Assembly (NCBI GenBank): GCA_004366385.1
Contig: SIRU01000019.1
Span: 1 to 64,000 of the forward strand
Origin: Actinomycetota bacterium
Lineage (GTDB): Bacteria > Actinomycetota > Thermoleophilia > Gaiellales > Gaiellaceae
Reading direction: 5' to 3'
Length of the DNA stretch: 64,000 bases
Of this stretch, positions 1 to 64,000 are shown in pieces. Each line of letters begins with the position of its first letter. Within the stretch, counting starts at the first letter, position 1. Below the pieces are notes generated by a model. The model saw only the letters and a program-made list of their open reading frames with translations, was not told the DNA's origin and did no database searches. The translations under genes were made by a program, and so were the position numbers.

Positions 1-93
1 GCGGCCGGGCAGCCCCCATGCGGGGTCGACGTCGCCGATCCAGAGGCCGAGGGCGACGAGCCCGACGATCGCGACCGGGATGTAACGCGCCAT
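1..93 (-). CDS. Hypothetical membrane protein, N-terminal part only (truncated by window edge)
   Basis: Reverse-strand reading MARYIPVAIVGLVALGLWIGDVDPAWGLPGR; TAGGGT box 8 nt upstream of ATG. Confidence 0.45.
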   Translation of the reverse strand, partial: MARYIPVAIVGLVALGLWIGDVDPAWGLPGR

Positions 94-101
94 CGAGGAC
101 G

Positions 102-118
102 ACCCTAGCTCCTAGAGT
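102..118. promoter_or_regulatory. Back-to-back -10-like boxes: TAGGGT (-, 107-102) and TAGAGT (+, 113-118)
   Basis: Each lies 8 nt before the start codon of its gene (93- and 127+). Confidence 0.5.
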
Positions 119-126
119 TTGCGCTC

Positions 127-1752
127 GTGGCGATCGAGAAGCTCCTCGTGGCGAACCGCGGCGAGATCGCGCTTCGTGTCTTCCGCACGTGCCGCGAGCG
201 CGGGATCGGGACGGTGGCGGTCGTCGCCCCCGACGACGCGGGCTCGCTGCACGCGCGCTCGGCGGACGAGGTGGTGGAGATCGCGAGCTACCTCCACTCG
301 GAGGAGCACATCCGCGCGGCGGCGGCGGTGGGCGCGGACGCGATCCATCCCGGGTACGGGTTCCTTGCCGAGAACGCGGCGTTCGCGGCGGCGGTGGAGG
401 CGGCCGGGCTCACGTGGGTCGGGCCGCCGGCGGCGGCGCTGCGGGCGGGCGGCGACAAGCTCGAGGCGAAGCGGATCGCGCGCGAGGCCGGTGTCCCGAC
501 GCTGCCGGAGGGCTCGGCGGACGAGATCGGCTTCCCGCTCGTCGTCAAGGCGGCCGCGGGAGGCGGCGGGCGGGGGATGCGGGTCGTGCGGGCCCGCGAG
601 GATCTGGAGGACGCGCTCGCGGCGGCTGAGCGCGAGGCGGCAGGGGCGTTCGGCGACGGGACCGTCTACCTCGAGCGCTACCTGGAGCGCCCTCGGCACG
701 TGGAGGTGCAGCTGCTCGCGGACGCGCACGGGAACGTGGTCGCGCTCGGCGAGCGCGACTGCTCGGTGCAGCGGCGGCACCAGAAGGTGCTCGAGGAGGC
801 GCCGGCGCCGGGGCTGGCTCCGGGTGTGCAGGCGGCGCTGTGGGAGGCGGCCGTGGCGTTCGGGCGCGCCGTCGGGTACAGGAGCGCCGGGACGGTCGAG
901 TTCGTGCTCGAGGGCGACGCGTTCTTCTTCCTCGAGCTCAACGGCCGGATCCAGGTCGAACACCCGGTCACGGAGGCGGTCACGGGCCTCGACCTGGTCG
1001 CGGAGCAGCTGCGCGTGGCGGAGGGGGAAGCGCTTGTGGCTCTGAGCCACAAAGTGGACGGACACGCGATCGAGGCGCGGGTGTACGCCGAGGATCCGCA
1101 GACGTTCCTTCCGCAGACCGGAAGCCTCGAGCGGCTTCGGCTGCCCGCAGGGGCAGGTGCTCGCGTAGATGCGGGGGTCGAAGAGGGCGACGAGGTCGGG
1201 CTCGGCTACGACCCGATGATCGCGAAGGTCATCGCGCACGGTCGCTCGCGGGAGCACGCGCTCGAGCTCCTGGCCGCCGCGCTAGCCGAGACCGAGATCT
1301 CGGGCGTGGTGACGAACCTCCCCTTCCTGCGCTGGCTCGTCGGCCACCCGGTAGTGCGGGCGGGCGAGGCGACGACGGCGTTCCTCGTGGAGCATCCGCC
1401 GCTGTCGCCTCTCCCGCTCCGGCTCGCCGACGGGCCCTGGCGCCGTCCGTGGCGGTTGAACCTCCCGGCACCTGCTCCCGCGCCGCCGCCGGACGTCGAC
1501 GCCGAGGCCCGCGCGCACACAGCGACCCACGGCGGCAGCTCGACGGTGACCGCGCCGATGCCGGGGACGGTGCTGTCGGTGGCGGTCGAGCCGGGCGACG
1601 AGGTCGAGGCCCGCCGCGCGCTGGTCGTGCTCGAGGCGATGAAGATGGAGATCCCCGTGCACTCGCCGTTCGCGGGGACGGTGGCCGCGGTGCACGTCTC
1701 CGCAGGCGACCGCGTGGCCGGCGGCGCCCCGCTAGTCGAGCTCGAGAGCTGA
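127..1752 (+). CDS. accC: Acetyl/propionyl-CoA carboxylase alpha subunit: biotin carboxylase fused to biotinyl carrier domain
   Basis: LLVANRGEIALR N-terminus, ATP-grasp GGGGRGMR, C-terminal biotinylation motif EAMKMEI. Confidence 0.93.
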   Translation: MAIEKLLVANRGEIALRVFRTCRERGIGTVAVVAPDDAGSLHARSADEVVEIASYLHSEEHIRAAAAVGADAIHPGYGFLAENAAFAAAVEAAGLTWVGPPAAALRAGGDKLEAKRIAREAGVPTLPEGSADEIGFPLVVKAAAGGGGRGMRVVRAREDLEDALAAAEREAAGAFGDGTVYLERYLERPRHVEVQLLADAHGNVVALGERDCSVQRRHQKVLEEAPAPGLAPGVQAALWEAAVAFGRAVGYRSAGTVEFVLEGDAFFFLELNGRIQVEHPVTEAVTGLDLVAEQLRVAEGEALVALSHKVDGHAIEARVYAEDPQTFLPQTGSLERLRLPAGAGARVDAGVEEGDEVGLGYDPMIAKVIAHGRSREHALELLAAALAETEISGVVTNLPFLRWLVGHPVVRAGEATTAFLVEHPPLSPLPLRLADGPWRRPWRLNLPAPAPAPPPDVDAEARAHTATHGGSSTVTAPMPGTVLSVAVEPGDEVEARRALVVLEAMKMEIPVHSPFAGTVAAVHVSAGDRVAGGAPLVELES

Positions 1753-1766
1753 GCGCAAACATAAAA

Positions 1767-1785
1767 ACCGGTGTCAGACACCGGT
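1767..1785. repeat. 19-bp palindrome ACCGGTGTCAGACACCGGT
   Basis: Perfect inverted repeat with central A; 15 bp after accC stop. Confidence 0.93.
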
Positions 1786-1910
1786 CTTGTCAAGGGGCAG
1801 CTGTGCCAAGTCTGTGCCATTCGCTCCACAACCCCGTTCGCTCGAGATGCAGGCACTTCGGCGGCGCGACCAGTGCACGGACACGTCCGCCACGGACATG
1901 GTGTGCCACC

Positions 1911-1947
1911 CGCCGAGAACCGGTGTCTGACACCGGTGTTCTCGGCG
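1911..1947. repeat. Extended palindrome CGCCGAGAACCGGTGTCTGACACCGGTGTTCTCGGCG
   Basis: About 17-bp stem with 2-nt bulge on one arm. Confidence 0.93.
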
Positions 1948-1948
1948 A

Positions 1949-2530
1949 CTACGCGTCCGGCTCGGCGAGAGGCGGCTCGGGCGGCGGCTGCGACGCGGTC
2001 GCAACCCGGTACCGCCACCAAACGATCCCGCCCGCGAGCAGCGCGCCCACGATGCCCGTGAGCAGCGCCTGGTCGTCCCACTGCGGCTTTACCGTCATCA
2101 CGAACACGATCAGGAAGAGCAGGACGAGATCGAGCCTCGTCAGGAAGACCAGCCGGGCCATCCGCAGCGGGGCCTCCGGCGAGCCGGCGTCCATGAGCCC
2201 TCCGACCCGGCCGGACTCCGGGCCGAAGTAGAGCAGCCCCGCGAAGAACGTGACCGCGTAGAGGAGGAGCCCCATCACGATCCAGTCGTCGCCGAAGCGC
2301 CAGAAGCTCGACTCGACGACCAGGAGCACCCCGGTGAGGAACGCGAGCAGGGACGCCGGAACGAAGATGCGCGTCCCGATCCACTCGATGTCACGCCCGA
2401 GCGCGGCCATGCGCACGGGGTCGCGCGCGAGGGAGATGCGGTACGCGAAGAGCTGCAGCACGAGGTTGCCGCCCACCCAGATCACCGCCATGGCGACGTG
2501 GAGGAAGAGCAGGACCTGGTACCAGCTCAC
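1949..2530 (-). CDS. DUF2269-like integral membrane protein
   Basis: VSWYQVLLFLHVAMAVIWVGGNLVLQL...; GTG start at 2530 preferred over the upstream ATG of the long ORF. Confidence 0.7.
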   Translation of the reverse strand: MSWYQVLLFLHVAMAVIWVGGNLVLQLFAYRISLARDPVRMAALGRDIEWIGTRIFVPASLLAFLTGVLLVVESSFWRFGDDWIVMGLLLYAVTFFAGLLYFGPESGRVGGLMDAGSPEAPLRMARLVFLTRLDLVLLFLIVFVMTVKPQWDDQALLTGIVGALLAGGIVWWRYRVATASQPPPEPPLAEPDA

Positions 2531-2541
2531 GGCGACGGAGG

Positions 2542-2904
2542 CTACTCGCCCGAGATCCTGCTCATCAGCGCGCCGACGACCACGTTCACGAGCCAGATCA
2601 CGATCGTCGCGCCCACGTACGTCCAGAATCCGTCGATCGAGAAGTCCGGCGCGATCCACTCCGCGAGTGCGAGCATGAGGACGTTGATCGCGAAGTACGC
2701 GAGCCCGAAGGTGAAGATGATGAGCGGCAGCGTCAGGATCGCCAGGATCGGCTTGATGATCAGGTTGCCGACCATGAGCACCGCAGCGCCGAGGAGCAGC
2801 GGCCCCCACTCGCGGATCGTGACGCTGTCGAACAGCCAGTCGACGACGATCAGCGCGAGGACGTTGATCCCGTAGACGACGGCGATGCGGACGAGCAAGG
2901 GCAC
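2542..2904 (-). CDS. Phage-holin-family-4-like (mycobacterial 4 TMS) membrane protein
   Basis: MPLLVRIAVVYGINVLALIVVDWLFDSVTI, four TM segments; TAGGCT 7 nt upstream of GTG. Confidence 0.75.
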   Translation of the reverse strand: MPLLVRIAVVYGINVLALIVVDWLFDSVTIREWGPLLLGAAVLMVGNLIIKPILAILTLPLIIFTFGLAYFAINVLMLALAEWIAPDFSIDGFWTYVGATIVIWLVNVVVGALMSRISGE

Positions 2905-2941
2905 CGCTGCGAGCCTAACGGGGTATCGGCCTGGTTTCCAG

Positions 2942-3247
2942 CTAGAACAGCTTCTGGAGCTTCATCGCCGCGCCCATGTCGCCCTTGATCTTCAGCTTCC
3001 CGGTCATGTACGCGGTGGTCGCGTTCTGCTCGCCGGCGACGATCTTCTCGAACGTCTCCTCGCTCGAGGAGAACGTGCAGTCGGCGTCGCCCGCGCCCTC
3101 GCTGACGTCGATCTTCCCGTCGGCGATGGCGACCGTCCACGTGCCGGCGCCGTCGATGTCGAAGACGTAGGTGTTGCTCATCCCCTCGATCCGGTCGGCG
3201 CTCACGCGCTCCGGAAGGCCCTGGAAGAACTCCTGCACGCTGGACAT
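2942..3247 (-). CDS. SCP2 sterol-binding domain protein
   Basis: TYVFDIDGAGTWTVAIADGKIDVSEG...TAYMTGKLKIKGDMGAAMKLQKLF; GAGGAGGG ribosome site upstream of ATG. Confidence 0.82.
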   Translation of the reverse strand: MSSVQEFFQGLPERVSADRIEGMSNTYVFDIDGAGTWTVAIADGKIDVSEGAGDADCTFSSSEETFEKIVAGEQNATTAYMTGKLKIKGDMGAAMKLQKLF

Positions 3248-3314
3248 CGGCTCGACTCTCCCTCCTCGGTTGCGGACCGGCCGGAGCCTACCGCGCCGAT
3301 AGCATCCTCGCGGC

Positions 3315-4448
3315 GTGGACCTCGACCTCACCCCCGAGCAGGAGCTGATCCGCGACACCGTCCGCTCCTTCGCGCGCGAGAAGGTCGCACCGGTCGCGGC
3401 GGAGCTCGACCTCGAGTCGCGGTTCCCGTACGAGCTCGTCGAGGAGCTCGCCGGGCTCGGGCTCATGGGGCTCCCGATCCCGGAGGAGTACGGCGGCGCC
3501 GACGGCGACACCGTCTCCTACGCGATCGCGATCGAGGAACTGACGCGCGTGGACTCGTCGGTGGCGATCACGGTCGCCGCGCACACCTCGCTCGGGACGA
3601 TGCCGATCCTCCTCTACGGGACGGACGAGCAGAAGGAGCGCTGGCTGCCCGACCTCGCGTCCGGCCGGCGCCTCGCAGCGTTCGGGCTGACGGAGCCGGG
3701 CGCCGGCTCGGACGCCGGGAACACGCGCACGACCGCCGAGCTCCGCGACGGCGAGTGGGTGGTCAACGGCTCCAAGCTCTACATCACGAACGCGGGCACG
3801 GACATCACCTGGGGCGTCACGATCACGGCGCGCACGGGCGAGGACGAGATCTCGAACATCGTGGTCGAGAACGGGACGCCCGGGTACGCGATCTCGGCGC
3901 CGATGAAGAAGCTCGGCTGGCGCGCGTCGGACACGCGCGAGCTCTCGTTCGAGGACTGCAGCGTGCCGGAGGGGAACCTGCTCGGGCCGCGCGGCGAGGG
4001 CTTCCGCCAGTTCCTCGAGATCCTCGACGGCGGGCGCATCTCGGTGGCGGCGATGGGCGTCGGCCTCGCCCAAGGTGCCTACGACCTCGCGTACGCGTAC
4101 GCGCAGGAGCGCGAGCAGTTCGGGAAGCCGATCTCGAAGTTCCAGGCGGTGCAGTTCTCACTCGCGGACATGGCGACCGAGATCGAGGCCGGCCGCGCGC
4201 TCGTTCTCCGGGCCGCCTGGCTCAAGGATCAAGGCCGCGAGTTCGCGCGCGAGGCGGCGATGGCCAAGCTCTACACCGGCGAGCTCTCGGCACGGGTCGC
4301 GGGCGCGGCGCTCCAGATCCACGGCGGCTTCGGGTACATGGAGGAGGCTGCGATCTCGCGCCTCTACCGCGACCAGAAGATCCTCGAGATCGGGGAGGGC
4401 ACCAATGAGGTGCAGCGCATGGTCATCGCTCGCCATCTCGGTCTGTAG
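3315..4448 (+). CDS. Acyl-CoA dehydrogenase
   Basis: AFGLTEPGAGSDAG, GFGYMEE, QKILEIGEGTNEVQRMVIAR signatures. Confidence 0.95.
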   Translation: MDLDLTPEQELIRDTVRSFAREKVAPVAAELDLESRFPYELVEELAGLGLMGLPIPEEYGGADGDTVSYAIAIEELTRVDSSVAITVAAHTSLGTMPILLYGTDEQKERWLPDLASGRRLAAFGLTEPGAGSDAGNTRTTAELRDGEWVVNGSKLYITNAGTDITWGVTITARTGEDEISNIVVENGTPGYAISAPMKKLGWRASDTRELSFEDCSVPEGNLLGPRGEGFRQFLEILDGGRISVAAMGVGLAQGAYDLAYAYAQEREQFGKPISKFQAVQFSLADMATEIEAGRALVLRAAWLKDQGREFAREAAMAKLYTGELSARVAGAALQIHGGFGYMEEAAISRLYRDQKILEIGEGTNEVQRMVIARHLGL

Positions 4449-4929
4449 CGCGCTCCTCCTCGCCGCGCCAGCGAACGCGCACGTCGACGCCAGTCCGACG
4501 TTCGTCGAGGCCGGGGGCAACGACGCGGTGTCGCTCGTCGGGCACAACGACCGCGAGCTCGCGATGGATCAGTTCGTGGTCGTCGTTCCTGACGGATTCG
4601 TGATCACGGACGCGATCGGCACGGACGGATGGGACGCGTCGTTCGACGAGCGCGTCGCGACGTGGACCGGCGGGGAGCTCCCACCTGACGCGGACGCGAC
4701 GTTCAGCCTCGACCTGGCCGGCCCCGACGAGCCAGGGCCGGCGATCCTCGAGATCGAGCAGCGCTACCCGGACGACGCCGTCGTCCGTTCGCAGGTCGCG
4801 CTGACGGTCCTCCCGGCGGACGACGAGGAGAAGCAGACGACCTTGGTCATCGCGCTCGTGGGCCTGCTCCTCGCCGGCACGGGCGCCGCCGTCGCCGTCC
4901 GGCGCCGGCGCGCGGCGTCACGCCGCTGA
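4405..4929 (+). CDS. YcnI/DUF1775-like exported protein with C-terminal TM
   Basis: Signal peptide, HVDASPTFVEAGG, LLLAGTGAAVAVRRRR tail; start overlaps acyl-CoA dehydrogenase 3' end. Confidence 0.6.
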   Translation: MRCSAWSSLAISVCSALLLAAPANAHVDASPTFVEAGGNDAVSLVGHNDRELAMDQFVVVVPDGFVITDAIGTDGWDASFDERVATWTGGELPPDADATFSLDLAGPDEPGPAILEIEQRYPDDAVVRSQVALTVLPADDEEKQTTLVIALVGLLLAGTGAAVAVRRRRAASRR

Positions 4930-4978
4930 CGCTCACTTCAAGTGCGATAGCGGAGGCGGGTGCTACGGTCGCGCCTCA

Positions 4979-6310
4979 GTGATCTTCACGCAGTTCGTCG
5001 ACGACGCGCTCGGGTGCGCGTCGTACCTCGTGGGGGACGAGGGATCGGGCGAGGCCGTCGTCGTCGATCCCGCGTTCGCGATCGAGCAGTACCTCGAGGA
5101 GGCCGAGCGACGCGGCGTGCGGCCCGTGCGGGTGATCGAGACGCACACGCACGCCGACCACGTGTCCGGGCACGGGCGGCTCGCGCTCGAGCACGGGCTC
5201 CCGGTCTCGATCCATCCTGCTGCGGAGGCGGCGTATCCGAACGACCCCATGGAGGACGGAGCCGAGATCGAGGTGGGCGCGGTGGCGCTCCGGTGCATCC
5301 ACACGCCCGGCCACCGACCGGAGCACTGCTGTCTCGCGGTGATCGACCGCTCGCGCGGCGACGAGCCGTGGCTCGTGCTCACGGGCGACTCGCTGTTCGT
5401 GGGCGACGCGGCGCGGCCGGACCTCGCGGTGGCGGCGCATGAGGGCGCCGAGGGGCTCTTCCACTCGCTGCAGCGGCTGGTCGAGCTCGGCGACGGCGTG
5501 GAGGTGTACCCCGGCCACGTCGCCGGGTCGCTGTGCGGGAAGGCGATGAGCTCGAAAGCGTCGACCACGATCGGGTTCGAGCGCCGCTTCAACCCAGCGC
5601 TGGCGTTCTCCGACGTGAACGAGTTCATCCTCGCGTCCGCCGGGATCTCGGCGCCGCGGCCGCCGAACATGGAGCGGATCGTCGAGCTGAACCGCGGGCC
5701 GTTCGTGGGCGCTCCGGCCGAGCCGCGAGAGCTGGAAGCGCTGCCCGAGGGCGCGCAGGTGCTCGACGTGCGCCCGGTCGGGCCGTTCGCGGAGGGCCAC
5801 CACGAGGGCGCAGTCAACGTGCCGTGGACGGGGACGCGCTTCTCGACGAAGGCCGCGTTCGTGCTCGACCCCGAGCGGCCGGTGGTGGTCGCCGCGACCG
5901 ACGAGGGCGAGGCTCGCGCCGCGATCGGCGGGCTGCGCTCGGTCGGCTACCTCGGCCTGGCCGGCTGGGTGCTGGGCGGCGGCGGGGAGACGCTCCCGCT
6001 CGTCGCGCTCGAGGAGCTCGACGCGCTGCTCGAGTCCGGCGCCGAGCTGATCGACGTCCGCGAGAAGGACGAGCGCGACGCGGGCTACATCCCCGGCAGC
6101 GCGAACGTGCCGTACCGGCTGCTCGGCGAGGCCGACCTTCCGAACGACCGCCCGCTCGTGACGATCTGCGAGACGGGTCCGCGGGCCGCGATCGCGGCGA
6201 GCATCCTCTCCGCCCGCGGTTACGACGCGCGCGCGGTGGCGAACGGCGGCATCGACGACTGGGCCGCCGCCGGGAAACCGACGGTCGAGTTCCGCCGCTG
6301 CGGCGCCTGA
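4979..6310 (+). CDS. MBL-fold metallohydrolase with C-terminal rhodanese domains (persulfide dioxygenase-like)
   Basis: THTHADHVSGH metal motif; two rhodanese-like segments, second with CETG. Confidence 0.92.
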   Translation: MIFTQFVDDALGCASYLVGDEGSGEAVVVDPAFAIEQYLEEAERRGVRPVRVIETHTHADHVSGHGRLALEHGLPVSIHPAAEAAYPNDPMEDGAEIEVGAVALRCIHTPGHRPEHCCLAVIDRSRGDEPWLVLTGDSLFVGDAARPDLAVAAHEGAEGLFHSLQRLVELGDGVEVYPGHVAGSLCGKAMSSKASTTIGFERRFNPALAFSDVNEFILASAGISAPRPPNMERIVELNRGPFVGAPAEPRELEALPEGAQVLDVRPVGPFAEGHHEGAVNVPWTGTRFSTKAAFVLDPERPVVVAATDEGEARAAIGGLRSVGYLGLAGWVLGGGGETLPLVALEELDALLESGAELIDVREKDERDAGYIPGSANVPYRLLGEADLPNDRPLVTICETGPRAAIAASILSARGYDARAVANGGIDDWAAAGKPTVEFRRCGA

Positions 6311-6362
6311 CGCACCCTCCGCGACAACGCGGCAGCCGCACGAGGTGGTAGCTCGCCGAGAG

Positions 6363-6385
6363 ACGGTGTCAGACACCGTGTCTAG
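6363..6385. repeat. Palindrome ACGGTGTCAGACACCGT plus GTCTAG tail
   Basis: Same core as 1767, 1911 and 47306. Confidence 0.92.
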
Positions 6386-6557
6386 CGGCTGGCATCTGCA
6401 AACGCGCCCGAGCAGGCTCTTCTCGGGTCCGGTAGACAGCCGACGTCGACTTTCGAGGCCTTCTCCGGGACACGTCTCCAACGGACGGGCCTGCCCGACC
6501 TTGTGCACGGCCCGAACCGCCGGTTGCTCCACGGCGGCCGTGTCCGAAGCGGTCGCG

Positions 6558-7727
6558 TCAGGCAGGCGGGCCGAGGCGCTCGACCGGGTAGCCGGCGGCG
6601 CGGATCGCGGCGACCAGCTCCTCGCAGTGCGCGGGATCGCGCGTCGCGATCACGAGCTCGACCTCGGTCTGGAGCGCGGTCGTCGTCGTCCCCTCGCGGT
6701 GGTGCTCCACCGAGACGAGGTTTCCGCGCTCCCGCGCCACGAGGTCGAGCAGATCCCGGAGCTGGCCCGGCGAGTCCGGGATGAGCGTACGGAGCGCGAG
6801 GTAGCGGCCGGCCCGCGTCAGCCCCAGCCGCATCACCGAGATGAGCGTCGTCGCGTCGATGTTCCCGCCCGAGAGGACGATCGCGACCGGATCCTCTCCC
6901 CCGGCCCGCCCCGCCAGCAGCGCCGCAATCCCGACCGCGCCTGCCCCCTCGAGCAGCAGCTTCTTCCGCTCGAGCGCGAGCACGAGCGCGTCCGAGATCT
7001 CCTCGTCCGAGACCTCGACGACGTCGTCGAGCGTCCGCTCGAGGATCGAGCCCGCCAGCTCGCCGCGCGACTTCACCGAGATCCCGTCCGCGATCGTCAG
7101 CCCCGGCTTGCAGACGACCCCGACGACCCGCTGCCCCGGAAGCCGCTCCCGCAGCGCGAGCGAGATCCCCGCCGCGAGCCCGCCGCCGCCGACCGGGATC
7201 AGCACCGTCCGCGCCTCGGCCGCCTGCTCGGCGAGCTCGAGCCCGATCGTCCCCTGGCCGGCGATCACCCGCTCGTCCTCGAAAGCGTGGACGAAAGTCG
7301 CGCCCGTCGCCTCGACGTGCTCCTGCGCGGCCGCGACCGCCCCCTCGAACCCCGCCCCCGCCAGCTCCACGACGCCTCCGTACGCGCGCGTCGCCTCCAC
7401 CTTCGCCATCGGCGCGTCCTCGGGCATGAAGACCGTGGCCGCGATCCCGGCCTCGCGCGCGGCCCACGCGACCGCCTGCCCGTGGTTCCCCGCGCTCGCG
7501 GCGACGACGCCCGCCGCCCGCTCGGGCTCGCCCAGCGTCGAGATGGTGTTGAACGCGCCGCGGATCTTGAACGAGCCTGTGCGCTGGAGGTTCTCCGCCT
7601 TCAGCAGCACCGTGCGCCCGGAGAGCCGGGAGAACGTCTCGGTCGAGTAGAGCGGCGTCTCCCGCGCGACACCCGCAAGGCGCGACCGCGCGGCCTCGAT
7701 GTCAGCGGGCGTCGGCGTCATCTGCAC
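6558..7727 (-). CDS. ilvA: Threonine ammonia-lyase with C-terminal ACT-like region
   Basis: KAENLQRTGSFKIRGAFN PLP-lysine motif, GGGGLAAG. Confidence 0.92.
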   Translation of the reverse strand: MQMTPTPADIEAARSRLAGVARETPLYSTETFSRLSGRTVLLKAENLQRTGSFKIRGAFNTISTLGEPERAAGVVAASAGNHGQAVAWAAREAGIAATVFMPEDAPMAKVEATRAYGGVVELAGAGFEGAVAAAQEHVEATGATFVHAFEDERVIAGQGTIGLELAEQAAEARTVLIPVGGGGLAAGISLALRERLPGQRVVGVVCKPGLTIADGISVKSRGELAGSILERTLDDVVEVSDEEISDALVLALERKKLLLEGAGAVGIAALLAGRAGGEDPVAIVLSGGNIDATTLISVMRLGLTRAGRYLALRTLIPDSPGQLRDLLDLVARERGNLVSVEHHREGTTTTALQTEVELVIATRDPAHCEELVAAIRAAGYPVERLGPPA

Positions 7728-8685
7728 GTACCTTGAACACCTTCTCCATGATCTCGCGCACCGCCGTCAGCGGGTCGAGCTCACGCCGCTCGACCGCTTC
7801 GAGCAGCCGCCGCAGCTCCGGGTCGTCGGCCACCGCTGCCTCGAGATGGGACTTCGCGCGGCTCGACGCGACCGCGAACACCTCGCGCGCGAGGTTTCGG
7901 CGCCTGCGCTCCTCGAGCCGCCCGTCCGCCGCGAGGCCGGCGCGATGCTCCTCGAGCGCCGCCAGCAACTCGTCCACGTTCTCACCGCGCATCGCCTCCG
8001 TGAGGACGATCGGCGGCCGCTGCTCGGGCTCCGCGAGCCCCACGATCGACCGAACCTCGTTCAGCATCGTCTTCGCGGCCGGGTGATCCATCTTGTTCAC
8101 GGCGATCACGTCCGGGATCTCCATGATCCCGGCCTTCAGCGCCTGCACGGAGTCACCGGAGCCGGGCATGAGCACGAGGAGGACCGTGTCGGCGATCCCG
8201 GTCACCTCGACCTCGCTCTGCCCCGCTCCCACGGTCTCGACGAAGATCACGTCCTTCCCGGACGCGTCCAGCAGGAGCACGGCCTGGAGGGTCGTCTCGG
8301 CCAGCCCGCCGAGGTGGCCGCGCGTCCCCATCGAGCGGATGTAGACGCCGGGGTCGAGAAAGTGGTCGGAGAGCCGGATGCGGTCGCCGAGGAGCGCGCC
8401 GCGCGAGAACGGGCTCGACGGGTCGACCGAGACGACGCCGACGCTGCGCCCGCTCGCCCGGACGTGCTCGACGAGCGCGCCGATCAGCGAGGACTTGCCG
8501 ACGCCCGGCGGGCCGGTGACGCCGACGACGGCGGCGCGACCCGTCTCCGGATAGAGCTCGCGGACGAGCGGGTACGCGAGCGGGTCGCCGTTCTCGACGA
8601 GCGAGATCGCCCGCGCGAGCGCGCGCCTGTCTCCCTCGCGCACGCCGCCGGTCAACTGCTCGAGCGTCCACTCGCGCCTGGCCAC
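7702..8685 (-). CDS. meaB: Methylmalonyl-CoA mutase-associated GTPase
   Basis: GVTGPPGVGKSSLIGAL P-loop, VSVDPSSPFSRGALLGDRIR, NKMDH. Confidence 0.94.
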   Translation of the reverse strand: MARREWTLEQLTGGVREGDRRALARAISLVENGDPLAYPLVRELYPETGRAAVVGVTGPPGVGKSSLIGALVEHVRASGRSVGVVSVDPSSPFSRGALLGDRIRLSDHFLDPGVYIRSMGTRGHLGGLAETTLQAVLLLDASGKDVIFVETVGAGQSEVEVTGIADTVLLVLMPGSGDSVQALKAGIMEIPDVIAVNKMDHPAAKTMLNEVRSIVGLAEPEQRPPIVLTEAMRGENVDELLAALEEHRAGLAADGRLEERRRRNLAREVFAVASSRAKSHLEAAVADDPELRRLLEAVERRELDPLTAVREIMEKVFKVRADDADAR

Positions 8686-8689
8686 GTCG

Positions 8690-8725
8690 GCGCACTCTAG
8701 TCCGGGGGCGCACTCTAGTCCGGGG
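8690..8725. repeat. 18-bp perfect tandem duplication (GCGCACTCTAGTCCGGGG x2) upstream of meaB
   Basis: Copies at 8690-8707 and 8708-8725. Confidence 0.95.
8694..8699 (-). promoter_or_regulatory. -10-like TAGAGT, 8 nt upstream of meaB GTG; second copy at 8712-8717
   Basis: Lies within the 18-bp tandem duplication. Confidence 0.45.
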
Positions 8726-8754
8726 GCGCCAGGCCCTCCGGGCGAGACGAGGCC

Positions 8755-10260
8755 CTACCGCGCGGAGTGGTTGCGGCGCGCCTCCACCGCGCGCCGCTCC
8801 TCGATCTCCTCGAGGAGGACGGCGAGACGCTCGAGGCTCCGTCGCGACGACCCGTCGGCACCGGCGAGCACCGGCTCCGGGGCGAACGCAGGCTCCGGAG
8901 CGTACACGGGCTCGGGTGCGAGCGCAGTCTCCGCGACGTACGCAGGTTCCTCGGCATACGCCGGCTCGGGTGGAGGCGCGCGAAGCTCGGGCTCGTCCGA
9001 CTCGAGGGCGCTCGCCGCGGCCGCCCCGAGCTCGTCGAGAACGTGATCTCCGTCCTTGGCGGCGACCGGGAGCCAACGCGTGACCGCGACGGTAACGGCC
9101 GCGCCGAAGAGGTAGATCACGCCGGCGACGAGCCAGACGACGCGCGCGCCGTAGAGCTCGGTCAGCACCCCCGCCCCGGCCATCGCCACCCCGAGGAACA
9201 GGAAGTTCGAGCTCATGATCGTGGCGAGCGCGCGCCCGCGGTAACGATCCGGAGCGCCGCGCTGGACGAGGATCTGGTTGCAGACGATGGCGGCGCCGTT
9301 CCCCGCCGCGCCGGCGATGACGAGCGGCACGGCGGCCCAGATCGAGCTCGTGAGTGCTGCGGCACCCCAGCCGACGCCCATGAGGACGATCGAGCCGACG
9401 TAATGCCGGCGCAGCCCCACCCTGCCGAGCGCGGACGGCGCGAGGAAGCTGCCGAGCGCGAGGCCGACGCCGCTCGCCGCGACGATGACCCCGAACCCGA
9501 CGTCGCCGGCGTCGAGCGTGTCCTTCGCGAACACGACCTCGGCGACGTTGATCGCGGCGCTCCCGACGAGCACGATGTTCCAGACGATCAGCACCGTCCG
9601 CAGCGGCGCCGACGTGAGGACGAGCCGGATGCCGTCCGCGACGTCCCGCCAGTGCCCGCGCGTGAGCGACTCCTCCGAGCGGAGCTTGCTCTCGGAGATC
9701 CCCGCGATGAGGAAGGCCGAGACGAGGAACGTGACCGCGTTGACCGCGTACGGGACGGACGGGCTCCAGGCCGTGAGCATGAGGCCTCCCGCGACCGGGC
9801 CGATCATCCACGCAAGCGTCTCGATGGTCTGGAGCAGCGAGTTCGCGTTCGTGAGCTCGTCATCGGGGACGAGGTTGGGAAGGCCGGCGTACGCCGCCGG
9901 CCGGAAGAAGCCGGTCGCCACCCCCGAGACCCCGGCGAGCGCGACGATCCCCACCGGGTCGTCGACGAACGGCAGCGCGGCGAAGACGCCGAAGCGGACG
10001 ACGTCGGAGAGGATCATCAGCCAGCGCCTCGAGAACCGGTCGACGAGCGGCCCGAGCACGAGGCCGATCACCACGATCGGGAGGAAGTCGGCGATCAGCA
10101 GGGCCGCGACCCAGATGCCCGAGCCCGTGCGGTCGTAGATGTCGACCGTAAGCACGATCGCGGCCAGGTACGTGCCGAACCCCGACCCGGCCGTCGCGAG
10201 GAACAGCAGCCCGAAGGCAGGCGAGCGGCGGACGATTCCGAGACGGCTGGTCTGGCTCAC
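8755..10260 (-). CDS. MFS transporter with PEP-rich repetitive cytoplasmic tail
   Basis: 12 TM-like segments, GLVLGPLVDRFSRRWLMILSD; C-terminal PEPVYAPEPAFAPEPVLA tail. Confidence 0.88.
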   Translation of the reverse strand: MSQTSRLGIVRRSPAFGLLFLATAGSGFGTYLAAIVLTVDIYDRTGSGIWVAALLIADFLPIVVIGLVLGPLVDRFSRRWLMILSDVVRFGVFAALPFVDDPVGIVALAGVSGVATGFFRPAAYAGLPNLVPDDELTNANSLLQTIETLAWMIGPVAGGLMLTAWSPSVPYAVNAVTFLVSAFLIAGISESKLRSEESLTRGHWRDVADGIRLVLTSAPLRTVLIVWNIVLVGSAAINVAEVVFAKDTLDAGDVGFGVIVAASGVGLALGSFLAPSALGRVGLRRHYVGSIVLMGVGWGAAALTSSIWAAVPLVIAGAAGNGAAIVCNQILVQRGAPDRYRGRALATIMSSNFLFLGVAMAGAGVLTELYGARVVWLVAGVIYLFGAAVTVAVTRWLPVAAKDGDHVLDELGAAAASALESDEPELRAPPPEPAYAEEPAYVAETALAPEPVYAPEPAFAPEPVLAGADGSSRRSLERLAVLLEEIEERRAVEARRNHSAR

Positions 10261-10374
10261 GGCTCCGGTGAAGCTAGCACCCGCTTCGCGTTTTCTCTAC
10301 GGTCATTTTCGGCCCTGTCCGATACGGCCATGGCGGAAGATTCGGTGTCGCGAGGGCGTCGCCTGCGCCGGGGC

Positions 10375-13998
<3,624 letters not shown>

Positions 13999-14032
13999 GC
14001 CTCCTGCCATGCAACACACCGCCGGGGCCGGA

Positions 14033-14049
14033 GCCGGGCTTCGCCCGGC
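14033..14049. repeat. Hairpin GCCGGGC-TTC-GCCCGGC in metH leader
   Basis: Perfect 7-bp stem, 3-nt loop. Confidence 0.75.
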
Positions 14050-14100
14050 GGGAGGCCAGGCGAGCACGTGTTCTCTGCGTCGCGGGGAAGGAGGGGGCCC

Positions 14101-14125
14101 GTGGGGGAACCATGGGTTCCCCCAC
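14101..14125. repeat. Hairpin GTGGGGGAACC-ATG-GGTTCCCCCAC in metH leader
   Basis: Perfect 11-bp stem, 3-nt loop. Confidence 0.9.
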
Positions 14126-14326
14126 GCCGAGGCACGCCCCAGGACCCGTCGAGGACGAGGATCCTCTTCGCCAGGGCCTGCTCGAGCTGTGTGCGTACGT
14201 CCTTCACGAAATCGGCTCCCGCCTGGAGAGGTCGGGAGCCGGAAGGGCTCGCACGAGGCTCTTTAGGCGGTTGTTTAACCTGGTCGCCAAGCTGCCACAA
14301 AGTCCCAGGTGCGGGGACGGTAGCAG

Positions 14327-14932
14327 CTAGGCCGCGCCCGCGAACGACGCGAGCGCCTCGCGCCCGGTGCCGACCACCGGCACGCCGTGCGCGAGCAGCA
14401 GGTGGTCGAAGTCGATCCCGGCGAGCCGGCGGTACGCCTCGCGCAGGCCTTCCTTCGTCGCCTCCGGCTCGCTCATGAACCGGTCCGGGACGAAGGTCAG
14501 CGGCCCGTCGGGGTCGTACCGGATCGCACCGTCGGCGAGCGCCAGCGCGCGCCGCGCCGGGATGTGCAGCGCGGTCTCGTCCGGGCAGATCGCCCCAACC
14601 GCGTGCGCGACGATCCCTCCCGGCAGCTCGTCCCCGACGGCGAACTGCTCCACGTGGCGATCCGTGCCCTCGAACTCGTGCATCCCCTCCTGCACGCAGC
14701 GGATCGTGACGCCGAAGCGCTCGGCGAACTCCGCGCTCGAGCGGAAGTGGTGCCGGTTCGTGAGGAGGACGTCCGCGGGCGGGCCGTGCTCCTCGAACCA
14801 GTCCAGGCCCTCGGGCGGCGCGATCGGGTCGATGAGGACACGCTCGGCCGGGAGGTAGTACGAGCTCACCTCGATCCCGATCCGTGGATGGGGTGCCGTC
14901 CAGTGCCAGATGCCGGGCGCGAGCTCCTGCAC
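14327..14932 (-). CDS. MBL-fold-like hydrolase
   Basis: VQELAPGIWHWTAPHP...LIDPIAPPEG...LLTNRHHFRSS; GTG at 14932 with TAGGCT box 7 nt upstream, rather than ORF start 14974. Confidence 0.65.
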   Translation of the reverse strand: MQELAPGIWHWTAPHPRIGIEVSSYYLPAERVLIDPIAPPEGLDWFEEHGPPADVLLTNRHHFRSSAEFAERFGVTIRCVQEGMHEFEGTDRHVEQFAVGDELPGGIVAHAVGAICPDETALHIPARRALALADGAIRYDPDGPLTFVPDRFMSEPEATKEGLREAYRRLAGIDFDHLLLAHGVPVVGTGREALASFAGAA

Positions 14933-15054
14933 GGCGCGGAGCCTACCCGCAGAGACCGAGCCGCTCGGCGACACCCGAGAGACCGCCCCCGCACGTCACC
15001 GAGGACTGCGACGCGCACCGCTCACTCGACCGGCTCGAGGGTCGCCGGGCAACG

Positions 15055-15075
15055 CAAGTTACAACTTGTAACTTG
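15055..15075. repeat. 21-bp perfect palindrome CAAGTTACAACTTGTAACTTG
   Basis: Perfect inverted repeat with single central C, just downstream of the atpC stop. Confidence 0.9.
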
Positions 15076-15082
15076 GAGTGCC

Positions 15083-15514
15083 TCAGCCCGTCGTGCGGCC
15101 CGAGACCGAAAGCTGGTTCTCGGCGTGCCTGATCCGCTGCTCGAGCTGCCAGCGGTCCGACTGCGACTCGCCCGCCTCGACCTTCTCGAGCTCGGCCTTC
15201 GCCGCCTCGAGCTGGGCGCGGGCGCGGTCGTCGTCGATCTCCTTCACGTCGATCGCGTCGTCCACGAGCGCCAGCGCGCGGTCGAGCTCGACCTTGAAGA
15301 AGCCCGGCCCGGTCGCGAACTCGAGCACCTCGTTCTCGCTCAGGTGGATCCGCGTCGAGCCGGCCTTCAGCGTCGCGACCAGCGGCGCGTGGCGGGCGAG
15401 GACGCCGATCTCGCCCGCCGCGCCGGGGACGATCATCAGCTCGGCTTCGCCGTCGTACGCCGCGCCGTCGGGCGTCACCAACGAGACGTCGAACTTCGAG
15501 CGCCGGTCTGCCAC
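15083..15514 (-). CDS. atpC: F1Fo ATP synthase subunit epsilon
   Basis: FDVSLVTPDGAAYDGEAELMIVPGAAGEIGVLARHAPLVATL. Confidence 0.94.
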   Translation of the reverse strand: MADRRSKFDVSLVTPDGAAYDGEAELMIVPGAAGEIGVLARHAPLVATLKAGSTRIHLSENEVLEFATGPGFFKVELDRALALVDDAIDVKEIDDDRARAQLEAAKAELEKVEAGESQSDRWQLEQRIRHAENQLSVSGRTTG

Positions 15515-15516
15515 TG

Positions 15517-17058
<1,542 letters not shown>

Positions 17059-17523
17059 TCAGTGGCGCTGGAGGATCACGACCGGGATCCCCTTCCCCGC
17101 GAGGCCTGCAAGCTGGAGGTTCACCTTGTCCCAACTCTCGAAGCTCAGGCCCTTGGTGCCCATGTAGAGCTCCTCGAATCCCGGCTGCCGGATCTGCTCG
17201 GCGGTCGCCTGGACGTCGTACGCGAGCTGGCGCAGCTGCTTCGTGAGCCGCTCGCCCTCGGGCCGGTAGTCCTGGGGCACGGTGACGTCCTCGAGGTCGG
17301 ACGCGGCGTCGTCGATCGTCGCCCCCGCCTCGTCCATGCGCTCGAGGAACTCCTCCAGCGACTGCGCCTTGGTGACGCGGGAGAGCGCGTAGTCCGTTCG
17401 GTCGCGCGCGGTGACGACCGCCTCGGCGTACTCCTCCGGCGTCGGCTCCGCCGAGCTCCCGCCGCAGGCCGACGCCGCCAGGACGAGCGCGGCGAGGACG
17501 AGGAGGGCAAGTGCGCGACGCAT
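17059..17523 (-). CDS. Putative secreted lipoprotein
   Basis: LALLVLAALVLAASACGGSS lipobox. Confidence 0.6.
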   Translation of the reverse strand: MRRALALLVLAALVLAASACGGSSAEPTPEEYAEAVVTARDRTDYALSRVTKAQSLEEFLERMDEAGATIDDAASDLEDVTVPQDYRPEGERLTKQLRQLAYDVQATAEQIRQPGFEELYMGTKGLSFESWDKVNLQLAGLAGKGIPVVILQRH

Positions 17524-17552
17524 GGGCTGTCGGGAGGCGATCGGGCGAGCGC

Positions 17553-18008
17553 TCAGAGAACCGAGCCCGGTGGCGGAAGGATCACGCCGGGCCTGACGGC
17601 GTGGATCATGGCCTGCTCGCGCTCGAGCACCGACCGCGGCGGATTGAGGTCACGCGTGCCCTGGTAGGACGAGAAGGACGAGTTGTGGGAGCCGGTCGAC
17701 GCGAGCTGCGTCCCGAGGCCGAGCGCGGCGACCGCCAGGCCCGCCGCGGCGGCGACCTGGAGACGCACGCCGCTGAGCCGGCGGCGGCGCTCGATGACGA
17801 CCGGGCGCTCGAGCCGCTCGAGGGGGGCGCTCCGGATCGCATACGTGAACTGCTCGAGGTCGTCCGCGTACGCCGCGCACTCCGCGCAGCGCTCGAGATG
17901 CGCTGCGAGCATCCTGCGCTCGAGCTCTGCGAGCTCCCCGTCGAGCTGCAGGGAGACCTGCGCGCGGACGCGGTCGCACACGATCGTGGAAGGACTCAAC
18001 TGCCCCAT
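17553..18008 (-). CDS. zf-HC2 anti-sigma-like membrane protein
   Basis: LDGELAELERRMLAAHLERCAECAAY (HxxxCxxC), single TM segment. Confidence 0.7.
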   Translation of the reverse strand: MGQLSPSTIVCDRVRAQVSLQLDGELAELERRMLAAHLERCAECAAYADDLEQFTYAIRSAPLERLERPVVIERRRRLSGVRLQVAAAAGLAVAALGLGTQLASTGSHNSSFSSYQGTRDLNPPRSVLEREQAMIHAVRPGVILPPPGSVL

Positions 18009-18067
18009 ACCGGTTGTGACGTCGGCCGCGCGGATGAGTTAGACATGCGATCCCGCTGGAACCGCAT

Positions 18068-19132
18068 CTACGTCACCGTCTGCTCTGCGGGTGCCGGCTC
18101 GACGACGTCGAGCGGCTTCATGACCTCCGCGAAGTGACAGGCAACGGGATGTGCGCCGCCCGCCCTCGGAATCAGCTCGGGGTCCTCCTCGGCGCAGATG
18201 TCCTGCGCCTTCCAGCAGCGTGTCCGGAAACGGCAACCGGAGGGCGGGTTGGCGGGGCTCGGGACGTCGCCCGTGAGCACGATGCGCGTCCGCTTCCCGC
18301 GCTGGTTCGGAGACTCGATCGGGACCGCCGAGAGGAGCGCCTGCGTGTACGGGTGCATCGGCGCGTCGTAGATCTCCCGGCGCGTGCCGACCTCGACGAT
18401 CTTGCCGAGGTACATGACGGCGACGCGGTCCGAGACGTGGCGGACGACCGAGAGGTCGTGCGCGATGAAGAGGTACGTGAGCCCGAACTCGCGCTGGAGC
18501 TCCTCGAGGAGGTTCACGACCTGCGCCTGGATGGACACGTCGAGTGCCGACACGGGCTCGTCCAGCACCATCATCTTCGGGTTCAGTGCAAGCGCTCTCG
18601 CAACTCCGATCCGCTGGCGCTGCCCGCCCGAGAACTCGTGCGGGAAGCGGTTGCCGTGCTCGGGGCTCAGGCCCACGGTTCGCAGGAGCTCCTCGACGCG
18701 CCGCCTGCCCTCGCCGCCGCTGTACAGGCCGTGGATGCGCAGCGGCTCGGCCACGATCTCGCGCACCGTCATGCGCGGGTTGAGAGACGCGTACGGGTCC
18801 TGGAAGACGATCTGAATGTCGCGCCGGACGGGGCGCATCTGCCGGCGCTTGAAGCCGGTGATGTCCCTCCCGTCGAAGACGATCTTCCCGGCGGTCGGCT
18901 CGAGAAGCTTGATGATCGTCCTTCCGAGCGTCGTCTTGCCGCACCCGGACTCGCCGACGACGCCGAGCGTCTCGCCGTTCTTGACGGTGAGGTCGACGCC
19001 GTCGACCGCCTTCACCTGGCCGACCGTGTGCTTGAACACGCCGGCCTTGATCGGGAAGTGCTTCACGAGGCCCTCGACCCGGAGGAGCGCGTCCCCGTTC
19101 GTCGCAGCGACGGTGTCCACGGCTTCGCTCAC
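18068..19132 (-). CDS. Peptide ABC transporter ATP-binding protein (DppF/OppF type)
   Basis: [28 protein letters not shown]; 4-bp overlap with upstream gene. Confidence 0.94.
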
Positions 19133-20157
19133 GACGCCGTCCCCGCGCGGGCGGCGCCGAGGTTCGCGAGCTCGTCGGCGAAGTGGCACGCCGAGTCGTG
19201 CGGCGCCTCCTGCACGCCGACCGCCTTCAGCGGTGGCACCTCGGTGCGGCAGATCGCCCGGCCCTGGCTGATCGCGCAGCGCGGGTGGAAGGCGCACCCG
19301 GGCGGCGGGGTGATGAGGCTCGGGGGCTGGCCCGGGATCGGCTCCAGCCGGTCGAGGTCGGCGTCGAGGCGCGCGAGGCTGTTCATGAGCCCGATGGTGT
19401 ACGGGTGGCGCGGCTCGTTGAAGATCGTGAACACGTCCGCGAGCTCGACCACCCGCCCCGCGTACATGACCACGACGCGGTCGGCGAGCTCGGCGACGAG
19501 CCCGAGGTCGTGCGTGATGAGCACGATCGCGGCGTGCGTCTCCCGCTGCGCCGCCTTCAGCACCTCCACGATCTGCGCCTGAATCGTCACGTCGAGCGCC
19601 GTCGTCGGCTCGTCCGCGATGAGCACGGCCGGGTCGTTCGCGATCGCCATCGCGATCATCGCCCGCTGGCGCATCCCCCCGGAGAACTCGTGCGGGTACT
19701 GGTCGACACGCCGCTCCGCGAAGGGGACGCCGACGAGCTCGAGCAGCTCCACCGTGCGCTTCCTGGCGTCGTCGTCGGACGTGCCCGAGTTGTGCACGAG
19801 GATCGCCTCCGAGATCTGGTCGCCGATCGTCAGCACCGGGTTCAGCGACGTCATCGGGTCCTGGAAGATCATCGCGATCCTGCCTCCGCGAAGATCGCGC
19901 AGCCGGCTGCTCGACATCGTGAGGAGGTCCTCGCCCTCGAACGTCGCGTGCCCGCTCGGGATCCGGCCGGGCGGCTTCGGGATGAGCCCGAGCACCGAGA
20001 GCATGGAGACGCTCTTGCCCGACCCGGACTCGCCGACGATCCCCAGGACCTCGCCGGGCGCGAGGTCGTAGCTCACGCCGGTCACGGCGCGGACGACCCC
20101 GTCCTCGGTGTCGAACTCGACCGTCAGGTCACGGATCTCGAGGATCGGCTGCGCCAC
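19129..20157 (-). CDS. Peptide ABC transporter ATP-binding protein (DppD/OppD type)
   Basis: [33 protein letters not shown]. Confidence 0.94.
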
Positions 20158-20163
20158 GAGTGT

Positions 20164-21186
20164 CTAGGTGCGAGTCCTGCGCTGGGTCGGGTCGAGTGCA
20201 TCGCGGAGACCGTCTCCGACGAAGTTGATGCAGAGGGCGATCACGACGATCACGAGCCCCGGGAACGTCACGAGCCACCAGAGGTTGAAGCCCTCCCCCT
20301 GGCCGTCGGCGATGAGCTTGCCGAGCGCGGCGTTCGGGGGCTGGATCCCGAAGCCGAGGAACGACAGCGCCGCCTCGACGAGGATCGCGGCCGCGACGAC
20401 CAGCGTCGTGTTGACCACGATCGGCCCGACACAGTTGGGGAGCATGTGGCGCACGATGATCCGCATGTCGCCGGCGCCCGCGGCCTTCGCCGCCTCCACG
20501 AACTCCTTCTCCCGGAGCGACAGGAAGAGGCCGCGCACGATCCGCGCCACGGCGGTCCAGAACAGGAACGCCAGGATCAGGCCGATCTTCATCGGCTGCG
20601 GGATCATGATCCCGAAGACCTCCGAGTCGTTGGCGCCGAAGAACACGGCGGCGGTGAGGAGCACCGCGAGGCCCGGCAGCGTGAGGATGAGGTCGGTGAA
20701 GCGCATGAGCAGGTTGTCGACCTGACCCCCGTAGTAGCCGGCTATGGCCCCGATCGCGGTCCCGATCGCGGTTGAGAGCAGGGCCACGAAGACGGCGACC
20801 CACAGAGAGGTCCGGACTCCGAAGATGACCCGGCTCAGGTAGTCGCGCCCGAGCTGGTCGGTCCCGAACAGGTGCCAGCCCTCGAGCGTCGGCGACGCCG
20901 TGATGTTGTCGAGGTCGAGCTCGTCGAAGCCGTACGGCGCAAGCTGCGGGGCGAAGACCGCGACGAGGCAGATCAGGATCAGCACGATCAGGCTGCCGAC
21001 GGCGAGCCGGTGCCGGAAGAAGCGCATCCGGGCGTACGCCCACTGGCTCCGCGCCTTCAGCTCGACGCCCGAGTCGTAGGACAGGCCCAGGTCGACGTCG
21101 GCCAGCGCGGGGTCCGCCGCCAACGCCGCGCCGGCGGCGGGCTGCACGGGCTCCGGGGCGACCGGTTCTGCGGAGCGCTCAGTCAT
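20164..21186 (-). CDS. Peptide ABC transporter permease (DppC type)
   Basis: GTDQLGRDYLSRVIFGVRTSL; EAAKAAGAGDMRIIVRHMLPN EAA motif. Confidence 0.93.
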   Translation of the reverse strand: MTERSAEPVAPEPVQPAAGAALAADPALADVDLGLSYDSGVELKARSQWAYARMRFFRHRLAVGSLIVLILICLVAVFAPQLAPYGFDELDLDNITASPTLEGWHLFGTDQLGRDYLSRVIFGVRTSLWVAVFVALLSTAIGTAIGAIAGYYGGQVDNLLMRFTDLILTLPGLAVLLTAAVFFGANDSEVFGIMIPQPMKIGLILAFLFWTAVARIVRGLFLSLREKEFVEAAKAAGAGDMRIIVRHMLPNCVGPIVVNTTLVVAAAILVEAALSFLGFGIQPPNAALGKLIADGQGEGFNLWWLVTFPGLVIVVIALCINFVGDGLRDALDPTQRRTRT

Positions 21187-22153
21187 AGCGGACTCGCGGG
21201 TCGAGCAGGCCGTAGGTGATGTCGGCGACCAGGTTGAAGATGATGATCATCGTCGCGGTGATCATCAACCACGCCATCACCGGGTACGGGTCGTTCGTCC
21301 CGAGGGCGTTCACGAAGTAGAGACCCATCCCGTCGAGCGAGAACACCGTCTCGGTGACCACCACCCCGCCGAGCAGCGTCCCGAAGTTGAGGGCGACGAG
21401 GGTGACGAGCGGGATGAGGGCGTTCCGGAACGCGTGCTTCATCGTGACACGCGACTCGGCGAGGCCCTTCGCGCGCGCGGTGCGAACGTAATCCGAGTTG
21501 ACGACCTCGAGCATGGATGCGCGCATGTACCGCGAGTAGGTCGCGATGTTCGCGACCATCAAGACGATGACCGGCAGCACGAGGTGGTGCGCACGGTCGA
21601 TCACGAAGCTCAGCCCCTCACCCGGGTCGACGGAGTTGAGGTTCGCGATCGGGAAGACGTTGCGGCCGGTGGCCAGGTATATCTGCACGACCGCCACCTG
21701 CAGCATCAGCGCCAGCCAGAACACCGGTGTCGCCAGCCCGAGGAAGCTGAAGGTCGTCATCGAGTAGTCGAAGACCGAGTACTGGCGTAACGCCGAGTAC
21801 ACGCCGATGCCGACGGCGATCAGGATCGCGAGGAGCTCGGCCACGAGCACGAGCTGGAGGGTGTTCTTCATGACCCGCCAGAGGTCCGGGAGGATCGGCT
21901 CGTCGGTCAGCAGCGTGGTGCCGAACTTGTTCGTCAGCGCGTCCTTGACCCACTCGTAGTAGCGCACCGGGACGGGCTCGTCGAGGTGCTTGCGCTCGAT
22001 GATGTTCTGGACGGTCTCCTCGGAGACGTTCGGGGTGATCTTGAGAGCGGCGAGCGGGTCACCCGACACCGTCACGAACATGAAGACCAGGAAGCTCGCC
22101 AGGACGAGGACGACGGCGCTGTAGAGAAGTCTGCGGATGACGTACTGGAGCAT
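21179..22153 (-). CDS. Peptide ABC transporter permease (DppB type)
   Basis: MLQYVIRRLLYSAVVLVLASFLVF; TARAKGLAESRVTMKHAFRNALIP. Confidence 0.94.
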   Translation of the reverse strand: MLQYVIRRLLYSAVVLVLASFLVFMFVTVSGDPLAALKITPNVSEETVQNIIERKHLDEPVPVRYYEWVKDALTNKFGTTLLTDEPILPDLWRVMKNTLQLVLVAELLAILIAVGIGVYSALRQYSVFDYSMTTFSFLGLATPVFWLALMLQVAVVQIYLATGRNVFPIANLNSVDPGEGLSFVIDRAHHLVLPVIVLMVANIATYSRYMRASMLEVVNSDYVRTARAKGLAESRVTMKHAFRNALIPLVTLVALNFGTLLGGVVVTETVFSLDGMGLYFVNALGTNDPYPVMAWLMITATMIIIFNLVADITYGLLDPRVRYD

Positions 22154-22243
22154 GGTCTCGGACTCCTGATCTTAGTGCAGTCTCCCGGTCGGCTTCTCGG
22201 GGGTGGGGGCTCGGAGCGGGCCGGGGGTGGTTCCTCTTGCGGG

Positions 22244-22278
22244 GAGTCCCGCCCCCGCCTGAGGCGGGAGCGGGACTC
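22244..22278. repeat. Strong stem-loop between substrate-binding-protein and permease genes
   Basis: GAGTCCCGCCCCCGCCT / AGGCGGGAGCGGGACTC, about 15-bp stem with one mismatch. Confidence 0.85.
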
Positions 22279-22293
22279 CGTCGCGACCTACGG

Positions 22294-22312
22294 GTGTGCG
22301 GGTTGCGCACAC
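22294..22312. repeat. Second stem-loop GTGTGCG-GGTTG-CGCACAC
   Basis: Perfect 7-bp stem, 5-nt loop. Confidence 0.75.
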
Positions 22313-22328
22313 ACTGGCACGTCCAGTC

Positions 22329-23960
22329 CTACTTGGTGGTCCAGACGTGGGCGTTCCAGGTATCGCCGGTGAGGGTCGGGTTCGCCTTCGGACCGGTGAC
22401 CTTCTTGTTGCGGATGAGGAACTCAGGCCGCACGAACATGGGGATCGAAGGGATGTCCTTCGCCATGAGCGCGTTCGCCTGGTTCAGCATCGTCTGGCGC
22501 TTCGCGGGATTGAGCTCCTGCGCCGTGGCGTCCATCAGCTTGGTCGCCTTGCGGTTGCAGTACTTCATGTAGTTGAGCTCACCGCCGCAGGAGTAGATGT
22601 CCTTCGACGTGATCTTCGAAGCGGGCGACTGGACCCATGTGAACATGAGCAGATCCCAGTCACCGGACGGGAGCGTCGTCCCGAAGAGCGTCCCCGCCAC
22701 CTGGAAGCGCGGGAGAAGCTCGATGCCGACACTCTTGAGCTGCCTCTGGATGATCTCGAACGTGAGGGCGCGGAGCTGGTTACCCGTCGTGGTTGCGAAG
22801 CGGAACGACAGGCGGCCGACGCCCGGGCACGAGAAGATGCTGTTGTTGCCCGCGCTCGGACGATCCGGGCCACCAGTGCAGCCCTTGCCCTTGAGGATCG
22901 AGATGACCTTCGCCTGGTTGAACTTCCAGGCCGAGAAGTGCGGCGTGTAGCCGTTCTCGAAGGTCTTGAAGATGAGGCTGTTCAGCACGGGCAGGCGGCC
23001 GGCGATCGTGCCGTAGAGCGCCCCGGAGATCTGAGCGCGGTTCATGCCCGTGATGAGTGCCTGGCGGATGTACGGCTGCTTCAGGGCGGCGTGCCCCTGC
23101 GGGCCGAACTGGATGTCCACGTGCTCGTACGAGAACCCGGCGAGGCTCTGGACCTCGAAGTTCGAGTCGTTCCTGAAGTCCGCGATCTGGAGCTGAGCCT
23201 GCGGCTCCATGACCTGGCCCTCACCCGACTTGAGCGCCTGGAAGCGGGCGTTCGTGTCGAGGATGTAGCGGAAGACGACCCGGTCGAGCTTCATGGTCGG
23301 AAGCGCCTTGAAGCGCGGGTTCTTGACGACGGTGAGCTGGACGCCCTTCTGCCAGCTCTGGAACCTCCAGGCACCGCTGGAGACGTCGATCGAGTTCAGC
23401 CAGAGCTGGTTGTAGTTCTGGCCCTGGACCTTGTGCGTCGGGAGCGGCGACGCAGACAGCAGCTCCTGCCAGGGCGCATACGTCTTCTTGAAGATGACCG
23501 TGGCCTTCTTCCCCTTGACGTTGACGCGCTGGATGTCCTCCCAGCCGGTCCGCGAGCGGACGTTGTGGGCCGGGTTGATGTAGGTCCGCCACGCCGTGCG
23601 GAAGTCCGCACCCGTGATCGGACGACCGTCGCTCCACACCGCGTTGGCCTTGTACTCGAGCTCAGCGGTCAGCGGCCGCGTCTTGATGAGCTTGGGCAGA
23701 CCCGTGAGCAGAACCGGCACGAGCCTCGCCTGCGCGTTGTAGTACGCGCCCGACTCGAGGATCCGGTTCATGACCAGCGACGTGGCGTAGAGCCCGTTGC
23801 CGACGAGGTCGTTGTTCAGGTTCGGCGGCTCCTGGTCGTGAATGAAGACCACCGTCCCTGCCTTGGCGACCTCGGGGCCGGCGGTCGCGGCGGGGCCGAC
23901 GACCAGGCTCGCGACGATCGCGACTACCCCAATGAGGGGCAGAAGAGAACGTTTACGCAT
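22329..23960 (-). CDS. ABC transporter substrate-binding protein, family 5 (peptide type)
   Basis: Signal peptide MRKRSLLPLIGVVAIVASLVV; VWSDGRPITGADFRTAW. Confidence 0.92.
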   Translation of the reverse strand: MRKRSLLPLIGVVAIVASLVVGPAATAGPEVAKAGTVVFIHDQEPPNLNNDLVGNGLYATSLVMNRILESGAYYNAQARLVPVLLTGLPKLIKTRPLTAELEYKANAVWSDGRPITGADFRTAWRTYINPAHNVRSRTGWEDIQRVNVKGKKATVIFKKTYAPWQELLSASPLPTHKVQGQNYNQLWLNSIDVSSGAWRFQSWQKGVQLTVVKNPRFKALPTMKLDRVVFRYILDTNARFQALKSGEGQVMEPQAQLQIADFRNDSNFEVQSLAGFSYEHVDIQFGPQGHAALKQPYIRQALITGMNRAQISGALYGTIAGRLPVLNSLIFKTFENGYTPHFSAWKFNQAKVISILKGKGCTGGPDRPSAGNNSIFSCPGVGRLSFRFATTTGNQLRALTFEIIQRQLKSVGIELLPRFQVAGTLFGTTLPSGDWDLLMFTWVQSPASKITSKDIYSCGGELNYMKYCNRKATKLMDATAQELNPAKRQTMLNQANALMAKDIPSIPMFVRPEFLIRNKKVTGPKANPTLTGDTWNAHVWTTK

Positions 23961-24145
23961 GTACTCCCTCCATCCGAGTGGTGCCCTGCGGGAACCCGCC
24001 TTGGAGCTCGCCGCCGCCGAGAGCCTCGTCACGACCCGCGGGCCGCAGCTGTTGCATCGAGTGTGTCTCGGTCGGTTGGAGCGCCATGGGCAAGTGCAGG
24101 ATCATACTGTGTGACGTCCGGCCCGAGAAATCGTTAGGAGGAGTT

Positions 24146-24508
24146 GTGCAACTTCCCGGTGGTAGCGAGAAAAGGCGTGAGAGCGGGTACTTCGTAGCCG
24201 CCGAGGAAGCCGGGCGGCTGGCGGACGACGTGGTGCCCCTGCTGGAGCAGGCGGTCGGCGTGAGCTGGTACGAGAGCGGGGGAAGCGAGATCGACCGGGC
24301 GGCGCTCGCCCTCTGCCGGCTGCGCAGGGCGAGGGCGGGCGAGCGTGGCGGCCCGAGCCAGGGCGACGAGGCCGTCCGGCTCGCGCTCGACGAGGTGAGC
24401 GCCGCGGCCGTCGTCTGGCTCGCGAGCCGCGCGATCTCGTTCATGGACGAGTCCGGCTTCCCCGAGGCCGTGGAGCGCTGGTTCCCCGAGGACGAGGCCG
24501 GGGTCTGA
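24146..24508 (+). CDS. Hypothetical protein
   Basis: GTG preceded by AGGAGGAG; VQLPGGSEKRRESGYFVAAEEAGRLADDVVPLLEQ... Confidence 0.6.
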   Translation: MQLPGGSEKRRESGYFVAAEEAGRLADDVVPLLEQAVGVSWYESGGSEIDRAALALCRLRRARAGERGGPSQGDEAVRLALDEVSAAAVVWLASRAISFMDESGFPEAVERWFPEDEAGV

Positions 24509-24517
24509 CCCGGCCGG

Positions 24518-25483
24518 CTAGCGGTCACGCCGCCACAGGACGAGCCCCAGGGGGAGGAACGCGAGCGCGGTGAGGTAGGGGGCGAGCGGCCAACGTCGCC
24601 CCGTCTCGCCCTCGACGGCGGTGGGCCCGCTTCCGAGCAGGGCCCGCGCGGCCTCGACCGCACGCTCGAGCTCGTCCTCGCCGTGCACGCTCCCGTTCGT
24701 CGCCCGCGCGAGGTTCTCGAGGAGCTCCCGCGCCTCCGGGTCGGGCCGGTACTGGGGCTCGCGCGCGCCGCGCGTGTAGACGCTCTCGTCGCCGCCCCAG
24801 ACGTGGACGAAGATCGTCCCGATGGCGGGCTGCCGGCGCATGATCGCGCCCAGGCGCGTCGCGGCCACGGGGACGCTCTCTCCGTCGGTGACCACCACGA
24901 GCAGCCGCTTGCGGACGTCCGGGCTGAAGAACCGGAGGCCGCGGACCGTGCCGAGCGAGTCGAGCGCGGTCACGTTCGTCCGGAACCCGCTGCGCGGAGG
25001 CGGCCGCTCGATGTCGAGCGAGCGCGCGAGCGTCGCCTCGAAGACGTCCTGGCTGGCGCTCGGGAAGAGGTGCGGGAGCAGCCGGTCGGTGAGCGACGCG
25101 AGCCCGACCCGCACGGTCGGGAGCGACGCCCGGAAGGCACCCGCGGCGTCCTTCGCGCGATCGATGCGCATGGGCGCGGAGACGGACTCCTGGGCGAGCA
25201 TCGACCGCGAGATGTCGAGCACCACGAAGACCTCGGCGTCCGTGCGGAGGTGCAAGGCCGTGTCGTGCTCGACCACCGGCTGCGCGGCCGCGAGCCCGAC
25301 GAGCGCCGCCGTGGCGCCCAGAGAGCCGAGCGCGATGGCGAGGCGCCGGCGAGCGGGCTCCGAGAGGCCGAGCCGGCCGCGCACGCGGCCGGCGTGGCGG
25401 CGCGTCGTGACGAGCACGGCGAGCGGTGCGAGCACGCCGAGCGCGAGCAGCGCTCCGGCCGGGGTCAGGAAGGTCAGGCTCAC
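24518..25483 (-). CDS. VWA-domain membrane protein (BatA/B-like)
   Basis: VFVVLDISRSMLAQES MIDAS motif; two N-terminal TMs and C-terminal TM. Confidence 0.86.
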   Translation of the reverse strand: MSLTFLTPAGALLALGVLAPLAVLVTTRRHAGRVRGRLGLSEPARRRLAIALGSLGATAALVGLAAAQPVVEHDTALHLRTDAEVFVVLDISRSMLAQESVSAPMRIDRAKDAAGAFRASLPTVRVGLASLTDRLLPHLFPSASQDVFEATLARSLDIERPPPRSGFRTNVTALDSLGTVRGLRFFSPDVRKRLLVVVTDGESVPVAATRLGAIMRRQPAIGTIFVHVWGGDESVYTRGAREPQYRPDPEARELLENLARATNGSVHGEDELERAVEAARALLGSGPTAVEGETGRRWPLAPYLTALAFLPLGLVLWRRDR

Positions 25484-25491
25484 AGCGTCGC

Positions 25492-26139
25492 CTAGTACCC
25501 GCTGCCGGGGTCTCCCGCCCCAGCTCCCCGCGAGCCGCGCCCGCCCGGCGACGGGTTGCGGCCACCCGCAGCCTCGGTCAGGTCGACGCCGCGGCCGCGC
25601 TGGAGCGCGAGCTCGAGGTTCAGCTTCGCGTCGCCGTTCCCGGGGTCGAGCGCGATCGCGCGCTCGAGGCTCGTGAGCGTGTACTGGAGCAGGACGTCGC
25701 GCTGCTGCGTCTCGGACACGAGTCGCGCCAAACCGAGGGCGCCCAGCAACCCGGCCGCGCGCGAGCGGCGCTCGGGGTCGCCCGGAGCGCCGACGAAGGC
25801 CTCCAGCCGCGCCTGCGCCTCGTTGCGGGCAATCGCGAGCTGGGGATCCGAGACCGTCGCATCCTCGAGCCGGGCGAGCCGGAACGCGCGGAGCGCCTCG
25901 CGGAACCGGACGTCGTCCCCGGTGCCGAGCAGCGCTCGCGACACGGAGGCGGGCAGGCGCGTCGACGGCACCCAGCGCGCATCCTCCGCCGCGACGCCGT
26001 AGTGGACGTCGCCGTCCTCCAGCGCACCGCTCCAGCGGAGCACGTCGAGCGCGAGGACCGCGAGGAGGACCGCCGCGGCGAGGCACACGGCAGCCCCGGC
26101 GAGCATGCCTCCGCGAACGGCGAGCTCCCGGCGCGTCAT
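25492..26139 (-). CDS. TPR-like membrane protein in MoxR/VWA operon
   Basis: Single TM; SLERAIALDPGNGDAKLNLELAL TPR-like repeat. Confidence 0.65.
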   Translation of the reverse strand: MTRRELAVRGGMLAGAAVCLAAAVLLAVLALDVLRWSGALEDGDVHYGVAAEDARWVPSTRLPASVSRALLGTGDDVRFREALRAFRLARLEDATVSDPQLAIARNEAQARLEAFVGAPGDPERRSRAAGLLGALGLARLVSETQQRDVLLQYTLTSLERAIALDPGNGDAKLNLELALQRGRGVDLTEAAGGRNPSPGGRGSRGAGAGDPGSGY

Positions 26140-27023
26140 GCGGCCCTCCGGAGCCGGCGGGGCGCGGGCGGGAGGCCGAGCCGGGCGCCGAAGCGCTCGT
26201 GGACTGCGAGCGCGGCGAAGAGGAGCGCGCCGAGCAGCAACAGCGCGCGCGGCAGGCCGTACGCCGTCGCGCCGGAGCTGGCCCGCTCGGAGTCGGGGTC
26301 GGTCGGCAGGACGAAGGGCGAGTCGGCGAGCAGGCCGGCGAAGATCTCCTCGGCATCCGTGGACGGGTTGAGACCGGCGACCGCCAGCTCGATGCCGCTC
26401 GCCCGCAGCTCCGCGACGCTCCGCGCGAGCAGCGGGACGTCGTCGGGCGCGGTCTCGAGGTCGCTGACCAGCAGGATCGAGGGGCTCTCGATCTCGTCCC
26501 GTTCGAGCATGTCGCGCGCCAGCGCGAGCGCAGACGAGACACGGGTGCCGGCCCGGAAGGCGTTCGCCCACGGGTTGACGAGCGGCCCAACCTCCGGCTG
26601 GCGGAGGAGGCGCATGAGCGGTCGCAGCTCCGATGCGGGGGTCCCCGGAGGAAGCAGCTCGTAGGCGACGTCCGAGAACACGACCAGCCCGATGCGCGCG
26701 TCGTCCCGGACGAGCCGCTGGAGGGCGTAGCGCACGCCGGCGTAGTCGTCGTCCGAGATCGAGAGGGAGAGGTCGAGCACGACGACGCCGGTCGTCCCCT
26801 TCGGCAGCAGGCCACGCTCGCGTGTGTCGAGGTCGCGCGCGGAGACGTAGAAGGCGGCGAGCAGCGCGACGGCCACCGCGGCGAAGGCGATCCGGACGAG
26901 CCGTGTGCGCCAGGCGGCGCGCGGGATGGCTCTCGCGTCGTGGCTGTCGACGACGAGCGCGCGCCGGAAGCGTCCTCTATCCGGCACGACCGTCTCCGTT
27001 CGGCTCCGGCTCCGCGCGCGCAA
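26136..27023 (-). CDS. VWA-domain membrane protein
   Basis: TGVVVLDLSLSISDDDYAG MIDAS; N- and C-terminal TM. Confidence 0.82.
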   Translation of the reverse strand: MRARSRSRTETVVPDRGRFRRALVVDSHDARAIPRAAWRTRLVRIAFAAVAVALLAAFYVSARDLDTRERGLLPKGTTGVVVLDLSLSISDDDYAGVRYALQRLVRDDARIGLVVFSDVAYELLPPGTPASELRPLMRLLRQPEVGPLVNPWANAFRAGTRVSSALALARDMLERDEIESPSILLVSDLETAPDDVPLLARSVAELRASGIELAVAGLNPSTDAEEIFAGLLADSPFVLPTDPDSERASSGATAYGLPRALLLLGALLFAALAVHERFGARLGLPPAPRRLRRAA

Positions 27024-27966
27024 GGAGCTCCTGCTCGAGCTCGGCGCGGACGCGCGCCGCGAGCGCGTTCGTCTGCTCGACGCCCGGGACGCCCTCGGAC
27101 CACGCCAGCACGCGCGCCGTCTGCGCGAGGTCGGCGTCGCCCCACTCGTCGAGCTCCTCGGCGACGAGCTCGAGCGCCCTGCGCTGCTCGCTCGCGCCGT
27201 CGACGCGGGCCGACTCCTCGAGGAGCGCGAGCGCCTGCTCGAGCGGCGTCAACGACGGCAGGGGCTCCGGCTCGGGCTCCGGTGGAGGAGCCGGCGCGCG
27301 GCGGGGCCAGGCGACGAAGGCGAGGGCGCCACCCGCCCCGCCGAGGAGGAGGCTTACGCCGAGGAGCACGAACGCGAGCGCCTGCGGCGGCACGCGGTAC
27401 GACACCGCCGGCAGCGAGGCCACGTCCGCGCGCCAGGGCGTGACCGCGGTCCGCGGGTCCTCGAACCTCACCGACGCGAACCGCGAGTTGACTGCGAGGA
27501 GCGGCCACGCGACGCTGAGCCGCTCCCGCTTGCCCTCGGCCTCGCCGATCGGCGACACGGTCACGCGCGCCGGCGGCAGCTGGAGCGGCGCGAGCGACCC
27601 TGCGGGGACGCACGGGCTCTTCATGCACCGGATCGCGTAGGTGGTGCGCACAGTGGCGAGCCTTCCCGCGTCGCGCCGCACCCGCTCCGGGGCGCCGATG
27701 ACCTCCCAGGGTGAGAAGCGAACGCCCACGCGCACGGTCTCCGGGTCGAAGCGCTCGGAGTCGACGGTGACGTCGACGACGGCGCGGACCGTGTCCCCGA
27801 AGAGCACGATCCGCGGCAGCAGCCGTGCGTCCGCGCGAATCCCGCTCTCGCCGAGGGGCGGGGCGTCGCCCTCCTGCGCGCGTGCGGCGCCGGGCGCGAC
27901 GGTGGCCGCAGCGAGGGCCAGCAGGAGCAGGATGAGACCGAGCCGTGGAGCCCCGCGCCCGCTCAC
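26977..27966 (-). CDS. BatD-like exported membrane protein
   Basis: Signal peptide, RIVLFGDTVRAVVDVTVDSERFDP; C-terminal TM; GTG at 27966 with 4-bp overlap. Confidence 0.62.
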   Translation of the reverse strand: MSGRGAPRLGLILLLLALAAATVAPGAARAQEGDAPPLGESGIRADARLLPRIVLFGDTVRAVVDVTVDSERFDPETVRVGVRFSPWEVIGAPERVRRDAGRLATVRTTYAIRCMKSPCVPAGSLAPLQLPPARVTVSPIGEAEGKRERLSVAWPLLAVNSRFASVRFEDPRTAVTPWRADVASLPAVSYRVPPQALAFVLLGVSLLLGGAGGALAFVAWPRRAPAPPPEPEPEPLPSLTPLEQALALLEESARVDGASEQRRALELVAEELDEWGDADLAQTARVLAWSEGVPGVEQTNALAARVRAELEQELLARAEPEPNGDGRAG

Positions 27967-28886
27967 GCCTGCACCACCCGCCGCACGCGCCGCAGCTCGG
28001 CCCACTCGAGGAACGCGGCGAGGATCGTGGCCGGCTCGCTCGACGACACGAGGATCGGGTCGAGGTCGAGCTCTTGGAACTGCGCGAGCAGGTTCCGCAG
28101 GCGCGCCTCGTTCGCGGCCCTGCGCGCCGCGACCTCGTCGCGCTTGAGCCGTAGCTCCGTCACCCGGCCCGACGCCGCGTCCCGCAGCGGCACCGTGATC
28201 CCGGCGACGTCGGGGAAGCTCTGCTCCCAGGTCGGGTCCTGGATCACCACGGGCACGACGTCCCAGCGGTGCTCGAGCGCCGTCAGCCACACGTCGCTCG
28301 TCGGCGGCGGCACGAAGTCCGAGAGCACGAACAGGAACGTGCCCGCCGTGACCGAGCGCCGGTGCTCGACCAGGTGGTCGAACGACCGCTCGAGCCAGTC
28401 GGCGGGCGCCTCGAAATCCGGGGACTCGAGCCGCTCGTTGTGGAGCTTGAGCAGCCTGCGGTCGAGCTGCGGGGGGCGCCAGAACGGCTCGCCGTCGGCC
28501 TGGTCGAGGTAGCCGACGAAGCCCCCCGCGCCGGCCGCGCTCGCAAGGATCAGCTCGAACAGGTTCCGCATCGCGAGCGGCTTGTCGAGCCACGGCAGCG
28601 GCGGGGCGAAGCAGGACATCGCCGGCCGCCGGTCGCACACGACCACGACGCGCGGCGCCTCCTCCGCGAACCGCTCGCGGACGACGAACTCGTCGCTGCC
28701 GCGCGCGGTCGAGAGCCGCGCCGACGCCGCCCAGTCGATCGCGTCCATGTCGTCCCCCGGGCGGTAGGGCCGCGACCCGGCGATGTCCGTCCCCGTGCCA
28801 CGCCGGATGCTGCGCATCGTGCCGAACGAGATGCCGATGACCCCGCCGCGCGGGACGAGCGGGAACGTGAGGCGGCCGCCGGCCAT
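27963..28886 (-). CDS. DUF58 domain protein
   Basis: GTGTDIAGSRPYRPGDDMDAIDWAASARL. Confidence 0.9.
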   Translation of the reverse strand: MAGGRLTFPLVPRGGVIGISFGTMRSIRRGTGTDIAGSRPYRPGDDMDAIDWAASARLSTARGSDEFVVRERFAEEAPRVVVVCDRRPAMSCFAPPLPWLDKPLAMRNLFELILASAAGAGGFVGYLDQADGEPFWRPPQLDRRLLKLHNERLESPDFEAPADWLERSFDHLVEHRRSVTAGTFLFVLSDFVPPPTSDVWLTALEHRWDVVPVVIQDPTWEQSFPDVAGITVPLRDAASGRVTELRLKRDEVAARRAANEARLRNLLAQFQELDLDPILVSSSEPATILAAFLEWAELRRVRRVVQA

Positions 28887-28892
28887 CGCGCT

Positions 28893-29975
28893 CTACGAGA
28901 CTGGCCGGGGGCCCTCGAAGAGAGGGTCCTCCTCCGAGCCCGGGCGCGGCGCGACCTCGAGGCAGGCCTGGCGGAACCCGTCGATGGCCGCTGCCCAGCC
29001 CGTGGCCCGCGCTCTCGCGACGAACGCCGGAGTGAAGACGACGCGGTGCGCGAGGACGGGCACGAACAGCCGCTCGACGTCCTCCGGCAGCACGAAGCTC
29101 CGCCCATGGACGAGCGCCCACGCGCGCGCGGCCCGCTCGAGCGCGAGGCTCCCGCGGACCGAGCTGCCGATGACGACGGAGTCGTTCTCGCGCGTCGCTC
29201 GCACGAGCTCGACCACCCAGCGGTGGAGCACGTCGTCCACGTACACGTGCTGGGCCGCGCCTCGTACCTCGTTCACCTCGTCGACCGTGACCACGGGGCC
29301 GAGGTCGGCGAGCGGGTGCGAGAAGCGCTGCTCCTCGAGGATCTTGAGCTCGTCCTCGATCTCCGGGTAGCCGAGGGCGGTGCGGAGGAAGAAGCGGTCG
29401 AGCTGCGCCTCGGGCAGCGGGAACGTGCCCTCGTACTCGATCGGGTTCTCGGTCGCGAGCAGGAGGAACGGCATCGGCAGGTGCCGCGTGACGCCGTCCA
29501 CGGTCACCTGGTGCTCGGCCATCGCCTCGAGCAGCGCCGATTGCGTCTTGGGGGTCGCGCGGTTGATCTCGTCGACGAGGACGACGTTCGCGAAGATCGG
29601 TCCCGGCCGGAACTCGAAGTCCCGCGAGCGCTGGTCGAAGATCGAGAGGCCGGTGACGTCGGTGGGCTGGAGGTCAGGCGTGCACTGGATGCGGGAGGTC
29701 GTCGCGCCGTCGATCGTGCCGGCGATCGCGCGCGCGAGCACCGTCTTCGCCGTGCCGGGGACGTCCTCCAGCAGGACGTGCCCGCCGCAGACGAGCGCGG
29801 TGAGGACGAGCGTGATCTCGTCGCGCTTGCCGTAGACGACCGTCTCGATGTTCCCGACGAACCGCCCGGCGATCTCGCTCGCCCGCTCGAACCGCTCCGG
29901 CTCGACCCCGCGCGCAGGTGCCGCTTCCACCGGCGTGATGCTAGCTGCGTCCGTCTCGGGGCTCGGAACCGCCAT
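28893..29975 (-). CDS. MoxR-family AAA+ ATPase
   Basis: GGHVLLEDVPGTAKTVLARAIA Walker A; VLVDEINRATPKTQSALLEAM Walker B. Confidence 0.94.
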   Translation of the reverse strand: MAVPSPETDAASITPVEAAPARGVEPERFERASEIAGRFVGNIETVVYGKRDEITLVLTALVCGGHVLLEDVPGTAKTVLARAIAGTIDGATTSRIQCTPDLQPTDVTGLSIFDQRSRDFEFRPGPIFANVVLVDEINRATPKTQSALLEAMAEHQVTVDGVTRHLPMPFLLLATENPIEYEGTFPLPEAQLDRFFLRTALGYPEIEDELKILEEQRFSHPLADLGPVVTVDEVNEVRGAAQHVYVDDVLHRWVVELVRATRENDSVVIGSSVRGSLALERAARAWALVHGRSFVLPEDVERLFVPVLAHRVVFTPAFVARARATGWAAAIDGFRQACLEVAPRPGSEEDPLFEGPRPVS

Positions 29976-30054
29976 CCGTCAGGTACTTCTACGCGGCCCG
30001 CGGGCGGTTGTTAGGGAATCGAGAAGGCGCGGGCCTAAGAAAGACCTAAGAGCC

Positions 30055-30083
30055 GACGAGGGCGAGGCGCGCCGCCCCTACGT
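30055..30083. repeat. REP-like palindromic remnant GTAGGGGCGGCGCGCCTCGCCC (minus reading) supplying the atpG TAG stop
   Basis: Resembles the 32518-32540 element; imperfect stem. Confidence 0.5.
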
Positions 30084-30965
30084 CAACGCCTCGGCGCCGG
30101 CGACGACCTCGAGGATCTCCTGCGTGATCTCGGCCTGGCGCGCGCGGTTCATGGAGAGGGTGAGCGAGTCGATGAGCTCGCCGGCGTTCTTCGACGCGTT
30201 CCGCATCGCAGTCATGCGCGCGCCCTGCTCCGACGCGGTCGACTCCAGGAGCGCCCTATATATCTGTGTCTCGACGTACACCGGCAGCAGACGCTGCATG
30301 ATCTCCTCGGGCTCCGGCTCGAAGATGAAGTCGCCGCGGAGGGTGTCCGCCGCGCGCTCCTCCTCGTCGGTCTCGAGGATGTCGGGGGAGATCGGGAGCA
30401 CGTCCTGCTCCGTGACGCGCTGCGTGAGGGCGGAGACGTACGTGTTGTAGACGAGGATCACGCGGTCGACGTCGCCCTCGGTGAAGAGCTCGGACACGCG
30501 GTGCGCGATCGCCTGCGCGTCGGAGTAGCCGGGGCGGTCGGTGAAGCCGAGGTACTCGCCCGCGAGCTCGCGGCGGCGGAAGACAAGGGTCGACCGCCCC
30601 TTCTTCCCCACCGCGACCCAGCGCACGGCCTTCCCTTCGGCGAGCAGCCCCCGCTCGAGCGCGAACGCCCTGCGGAGGATCTGCGCGTTGAACGCGCCCG
30701 CGAGCCCGCGGTCGCCGGTCAACGGGACGACGGCGACCGTCTCCACGCTCTCCCGCTGCTCGAGCAGCGGCAGCCGCACCGACGACGACGCGCGGCCGAC
30801 GCCCGCGATCAGCTCGGTCATCGTCTCCGCGTAAGGCCGCAGCGACCGGATCCGGAGCTCGGCGCGCCGCAGCTTCGCCGCGGCGACGAGCTCCATCGCG
30901 CGCGTGATCTTGCGTGTGTTGCGGACGGACTGGATCCGCCGCTTGAGATCCTGGACCGACGCCAT
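30078..30965 (-). CDS. atpG: F1Fo ATP synthase subunit gamma
   Basis: ASVQDLKRRIQSVRNTRKITRAMELVAAAKLRR; C-terminal RQAEITQEILEVVAGAEAL. Confidence 0.95.
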   Translation of the reverse strand: MASVQDLKRRIQSVRNTRKITRAMELVAAAKLRRAELRIRSLRPYAETMTELIAGVGRASSSVRLPLLEQRESVETVAVVPLTGDRGLAGAFNAQILRRAFALERGLLAEGKAVRWVAVGKKGRSTLVFRRRELAGEYLGFTDRPGYSDAQAIAHRVSELFTEGDVDRVILVYNTYVSALTQRVTEQDVLPISPDILETDEEERAADTLRGDFIFEPEPEEIMQRLLPVYVETQIYRALLESTASEQGARMTAMRNASKNAGELIDSLTLSMNRARQAEITQEILEVVAGAEALT

Positions 30966-30968
30966 GCG

Positions 30969-32498
30969 CTAGCCGGCGAGCCCCTTCTCCTCCTCGACGT
31001 TGAACACGCCGAGGAAGCGGTCGAGCTCGGCCTTCAGCTTCTCCTCGATCTCGTCCGAGATCTCGCCCTGGTCGCGGATCGCCGCGAGGATCGAGCCCTC
31101 CGTGCGCAGGTGCTCCTTCAGCTCCTCGTGGAAGCGCGGGACCTGCGGCACCGGGATCGTGTCGAGGTAGCCGTTGACGCCGGCGTAGATCGCGGCGACC
31201 TGCTCCTCGAGCGACCACGGCTGGTACTGCGGCTGGTTCAGCGTCGCGACCATCCGCTCGCCGCGCGCGAGCGCCTGCTGCGTCGCCTGGTCGAGCTCGG
31301 AGCCGAACTGCGCGAACGCCTCCAGCTCACGGTACTGCGAGAGGTCGAGCCGAAGCCGGCCCGCGACCTGCCGCATCGCCTTGCGCTGCGCGTTCCCGCC
31401 CACGCGCGAGACCGACACGCCCACGTTGATCGCGGGGCGCACGCCGGAGAAGAAGAGGTCGGACTCGAGGTAGATCTGCCCGTCCGTGATCGAGATGACG
31501 TTCGTCGGGATGTACGCCGCGACGTCGCCCGCCTGCGTCTCGATGATCGGCAGCGCCGTGAGCGACCCGCCGCCGAGGTCGTCCGAGAGCTTGCACGCGC
31601 GCTCGAGCAGCCGCGAGTGGAGGTAGAAGACGTCGCCCGGGAACGCCTCGCGGCCCGGCGGGCGGCGGAGGAGCAGCGACAGCTGCCGGTACGAGTCCGC
31701 GTGCTTCGAGAGGTCGTCGTAGATGAGCAGCGCGTGCTTGCCCTGGTAGAGGAAGTGCTCGCCCATCGCGCAGCCCGCGAACGGGGCCATCCACTTGATC
31801 GGCGCGGCCTCCTGCGCGGGCGCGGAGACGACGATCGTGTACTCCATCGCGCCCTCGTCGCGCAGCCGCTCGACCACCTGCGCGACCGTCGAGCCCTTCT
31901 GCCCGACCGCGACGTAGACGCAGATCACGTCTCCCCCGCGCTGGTTGAGGATCGTGTCGATCGCGATCGCGGTCTTGCCGGTCGAGCGGTCGCCGATGAT
32001 GAGCTCGCGCTGGCCGCGGCCGATCGGGATCATCGAGTCGATCGCCTTGAGCCCGGTTTGGAGCGGCTCCTTCACGGGCTGGCGCGAGATCACGCCCGGC
32101 GCCTTGAACTCGAGGGGGCGGCGCTCGGTCGCCGCGATCGGGCCGAGGCCGTCCAGCGGCTCGCCGAGCGGGTCGACGACGCGGCCGAGCAGGCCCTCGC
32201 CCACGGGCACGCTCATGACCTCGCCGGTACGGCGGACGGGCTCGCCCTCGGTCACCTTGTGCCACTCCCCGAAGAGCGCGGCGCCGACGTTGTCCTCCTC
32301 GAGGTTGAACGCGATGCCGACGACGCCGTGCTCGAGCTCGAGCCGCTCGAGGGCGACGCAGTTCTCGAGGCCGTGGATGCGGGCGATGCCGTCGCCGACC
32401 TGGAGGACGGTGCCGACCTCGGACAGGTCGGTCTCGACGTCGAACTCCTTGATCCGGTCCTTGAGGATCGCGGTGATCTCTTCGGGTCTGAGCTTCAC
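30969..32498 (-). CDS. atpA: F1Fo ATP synthase subunit alpha
   Basis: [36 protein letters not shown]. Confidence 0.97.
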
Positions 32499-32517
32499 TG
32501 GGTCTCCTTACGTCCGT

Positions 32518-32538
32518 GGGGCGAGGAAGCCTCGCCCC
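32518..32538. repeat. Intercistronic hairpin GGGGCGAGG-AAG-CCTCGCCCC between atpH and atpA
   Basis: Perfect 9-bp stem; the adjoining TAG is the atpH stop codon. Confidence 0.9.
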
Positions 32539-33071
32539 TACGAGGCGGTGGCCAATTCGTGTCTGAGGCGCTCGAGCCGGCCGCGGACGCTGCCGTCCGC
32601 GCGGAACGAGCCGACCTGGAGGACGATGCCGCCGATCAGCGACGGGTCGACCGAGCGCGTGGCCTCGACCGTGCGGCCGGACGCCTGCTCGATCTGCTCG
32701 ACGATCGACCGTGCCTCCTCGTCGGTGAGCTCGTGCGCCGTCGTGAGCTCGACCGCGAGCCGGTTCTGCTCGCGTGCCACGAGCGCGTCGAGCTCCGCGC
32801 TCATCTCCGCGAGCTCGCCCGCGCGTCCCTTCTCGACGATCAGGCGGAGGAAGTTGCGGGTGAGGTCGTCCGAGCCCTCCGCGAGCTGCCCGAGGACGGC
32901 CGCCTTCTCGGCCGGGTCGACCTGCGGGTTGCGGAGGAAGGACTGGAGCTCGGGCACCTCGGCGGTCGCGGCCGCGACCGCGCCGAGCTCCGACGAGACC
33001 TCCTCGAGCCTTCCCTGCTCCCGGGCCGCCTCGAAGAGCGCCCGGGCGTACATGCGCTGCGCGACCGCCAC
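32538..33071 (-). CDS. atpH: F1Fo ATP synthase subunit delta
   Basis: AVAQRMYARALFEAAREQGRLEEV; DPSLIGGIVLQVG. Confidence 0.93.
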   Translation of the reverse strand: MAVAQRMYARALFEAAREQGRLEEVSSELGAVAAATAEVPELQSFLRNPQVDPAEKAAVLGQLAEGSDDLTRNFLRLIVEKGRAGELAEMSAELDALVAREQNRLAVELTTAHELTDEEARSIVEQIEQASGRTVEATRSVDPSLIGGIVLQVGSFRADGSVRGRLERLRHELATAS

Positions 33072-33074
33072 CGG

Positions 33075-33629
33075 CTAGGCCTGGTCTCCCTCGAGCGCGG
33101 AGAAGTCGAGCTCTGAGAGCGCCTCGTCGATCAGGCGGCGCTGGTCCTCGGCGTCGAGCACCTTGCCCGTGACGCGCGCGGTCGCCGCGAGGGTCAGGTC
33201 GGCGACCTCCGAGCGGATGGCGTCGAGCGAGCGCTTCGTCTCGGCGTCGATCTGCCGCTTCGTCTCTTCCAGCCGGCGGGCGCGCTCCTCGTCCGCCTCC
33301 TGCTTCACGCGCTCGATCTGCGCGTCCGCGACCTTGCGCGCGTCGGCGAGGATGTCGGCCGCCTCGCCCTTCGCCTCGCCGATCAGCGCGCGGTGCTGCT
33401 CGAGGAGCTCACGCGCCTCGGCACGTGCATTGTCGGCCTCCTCGACCGCCTTGCGAATGCGGTCGCGGCGCTCGTCGATCGTGCGCTGGATGGGGCCGAA
33501 CGCGAAGCGCTTGAGGACGTAGAACGTGATCGCGAAGCAGATCAGCGTCCAGATCATCAGCCCGGGGACGACGTCGATCAGCCCTCCGGAGCTCTCCTCG
33601 GTCGCGGCGAGTGGCAGGAACGCGAGCAT
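33075..33629 (-). CDS. atpF: F1Fo ATP synthase subunit b
   Basis: IDVVPGLMIWTLICFAITFYVLKRFAFGPIQRTIDERRDRI. Confidence 0.94.
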   Translation of the reverse strand: MLAFLPLAATEESSGGLIDVVPGLMIWTLICFAITFYVLKRFAFGPIQRTIDERRDRIRKAVEEADNARAEARELLEQHRALIGEAKGEAADILADARKVADAQIERVKQEADEERARRLEETKRQIDAETKRSLDAIRSEVADLTLAATARVTGKVLDAEDQRRLIDEALSELDFSALEGDQA

Positions 33630-33631
33630 GC

Positions 33632-33895
33632 TCAGATGAGGACGTAGGCGAGGATCCCGCCGAGCAGGCCGTAGAACACGACGGCCTCGGTGAGCGCGAA
33701 GCCGAGCCACTGGATGCCCGTGAGCTCGCCCTTGAGCTCGGGCTGGCGCGCCACGGCCTGGATCATCGACCCGAAGATGTTCCCGATGCCGATGCCGGCG
33801 CCGAGCGAGCCGAGGCCGATGCCGAGCGCCAGGGCGATCGCCTTCCCGGCGTCCGCGCCGTCCTCGGCGGCGGCGAGGAAGAAGAACGAAGACAT
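33632..33895 (-). CDS. atpE: F1Fo ATP synthase subunit c
   Basis: GAGIGIGNIFGSMIQAVARQPE; GFALTEAVVFYGLL. Confidence 0.95.
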   Translation of the reverse strand: MSSFFFLAAAEDGADAGKAIALALGIGLGSLGAGIGIGNIFGSMIQAVARQPELKGELTGIQWLGFALTEAVVFYGLLGGILAYVLI

Positions 33896-33912
33896 GGTGG
33901 GACCCTCCTTGC

Positions 33913-34779
33913 TTAGTGCTCGGGCTCGATGGCCGAGCCGATGTAGATGGCGGACAGGGCGGCGAAGATGTACGCCTGGATCGAGACGACGATGACGACC
34001 TCGAAGAGGTAGAAGAGCGTGGCCGCGGGCACGGTGACGACGGCCAGGGCGACGTTCCCCAGCACGAACATCAGCCCGATGACGGTGAGGATGAGCAGGT
34101 GGCCGGCGAGCATGTTTGCGTACAACCGGACGGAGAGTGAGATGAGACGCATGAACTGGCCGAGGATCTCGAGCGGCACGATCAGCGGCAGCAGCACCTT
34201 CGGCACCTCGGGAACCCAGCTCTTGAAGTAACCCCAGGCGCCGTTCGCCCGGATCCCCTCGACGTGCGTGAACACGAACGTCATCAGGGCGAGCGCGAGC
34301 GTGACCGAGAGCGTCGACGTGGCGGCGAAGATCGCGAGCGTGGGCAGCTCGACCCCGAAGATCTCGAAGCGCTCGTCCGAGAGCGGCAGCGGGACGAAGC
34401 TGATGAAGTTGAGGACCCAGATGAAGATCATCAGGCTCGCCACGTACGGGAACCAGCGGCCGATGGCCTTCGTCGGCAGGCCCTGCTCGGCGACCTGTAC
34501 CTGCGCGATCTCGTAGATCGTCTCTCCGACCGCCTGCTTGCGGTCCGGGCCTCTCCCCGCCTTCACGCGCATGAAGACGATCCCGATCACGATCGACACG
34601 ATCGTGCCCAGGAAGAGATAGGCGACGGCCTTGTTGATCGACATGTCGATCGGGCCGATCTGGATCTCCACCCACGGCTTGAGGTCCCACTCGTGCGACG
34701 GGTCGAAGTCCTCCGCGCCGAGCGCGGTGGACGGGAGCGCCAGCGCGAGGGCGAGCAGGGCGAAGAAGGCGCGCTTCAC
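33913..34779 (-). CDS. atpB: F1Fo ATP synthase subunit a
   Basis: ISLSVRLYANMLAGHLLI; C-terminal VSIQAYIFAALSAIYIGSAIEPEH. Confidence 0.95.
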   Translation of the reverse strand: MKRAFFALLALALALPSTALGAEDFDPSHEWDLKPWVEIQIGPIDMSINKAVAYLFLGTIVSIVIGIVFMRVKAGRGPDRKQAVGETIYEIAQVQVAEQGLPTKAIGRWFPYVASLMIFIWVLNFISFVPLPLSDERFEIFGVELPTLAIFAATSTLSVTLALALMTFVFTHVEGIRANGAWGYFKSWVPEVPKVLLPLIVPLEILGQFMRLISLSVRLYANMLAGHLLILTVIGLMFVLGNVALAVVTVPAATLFYLFEVVIVVSIQAYIFAALSAIYIGSAIEPEH

Positions 34780-35171
34780 GCGCTCGCCTCCCCGCCGAAG
34801 TACGTCGCGAGCCCGACCGCGAGCTCGACGGAGAACACGAGCGCGTACAGGAGCGCCGCGGCGATGCCGACGGTCTCGTCGCCCACGGTGACGATCACGA
34901 GCGGGATGCCGACGAGGAGCCCGCGTGAGGTTGTGCCGATGCCGCGCATCCCTGCGGCGGCGAGGTTATCCGTCCCGCCCGAGAGCCGCGCCAGTAGCAG
35001 CGCGAACAGCGTCGCGCCGACCCAGAGGACGGCGGCGAGCGCCCACGCGCGGAGCGGCCAGCCCGCGATCGCGAACACGGGGAGCGCGAGCGCGAGAACA
35101 GCCGCCGCGGCGAGGAGCGGCGCGATCCGGCTCGGCATTGGCCTGGGCGTGGAGAAGATGCCGGCGCTCAC
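34776..35171 (-). CDS. Small membrane protein, ATP synthase I-like
   Basis: Four hydrophobic segments, position directly upstream of atpB, 4-bp overlaps on both sides. Confidence 0.55.
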   Translation of the reverse strand: MSAGIFSTPRPMPSRIAPLLAAAAVLALALPVFAIAGWPLRAWALAAVLWVGATLFALLLARLSGGTDNLAAAGMRGIGTTSRGLLVGIPLVIVTVGDETVGIAAALLYALVFSVELAVGLATYFGGEASA

Positions 35172-35488
35172 CAGGAGTCCTCGTCGTCGTCCTGTGCCCG
35201 CAGGGGCGAGGCTTGCCTGGCCCTCGCGGGGTCGCCGGCTCCGTTCCGGGTCTGCAGGGGCCGGGCGTGCCCGGCCGTCTCCTGCGGCTCAGCGCGCGTG
35301 TACACGTAGTACACGGCGACCACCCCGAGCGGGATCCCGGCAAGCGCACCGATGAGCAGCCCGAGCTCGGGCGCGCCGAACGCCCAGCCGACGAGCGCCC
35401 CGATCCCCATCGCAAGGCCGAGGGCGGCGAAGAGCAGGCCCGAGGCGGTGGCGATCGAGTGCGGTGAGGAGGCCGCGTCCGGCGTCAT
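35168..35488 (-). CDS. atpZ: AtpZ/ATPase_gene1-like protein
   Basis: Two TM segments, GLLIGALAGIPLGVVAVYYVY; first gene of the ATP operon; TATGCT 9 nt upstream of ATG. Confidence 0.6.
   Translation of the reverse strand: MTPDAASSPHSIATASGLLFAALGLAMGIGALVGWAFGAPELGLLIGALAGIPLGVVAVYYVYTRAEPQETAGHARPLQTRNGAGDPARARQASPLRAQDDDEDSW
35197..35285. repeat. Pair of REP-like imperfect hairpins within the 3' coding part of atpZ
   Basis: CCCGCAGGGGCGAGGC-tt-GCCTGGCCCTCGCGGG (35197-35230) and GCAGGGGCCGGGC-gt-GCCCGGCC-gtct-CCTGC (35254-35285). Confidence 0.7.
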
Positions 35489-35580
35489 CCTGGCCTGAGC
35501 ATATCAGCGTGCTTGTAACAGTCGATTCCCGCTCCAGGAGCCGAATCCGGCGAGGTTCGTTACAGCGCTAGGATTGGCCG

Positions 35581-36303
35581 GTGGAACGCCTCGTCTTCGT
35601 GCACGGCAGCGTCGTCGGCGGCGCGGCGACCTGGCGCGCGCAGCGACCGCTCGCGGAGCGCTTCGAGCTGGTGGTGCTGGAGCGGCCGGGCTTCCCGCCA
35701 GGCCCGCCGGTCGAGCGCGTGGACTTCGAGGCGGACGCCGGGTGGCTCGCGGAGCTGCTCGAGGAGGGCGACCACCTCGTCGGGCACTCGTACGGCGGCG
35801 TGATCTGCCTGCTCGCGGCGGCGCGGCGGACGGAGGCGCTCGCGTCGCTCACGGTGGTGGAGCCGCCGGCGACGCAGGTCGCGCTCGACGTCCCCGCGGT
35901 CGCGGAGTTCGCCGAGGGCGGCGAGCGGCTGTGGGCGGAGGGGCCACGCGACGATCCGGGGGCGTTCCTGCGCCTGTTCCTGGCCGCAGTCGGCTCCGCG
36001 TACGACCCGCCCTCCCCGCTCCCGCCGGAGCTCGAGCAGACGGCGCGGATGCTGATGGACGAGCGCGGCCCGTGGGAGGCGGAGATCCCGCTGGACAAGG
36101 TGGCCGAGACGGAGTTCCCGAAGCTGGTCGTCTCGGCCGCGCACCACCCGGCGTTCGACGCGATCTGCGACCGCCTGGAGCGCGAGCTCGAAGCCGAGCG
36201 AGCCGTCTTCCCGGGCTACGGCCACGCAGCCCAGCGCCACCCTGACTTCAACGAGACGCTCGCCGGCTTCGTCGAGCGCGCATCATCGCGGACGAAGCGC
36301 TGA
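35581..36303 (+). CDS. Alpha/beta hydrolase
   Basis: VFVHGSVVGGAATWRAQ; VGHSYGGVICLLAA nucleophile elbow. Confidence 0.88.
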   Translation: MERLVFVHGSVVGGAATWRAQRPLAERFELVVLERPGFPPGPPVERVDFEADAGWLAELLEEGDHLVGHSYGGVICLLAAARRTEALASLTVVEPPATQVALDVPAVAEFAEGGERLWAEGPRDDPGAFLRLFLAAVGSAYDPPSPLPPELEQTARMLMDERGPWEAEIPLDKVAETEFPKLVVSAAHHPAFDAICDRLERELEAERAVFPGYGHAAQRHPDFNETLAGFVERASSRTKR

Positions 36304-36384
36304 CCCTGCGACCGACGCGACTGCACACGACCGGAAGCGGTCTTCCGGGCTGTCGGCACTGGTCTGTGTCGATCTAATGTCCAA

Positions 36385-37023
36385 ATGCTGGCCGGGTCCA
36401 CGCATGCCGCCGGCGCACAGCAACCGTCTGGGTTGCCCGGTGACCCGGCGCTGGAGAAGCGGCCGGCGCTCCAGCAGAACCGGGCCAGTGCGGGCATCCG
36501 GCTCCAGAAGCTGGGCGCGGACGATGTCTCGGAGTTGAGCATGGCGTCGTTCGGCGGAGATGGCCCGTCTACGCCGATCCTCGACACCTTCACGCGACCG
36601 AACGCCGGCAACCTGTGCATCAACGAGCCCGCGTGGGTGTGCAACGACCCGCTCGGCGGTCCATGGGTGCTCTCTGTCTTCGCTCAGCAGGCGGGCACGC
36701 CCGACAACGTGACGAGGGTCTCGTACCGGCACCAGAACTACCCCGGGGACGTCGAGCTCTACGCCTTGATCCCGGTGAAGCCGGCAAACGGCGGCGGAGT
36801 CAGCCTTGTCTTCAACGTCCGCCTGGTACCGGGCGGCAATTGGGACGATCCCAATGCTGTCCGCCACATGACCGAGCCTCCAAGAAACCCAGGGCGCTTC
36901 AAGGTCGTGATCCGTGCGCTCGGATCGGCGGCGGTCGATCTTAGGCGCTTGCGCGCTCTTGTTCGCCCGGCTCCTCAGCTCCGGCCAGCTCGCGCGCGCG
37001 TCTCCGGATCCGCGGGTTCATGA
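36385..37023 (+). CDS. Hypothetical protein; 3' end runs antisense into wecA, possibly truncated
   Basis: TCTAAT 6 nt upstream of ATG; ILDTFTRPNAGNLCINEPAWVCNDPLGGPWVLSV; overlaps the convergent gene by 83 bp. Confidence 0.45.
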   Translation: MLAGSTHAAGAQQPSGLPGDPALEKRPALQQNRASAGIRLQKLGADDVSELSMASFGGDGPSTPILDTFTRPNAGNLCINEPAWVCNDPLGGPWVLSVFAQQAGTPDNVTRVSYRHQNYPGDVELYALIPVKPANGGGVSLVFNVRLVPGGNWDDPNAVRHMTEPPRNPGRFKVVIRALGSAAVDLRRLRALVRPAPQLRPARARVSGSAGS

Positions 37024-38083
37024 GCTTCACGATCTCGAGCAGGTAGACGACGTAGACCGACGCCGCGAGCGCGAAGAGCGCGATCCCCACCACGAGCAGG
37101 GTTTCCCAGAGGTGCCACTCGCCGCCCTCGCGGAACGGGACGAAGCGCGTCGCGAGCGCCGCACCGGCGAGGCTCGCACACCACAGCCACATCGTCACCG
37201 CCGCCCGCCGCTGCGAGAACCCGATGTTGAGGAAGCGGTGGTGCAGGTGCGAGCGGTCGGCCGCGTAGATCGGAAGGTTGTGCTTCAGCCGCTTCGCGAC
37301 GACGAACGAGGTGTCCAGGATCGGCACCGCGAGGACGAGCAGCGGCAGCACGAGGACGACCGTCGACGCCGTCTTGAGCAGCCCCTGGATCGAGACCGCG
37401 GCGAGGATGAACCCGAGGCACAGCGCGCCCGAGTCGCCCATGAAGATCCGCGCCGGGAAGAAGTTGTGCCGGAGGAAGCCGAGGCACGCGCCGGCGACGA
37501 TCGCGGAGAGGATCGCGGGGTCGGTCTTCCCCAGCGACAGGGCCAGGATCGCGTACGTCGTGCCGGCGATCCCGCACACACCAGCGGCCAGCCCGTCGAG
37601 GCCGTCGAGGAAGTTGACCATGTTCATCACGGCGACGATGAAGAACATCGAGAGCGGGACGCCGAGCCAGGCGGGCAGGTCGACCACGCCGAGGAACGGG
37701 AACGTGAAGTGGTCGATCCAGACGCCGAACATGGGCGGGATCGAGGCCGCCACCACCTGCCCCGCGAGCTTCACGGTCGGTGAGAGCCCGCGGAAGTCGT
37801 CGACCGCGCCCACCACCGTCGCGACGGCCGCGCCGAGCAGGACGCCGCGGCTCTCCCCCGACAGGTCGAGGAACGCGAGGGCGGGCACGATGATCCCGAG
37901 GAAGATCGCGAGGCCGCCGAGCCGAGGGATCGTGCGGCGGTTGACGCGACGCTCGCCCGGCTCGTCGACGACCCCGAGCATGCGCGCCATCCCGCCCACT
38001 GCGGGCGTCAGCAGCACGACGATGACGAGCGCGAGGCCGGCCCCGTACAGGACCTCAGGCGTCGCCCGCAGCTCGTCCAGCAT
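36941..38083 (-). CDS. wecA: MraY/WecA-like undecaprenyl-phosphate sugar-1-phosphate transferase
   Basis: NRRTIPRLGGLAIFLG; NFLDGLDGLAAGV; MGDSGALCLGFILA; HHRFLNIGFSQRRA. Confidence 0.92.
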   Translation of the reverse strand: MLDELRATPEVLYGAGLALVIVVLLTPAVGGMARMLGVVDEPGERRVNRRTIPRLGGLAIFLGIIVPALAFLDLSGESRGVLLGAAVATVVGAVDDFRGLSPTVKLAGQVVAASIPPMFGVWIDHFTFPFLGVVDLPAWLGVPLSMFFIVAVMNMVNFLDGLDGLAAGVCGIAGTTYAILALSLGKTDPAILSAIVAGACLGFLRHNFFPARIFMGDSGALCLGFILAAVSIQGLLKTASTVVLVLPLLVLAVPILDTSFVVAKRLKHNLPIYAADRSHLHHRFLNIGFSQRRAAVTMWLWCASLAGAALATRFVPFREGGEWHLWETLLVVGIALFALAASVYVVYLLEIVKLMNPRIRRRARELAGAEEPGEQERASA

Positions 38084-38089
38084 CGCGCG

Positions 38090-38728
38090 TTACTTCGTCC
38101 CGTACAGCCGGTCGCCTGCGTCGCCCAGGCCGGGGAGGATGTAGCCCTTCTCGTTCAGGCCCCGGTCGACGGAGGCCACGACGATGCGAACGTCGGGATG
38201 ATCGCGGTGCACGCGCTCGATCCCCTCGGGCGCGGCGATCAGCGCGATCAGCCGCACCGAGGTCGCGCCGGCCCGCTTCACCGTCTCGACGGCGGCCGCG
38301 GTCGAGTTCCCGGTCGCGAGCATCGGGTCGAGGAGGATGACGTCGCGGTCGGCGAGGTCCTCCGGCAGCTTCACGTAGTACTCGACCGGCTCGAGCGTCT
38401 CCTCGTCGCGGAAGAGCCCGATGAAGCCGACGCGCGCACCCGGCACGAGCGAGAGCACGGCGTCGAGCATCCCGATCCCCGCGCGCAGGATCGGGCACAC
38501 CGCGACCTTCTTCCCGGAGATCCGCCGTGCGGTCATGCGCTCGAGCGGCGTCTCGATCTCGACCTCCTCGTCCGCGAGGTCCTTCGTCGCCTCGTAGGTG
38601 AGCAGCAGCGTGAGCTCGTTCACGAGCTGCCGGAACATCTGCGTCGTCGTCGTCACGTCCCGCAGCAGCCCGAGCTTGTGCTGGACCAGCGGGTGCGTGA
38701 CCTCGGTCAGCGTCTCTGTCGCAACCAT
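38090..38728 (-). CDS. upp: Uracil phosphoribosyltransferase
   Basis: [31 protein letters not shown]. Confidence 0.96.
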
Positions 38729-38740
38729 CGTGGCTCCCTC

Positions 38741-40030
38741 TCAGCCGAAGGTCGGATACGAGCCCTTGCCGGGGTACAGCGGGCGGCGCTCGCAGAGCGC
38801 CGCGGCACGAGCGGCGAGCGCAGGGAGATCGGCGCCGGAGTCGAGCGCCTCACAGATGAGCCGCCCCACCTCGCGGAAGTCGTCCGGGTCGAAGCCGCGG
38901 ATCGTCGGCGCGGGCGTGCCGACGCGCAGCCCGGACGCCACGGTCGGCGGCCGCTCGTCGAACGGGATCGTGTTGCGATTCACCGTGATCGCGACCTCGG
39001 CGAGGCGCTCCTCCGCGTCCTTCCCCGTCCACTCGGTGCGGCGGAGGTCGACGAGCAGGAGGTGCGTGTCGGTGCCGCCGGTCAGCACGTCGAGCCCGCC
39101 CTCCTGGAGCGTCTCCGCGAGCACGTCCGCGTTCGTGCGCACCGCGCGCTGGTACTCGCGAAACGGCGCGGACGCTGCGATCCCGAAGCACGCGGCCTTC
39201 GCGGCGATGACGTGATTCAGCGGCCCGCCCTGCATCCCCGGGAACACCGCCCGGTCGACCGCCTGCGCGTGCTCCTCGCGGCAGAGGACGAACCCCGAGC
39301 GCGGCCCGGCCAGCGTCTTGTGCGTGGTCGAGGTCACGAAGTCGCAGTGCGGTACCGGGCTCGGGTGGATCCCCGCCGCGACGAGCCCGGCGAAGTGGGC
39401 CATGTCGCAGAGGAGCAGGGCGCCGACCTCGTCCGCGATCTCGCGGAACCGCGCCGCGTCCACGGCGCGGGGGTACGCGGAGCCGCCGCAGACGATCAGC
39501 TTCGGCCGGTGCTCCTTCGCGAGCGCGAGCACCTCGTCGTGGTCGACGACGTACGTCTCGCGCGAGACGCCGTAGTGCACCACGTCGTACAGCCGGCCCG
39601 AGAAGTTGACCTTCAGCCCGTGCGTCAGGTGGCCGCCGTGGGAGAGCTCGAGGGAGAGGATCGTGTCCCCCGGCTGCAGGCACGCGAAGTAGACGGCCAT
39701 GTTCGTCTGCGCGCCCGCGTGCGGCTGCACGTTCGCGTGCTCGGCTCCGAAGAGGGCCTTCGCGCGGTCGATTGCGAGCTGCTCGATCTCGTCCACGACC
39801 TCGCAGCCGCCGTAGTAGCGGCGGCCCGGGTAACCCTCCGAGTACTTGTTCGTGGGGACGCTGCCGACCGCCTCGAGCATCGCCGGCCAGGTGAAGTTCT
39901 CGGAGGCGATCAGCTCGATCTCGCCGCGCTGGCGCTCGAGCTCGCGCTCGAGGAGCGCGGCCACCTCCGGATCGACGTCCGCGAGGCCCGCGACGCGGAG
40001 CAACTCGAGCGTCAGGGGGGCGACTGCCAT
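38741..40030 (-). CDS. glyA: Serine hydroxymethyltransferase
   Basis: [33 protein letters not shown]. Confidence 0.96.
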
Positions 40031-40040
40031 CGGCCGGATG

Positions 40041-40649
40041 CTACTCCCCGAGGGCGCCGTCGACGGCCGCCAGAGCATCCTGCGCGGAGACTGCGCCCTC
40101 GCGCAGCACGCGGGCCTCCTCGCCGGTGAGGTCGAGCACCGTCGACGGCGTCCCGGGCAACTCGCCCGCGTCGAGCACGACCGAGACGGCGGAGAGGATC
40201 GAGACCGGCACGTCCTCGACGCGACGCGGGTCCGGACCGCCGTGGACGTTCGCGCTCGTCGCCGCGACCGCGGGAACTCCGGCGAGCACGTCGGCGGTGG
40301 CCGGAGACAGCTCCGGGACGCGGACGCCGATCGTCCCCGGCCGGTCGCCGGTCAGCTGTCCGTAGCGTCGGGCGGGGTTCGGCAGCACGAGCGTGTACGG
40401 GCCGGGGAGCAGCATGCGCGCGACGCGCTCGCTCTCGCCGGCGAGCTCGGGCACGAGCTCGACGAGCCGGTCCACGCTGCCGGCGAGGAGCGCGAGCGGC
40501 CGGCCCTGCGGTCGGCCCTTCAGCTCGGAGAGGGCGCGAACCGACTCGACCGAGTCCGGCGAGCACGCGAGCCCGTAGACCGTGTCCGTCGGGAGCACAA
40601 CGAGGTCGCCCGCGCGCAGCGCGGCGACGGCGTCGACGGCGGTGCTCAC
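40041..40649 (-). CDS. L-threonylcarbamoyladenylate synthase (Sua5/YrdC)
   Basis: [27 protein letters not shown]. Confidence 0.92.
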
Positions 40650-41053
40650 GGCAGGACGGCCCAGCCGAGCGAGCGCCCCGCGTCGGCGAGCCGGCGGTCG
40701 AACGTGACGAGGGGCAAGAAGCCCTCCGCGGCACCCGCGCGTTCGGCTGCCTCGAGGTGAAGGGCGTCGAGCGTGCGCACTCCCGTAGCTTCGGCGATCT
40801 GGGCAGCGCGATCGGAGGACGCGTCGTCGATCCCGATCGAGAGCGCTCCCGCCCAGTCGTCCGCAAAGAGACGTTGCGCCTCTGCGAGCGCACCCCCAGA
40901 GAGCGCACGGGCAAGGTTGCGCCGCACCTCGACCGCGCAGAAGCAGGCGCTGACCCAGGATCGGTCACCCCGCAGGATCTCGTCCGCGAGTGGAGAGTCG
41001 GGCTCGTCGAGGTAGAGCTTCAGGAGCGCGCTTGCCTCGGCGTAGAGCGTCAC
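40646..41053 (-). CDS. PIN-domain VapC-like toxin
   Basis: LYAEASALLKLYLDEPDS; GVRTLDALHLEAA; LVTFDRRLADA. Confidence 0.88.
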   Translation of the reverse strand: MTLYAEASALLKLYLDEPDSPLADEILRGDRSWVSACFCAVEVRRNLARALSGGALAEAQRLFADDWAGALSIGIDDASSDRAAQIAEATGVRTLDALHLEAAERAGAAEGFLPLVTFDRRLADAGRSLGWAVLP

Positions 41054-41343
41054 TCTCCGCGGTCTTCCGCGATCAGCTCCTCGACCGTCATCTTCCCTTT
41101 GAAACGCGGCCGTTTCCTGGTCGTGTCGATGCCACCCGATCGACCGGGGCGGATCCAGCCTTCGCGGATGCCTTGCTCGATCCGCTCTTCGGCGGAGAGC
41201 GCGCGGATCTCGGCCTTCGCCCTGCCGCGGTCGGTCACGACGATCGTCTCGCCCGCCGCCGCGCGAGCGAGGTACTCGGACAGCTTCGCCTTCAGCTCTC
41301 GGACGCCCACGTAGGTAGTCACGATATCGCGCATTGTAGTCAT
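41050..41343 (-). CDS. Phd/YefM-type antitoxin
   Basis: VGVRELKAKLSEYLARAAAGETIVVTDRGRAKAEIRAL; 4-bp overlap with toxin. Confidence 0.87.
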   Translation of the reverse strand: MTTMRDIVTTYVGVRELKAKLSEYLARAAAGETIVVTDRGRAKAEIRALSAEERIEQGIREGWIRPGRSGGIDTTRKRPRFKGKMTVEELIAEDRGE

Positions 41344-41344
41344 G

Positions 41345-42214
41345 TCAATCGGCCGAAGCGGCCACGCCCTCGACGACCCGGTCCCGGCCGGACAGGTCCT
41401 TCGTGACCGTCACCTCCGAGTAGCCGAGCTCGCGGAGAAGACCCGCGACCCGCCCGGCGTCGCCGGCCGCGACCTCCAGGACGAGCGCGCCGCCGGGCCT
41501 CAGCGCCGTGCGTGCGCTCTCGGCGATCGCCTCCGTCGCACCCTCGCCGACGAGCGCCTCGCGCGGCTCCCAGTCGCGCACCTCGGGCTCGAGTGCGTCG
41601 ATCTCCGACGGGATCACGTACGGCGGGTTGGAGACGACGAGGTCCCACGGGCCGGCGGGGACGCCGGCGAGGAGATCCGCCTCGAGGAGCTCGACCGCGA
41701 GGCCGGTGCGCGCGGCGTTCTCACGCGCGATGACGAGCGCGCCTGCGGAGGCGTCCAACCCCGTGACCCTCGCGCCCGGGTGCTCGTCCGCGAGCGCGAG
41801 CGCGATGGCGCCGCTGCCCGTGCCCACGTCGAGCGCCCGCGGCGCGTCGAGCCCCGCGATGCGCGCGAGCGCACGCTCGACGACGATCTCGGTCTCGGGC
41901 CGCGGGACGAGCACCCGCGCGTCCACGAGCAGCGTCAGCCTGCGGAACCCCCACTCGCCGAGCACGTACGCGAGCGGCTCGCGTGCCTCGCGCCGGACGA
42001 GCAGCCGGTCGAGCTCGGCGGCCTCGCCCTCGCCGAGCTCGCGTCGCCCGTCGGCCCGCACCCCGCTCCGCGTCGTCCCGAGCACGTGCGCAAGCAGGAG
42101 CTCCGCGTCGACCTGGGCCGACTCGATCCCGGCGGCCGCCAGCCGCCCCTGGGCGACCTCGAGCGCCCCGGCGGCCGTGACAGCCGCCGACCCCGCCTTG
42201 TGGCTCAGAGCCAC
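41345..42214 (-). CDS. prmC: Release factor glutamine methyltransferase
   Basis: VLVPRPETEIVVERAL; DLVVSNPPYVI. Confidence 0.95.
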   Translation of the reverse strand: MALSHKAGSAAVTAAGALEVAQGRLAAAGIESAQVDAELLLAHVLGTTRSGVRADGRRELGEGEAAELDRLLVRREAREPLAYVLGEWGFRRLTLLVDARVLVPRPETEIVVERALARIAGLDAPRALDVGTGSGAIALALADEHPGARVTGLDASAGALVIARENAARTGLAVELLEADLLAGVPAGPWDLVVSNPPYVIPSEIDALEPEVRDWEPREALVGEGATEAIAESARTALRPGGALVLEVAAGDAGRVAGLLRELGYSEVTVTKDLSGRDRVVEGVAASAD

Positions 42215-42227
42215 AAAGCCTCCTTGC

Positions 42228-43277
42228 TCACGCGCCGGACGCCGCGAGTGCCTGCCGGCGCTCCTCGGCCTGGAGCGCCTCCGTGAACTCGCCGAGGTCG
42301 CCCTCGAGCGCCTGGTCGAGCCGGTGCTGCGTGAGCTTGATCCGATGGTCGGTGACGCGGCTCTCGGGGAAGTTGTACGTGCGGATCTTCTCGGCTCGCT
42401 CGCCGGTCCCGATCTGGGAGCGGCGCTGCGCGGAGAGCTCGGCCTCCTGCCGCGCGCGCTCGGCCTCGTACAGGCGCGCGCGGAGCACGCGCAGCGCCTT
42501 CAGCCGGTTCTGGAGCTGCGACTTCTCGTCCTGCATCGTCACGACCACCCCGGTCGGGAGATGCGTGAGGCGGACCGCGGAGTCGGTCGTGTTCACGCTC
42601 TGGCCACCGGGCCCGGTCGAGCGCATGACATCCGTCTTCAGGTCCTTCTCCTCGATCCGGATGTCCACATCCTCCGCCTCGGGCATGACTGCGACGGTCG
42701 CCGTCGAGGTGTGGATGCGGCCCTGCGACTCGGTCTCGGGGACGCGCTGCACGCGGTGCGTCCCGCCCTCGAACTTGAAGACGGAGTAGGCACCCTGGCC
42801 CTTGACCGCGAACACGACCTCCTTCACGCCGCCGGCCTCGTTCTCGCTCGTCGAGAGCGTCTCGGTCTTGAACCCGCGGCGCTCGGCGTAGCGCGTGAGC
42901 ATGCGGTAGAGGTCGCTCGCCCACAGCGCGGCCTCGTCTCCGCCCACGCCCTGGCGGATCTCGACGATGACGTCCTTCTCGTCAGCCGGGTCCTTGGCGA
43001 CGAGCGCGAGCGAGAGCTCGCCCTCGAGGCGCGCGACCTCGGCCTCGAGCTCCGTCGCCATCGCCGCCAGCTCCGGGTCCGAGCGCGCATCGGCGAGGTC
43101 GGCGGTCGCCTGCCGCCACTCGTCCGCGAGCCGCTTCGCTCCCTCGAGCTCCTTCAGCCGCCGCCCCGTCTCGGCCGCGGTGCGGCGGTCGTTGTAGACG
43201 GCAGGGTCGGACATGCGCTCCTGCGCCTCCGCGTAGGAGCGCTCGAGGTCGTCGACGAGGTGCTCGATCGTGCTCAC
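42228..43277 (-). CDS. prfA: Peptide chain release factor 1
   Basis: [50 protein letters not shown]. Confidence 0.96.
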
Positions 43278-43308
43278 GCGCGGATGGTAGGCGAGGCTGG
43301 CCTCGTCC

Positions 43309-43737
43309 CTATGCGAGCGACGCGTCGAGCGTGATCTCGGGGACGCCGGCGAGCGCCTTCGACACCGGGCAGCCGTCGCGGGCGCCCTCGGCGGCCGCGA
43401 GAAACCCGTCGGCGTCCAGGCCCGGCACCGTGCCACGCACGGTCAGCGCGCTCTTCGTGATCCCCGTCCCCGGGACGAAGGTCACGGTGGCGGACGTCTC
43501 GAGCCGCTCCGGCGGCGTGCCCGCCTGCGCGAGCCCGTGCGAGAGCGCCATCGAGAAGCAGGCAGCGTGCGCGGCCGCGATCAGCTCCTCGGGGCTCGTC
43601 CGGCCCTCCGGCGCCTCGGCCCGCGAGGCCCAGGTCACGTCGAGCGGGCCGAAGGCGCCGCTCCCCACGCCGTCGATCGTCCCCGCTCCGTCCATGAGCG
43701 AGCCCGACCAGGTCACGTTCGCGGTGCGCTCCGTCAT
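43309..43737 (-). CDS. OsmC family protein (copy 1)
   Basis: [21 protein letters not shown]. Confidence 0.9.
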
Positions 43738-44186
43738 GTCTCCCCCTCCAGCGTTGCGTCGATGGTCACGGTGGCGCTCGCCTTGAGGAGCGCCGAGAAC
43801 GGGCAGCCGGCGTCCGCGGCCTCGGCGGCCTGCGCGAACGAGGCGGCGTCGCAGCCCGGCGCGGTCCCGCGGGCCGAGATCGCGGACGTGACGATGCGGT
43901 GGCCGACGCCCTCGACCTCGTCCATCGTGACCCGGCAGCGGACCTCGAGCTTCTCGGGCGGCGTCCCTGCCCGCGCGAGCTCGCTCCCGAGCGAGGTGAC
44001 GAAGCACGTTGCGTGAGCGGCTGCGAGCAGCTCCTCCGGGCTCGTCCTCCCCTCAGGGTCGCCGACGCGCGAGGCGATCGTGACCGGGAGCTCGAACGCG
44101 CCAGAGCTGGCCGCGCTCACGACGCCCGAGCCGCGGGCGACGGTTCCCTCCCAGGTGACGTCTGCTTCCCGGACGATCCGCGGCAT
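43734..44186 (-). CDS. OsmC family protein (copy 2)
   Basis: TSPEELLAAAHATCFVTSLGSELARAGTPPEKLEV; 4-bp overlap with copy 1. Confidence 0.9.
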   Translation of the reverse strand: MPRIVREADVTWEGTVARGSGVVSAASSGAFELPVTIASRVGDPEGRTSPEELLAAAHATCFVTSLGSELARAGTPPEKLEVRCRVTMDEVEGVGHRIVTSAISARGTAPGCDAASFAQAAEAADAGCPFSALLKASATVTIDATLEGET

Positions 44187-44198
44187 CGACCGCCGACC

Positions 44199-45125
44199 TT
44201 ACGCCATCACTTCGACCTTGGCGTCGGCCGTCCGCTCGGCGGGCGTCTCCGCCTGGTCGCTCTCGAGCACGCGCTCGAGCGCCCGGATCGAGACCTCGAC
44301 CTGGTCGTCGTCGGGCTGGCGCGTCGTCAGCCGCTGGAGCCACATGCCGGGCGCGAGCATCGCCATCAGGAAGCGGTTGTCCGAGTGCTTGCCCGCGAAG
44401 CGGATGACCTCGTACGCGAGCCCCGCGATGAGCGGCAGGAACAGGATCCGGCTGAGGATCAGCCAGTACCACACCGGCTGGCCGACGAACGCGAAGACGA
44501 AGATCGCGATCACCATCACGTACAGCAGGAACGCCGTGCCGCAGCGGGGGTGGATGAGGCTGTGGCGCTGGACGTTCTCGACCGTCAGCTCCTGGCCCTT
44601 CTCGAGCGCATGGATCGTCTTGTGCTCGGCGCCGTGGTACTGGAAGACGCGGCGGAGATCCGGGAGCAGCGAGATGACGAGGATGTAGCCGATGAAGACG
44701 GCGACGCGGATCAGGCCCTCGACGACGACGAACAGGCCGTCGTTGTCGATCGGCAGCCAGCTCGTGAGCAGCGCCGGCCCGACCTTGAAGAGCATGAGCG
44801 CGAAGACGATCGCGATCGCGAACGAGAAGATGATCTGCCCGCGCGTGATGACGGTCTTGATCTCGCCGTCCTCGTCCGTCTCCTGCGTCGCCACGTTCGC
44901 GGAGATGGCGAGCGCGCGGAAGCCGATCGCGAGCGACTCGCCGAGGGCGATGACGCCGCGGACGACTGGCAGGCGCCAGAGCTTGCGGCGCGACATCGGC
45001 GAGGTGATCTCCTGGACGACCTCGGTGATGTCGCCCTCGGGCGTGCGCACGGCGACCGCCCAGTTCGAGGCGCTCCGCATCATCACGCCTTCGAGGACGG
45101 CCTGCCCGCCGTACGAGACTGCCAT
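44199..45125 (-). CDS. DUF1385 integral membrane protein
   Basis: AVSYGGQAVLEGVMMRSASNWAVAVR; HGAEHKTIHALEKG. Confidence 0.94.
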   Translation of the reverse strand: MAVSYGGQAVLEGVMMRSASNWAVAVRTPEGDITEVVQEITSPMSRRKLWRLPVVRGVIALGESLAIGFRALAISANVATQETDEDGEIKTVITRGQIIFSFAIAIVFALMLFKVGPALLTSWLPIDNDGLFVVVEGLIRVAVFIGYILVISLLPDLRRVFQYHGAEHKTIHALEKGQELTVENVQRHSLIHPRCGTAFLLYVMVIAIFVFAFVGQPVWYWLILSRILFLPLIAGLAYEVIRFAGKHSDNRFLMAMLAPGMWLQRLTTRQPDDDQVEVSIRALERVLESDQAETPAERTADAKVEVMA

Positions 45126-45131
45126 TGCGGG

Positions 45132-45350
45132 CTAGGCGCGCCGGGAGCCGCCGGCCTTCTCGAGCCGGCGCTGGAAGCGCTCGACCCGGCCACCCGTGTC
45201 CACGAGCTTCTGCTTCCCCGTGTAGAAGGGATGGCAGGCCGCGCAGATCTCGACGTGCAGCTCGGGCTTCGTGGAGCGCGTCCAGAACTCGTTCCCGCAC
45301 GAGCAGGTCACGTGCGCGAGGACGTAGTCGGGGTGGATGTCGGCCTTCAT
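45132..45350 (-). CDS. rpmE: 50S ribosomal protein L31
   Basis: [53 protein letters not shown]. Confidence 0.97.
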
Positions 45351-46288
45351 GGGCTGGCCAGGATACCAGCCGCCACCTTCGGATCCGCGTTCCCGCCCGA
45401 GACGACGGCCGCGAGCGGGGCGCCTTCGTCGTGCTCGATCTTCCCGGCGAGGAGCGCCCCGACGGCGGCCGCGCCGGCGGGCTCGCAGGCGAGCTTCGCT
45501 CGCGTGTAGAGGAAGCGCATGCCCTCGGCGATCTCGTCGTCGGTGACGAGGACGACCTCGTCGACGCGCTCGCGGCAGACGGCGAGCGTGCCGGCGCCGG
45601 TGAACGGGGCGTTGAGGCCGTCAGCGATCGACTTCGGCTCGATGCGCACCGGCTCGCCGGCCTCGAGCGCGCGCGTGAGAGAGGCGGCACTCTCCGGCTC
45701 GACGCCGACGACGCGGCAGTCGAGCGCGGTGGCGACGCCCGCAATCAGGCCTCCGCCCCCGATCGGAACGACGACCGTCGCGACGTCGGGGAGGTCCTCG
45801 GCGAGCTCGAGCCCGAGCGTGCCGTGGCCCGCCTGGAGAGCGGGGTCGTCGAACGGGTGGACGAAGACCTGACCCGTGCGCTCGACGTGCTCGAGGAGCC
45901 GCTCGTGCGCCTCGGCCGGGGACGCGGCGGTGAGGTCGACCTCGGCCCCGTAGCCGCGAGTCGCCGCGACCTTGAGCGGGTTCGCGGTCGCCCACATGAA
46001 GACCGTGCACGCGACACCCTCGGCCGCCGCCGCGTAGGCCGCGCCCTGCGCCGCGTTGCCCGCCGACCACGTGACGATCCCGCGCGCCTTCTCCTCCGCA
46101 GAGAGCGACGCCAGCTTGGTGAGCATCCCGCGCGGCTTGAACGACCCCGTCTTCTGGAAGAGCTCGGCTTTCAGGTGGACGTTCGGCCCGAGCGTGCGCG
46201 AGGAGAGGAGCGGCGTGCGGTGCAGGCGGCCGGCGAGGGTGCGCGCTGCACGCTCGACGTCGTCCCGGTCGAGCCACGGCGCGTCCAC
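45347..46288 (-). CDS. PLP-dependent threonine/serine dehydratase
   Basis: [34 protein letters not shown] 46288 with TACGAT 7 nt upstream favoured over 46339. Confidence 0.88.
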
Positions 46289-46337
46289 GCGCGCGATCGT
46301 ACGGGAACCCCGCGCCGCGGCCGGGTGTAGGAGAGGC

Positions 46338-47252
46338 ATGCGTGCGCTCCTGCTGCTCGTCGCGGTGCTGGCGGTCGTTCCGATCGCCTTCGCGAAGCTG
46401 CCGCCGCCGCCCGAGCAGTCCGCGACCGTGCAAACGGGCCGTGCGCCGTGCGGCCTCGCAGCGGGCGGAGGCGAGCTCTGGGTCGGTGTCTACGAGGCGG
46501 GCACGGTGCTGCGGCTCGACCGCGCGGGGCGCCTCCGGCAGCGCATCCGCGTCGGGCGCTTTGCGTGTCAGCTCGCCGTGACGGCCGACGCAGTCTGGGT
46601 CACGCGCGACAACGCGAACCGCGTCGTACGTATCGACCGGCGCAGCGGGCGGAAGCGGGTCGCGCGCGTCACCTCGCCGTTCGACGTCGTCGAGGCCGCG
46701 GGTGCGCTATGGGTCACGAGCTTCGAGACGGGAACCGTCACGCGCCTCCATCCGAGGACGGCCCGGCCTACGCGCGTGCTCCGCGTCGGCGGCAACCCGG
46801 CGGGCATCGCCGTGTGCGGTGGCCGCGTGTGGGTCGGGCACGGACGGGGTGCGACCTGGCTCACCGCGATCGACCCGAAGACGGGTCGCGCGTGGCGGCA
46901 CGACGTCGTCGTCGAGTCGCCGGGCCGGCCGCGGTGCGTCCGCGGGCAGCTCTGGGTCACCACGCCGGACGCCGTGCTCCGGGTGGCGCCGCGCACGGGC
47001 GAGCTCCTCGGGCACATCCCGCTGGGCGGCACGCCCGCCGAGGCTGCGGCGGCGCAGGGCGCGAGCGACGGCCACTGGACGGTGTGGGTCACGGACAAGG
47101 AGCGCTCGCTCGTCCACCGGGTCGAGCCGACCCGAGGTCTCGTGCTCGACTCGTTCTCGGCCGGCCCCGGCGCGTTCGCGCTCACACGCTTCGCGGGCTC
47201 GATGTGGGTCGCAAGCTTCGCGGGCTCCGACGTCCGCCGCTTCGACCCCTGA
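46338..47252 (+). CDS. Secreted YncE/YVTN-like beta-propeller protein
   Basis: Signal peptide MRALLLLVAVLAVVPIAFA; repeated LWV/VWV blades; AGGAGAGG ribosome site. Confidence 0.8.
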   Translation: MRALLLLVAVLAVVPIAFAKLPPPPEQSATVQTGRAPCGLAAGGGELWVGVYEAGTVLRLDRAGRLRQRIRVGRFACQLAVTADAVWVTRDNANRVVRIDRRSGRKRVARVTSPFDVVEAAGALWVTSFETGTVTRLHPRTARPTRVLRVGGNPAGIAVCGGRVWVGHGRGATWLTAIDPKTGRAWRHDVVVESPGRPRCVRGQLWVTTPDAVLRVAPRTGELLGHIPLGGTPAEAAAAQGASDGHWTVWVTDKERSLVHRVEPTRGLVLDSFSAGPGAFALTRFAGSMWVASFAGSDVRRFDP

Positions 47253-47305
47253 GCTGAACGCCCGCTGACACCTCGCGCGACGAAAGGCCGCACGTTGCGG
47301 ACGAA

Positions 47306-47326
47306 GGTGTCAGACACCGTGTCTAG
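47306..47326. repeat. GGTGTCAGACACCGTGTCTAG
   Basis: 21-bp identical to 6365-6385. Confidence 0.93.
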
Positions 47327-47367
47327 TGCGGCTCGCGCCGTCCGCGCGCGATCCGCAGAATGCGCGC

Positions 47368-48720
47368 GTGCCCGACGCCGCCGCCGCCGAGGAGCGCCGC
47401 CCGATCCGGCTCGTCGTGCGCGATGGCGCCCTCGACCGCAACCGGCTCACGGTCTTCTTCCGGCTCCTGCTCGCGATCCCGCACCTCGTGTGGGTCGCGC
47501 TCTGGGGGCTCGCCGCGTTCGTCGTCGCGTTCATCCTCTGGCTCGCAGTCCTCATCGAGGGGAAGGCCCCGCCGATCCTGCACGACTTCGTCGCCGGGTA
47601 CGTCCGCTACGCGACGCACGTCGGCGCGTACGTGCTGCTCGCAGCCGGCCCGTACCCGGGGTTCAAGGGCGCGCCGGGCTATGCCGTCGACGTGGAGATC
47701 GGCCCGCCGGAGCGCCAGAGCCGCTGGACGGGCTTCTTCCGCCTGCTGCTTGCGATCCCCGCGCTGCTGCTCGCGACCGCGCTCGGGGGCGGCGTGACCT
47801 TCGGGCCACCCGCGGGCTCGTACAGCAGGGAGACGCAGGCGTACGACCTGTACGGCGCGGTGACGCTCGGCGGCGCAGCCTCCATCGCTGCGTTCCTCTC
47901 CTGGTTCTTCATCCTCGTCCGCGGGCGAGCCCCGCGGGGCCTCCGCGACCTGATCGCGTTCGCGCTCGGCTACTGGGCGCAGGCGGTCGGGTACCTCCTG
48001 CTGCTGACGCCGCGCTACCCGACCTCCGACCCCGCGCTCGCGGAGGAGTGGACGAAGCTGCCGGAGCACCCGGTCAAGCTCGTCCTCGACGACGACCTGC
48101 GGCGCTCGCGTTTGACCGTCCTCTTCCGGCTGCTGCTCGTCATCCCGCACGTCGTCTGGTTCTTCCTCTGGACGGTCGCCGTCATCCTCGCTGCGATCGC
48201 GGGGTGGCTCGCCGCGCTCGTTCTCGGCCGGCTTCCGCTGCCGCTGCACCGCTTCCTCGCGGCGTACCTCCGCTACGGACAGCACGTGGCGGCGTTCCTC
48301 TACCTCGTCGGAGAGAAGTTCCCCGGGTTCACCGGACGCGCGGGGTCGTACGGAGTCGATCTCGAGATCGCGCCGCCCGAGCGGCAGAGCCGGTGGACGA
48401 TCCTCTTCCGCGGGATCCTCGGCATCCCGGCGTGGCTGCTCGCGTTGGGGCTCTCGGGTGTTCTCGGGATCGTCTCGGTGCTCGGCTGGTTCTACGCGAT
48501 CGTGCGCGGGCAGATGCCGGAGGGGCTGCGAAACCTCGGCGCCTCTTGCCTCCGTTACAACTCGCAGACGTCCGCCTACTCGCTGCTCCTGACCGGCCGC
48601 TACCCGTACGCGGCGCCGGTGCTCCAGGACCGACCGCCGGCTCGCCGGACGCCGCTTCCGATGCTGCTGCTTCCACCGCCTGCACCTCCCGCCGAGCCCA
48701 TGCCCGGGGTTTCCTTCTGA
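47368..48720 (+). CDS. DUF4389 domain membrane protein with internal duplication
   Basis: Two copies of RxRLTVxFRLLLxIPHxVW ... PPERQSRWTxxFR. Confidence 0.83.
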   Translation: MPDAAAAEERRPIRLVVRDGALDRNRLTVFFRLLLAIPHLVWVALWGLAAFVVAFILWLAVLIEGKAPPILHDFVAGYVRYATHVGAYVLLAAGPYPGFKGAPGYAVDVEIGPPERQSRWTGFFRLLLAIPALLLATALGGGVTFGPPAGSYSRETQAYDLYGAVTLGGAASIAAFLSWFFILVRGRAPRGLRDLIAFALGYWAQAVGYLLLLTPRYPTSDPALAEEWTKLPEHPVKLVLDDDLRRSRLTVLFRLLLVIPHVVWFFLWTVAVILAAIAGWLAALVLGRLPLPLHRFLAAYLRYGQHVAAFLYLVGEKFPGFTGRAGSYGVDLEIAPPERQSRWTILFRGILGIPAWLLALGLSGVLGIVSVLGWFYAIVRGQMPEGLRNLGASCLRYNSQTSAYSLLLTGRYPYAAPVLQDRPPARRTPLPMLLLPPPAPPAEPMPGVSF

Positions 48721-49913
48721 GACTCGTCGCCGGCGCCGTCCTCGTCGCGGCGCTCGCCGTCGGCGCGCTCCTGCTCTACCCGACTGCCGTCCCCGAGAAC
48801 CTCTCGCTGCCGGCCGTCGACTCGGATGCGACCTTCGGCGCCGCGCTGGTCGAGCGGGCCGAGCGCTACGAGCGCTTCCTCTACGTCCTCTGGGCGCTCT
48901 CGCAGGTCGCGCTGCTGACGACGCTGTGGCTCTACTCGCGCAAGGGCGCCGTCTTCGTCCGCGAGTCCTCCGCCGGCCCGATCGGCACCGGGATGCTGCT
49001 CGGGATGCTCGGGCTCGGGATCGTCTGGCTCGTCGGGCTCCCGTTCGGTCTCGCAGCGCTCTGGTGGTCGCGCCGGTACGGGCAGACGGAGCTGGGGTAC
49101 CTCGACTGGCTGCTCGAGGACTGGGTCATCCTCGGTGCGGCGTTCTTCTGGATCTCGTTCGCGCTGCTCGTTGTGATGGGGCTCGCGCGCCGGCTCGGCG
49201 AGTGGTGGTGGCTGCCCGGCGCCGCAGTCTTCGTCGCGATCGCCGGCCTCTTCACCTTCACCGCCCCGTACCTCGACTTCACCACCGACCCGCTCGAGGA
49301 CGAGGCGCTGCTCGCGGCCACGCGCGAGTACGAGCGCGAGCTCGGCATCCCGAAGGTCCCGATCCGCGTGGAGGAGGTCAGCGAGAGCTCGCAGCAGGCG
49401 AACGCGTACGCGTATGGCCTCGGGCCGTCACGGCGCGTCGTCCTCTGGGACACGATCCTCATGCCGCCGTTCGAGACGGGCGAGCAGAAGGTCGTCCTGG
49501 CGCACGAGCTCGCCCACCACTCGCAGCGGCATCTCCCGGAAGGGCTCGCCTGGTTCGCGATCTTCGCCGTGCCGGGCGCCTGGCTCCTGATGCGCGCGAC
49601 CCGCTCGCGCGGCGGCATGGGCGCTCCCGAGGCGGTGCCCGTCGCGCTGATCGTGGTGGCCGTCTACACGCTCGTGACGGCGCCGCTCTCGAACCACCTC
49701 TCCCGCCGCATGGAGGCCGAGGCGGACTGGAAGGCGCTCCAGGTCACCGAGGACCCGGCCTCGCTCGAGGGGATCATGGTCGGCTTCGCGGAGACGTCCC
49801 TCGGCGACCCCGACCCGCCCGCGTGGACGCAGCTCGTCCTCGGCACGCACCCGACGCTCGCCGACCGCGTCGCGATGGCGCGCGCGTGGCGCGAGCGCAG
49901 CGCGCCCCGATGA
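48717..49913 (+). CDS. M48 family membrane metallopeptidase
   Basis: VVLAHELAHHSQRH; RRMEAEADWKALQ; candidate CTG start overlapping the upstream TGA. Confidence 0.88.
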   Translation: MRLVAGAVLVAALAVGALLLYPTAVPENLSLPAVDSDATFGAALVERAERYERFLYVLWALSQVALLTTLWLYSRKGAVFVRESSAGPIGTGMLLGMLGLGIVWLVGLPFGLAALWWSRRYGQTELGYLDWLLEDWVILGAAFFWISFALLVVMGLARRLGEWWWLPGAAVFVAIAGLFTFTAPYLDFTTDPLEDEALLAATREYERELGIPKVPIRVEEVSESSQQANAYAYGLGPSRRVVLWDTILMPPFETGEQKVVLAHELAHHSQRHLPEGLAWFAIFAVPGAWLLMRATRSRGGMGAPEAVPVALIVVAVYTLVTAPLSNHLSRRMEAEADWKALQVTEDPASLEGIMVGFAETSLGDPDPPAWTQLVLGTHPTLADRVAMARAWRERSAPR

Positions 49914-49944
49914 GGACCCGAGACATGGCCGCACGAGACACCTA

Positions 49945-50025
49945 GTTACAACTTGTAACGTGGCGTCCTCCCGGCCGATTGCCGCTCCCTGAGCCGTTAC
50001 AGGAGAGCTGGTTACGAGTTGTAAC
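49945..50025. repeat. GTTACAACTTGTAAC palindrome (49945-49959) and imperfect copy GTTACGAGTTGTAAC (50011-50025)
   Basis: Same core as 15055-15075; both followed by (G/T)TGGCG. Confidence 0.85.
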
Positions 50026-50089
50026 TTGGCGGTCTTCGCCCGTCACGGCGCAGCTGCCTCGATGGAGCGAGGTCGAGCCCGCGCGCCCG

Positions 50090-51799
50090 CTAGGTGGCGG
50101 TGTACTCGGGGCCGGAGCCGCCCTCGGGCGGGGTGAGGCGGCCGCCCTTGGCGGTGATCGCGCCGCACTGGACGCAGTTCGAGGGCGTCACCTCGAGATC
50201 GACCATGCCGTCGCCGAGGTCGCGACCGACGGCGTACACGTCCGCCGGGCACATCCACGCCCACGCCTCCGCGACCGGCCGCCGCACGCGTGTCTGGATC
50301 TCGATGTGGCTCGGCTGGTCGTCGCGCGTCCGGTTCCCCGACGCGAAGACGGACGAGAGCTTGTCGAAGACGTACTTGCCGTCCGGCTTCGGGTACCGCC
50401 GAGCGCGGCCGGTCCTGATGAGCGGCGCCTCCGCGTTCGGCTCCGTCGGGAAGCGGCCGTTCGGCATCCGCCCCTTGGTGACGGTCATCATGCTCGCGAC
50501 CGCGCCGCCGACGAAGAAGCCCTTGTCGAAGGCCTGGCGCATGTTCCTGACCTCGTACAGCTCCTTCCACATCCGGCTCGCACGCAGCGACTCGTCGTAG
50601 GAGTCGAGCGCGCCCACCCGGCTCGGCACCTCGCCGCGCTGGAGCGCTCGGAAGGTTGCCTCCGCCGCCAGCCGCCCGGACTCGATCGCGTAGTGGATCC
50701 CCTTCAGCCGCGGCACGTTGACGAGACCCGCGCCCTCGCCGACGAGAAGCAGGCCGGGAGCGCTCAGCTTGGTCGGCAGCGACCAGTACCCGCCCTCGGT
50801 GATCGTCTTCGCGCCCCACGCGACCCGCTCGCCGCCGCGCAGGATCTTCCACACGAGCCGGTGCGTCTTCAGCTCCTGGAGGACGTCGTGCACCGAGAAC
50901 TCGACGTCGCGCGACTCGAGCCCGGCGACGAAGCCGATCGAGACGAGGTCGTCGTCCCCGGCTCGTGACATCGGATAGATGAACGAGCCGCCGAACTCGC
51001 CGTAGCCCGCGAGCGCGCGCAGCGGCCAGCCCATCGTGTGCACGATCCTCCGCAGCGGCCGCGGCACGCGCCAGATCTCCTTCACGCCCAGCGCCCAGAT
51101 CTGCGGGTTCGCGCCCTCGAGCCCGAAGTGCCCGACGGCCGCGCTCGTCAGCAGGCCCTGCGTCCCCTCCGCGAGCACCGTCACGCCCGCGGTGACGTCG
51201 GAGCCCGGCTCGAAGGTCGCCAGCGGCTCGCCCTCGCGCCCTCTCCCCCGGTCCCCCGTGCGCACGCCCACCACGCGCCCGTGCTGCACGAGGAGCTTCG
51301 TCGCCGCGGTCTCCGGGAGCACTGCCACGCCGAGCGCCTCCGCCTGGTCGGCGAGGAAGCGGCCGAGCTCGGAGACGGAGAGGATCACGTTCCCGTGGTT
51401 CCGCATCGTCGGCGGGGGCGGGATCCGGAACGACGAACGGCGCGTGAGGACGTAGACCGCCTCGCCGGGGACATCTCCGTACGTGGGCAGGTCCGCCAGC
51501 GTCAGACGCCCCTTGAAGAGCTCGCGCAGCGGGCGCGGGTTCACGACGGCGCCGGAGAGGAGGTGCGAGCCCGGCTGCTTGCCCTTCTCGAGCAGCGCGA
51601 CCGGGACGTCGCCCAGGCGCTCTCGCACCTCGGGGTGCTCCTCGAGCAGCTGCCCGAGCCGGATCGCGCACGCGAGCCCGCCGGGGCCGCCGCCGACGAT
51701 CAGGACGCCGACCTCGATCCGCTCCTCGGGCGGGTCGGTCGGAGCGCCGACCGCGTCCATCGGCGCGAACGGCGGCGGGAAGTCGGCGGGGCGTGCCAC
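50090..51799 (-). CDS. Electron transfer flavoprotein-ubiquinone oxidoreductase
   Basis: GVLIVGGGPGGLACAIRL; KGIHYAIESGRLAAEA; terminal NCVQCGAIT iron-sulfur region. Confidence 0.92.
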   Translation of the reverse strand: MARPADFPPPFAPMDAVGAPTDPPEERIEVGVLIVGGGPGGLACAIRLGQLLEEHPEVRERLGDVPVALLEKGKQPGSHLLSGAVVNPRPLRELFKGRLTLADLPTYGDVPGEAVYVLTRRSSFRIPPPPTMRNHGNVILSVSELGRFLADQAEALGVAVLPETAATKLLVQHGRVVGVRTGDRGRGREGEPLATFEPGSDVTAGVTVLAEGTQGLLTSAAVGHFGLEGANPQIWALGVKEIWRVPRPLRRIVHTMGWPLRALAGYGEFGGSFIYPMSRAGDDDLVSIGFVAGLESRDVEFSVHDVLQELKTHRLVWKILRGGERVAWGAKTITEGGYWSLPTKLSAPGLLLVGEGAGLVNVPRLKGIHYAIESGRLAAEATFRALQRGEVPSRVGALDSYDESLRASRMWKELYEVRNMRQAFDKGFFVGGAVASMMTVTKGRMPNGRFPTEPNAEAPLIRTGRARRYPKPDGKYVFDKLSSVFASGNRTRDDQPSHIEIQTRVRRPVAEAWAWMCPADVYAVGRDLGDGMVDLEVTPSNCVQCGAITAKGGRLTPPEGGSGPEYTAT

Positions 51800-52758
51800 T
51801 ACGAGCCGCGCTGCGCGCGCACGAGCTCGGTCAGCTTCGGGACGATCTCGTGTAGGTCGCCGACGACGCCGAGGTCGCAGAAGTCGAAGATGGGCGCGTT
51901 CGGGTCCTTGTTGATGGCGACGATCGTCCCCGAGCCCTGCATCCCGACCTTGTGCTGGATGGCGCCCGAGATCCCGGCGGCGATGTACAGCTTCGGCGAC
52001 ACGGTCTTGCCGGTCTGGCCGACCTGCGTGGCGTACGGGTACCAGCCCGCGTCGACGACCGCCCGCGTCGCGGCGACGGCGCCGCCGAGCGCGTTCGCGA
52101 GCTCCTCGAGGAGCGTGAACTTGTCGGGCGCACCGAGCCCGCGGCCGCCCGCGACGATGACGTCCGCGTCCTCGATCGAGGGGCCCGTGGACTCCTCCTG
52201 CGTCTGCTCGACGAGGGTGGCGAGCGTCGAGAAGTCCGACGTCTCGAACTCGAAGCTCTCGACCTCCGCCCCGCCGCCCGACTCGACGGGGTCGAGCGCG
52301 CCGGAGCGCACCAACGCGAGGCGTGGCGCGTCAGTCCAGCCGACGTCGACCATGACGGTGTCCCCGAGGGCGGGCCGCTTCCCGACGAGCTCGCCGTCGC
52401 GCACCTCCAGGTCGGTGAGGTCCCAGTTGAGCCCGGCCTCGAGGCGAGCCGCGAGGCCGGCGGCGACGTCCGCGGAGAGAACCGATGCACCGAAGAGCAC
52501 GGCGTCGGGGCTCTCCTGCACCACGAGCGCCGCGAGCGCGTCCACGCGCGGCTGCGGGAGCGGCGGCGCGAGCGCGGGATCCTCGCTCGCGAAGACCTTG
52601 GAGGCGCCGAACGCACCCGCTCCCGGTGCGAGCGCGGAAGCGCCCTCGCCGAGCACGACGCCGACGGCCTCGCCGAGCGCCGCGGCCTTCCCGAGCGCGC
52701 CGAGCCCGCCCTTCTCGAGGGCGTCGCCATGGTGCTCGAGGAAGACGAGGAACTTCAT
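51799..52758 (-). CDS. etfA: Electron transfer flavoprotein subunit alpha
   Basis: SPKLYIAAGISGAIQHKVGMQGSGTIVAINKDPNAPIFDFCDLGVVGDL. Confidence 0.95.
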   Translation of the reverse strand: MKFLVFLEHHGDALEKGGLGALGKAAALGEAVGVVLGEGASALAPGAGAFGASKVFASEDPALAPPLPQPRVDALAALVVQESPDAVLFGASVLSADVAAGLAARLEAGLNWDLTDLEVRDGELVGKRPALGDTVMVDVGWTDAPRLALVRSGALDPVESGGGAEVESFEFETSDFSTLATLVEQTQEESTGPSIEDADVIVAGGRGLGAPDKFTLLEELANALGGAVAATRAVVDAGWYPYATQVGQTGKTVSPKLYIAAGISGAIQHKVGMQGSGTIVAINKDPNAPIFDFCDLGVVGDLHEIVPKLTELVRAQRGS

Positions 52759-52798
52759 GCGCGCTCAGCGCCGGCTCGGGCTCCCAAGACCGCGCGGG

Positions 52799-53575
52799 TC
52801 ACAGCAGCCTCCTCTCGACGACGTAGTCCAGGATCTTCTGCGCGGCGCTGCCGTCGTCCTCGATCTTCACGGAATCGCCGCGCGAGGGCGGCGGGCCGAG
52901 CTCGAGGACGGTCGTCTTCGCGCCGGCCTCGCCGGCCGCGCCTGCGTCGACGCCGACATCGCCCAGCGAGATCGTCTCCTGTGGCTTCGTCTTCGCGCCC
53001 ATGATCCCCTTGAGCGAGGGATAGCGCGGCTCGTTGATCGCGTCCGAGACCGCGACGACCGCGGGCAGCGGCGCCGAGATGACGTCGTAGCCGTGCTCCG
53101 TCTGTCGCTTCCCGGTGATCGTGCCGTCGCCCACTTCCAGCGAGGCGGCCTGCGAGATGAGGGGGCGGCGCAGACGGTCCGCGACCGCGGCCCAGAGCAC
53201 GGCACCGTCGCCGTCGCTCGACGCCTGGCCGAAGAGCACGAGATCGGCCTCGACGCGCTCGAGCGCGCCGGCGAGAGCGCGGCTCGTCCCCAGGAGATCC
53301 GACCCTGCGGCGCCCTCGTCGGCGACGAGCACCGCCCGATCGGCCCCCATCGCGAGCGCCTTGCGCAGCGATTCCACCGCCTTCTCCGGCCCCAGCGAGA
53401 CGAGCACGACCTCGCCGCCGGCGGCCTCCTTGATGCGGAGCGCCTCCTCGACCGCGTTCAGGTCGGTCGGGTTGAGCGCCGCCTCGCCGAAGCGGTCGAG
53501 TCGCTTCGTCGCCGGGTCGATCTTCTTGTGCACGGTGGCGTCCGGCACCTGCTTCACGCACACGGCGATCTTCAT
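52799..53575 (-). CDS. etfB: Electron transfer flavoprotein subunit beta
   Basis: MKIAVCVKQVPDATVHKKID; NPTDLNAVEEALRIKE; GIMGAKTKP. Confidence 0.95.
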   Translation of the reverse strand: MKIAVCVKQVPDATVHKKIDPATKRLDRFGEAALNPTDLNAVEEALRIKEAAGGEVVLVSLGPEKAVESLRKALAMGADRAVLVADEGAAGSDLLGTSRALAGALERVEADLVLFGQASSDGDGAVLWAAVADRLRRPLISQAASLEVGDGTITGKRQTEHGYDVISAPLPAVVAVSDAINEPRYPSLKGIMGAKTKPQETISLGDVGVDAGAAGEAGAKTTVLELGPPPSRGDSVKIEDDGSAAQKILDYVVERRLL

Positions 53576-53582
53576 GGCGCGG

Positions 53583-53588
53583 ACTCTA
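53583..53588 (-). promoter_or_regulatory. -10-like TAGAGT, 7 nt upstream of etfB ATG
   Basis: Position and sequence match the recurrent box. Confidence 0.45.
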
Positions 53589-53683
53589 TCCAGGCCCCGC
53601 GGGGCGTCGGTGCACTTCCCGAGCCCTCGTGCAGGTCTGCTAGCGTCCCGCCCTTCGAGCGCGAACCGGAGCGCCCCGTCGAC

Positions 53684-54571
53684 ATGCGACGCCACCGGAC
53701 GACAGCCCGAGGGATGGTTCTTCCCCTCCTCCTCGCCGGCCTGCTGGCGGCGGCCGCATCCCCGGCGGGCGGCAGCGGCGGCGCGACACAGGGAGTCCCG
53801 AGGCTCGTGTTCCCGCTCGTCGCGAAGACCGATCTCTGGGACAACTACGGTGACCCGCGCCCTGGCGGCCGGCACGCGGGAATCGACATGGAGAACCCGT
53901 GGCGCGCGCCCGTCGTCGCCGTCGAGGCCGGCCAGGTGAAGTACTGGCAGTCCTCGCTGGGCGGCTGCATGCTCTACCTCTACGGCCGCAGCGGGACGAT
54001 GTACATGTACATCCACCTGAACAACGACCTCACCCCGCGAAACGACAACCGCGGCGGGTGCAAGAAGGACGTCTCGTATGCGGTCCCCAACCACGCGCGG
54101 GTCTCGGCCGGGCAGCAGATCGCCTGGAACGGCGACTCGGGTGACGCGAACGGCAACCCGCACCTCCACTTCGAGGTGCATCCCGGCGGCGGCGCGGACG
54201 TGAGCCCGTACAGGCACCTGAAGCGTGCGGTGAAGCCGCTCTTCGCGGCGAAGCTGGGCTCGCCGTTCAGCCTCGGGCTGCGCGGCGAGGTCGTCTCGGC
54301 GACGAAGGGCGTCGTCCGGCTCGACGTCGACCAGGTGCGCCACTACCCGGGCGGGCGCTGGCTCACGATCGACCGCAGGCGGGTGGAGCTGGCAGCGGCG
54401 CCGGAAGCGCTCGCGCCGACCCCGGCGAACGGCGACCTCACGGTCTCGGCCGCCCCCGCCCTGAAGGCACGGACGCCGGTGACGGCCTACACCCCGAAGG
54501 CGAAAGCGACGGAGGCCGCGATCGTCGGCGCCCCGCGCTCGCTCACGGCGCGCCAAGTCACTCGACGTTAG
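53684..54571 (+). CDS. M23-family peptidase (LytM-like), secreted
   Basis: GGRHAGIDMENPWRAPVVAVEAGQV; GNPHLHFEVHPGG. Confidence 0.85.
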   Translation: MRRHRTTARGMVLPLLLAGLLAAAASPAGGSGGATQGVPRLVFPLVAKTDLWDNYGDPRPGGRHAGIDMENPWRAPVVAVEAGQVKYWQSSLGGCMLYLYGRSGTMYMYIHLNNDLTPRNDNRGGCKKDVSYAVPNHARVSAGQQIAWNGDSGDANGNPHLHFEVHPGGGADVSPYRHLKRAVKPLFAAKLGSPFSLGLRGEVVSATKGVVRLDVDQVRHYPGGRWLTIDRRRVELAAAPEALAPTPANGDLTVSAAPALKARTPVTAYTPKAKATEAAIVGAPRSLTARQVTRR

Positions 54572-55548
54572 TCCCGAGGGACGCCGGTCTCGGCAGACCG
54601 GGCCCCATGTGTGGCGCGCGCCCATTCGACCGTCCGTGCCAGGCCGTCCGCGAACGAGACCGACGGAGACCAACCCAGTGCGGACAGAGCCCTGGTGTCG
54701 GCCGCGGACCGGCGCTGGTCGCCCAGCTGGGCCTCGGTGCGCCGGACTTCCCAGCTCTCGGGGGACTCGCCGAACGTGGCGAGCACGCCCAGCGCGAGAT
54801 CGTTGACCGACGTCTCGCGGCCGCTTCCGACGTTGAGCACGCGCCCGTGGGACTCCGGTCTCTCCAGCACACGAAGCCACGCCTCGACAACGTCGTCCAC
54901 GTGCACGAAGTCCCTCGTCTGCTCGCCATCCCCGTGAATCGTGATCGGCTCGCCGCGAAGCAGGTTCCCGATGAAGATCGCGAGGACTCCCTGGTAGGGG
55001 TTGTCGACGCTCTGCCGCGCGCCGTACACGTTGAACATCCTGAGCGACGTCACGTCCAGCGACACGTCCGGACGATCGCCCGTGATCTGGACGTAGCGCT
55101 CGCCCGCGAGCTTCGTTACTCCGTAGTACGACACCGGGAGGCACGCGGCGCTCTCCGGTGTGGGCACCACCGAGGGCTGGCCGTACGCGGTCATCGAGCT
55201 CGCGTACACGAGCCGCGGGACCTGATGGACGAGACACGAGCGGATCGCGTTCAGCGTGCCGAGGACGTTCGTGTCGAGATCGTCCTCGGGAGACGCGAAC
55301 GAGCGGCTGATGCTCGCCTGCCCCGCTACATGACACACGGCGTCGAAGCGCGCGGCGGAGAAGACCGCCTCGACGGTGTCGCGCTCCCTGACGTCGCCCT
55401 CGACGAAGACCGCCGCCTCGGGCACGTTCTCGCGCTTCCCCGTCGCGAGGCTGTCGAGCACGGTGACCGCATGACCGTCCCGGACGAGCCCGTGGGCGAG
55501 GTGGCCGCCGATGAAGCCGGCGCCGCCCGTGACGAGGACGCGCTTCAC
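54568..55548 (-). CDS. NAD-dependent epimerase/dehydratase (GalE-like SDR)
   Basis: [22 protein letters not shown] active site. Confidence 0.92.
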
Positions 55549-56606
55549 GCGCCCGCGACCGTCGAGCCGGCGACACCCGCGAGGTCGGTCAGGATCTCGT
55601 CGAGCGAGACCTCGACGCACCAGGTCGGGAAGTCGCCCCGAAGCCGCCTCAGGTCGCTGATGTAACAGATGTGATCGCCGCGTCGCGGCTCGTCCACGTA
55701 CTCCCAGTCGAGGTTCCGCCCGGTGAGCTCTTCGAACCTGGCGATCGCCTCGAGGATCGAGATCGAGTTCGCGCGCCCTCCACCGATGTTGTAGACGGCT
55801 CCCGGCTTGGGGCTCTCGGCGAAGGCGAGGATGGCGGCGCACACGTCGCTCGCGTGGATGTTGTCGCGCACCTGCTTGCCCTTGTAGCCGAGCACCCGGT
55901 ACGAGCGACCCTCGCGTACACACCGGGCGAGGTACGCGAGGAAGCCGTGCAACTCGGCGCTCGCGTGGCTCGAGCCGGTGAGGCAGCCCCCGCGGAGGCA
56001 GACGGTGGGCATCCCGAAGTAACGGCCGTACTCCTGGACGAGGAGATCTGCGGCAGCCTTGGACGCCCCGAACAGACTGTGCGTGGTGGCGTCGATCCGG
56101 CAGTCCTCGTCGATGCCGTCATGAAGCGCCGGGTCGGCGTAGTCGTACCGGGTCTCGAGCTCCACGAGCTCGAGCTCGTTCGGTGCATCGCCGTACACCT
56201 TGTTCGTCGAGAGGAACGCGAACGGCGCCTCCGGGGCGCTCGCCCGCGCAGCCTCGAGGAGGTTGAGCGTGCCCACCGCGTTCACCTCGAAGTCGTCGAA
56301 CGGGCGGCTCGCGGCGAGATCGTGTGACGGCTGCGCCGCGGCATGCACGACGAGCTCGGGCCGAGTGTCCGCAAAGAGCCGCGCGACGCCTTCGCGGTCT
56401 CGGACGTCGAGATCGTGGTGCTCGAAGCGCCGAGCCCGTTCGCGGAGGCGCCGGAGGTTCGCGGTCGTGTCGCCGTCGACCCCGAAGAAGTCGGCCCGCA
56501 TGTTGTTGTCGACGCCGTGCACGATCCAGCCGCGCCGGTCGAGCGTGACGACCATCTCCGACCCGACGAGCCCGCTCGAGCCCGTGACCACGGCGACCCT
56601 CGTCAC
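55545..56606 (-). CDS. NAD-dependent epimerase, CDP-paratose/tyvelose epimerase-like SDR
   Basis: [48 protein letters not shown]. Confidence 0.87.
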
Positions 56607-57265
56607 GACGGACGCTCGGCGATGTACAGAGTCTGCTTGCCGAGCAACCTCCACGCAGGCCGAAGCGCGAGGTACGCCCTGACCAGCAGGGGGCTCGTCG
56701 GTAGACGGCTTTTCGTGGTGTACGGGAGAAAGCGCGTGACGACCTCGACGGTCCTCAGGCCGGCGAGCTCCGCAGCCTCGGCCAGGCTCTTCTCGGTGAG
56801 TGCGACTTTGTGGTCGATGAAGTCCCAGTACGCCCCGCCGACGAGACGGGCGTTCGGCTGGAGGACGATCACCCGGCCACCCGGGCGAAGAAGGCCGCGG
56901 GCGACCGTCAGCTGGCGTATCACCTCCTCGCCGGAGGCGAGATGCTCGAGGTAGTTGCTCGTGAAGATCACGTCGAACGTGTCGGCCGGGAGCACGTCGT
57001 CGAGGAGCAGACCGTCCGACTGGACGAACCGCACTTCGGGCGGAAGGTGCTCCTGCACGTCGCGAGCGTCGGTCGCCCACCGCTCCTTGGCAACGATGTT
57101 CCGGGCGAAGTACCCTCGGTCGCAGGCGAGGTCGAGCACGACGCCGCCCTCGTCGACGTACCGCTGCAGATGACGGCAGATCACGCGCCACATCGCGTCC
57201 TTGGCCCGTGCTTCGTCGTCGCTGAAACGACGGTCGTACACGTCTTCGAGGGGCGGCGCGCTCAT
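56603..57265 (-). CDS. Class I SAM-dependent methyltransferase
   Basis: [44 protein letters not shown]. Confidence 0.88.
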
Positions 57266-58836
57266 GTGCCGGCTCGCTCGCAGCGCTCGTAGAGCCGGTA
57301 CTGCCCCGCCCTCACGCGTTGGCAGAACAGGTCGCGGACGACGCGGTTCGGCTCGGCGGATCCGAAGTCGATGGAGTCGTTCGGCTCCCACCAGTCGTCC
57401 CATCGGCTCGTGAGGACGAGCCAATCGGCGGCGCGGAGCTCGTCGACGAAGCCCGAGCCGTCCCGCGAGGCGGTGTTCGGGTTCAGCTCCATGTAGTACG
57501 ACGCGGGCTCGAGTTGCGGAAGCAGGAAGTAGACGTAGGTCGGCCCGTAGTTGAGGCGGCGGAGGTCGAGCGGGCCGACGAACAGCGACTCTCCGGGGCT
57601 CGAGAGCCGCTCCACCTCCGAGACCACTCTCGTGACATCGCGCGCCGTCCTCGCGCCGCTCAAGGGGAACGCCCGCTCGGAACTCTCCACGGCGGGAGCA
57701 TCGCTCATCCGTGGGAGGCGGATCTCGTCCGACGCAAGCGCGAACCCGAGCGTCACGCCTGCGACCACGGCAACCACAGTTACCCGGGCGCGCCGCCCGC
57801 CCAAGAGCTCCTGGGCACCGAACACCAGGAGAGCCGGAAGCAGGCTGAGCGGGACGATCGCGGCCGGCCGGATGTGATGAATGTCGGGCCGCGAGAACAC
57901 CCAGGGCGCAAGTCCGATGCTGAAGAGACCGGCGGCGAGGACGATCCGTCCCTCGACAGCGCCGCGGCGTCGCCAGGCCATCACGGCTCCGACCGCAACC
58001 AGCGCGAGTGCAACCACGGTCGCGAGCACCAGCAGCCTCCCGGGGTACGTCGCCTCCAGCGGGAGCGGGAGCCTGCGGCCGCTTCCCGTCGCCAGCATGT
58101 CCCCCGCGACTCGACCGATCCGCTCAGGTCCGACGACGAGCGCGTAGGGGAGGTACACCCCGACCGTGACGGCGAACCCACCCGCGTACCAGACGCGCAG
58201 GCGCGAGTCCACATAGAGGAACAGCGGGGCCGCCGACACGACGATTGCGAGCACGAAGTCGTACCGCATGAGCACGGCGACCCCAGCCGCCAGGCCCGCC
58301 CCGAGCGCGAGCGCCCGCGATCCCTCGCCGGCGCCGACCGCGAGGACGGCCAGGGCCAGGCCGGCCAGGGCGAACGCGATCGACCCGTACGTGGCGTACG
58401 CCCAGACGAGCTCCTCCGCCATGAGCACCAGGGAGACCAGCGCCGCCAACGCGCCCGCGAGCAGGCCAGCGAGACGCCACGCCAGCACGAAGAGCGCCAG
58501 GACGACGAGGATCCGGTAGAGCACTCCGACGGCACGCTCGACCTCGACCCGTGCGCCGAAGACCGCGAGCGCCCCGGCGACGAGCCATGGGTTGCCGGGG
58601 CCGTAGAAAGTCAGGAAGTCACGATGCGGCACGTCGCCCTGGAGGACACGCTCGGCGTATGCGAGCACGGCGCCCTCGTCCATTTCCCATCCCCCGCCCG
58701 TCGTCTGCGGGACGAGCAGCACGAGAGCCAAGGCGACGAGCGCGAACGCCGTCGCGAGCGCAAGCGCGGCGGAGCGACGACCGACCTGGAGAGCCTCGGC
58801 TCGAGGCGCCGGGCCGCTCAGCTCGCCCGCGCTCAC
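57262..58836 (-). CDS. Polytopic membrane glycosyltransferase-like protein
   Basis: Multiple TM segments; [37 protein letters not shown] at 58836. Confidence 0.68.
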
Positions 58837-59687
58837 GCGCGCAAGTCCGGCGCGCCCCCGACCGAAGCGGGCTCGTCGTGCTCGGGGATGTGCGGGCGCC
58901 GGCGATAGTCCCCGCGGCTGAGCGTGCGTTCGAGGAGCACGTACAGGACGATGAAGGCGTACCGGCTCCCCATCTCGCGGAGTGACAGCTTCGACGTCCC
59001 CGCCGTCCGGTTGCGCCACGAGATCGGCACGACTCGATACGAGTGCCCGCGTACGATCGCCTTGAGCGGTAGCTCGACGGTGAGGTTGAAGTGGTTGGAG
59101 AGCAGAGGCTGAACCGTCTCGATCACCTCGCGGCGATATGCCTTGAACGCGTTCGTCGTGTCGTTGTACCCGCTGCGGAACAGCACCCTGATCCCCCAGT
59201 TCACGATGCGATTGAGCACCAGCTTCGCTCCTGGATAGTCCTGCACCGTCGCTCCGCGGACGAAGCGCGAGCCGAAGGCGCAGTCGTAGCCCTCTTGGAG
59301 CACCGTGTGGTACCGCACCAGGTCGTTCGGATCGTCTGATCCATCGGCCATGACGATCGCGACGGCGTCGCCCGCGAACATGTCGAGGCCCGACCGGACG
59401 GTGAAGCCGAACCCGCGTGGGTGGTGCGATCGGTAGTACCGCACGCGTGGATCCCGTGCGGCGAGCCCGGTCACGATCGGCTCCGTGTCGTCCGTGCTCG
59501 CGTCGTCGACGACGATCACCTCGTGCTCGATCGAGGCGGCCTCGAGCGCGGACCGGATCCCGACGACGGTTCCCGCGATCGACCCGGCCTCGTTGTGAGC
59601 GGGAACGACGACGGAGAGCGAGATCGCGCGATCGCCGTCGCTCCTCGCGACGGGCTCGCGCTCGGATTGCCCGATCCTGTCGTCCAC
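58833..59687 (-). CDS. Family 2 glycosyltransferase (dolichol-phosphate-mannose synthase-like)
   Basis: LSVVVPAHNEAGSI; VDDASTDDT; MADGSDDPNDL. Confidence 0.92.
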   Translation of the reverse strand: MDDRIGQSEREPVARSDGDRAISLSVVVPAHNEAGSIAGTVVGIRSALEAASIEHEVIVVDDASTDDTEPIVTGLAARDPRVRYYRSHHPRGFGFTVRSGLDMFAGDAVAIVMADGSDDPNDLVRYHTVLQEGYDCAFGSRFVRGATVQDYPGAKLVLNRIVNWGIRVLFRSGYNDTTNAFKAYRREVIETVQPLLSNHFNLTVELPLKAIVRGHSYRVVPISWRNRTAGTSKLSLREMGSRYAFIVLYVLLERTLSRGDYRRRPHIPEHDEPASVGGAPDLRA

Positions 59688-59790
59688 GCCGCCTCCCCGA
59701 ATGCGCGTCCTCGCCCTGCGCCGACGGCCACCGCCCGGCTCGGCGCAGAACCGTAGTCGCGCAGCATAGGGCGAACGGGGCCGACGAGCG

Positions 59791-60189
59791 TCAGGCCGCG
59801 ACTGCGCCGCGCAGGAAGTCGACGATCTCGGTCGTCGTCGCGCCCGGGCCGAAGACCGCCGCGACGCCGTGCCCTTTCAGCTCGTCCGCGTCGTCCGGCG
59901 GGATCGTGCCGCCCACCACCACGAGCACGTCGTCGGCGCCGTTCTCGCGCAGGCCGTCGACGATCCTCGGGACGAGGGTCATGTGCGCGCCCGAGAGGAT
60001 GGAGACGCCGACCGCGTCCGCGTCCTCCTGGATCGCGGTCTCCACGATCTGCTCCGGGGTCTGGTGGAGCCCGGTGTAGATGACCTCCATGCCGGCGTCG
60101 CGGAGCGCGCGCGCGATGATCTTGGCGCCGCGATCGTGACCGTCGAGCCCCGGCTTCGCGATCACCACTCGGATCTTCCGCGGCGGCAC
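59791..60189 (-). CDS. Methylmalonyl-CoA mutase small, B12-binding subunit
   Basis: [42 protein letters not shown]. Confidence 0.95.
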
Positions 60190-60194
60190 ATCGG

Positions 60195-60201
60195 CAGAAT
60201 A
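60195..60201. promoter_or_regulatory. Putative overlapping bidirectional -10: CAGAAT (+, 60195-60200) / TATTCT (-, 60201-60196)
   Basis: Each hexamer ends 6 nt before its own GTG start; the divergent starts are separated by 17 nt. Confidence 0.5.
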
Positions 60202-60206
60202 CCGCG

Positions 60207-60935
60207 GTGCGCCTGAACGTCATCGGCTCGTCGCCCGCATGGCCGAACCCGGGCAGCGCGCACTCCGGCTACATGCTCGAGGCGAACGGGAGCCGGCTGC
60301 TCCTCGACTGCGGCCCCGGCGTCCTCGGGAGGCTTCGCGAGTCCGAGCTCTGGCCGCAGGTGGACGGGATCGCGATCACGCACTGGCACCTCGACCACTG
60401 GGGCGATCTCGTTCCCTGGGTCTGGGGCAGCTACTACCTCTCGACCAACGGGCCGCTCCCACGCCCACAGCTCTGGGTGCAGCCGGGCGGCGCCGCGTTC
60501 CTTGCCGAGCTCGGCGGCGCGCTGGGCTTCCCGGACATGTTCGAGAAGACGTTCGTCCTCGACGAGTACGAGCCGGACACGCCCTTCCAGGTCGGACCGC
60601 TCACGGTGATCGCGACCAAGGTCCCGCACTATCGGCTGCGAACGTACGCGTTCCGCGTCGAGGGGGACGGCCGCTCGCTCGCCTACTCCGGCGACTCCGC
60701 GCCGTCGGACGAGCTCGTCTCGTGCGCGAAGGACGCGGACCTCTTCGTCTGCGAGGCCACCCTGCTCCGGGGCGAGCTCGACGGCGAGCCGCGAGGCCAC
60801 CTCTCGCTCGAGGAGGCGGTCGACGCGTACGAGGCCTCGGGCGCGAGGCGGCTCCTCGTGACGCACCGCCCGTGCGAGCTTCCGACCCCGGACGAGTACG
60901 AGCTCGCCTACGACGGCCTCGAGCTCGACGTCTGA
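60207..60935 (+). CDS. MBL-fold metallohydrolase (RNase Z/ElaC-like fold)
   Basis: [31 protein letters not shown]. Confidence 0.9.
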
Positions 60936-60936
60936 C

Positions 60937-62604
<1,668 letters not shown>

Positions 62605-62611
62605 CCCGCGC

Positions 62612-62617
62612 ATTCTA
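62612..62617 (-). promoter_or_regulatory. -10-like TAGAAT, 7 nt upstream of mutase large-subunit ATG
   Basis: Position and sequence match the recurrent box. Confidence 0.45.
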
Positions 62618-62692
62618 GGTGGCAGGGCGTCACGGGCTTGATGGCGAGAACGAGGGATGGCTCACCCGCTTTGGGGAGCCGACCAAGGGGCT

Positions 62693-63454
62693 GTGATTCG
62701 CTCCCTCCTTGCAGTCGTGGCCGGCGCCCTCACCGTCGCCGCGCTCGTCACCGAGTCGGGCACCGCGACCGGGCAAGCCCGCTGCGGTGTCGACGTCGCC
62801 GGGAACGGCGGCTACTCGTACGCCGGGCACCAGGCGACCGACCGCGGCCACGGCGCGCGCGCGATCATCACGCTCACCCGCGAGGCGTTCGTCGCCTCCG
62901 GCGGGCACGTCGCCGGCTGGGTCGGCGTCGGCGGGCCGGGGCAGGGCCCGAACGGCGAGGACGCGTGGATCCAGGTTGGGATCGCGGCTGTCGAGCAGAC
63001 GCCGCCGTTCCTCTACGCGGAGGTCACCCGCGGCGGCCGCTACCCGCAGCTCATCATCCTCGAGCGGGAGCTCCAGGTCGGGAAGAGCCGGAGCGTGGCG
63101 GTGCTCGAGATGGCGGGCCGCCCCGGTGTCTGGCGCGTGTGGGTCGACGGCCGGCCCGCGACGAAGCCGATCCGGCTCCGCGGCTCGTCCGGCCGCTGGG
63201 CGCCGATCGCGACCGCCGAGACCTTCAACGGCGGCAAGGTGCAGTGCAACCGCTTCTCGTTCCGCTTCGAGCGCGTCTCCGTCTCCCACGGCCCGGGCGG
63301 CGCGTGGCGGACGTTCGAGTCGGGGCACCGCTTCCTCGACGGCGGGAACAAGCTGCGCGCGCTCGCGACGCGCCCGCAGGCCGAGCGCACCTCGCGCCAG
63401 CTCCTCTCCGAGAGCCGGACGCCGCGCCCGTACGCGTTCCTCGCGAGCTCGTAG
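62693..63454 (+). CDS. Hypothetical secreted protein
   Basis: GTG start after AAGGGG, hydrophobic signal VIRSLLAVVAGALTVAALV; conserved-looking RCGVDVAGNGGYSYAGHQA. Confidence 0.62.
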   Translation: MIRSLLAVVAGALTVAALVTESGTATGQARCGVDVAGNGGYSYAGHQATDRGHGARAIITLTREAFVASGGHVAGWVGVGGPGQGPNGEDAWIQVGIAAVEQTPPFLYAEVTRGGRYPQLIILERELQVGKSRSVAVLEMAGRPGVWRVWVDGRPATKPIRLRGSSGRWAPIATAETFNGGKVQCNRFSFRFERVSVSHGPGGAWRTFESGHRFLDGGNKLRALATRPQAERTSRQLLSESRTPRPYAFLASS

Positions 63455-63464
63455 GCCTCCTCGC

Positions 63465-64000
63465 TCAGCCGCAGCCGCGCGCGAGCTCGGCCCGGACCCG
63501 TTCCGGCGCCACCCGCACCGGCCCGTCCACACGCGTGAGGGCGAGCCGGACGCTCGTACCCGTCGCGATCCTCGTCCCCTCGACTGCGAGGTGCGCCGGC
63601 GCGACGACGTACTCGGCATGGAGCGGCACACCGTCGGCGTGCACGGCGCCGTCAGGAGCGACCCGCGCGCGATCCGGCTGGAGGTAGTCGGGGCGATCTC
63701 CGAGGTGCGCGACGTCCACGACTCGTCGGTTGAAGAACTCGACGAGGTAGCGGGCCTGCGTCGCGTCGGTCGGATAGCACGTCCCGATCGCGGTCAGAAG
63801 CGTGGCGGCGCGCCCGTCGGGGACTCGCTCGTCCACCCACGCACGCGACGGAGCCGGAAGGACTGCGGCCGCATCGCGGGCGACACCGGCGACGTTCGTC
63901 CAGGCCGCGACGCCTGCGGCCAGAAAGAACGCGAGGACGAGCCCCGGGGCCACGGGCCCGAGCCGGGGCGGAATCAGGGAGAGGAGCAGCACGGCGAGCA
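63465..64000 (-). CDS. C-terminal part of a probable membrane protein (may continue beyond window)
   Basis: TM segment then periplasmic domain AIGTCYPTDATQARYLVEFFNRRVVDVAHLGDRPDYL; upstream boundary outside the window. Confidence 0.5.
   Translation of the reverse strand, partial: LAVLLLSLIPPRLGPVAPGLVLAFFLAAGVAAWTNVAGVARDAAAVLPAPSRAWVDERVPDGRAATLLTAIGTCYPTDATQARYLVEFFNRRVVDVAHLGDRPDYLQPDRARVAPDGAVHADGVPLHAEYVVAPAHLAVEGTRIATGTSVRLALTRVDGPVRVAPERVRAELARGCG

Follow-up and report, generated by a model that had tools for sequence, protein, structure and literature searches.

The 17-nt spacer between two divergent genes, encoding the B12-binding subunit of methylmalonyl-CoA mutase and an MBL-fold metallo-hydrolase, is very probably a conserved bidirectional promoter in which one shared −10 element would serve both genes and both mRNAs would be leaderless. 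The spacer lies in the window, by which we mean the whole 64,000-nt stretch of DNA that was analyzed, taken from a 2.73-Mb draft genome. The first-pass annotation of this DNA had proposed a shared −10 and two leaderless transcripts, and this reading now finds strong support in conservation and in genome-wide geometry. The sequences directly show how the locus is laid out and that it is conserved, as well as the signal for leaderless spacing and the repeated occurrence of the geometry.

The locus and its start codons

The features of the locus are as follows.

60190–60206, no strand assigned: intergenic spacer ATCGGCAGAATACCGCG, 17 nt, read directly; both genes would have their entire core promoter within it.
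60196–60201, minus strand: putative −10 hexamer of the mutase-subunit gene, TATTCT (full TANNNT), 6 nt 5′ of GTG; T1, A2 and T6 are invariant in 24 distinct compact spacers.
60195–60200, plus strand: putative −10 hexamer of the MBL hydrolase gene, CAGAAT, read directly, 6 nt 5′ of GTG; A2 and T6 kept, T1 absent; a start codon lies 6 nt downstream in 35 of 39 orthologous loci.
60187–60189, minus strand: mutase-subunit GTG and putative transcription start (60189), resting on the lack of an upstream start, the profile match and the genome-wide TANNNT peak at the same distance.
60207–60209, plus strand: MBL hydrolase GTG and putative transcription start (60207), 18 bp from the divergent start, resting on the lack of an upstream start and the profile match.
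59791–60189, minus strand: gene for the B12-binding (C-terminal) subunit of methylmalonyl-CoA mutase, 132 aa (PF02310, 3.2e-30; TIGR00640, 181.9 bits, cut-off 57.45).
60207–60935, plus strand: MBL-fold metallo-hydrolase gene, 242 aa (PF12706, 4.9e-23; best NCBIfam NF041851, 120 bits, cut-off 400).
60937–62604, minus strand: methylmalonyl-CoA mutase large subunit gene (TIGR00641, 778 bits; likely start ATG 62604).

Reexamination of the letters confirmed the proposed arrangement exactly. The two GTG starts, one read as CAC ending at 60189 on the minus strand and the other running from 60207 on the plus strand, are separated by 17 nt. TATTCT and CAGAAT overlap by 5 bp with an offset of 1 bp, each ends 6 nt before its GTG, and each keeps A at position 2 and T at position 6, so that the opposite-strand hexamers have their A2/T6 bases in common. 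If both genes are leaderless, the two starts, as placed from the sequence, would be 18 bp apart.

The first-pass annotation had named a start-codon reassignment that widens the spacer as a possible refutation. The starts proved firm. Neither gene has an ATG, GTG or TTG upstream in frame before a stop, and the profile matches begin near the N-termini, at residue 4 of the mutase subunit (TIGR00640, position 1) and residue 1 of the hydrolase (NF041851, position 1). A wrong start codon is ruled out by these two observations, and a gene caller that has no promoter model chose the same two starts. The hydrolase scores below the curated cut-off of NF041851, a cyclic nucleotide-degrading phosphodiesterase family (120 versus 400 bits).

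The hydrolase gene sits tightly between the two mutase subunit genes, and its stop codon converges with that of the large subunit at a distance of 1 nt (60933–60939). The large subunit probably starts at ATG 62604 rather than at 62613 as in the ORF list, because the latter start overlaps a TAGAAT −10 (62617–62612) lying 7 nt before ATG 62604; with this hexamer, the large-subunit gene is probably leaderless itself.

Leader and spacing statistics were drawn from sampled stretches amounting to about 2.35 Mb from five genomes, together with pattern scans. In all five genomes, the frequency of TANNNT has its peak at exactly 6 nt on the upstream side of predicted starts. In the genus sample, 44 of the 422 first genes carry it there, compared with about 1.5 at a background position. 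The 6-nt distance on both sides of the spacer is thus the modal distance in the sampled genomes. In Actinobacteria, including Mycobacterium tuberculosis, leaderless genes and TANNNT −10 elements are an established feature (PMC3160421; PMC3898074). Scans for standard sigma-70 promoters and for terminators gave no matches, as expected for TANNNT promoters.

Conservation and asymmetry of the shared element

The conservation of the gene pair, a check that the first-pass annotation had suggested, was examined in 39 family loci that have the divergent mutase-subunit/hydrolase pair in usable form, and both pair and element are kept in them. On the mutase side, every one of the 39 loci has a start codon 6–11 nt from the element. 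On the hydrolase side, N-A-G-[T/A]-A-T is followed at exactly 6 nt by a start codon in 35 of the 39, and this is the hydrolase start itself in 29 loci and the start of a short upstream ORF in six. The core A-G-[T/A]-A-T-A is invariant in the 24 distinct compact spacers. Spacer identity to three congeners is 17/17, 15/17 and 17/17, with 4-fold degenerate third bases at 34–61%; the spacer is nearly frozen in the genus although synonymous sites are near saturation. A fifth genus-level locus, L212, again has the identical 17-nt spacer. It comes from a MAG labelled Chloroflexi, in which the hydrolase is 81% identical, and is probably a mislabelled or mixed bin.

When the hydrolase tree is rooted at its midpoint, compact loci fall on either side of the root, which makes the compact layout probably ancestral. 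A longer hydrolase side occurs in at least four places in the tree (L010/L011; L009 with L015/L173; L016; L012/L169/L170/L172). In the separated loci L009–L011, L015, L016 and L173, the mutase subunit retains TA[T/C]ACT at 6–9 nt. The hydrolase of L014 still has AAGTAT at 6 nt from its start, with the aligned mutase start some 185 nt off. Most hydrolase copies that have another neighbour also carry an A2/T6 hexamer at 6 nt, namely CACACT (L021, L178, L181, L188), GAGACT (L176), GAGTAT (L186) and GAAGAT (L008). These patterns suggest that the mutase-subunit gene and the hydrolase gene depend on the element independently of one another.

Several loci have further peculiarities. In L012, L169, L170, L172, L009 and L010, representing three lineages, the start 6 nt past the element opens a short ORF (4, 12 or 32 codons); its TGA and the hydrolase start share a 4-nt overlap (ATGA/GTGA/TTGA). 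The sequences suggest that, in the three lineages, this upstream ORF is leaderless and that translation re-initiates at the hydrolase in coupling with it. In L023 and L024, the mutase-subunit gene opens at its 5′ end with a leaderless start and about 10 native codons. The frame then stops or shifts, and an inverted repeat and a renewed start follow (CCACCC..CGTATG), which looks as though a hairpin element had interrupted the B12 domain within its first strand. Where the hydrolase lies away from the mutase subunit (L167, L178, L179, L180, L181, L184), it often adjoins a gene resembling, as judged by eye, those for cyclic-nucleotide-binding proteins, a neighbour that fits the weak similarity of the hydrolase to the cyclic nucleotide phosphodiesterase family.

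The element is asymmetric. Its mutase side has T1, A2 and T6 at every locus. Its hydrolase side keeps A2 and T6, and position 1 is never T, being C in 18, A in 11 and G in 10 of the 39 loci, which are related and do not represent independent events; in the sampled genomes, T1 is present in 68% (178/263) of NANNNT hexamers at the same distance. The first-pass annotation had also placed a −35 element of each gene inside the other. This part stands weakly for the mutase side, where a TGAC-like ATGACG matches at 4 of 6 positions with a 16-bp spacer, and fails for the hydrolase side, where no −35 match was found. ATGACG falls on conserved hydrolase codons, and a −35 in each coding region was rejected, the one on the mutase side being weak and codon-determined. 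We infer from these features that one element would be a strong promoter for the mutase subunit and a weak one for the hydrolase.

The absence of hydrolase T1 everywhere, the lack of a hydrolase −35 and the variable mutase distance count against a shared promoter. The first two would suit an arrangement in which the mutase subunit alone uses the element, CAGAAT comes with it as an inevitable side effect and the promoter of the hydrolase lies inside the mutase-subunit gene. We consider this unlikely, since it is the hydrolase distance that is fixed, at 6 nt, and the mutase distance that drifts from 6 to 11, and since the hydrolase hexamer persists at 6 nt both in L014 and in most copies beside other neighbours. 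Alternatively, the locus might be a non-contiguous operon, with the mutase subunit transcribed mainly by read-through from the large-subunit promoter, antisense across the hydrolase, and the spacer mostly serving the hydrolase. Both mutase subunits are on the same strand, the stop codons of the large subunit and hydrolase are 1 nt apart, and no terminator-like site was found between these two genes. This arrangement, which could coexist with a shared promoter, is nevertheless very unlikely, as the invariant mutase-side TANNNT is retained when the hydrolase start moves away, and the gap between hydrolase and large subunit is larger in some relatives. That AG[T/A]ATA is a transcription factor operator and not a −10 is extremely unlikely: pseudo-symmetry and strong conservation of the core would fit an operator, but the core agrees in exact position and in consensus with the TANNNT signal that marks leaderless starts genome-wide, no symmetric conservation extends beyond it, and the geometry is found again, with other letters in the core, at unrelated gene pairs.

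We therefore return to the shared promoter and propose the following mechanism. The spacer would act as a bidirectional promoter of sigma-A type, in which a pseudo-symmetric A-N3-T with an A on its 3′ side (CAGAATA) would function as the −10 of either strand, with a 1-bp offset. Polymerase bound in one orientation would melt the element and start at 60189, giving a leaderless mutase-subunit mRNA; polymerase in the opposite orientation would start at 60207, giving a leaderless MBL mRNA. The 1-bp offset of the hexamers, together with a start 7 bp after each, would yield 18 bp, the distance from 60189 to 60207, and because each transcript would start at its start codon, the gene spacing would be set at 17 nt. 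In some relatives, where the mutase-side distance exceeds 6 nt within its range of 6–11, the mutase mRNA may have a leader of 1–5 nt. The element would be tuned toward the mutase, which has the full TANNNT and the weak TGAC-like −35, the hydrolase having neither T1 nor a −35. The two polymerase orientations should be mutually exclusive, and competition for one melted region, as reported for E. coli bidirectional promoters (PMC12825309), is plausible. What we infer, then, is that both directions are used, from which sites and at what relative strengths, and that the orientations exclude each other.

Recurrence of the geometry in the order

Among 301 divergent pairs, a gap of 8–15 nt was found once, one of 16–19 nt eight times and one of 20–23 nt six times. 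Overlapping xAnnnT hexamers on both strands, at the leaderless distance, are present in 13 of the 18 divergent spacers of 16–26 nt; shuffled spacers gave 1.05 ± 0.94 such cases, with a maximum of 5 in 2000 trials. Chance origin of the element is ruled out by ortholog conservation, these shuffles and the spacing profile.

The perfect form of the pattern at a gap of 17 nt, CAY-N5-TANNNTA-N5-RTG, was scanned for in 121 genomes of the order, with the reversed pattern as the control. It occurred 220 times, in 101 of the 121 genomes, against 43 for the control. Other spacings in these genomes gave 9 (control 59) at gap 13, 2 (control 122) at gap 15 and 38 (control 107) at gap 21. Codon phase affects the control, so the counts are better judged by comparing spacings with one another. 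When gap-17 matches were sampled, 15 of 21 lay between two called divergent genes. The narrower CAY-N6-AGTATA-N5-RTG gave 14 matches against 1 for the control in 61 family genomes, and eight of the 14 are the mutase-subunit/hydrolase pair. In 101 genomes across the phylum, no excess was seen in the sum (136 versus 158 for the control), and we therefore limit the claim of enrichment to the order; the enrichment belongs to the order, and perhaps to some other lineages, but not to the phylum.

The mutase-subunit/hydrolase pair is one of a recurrent class among the soil actinobacteria of the order and not unique. It had been regarded at first as an extreme, coding-embedded case; it is not isolated, and the embedding is only partly right, the −10 being fully intergenic and the hydrolase side offering no convincing −35. 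We think it fairly likely that, in this Thermoleophilia order, double-leaderless bidirectional promoters recur genome-wide, that polymerase geometry fixes 17 nt between divergent start codons and that one base, position 1 of the hexamer on either side, tunes which gene wins.

A glutamyl-tRNA synthetase-like gene stands in the 17-nt double-leaderless geometry in L198, L200, L202 and L208, with differing divergent partners.

Relation to known promoters and implications

E. coli bidirectional promoters have been described mainly with leadered mRNAs. The sharing of one pseudo-symmetric −10 by two opposed promoters is attributed to Warman et al. (2021). As the first-pass annotation noted, such promoters are known in bacteria. 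In E. coli, divergent transcription is driven by shared −10 symmetry, divergent starts most often lie 18 bp apart, and opposing polymerases cannot bind simultaneously (PMC12825309). We took the preferred distances of 18, 10 or 23 bp as the criterion of this class. Like the E. coli promoters, the spacer described here has two −10 hexamers with common bases, would fall in the 18-bp class and is expected to show exclusion. Unlike them, its predicted transcription starts coincide with the start codons, and the whole intergenic region would be the promoter core.

The element also resembles that of leaderless genes in Actinobacteria (PMC3160421), M. tuberculosis among them (PMC3898074), with TANNNT about 6–7 nt before GTG or ATG and no conserved −35. 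Such genes are usually described singly, however, and here they form a divergent pair. The M. tuberculosis genes Rv1129c and Rv1130 are also reported as a divergent pair in which both mRNAs are leaderless (PMC3898074); the passages of that report dealing with the pair do not state a shared −10. The best-supported reading is that the spacer would represent a known kind of bidirectional promoter in its most compact, double-leaderless form.

Such promoters would provide a sequence-only signature of bidirectional initiation for organisms without transcriptomes. Because both transcripts would start at start codons, gene spacing itself would report promoter geometry. The family also supplies natural experiments, namely the at least four lineages with separated genes and the conserved one-base asymmetry, through which the influence of T1, as well as the competition of two opposed polymerases for one −10, would become directly testable.
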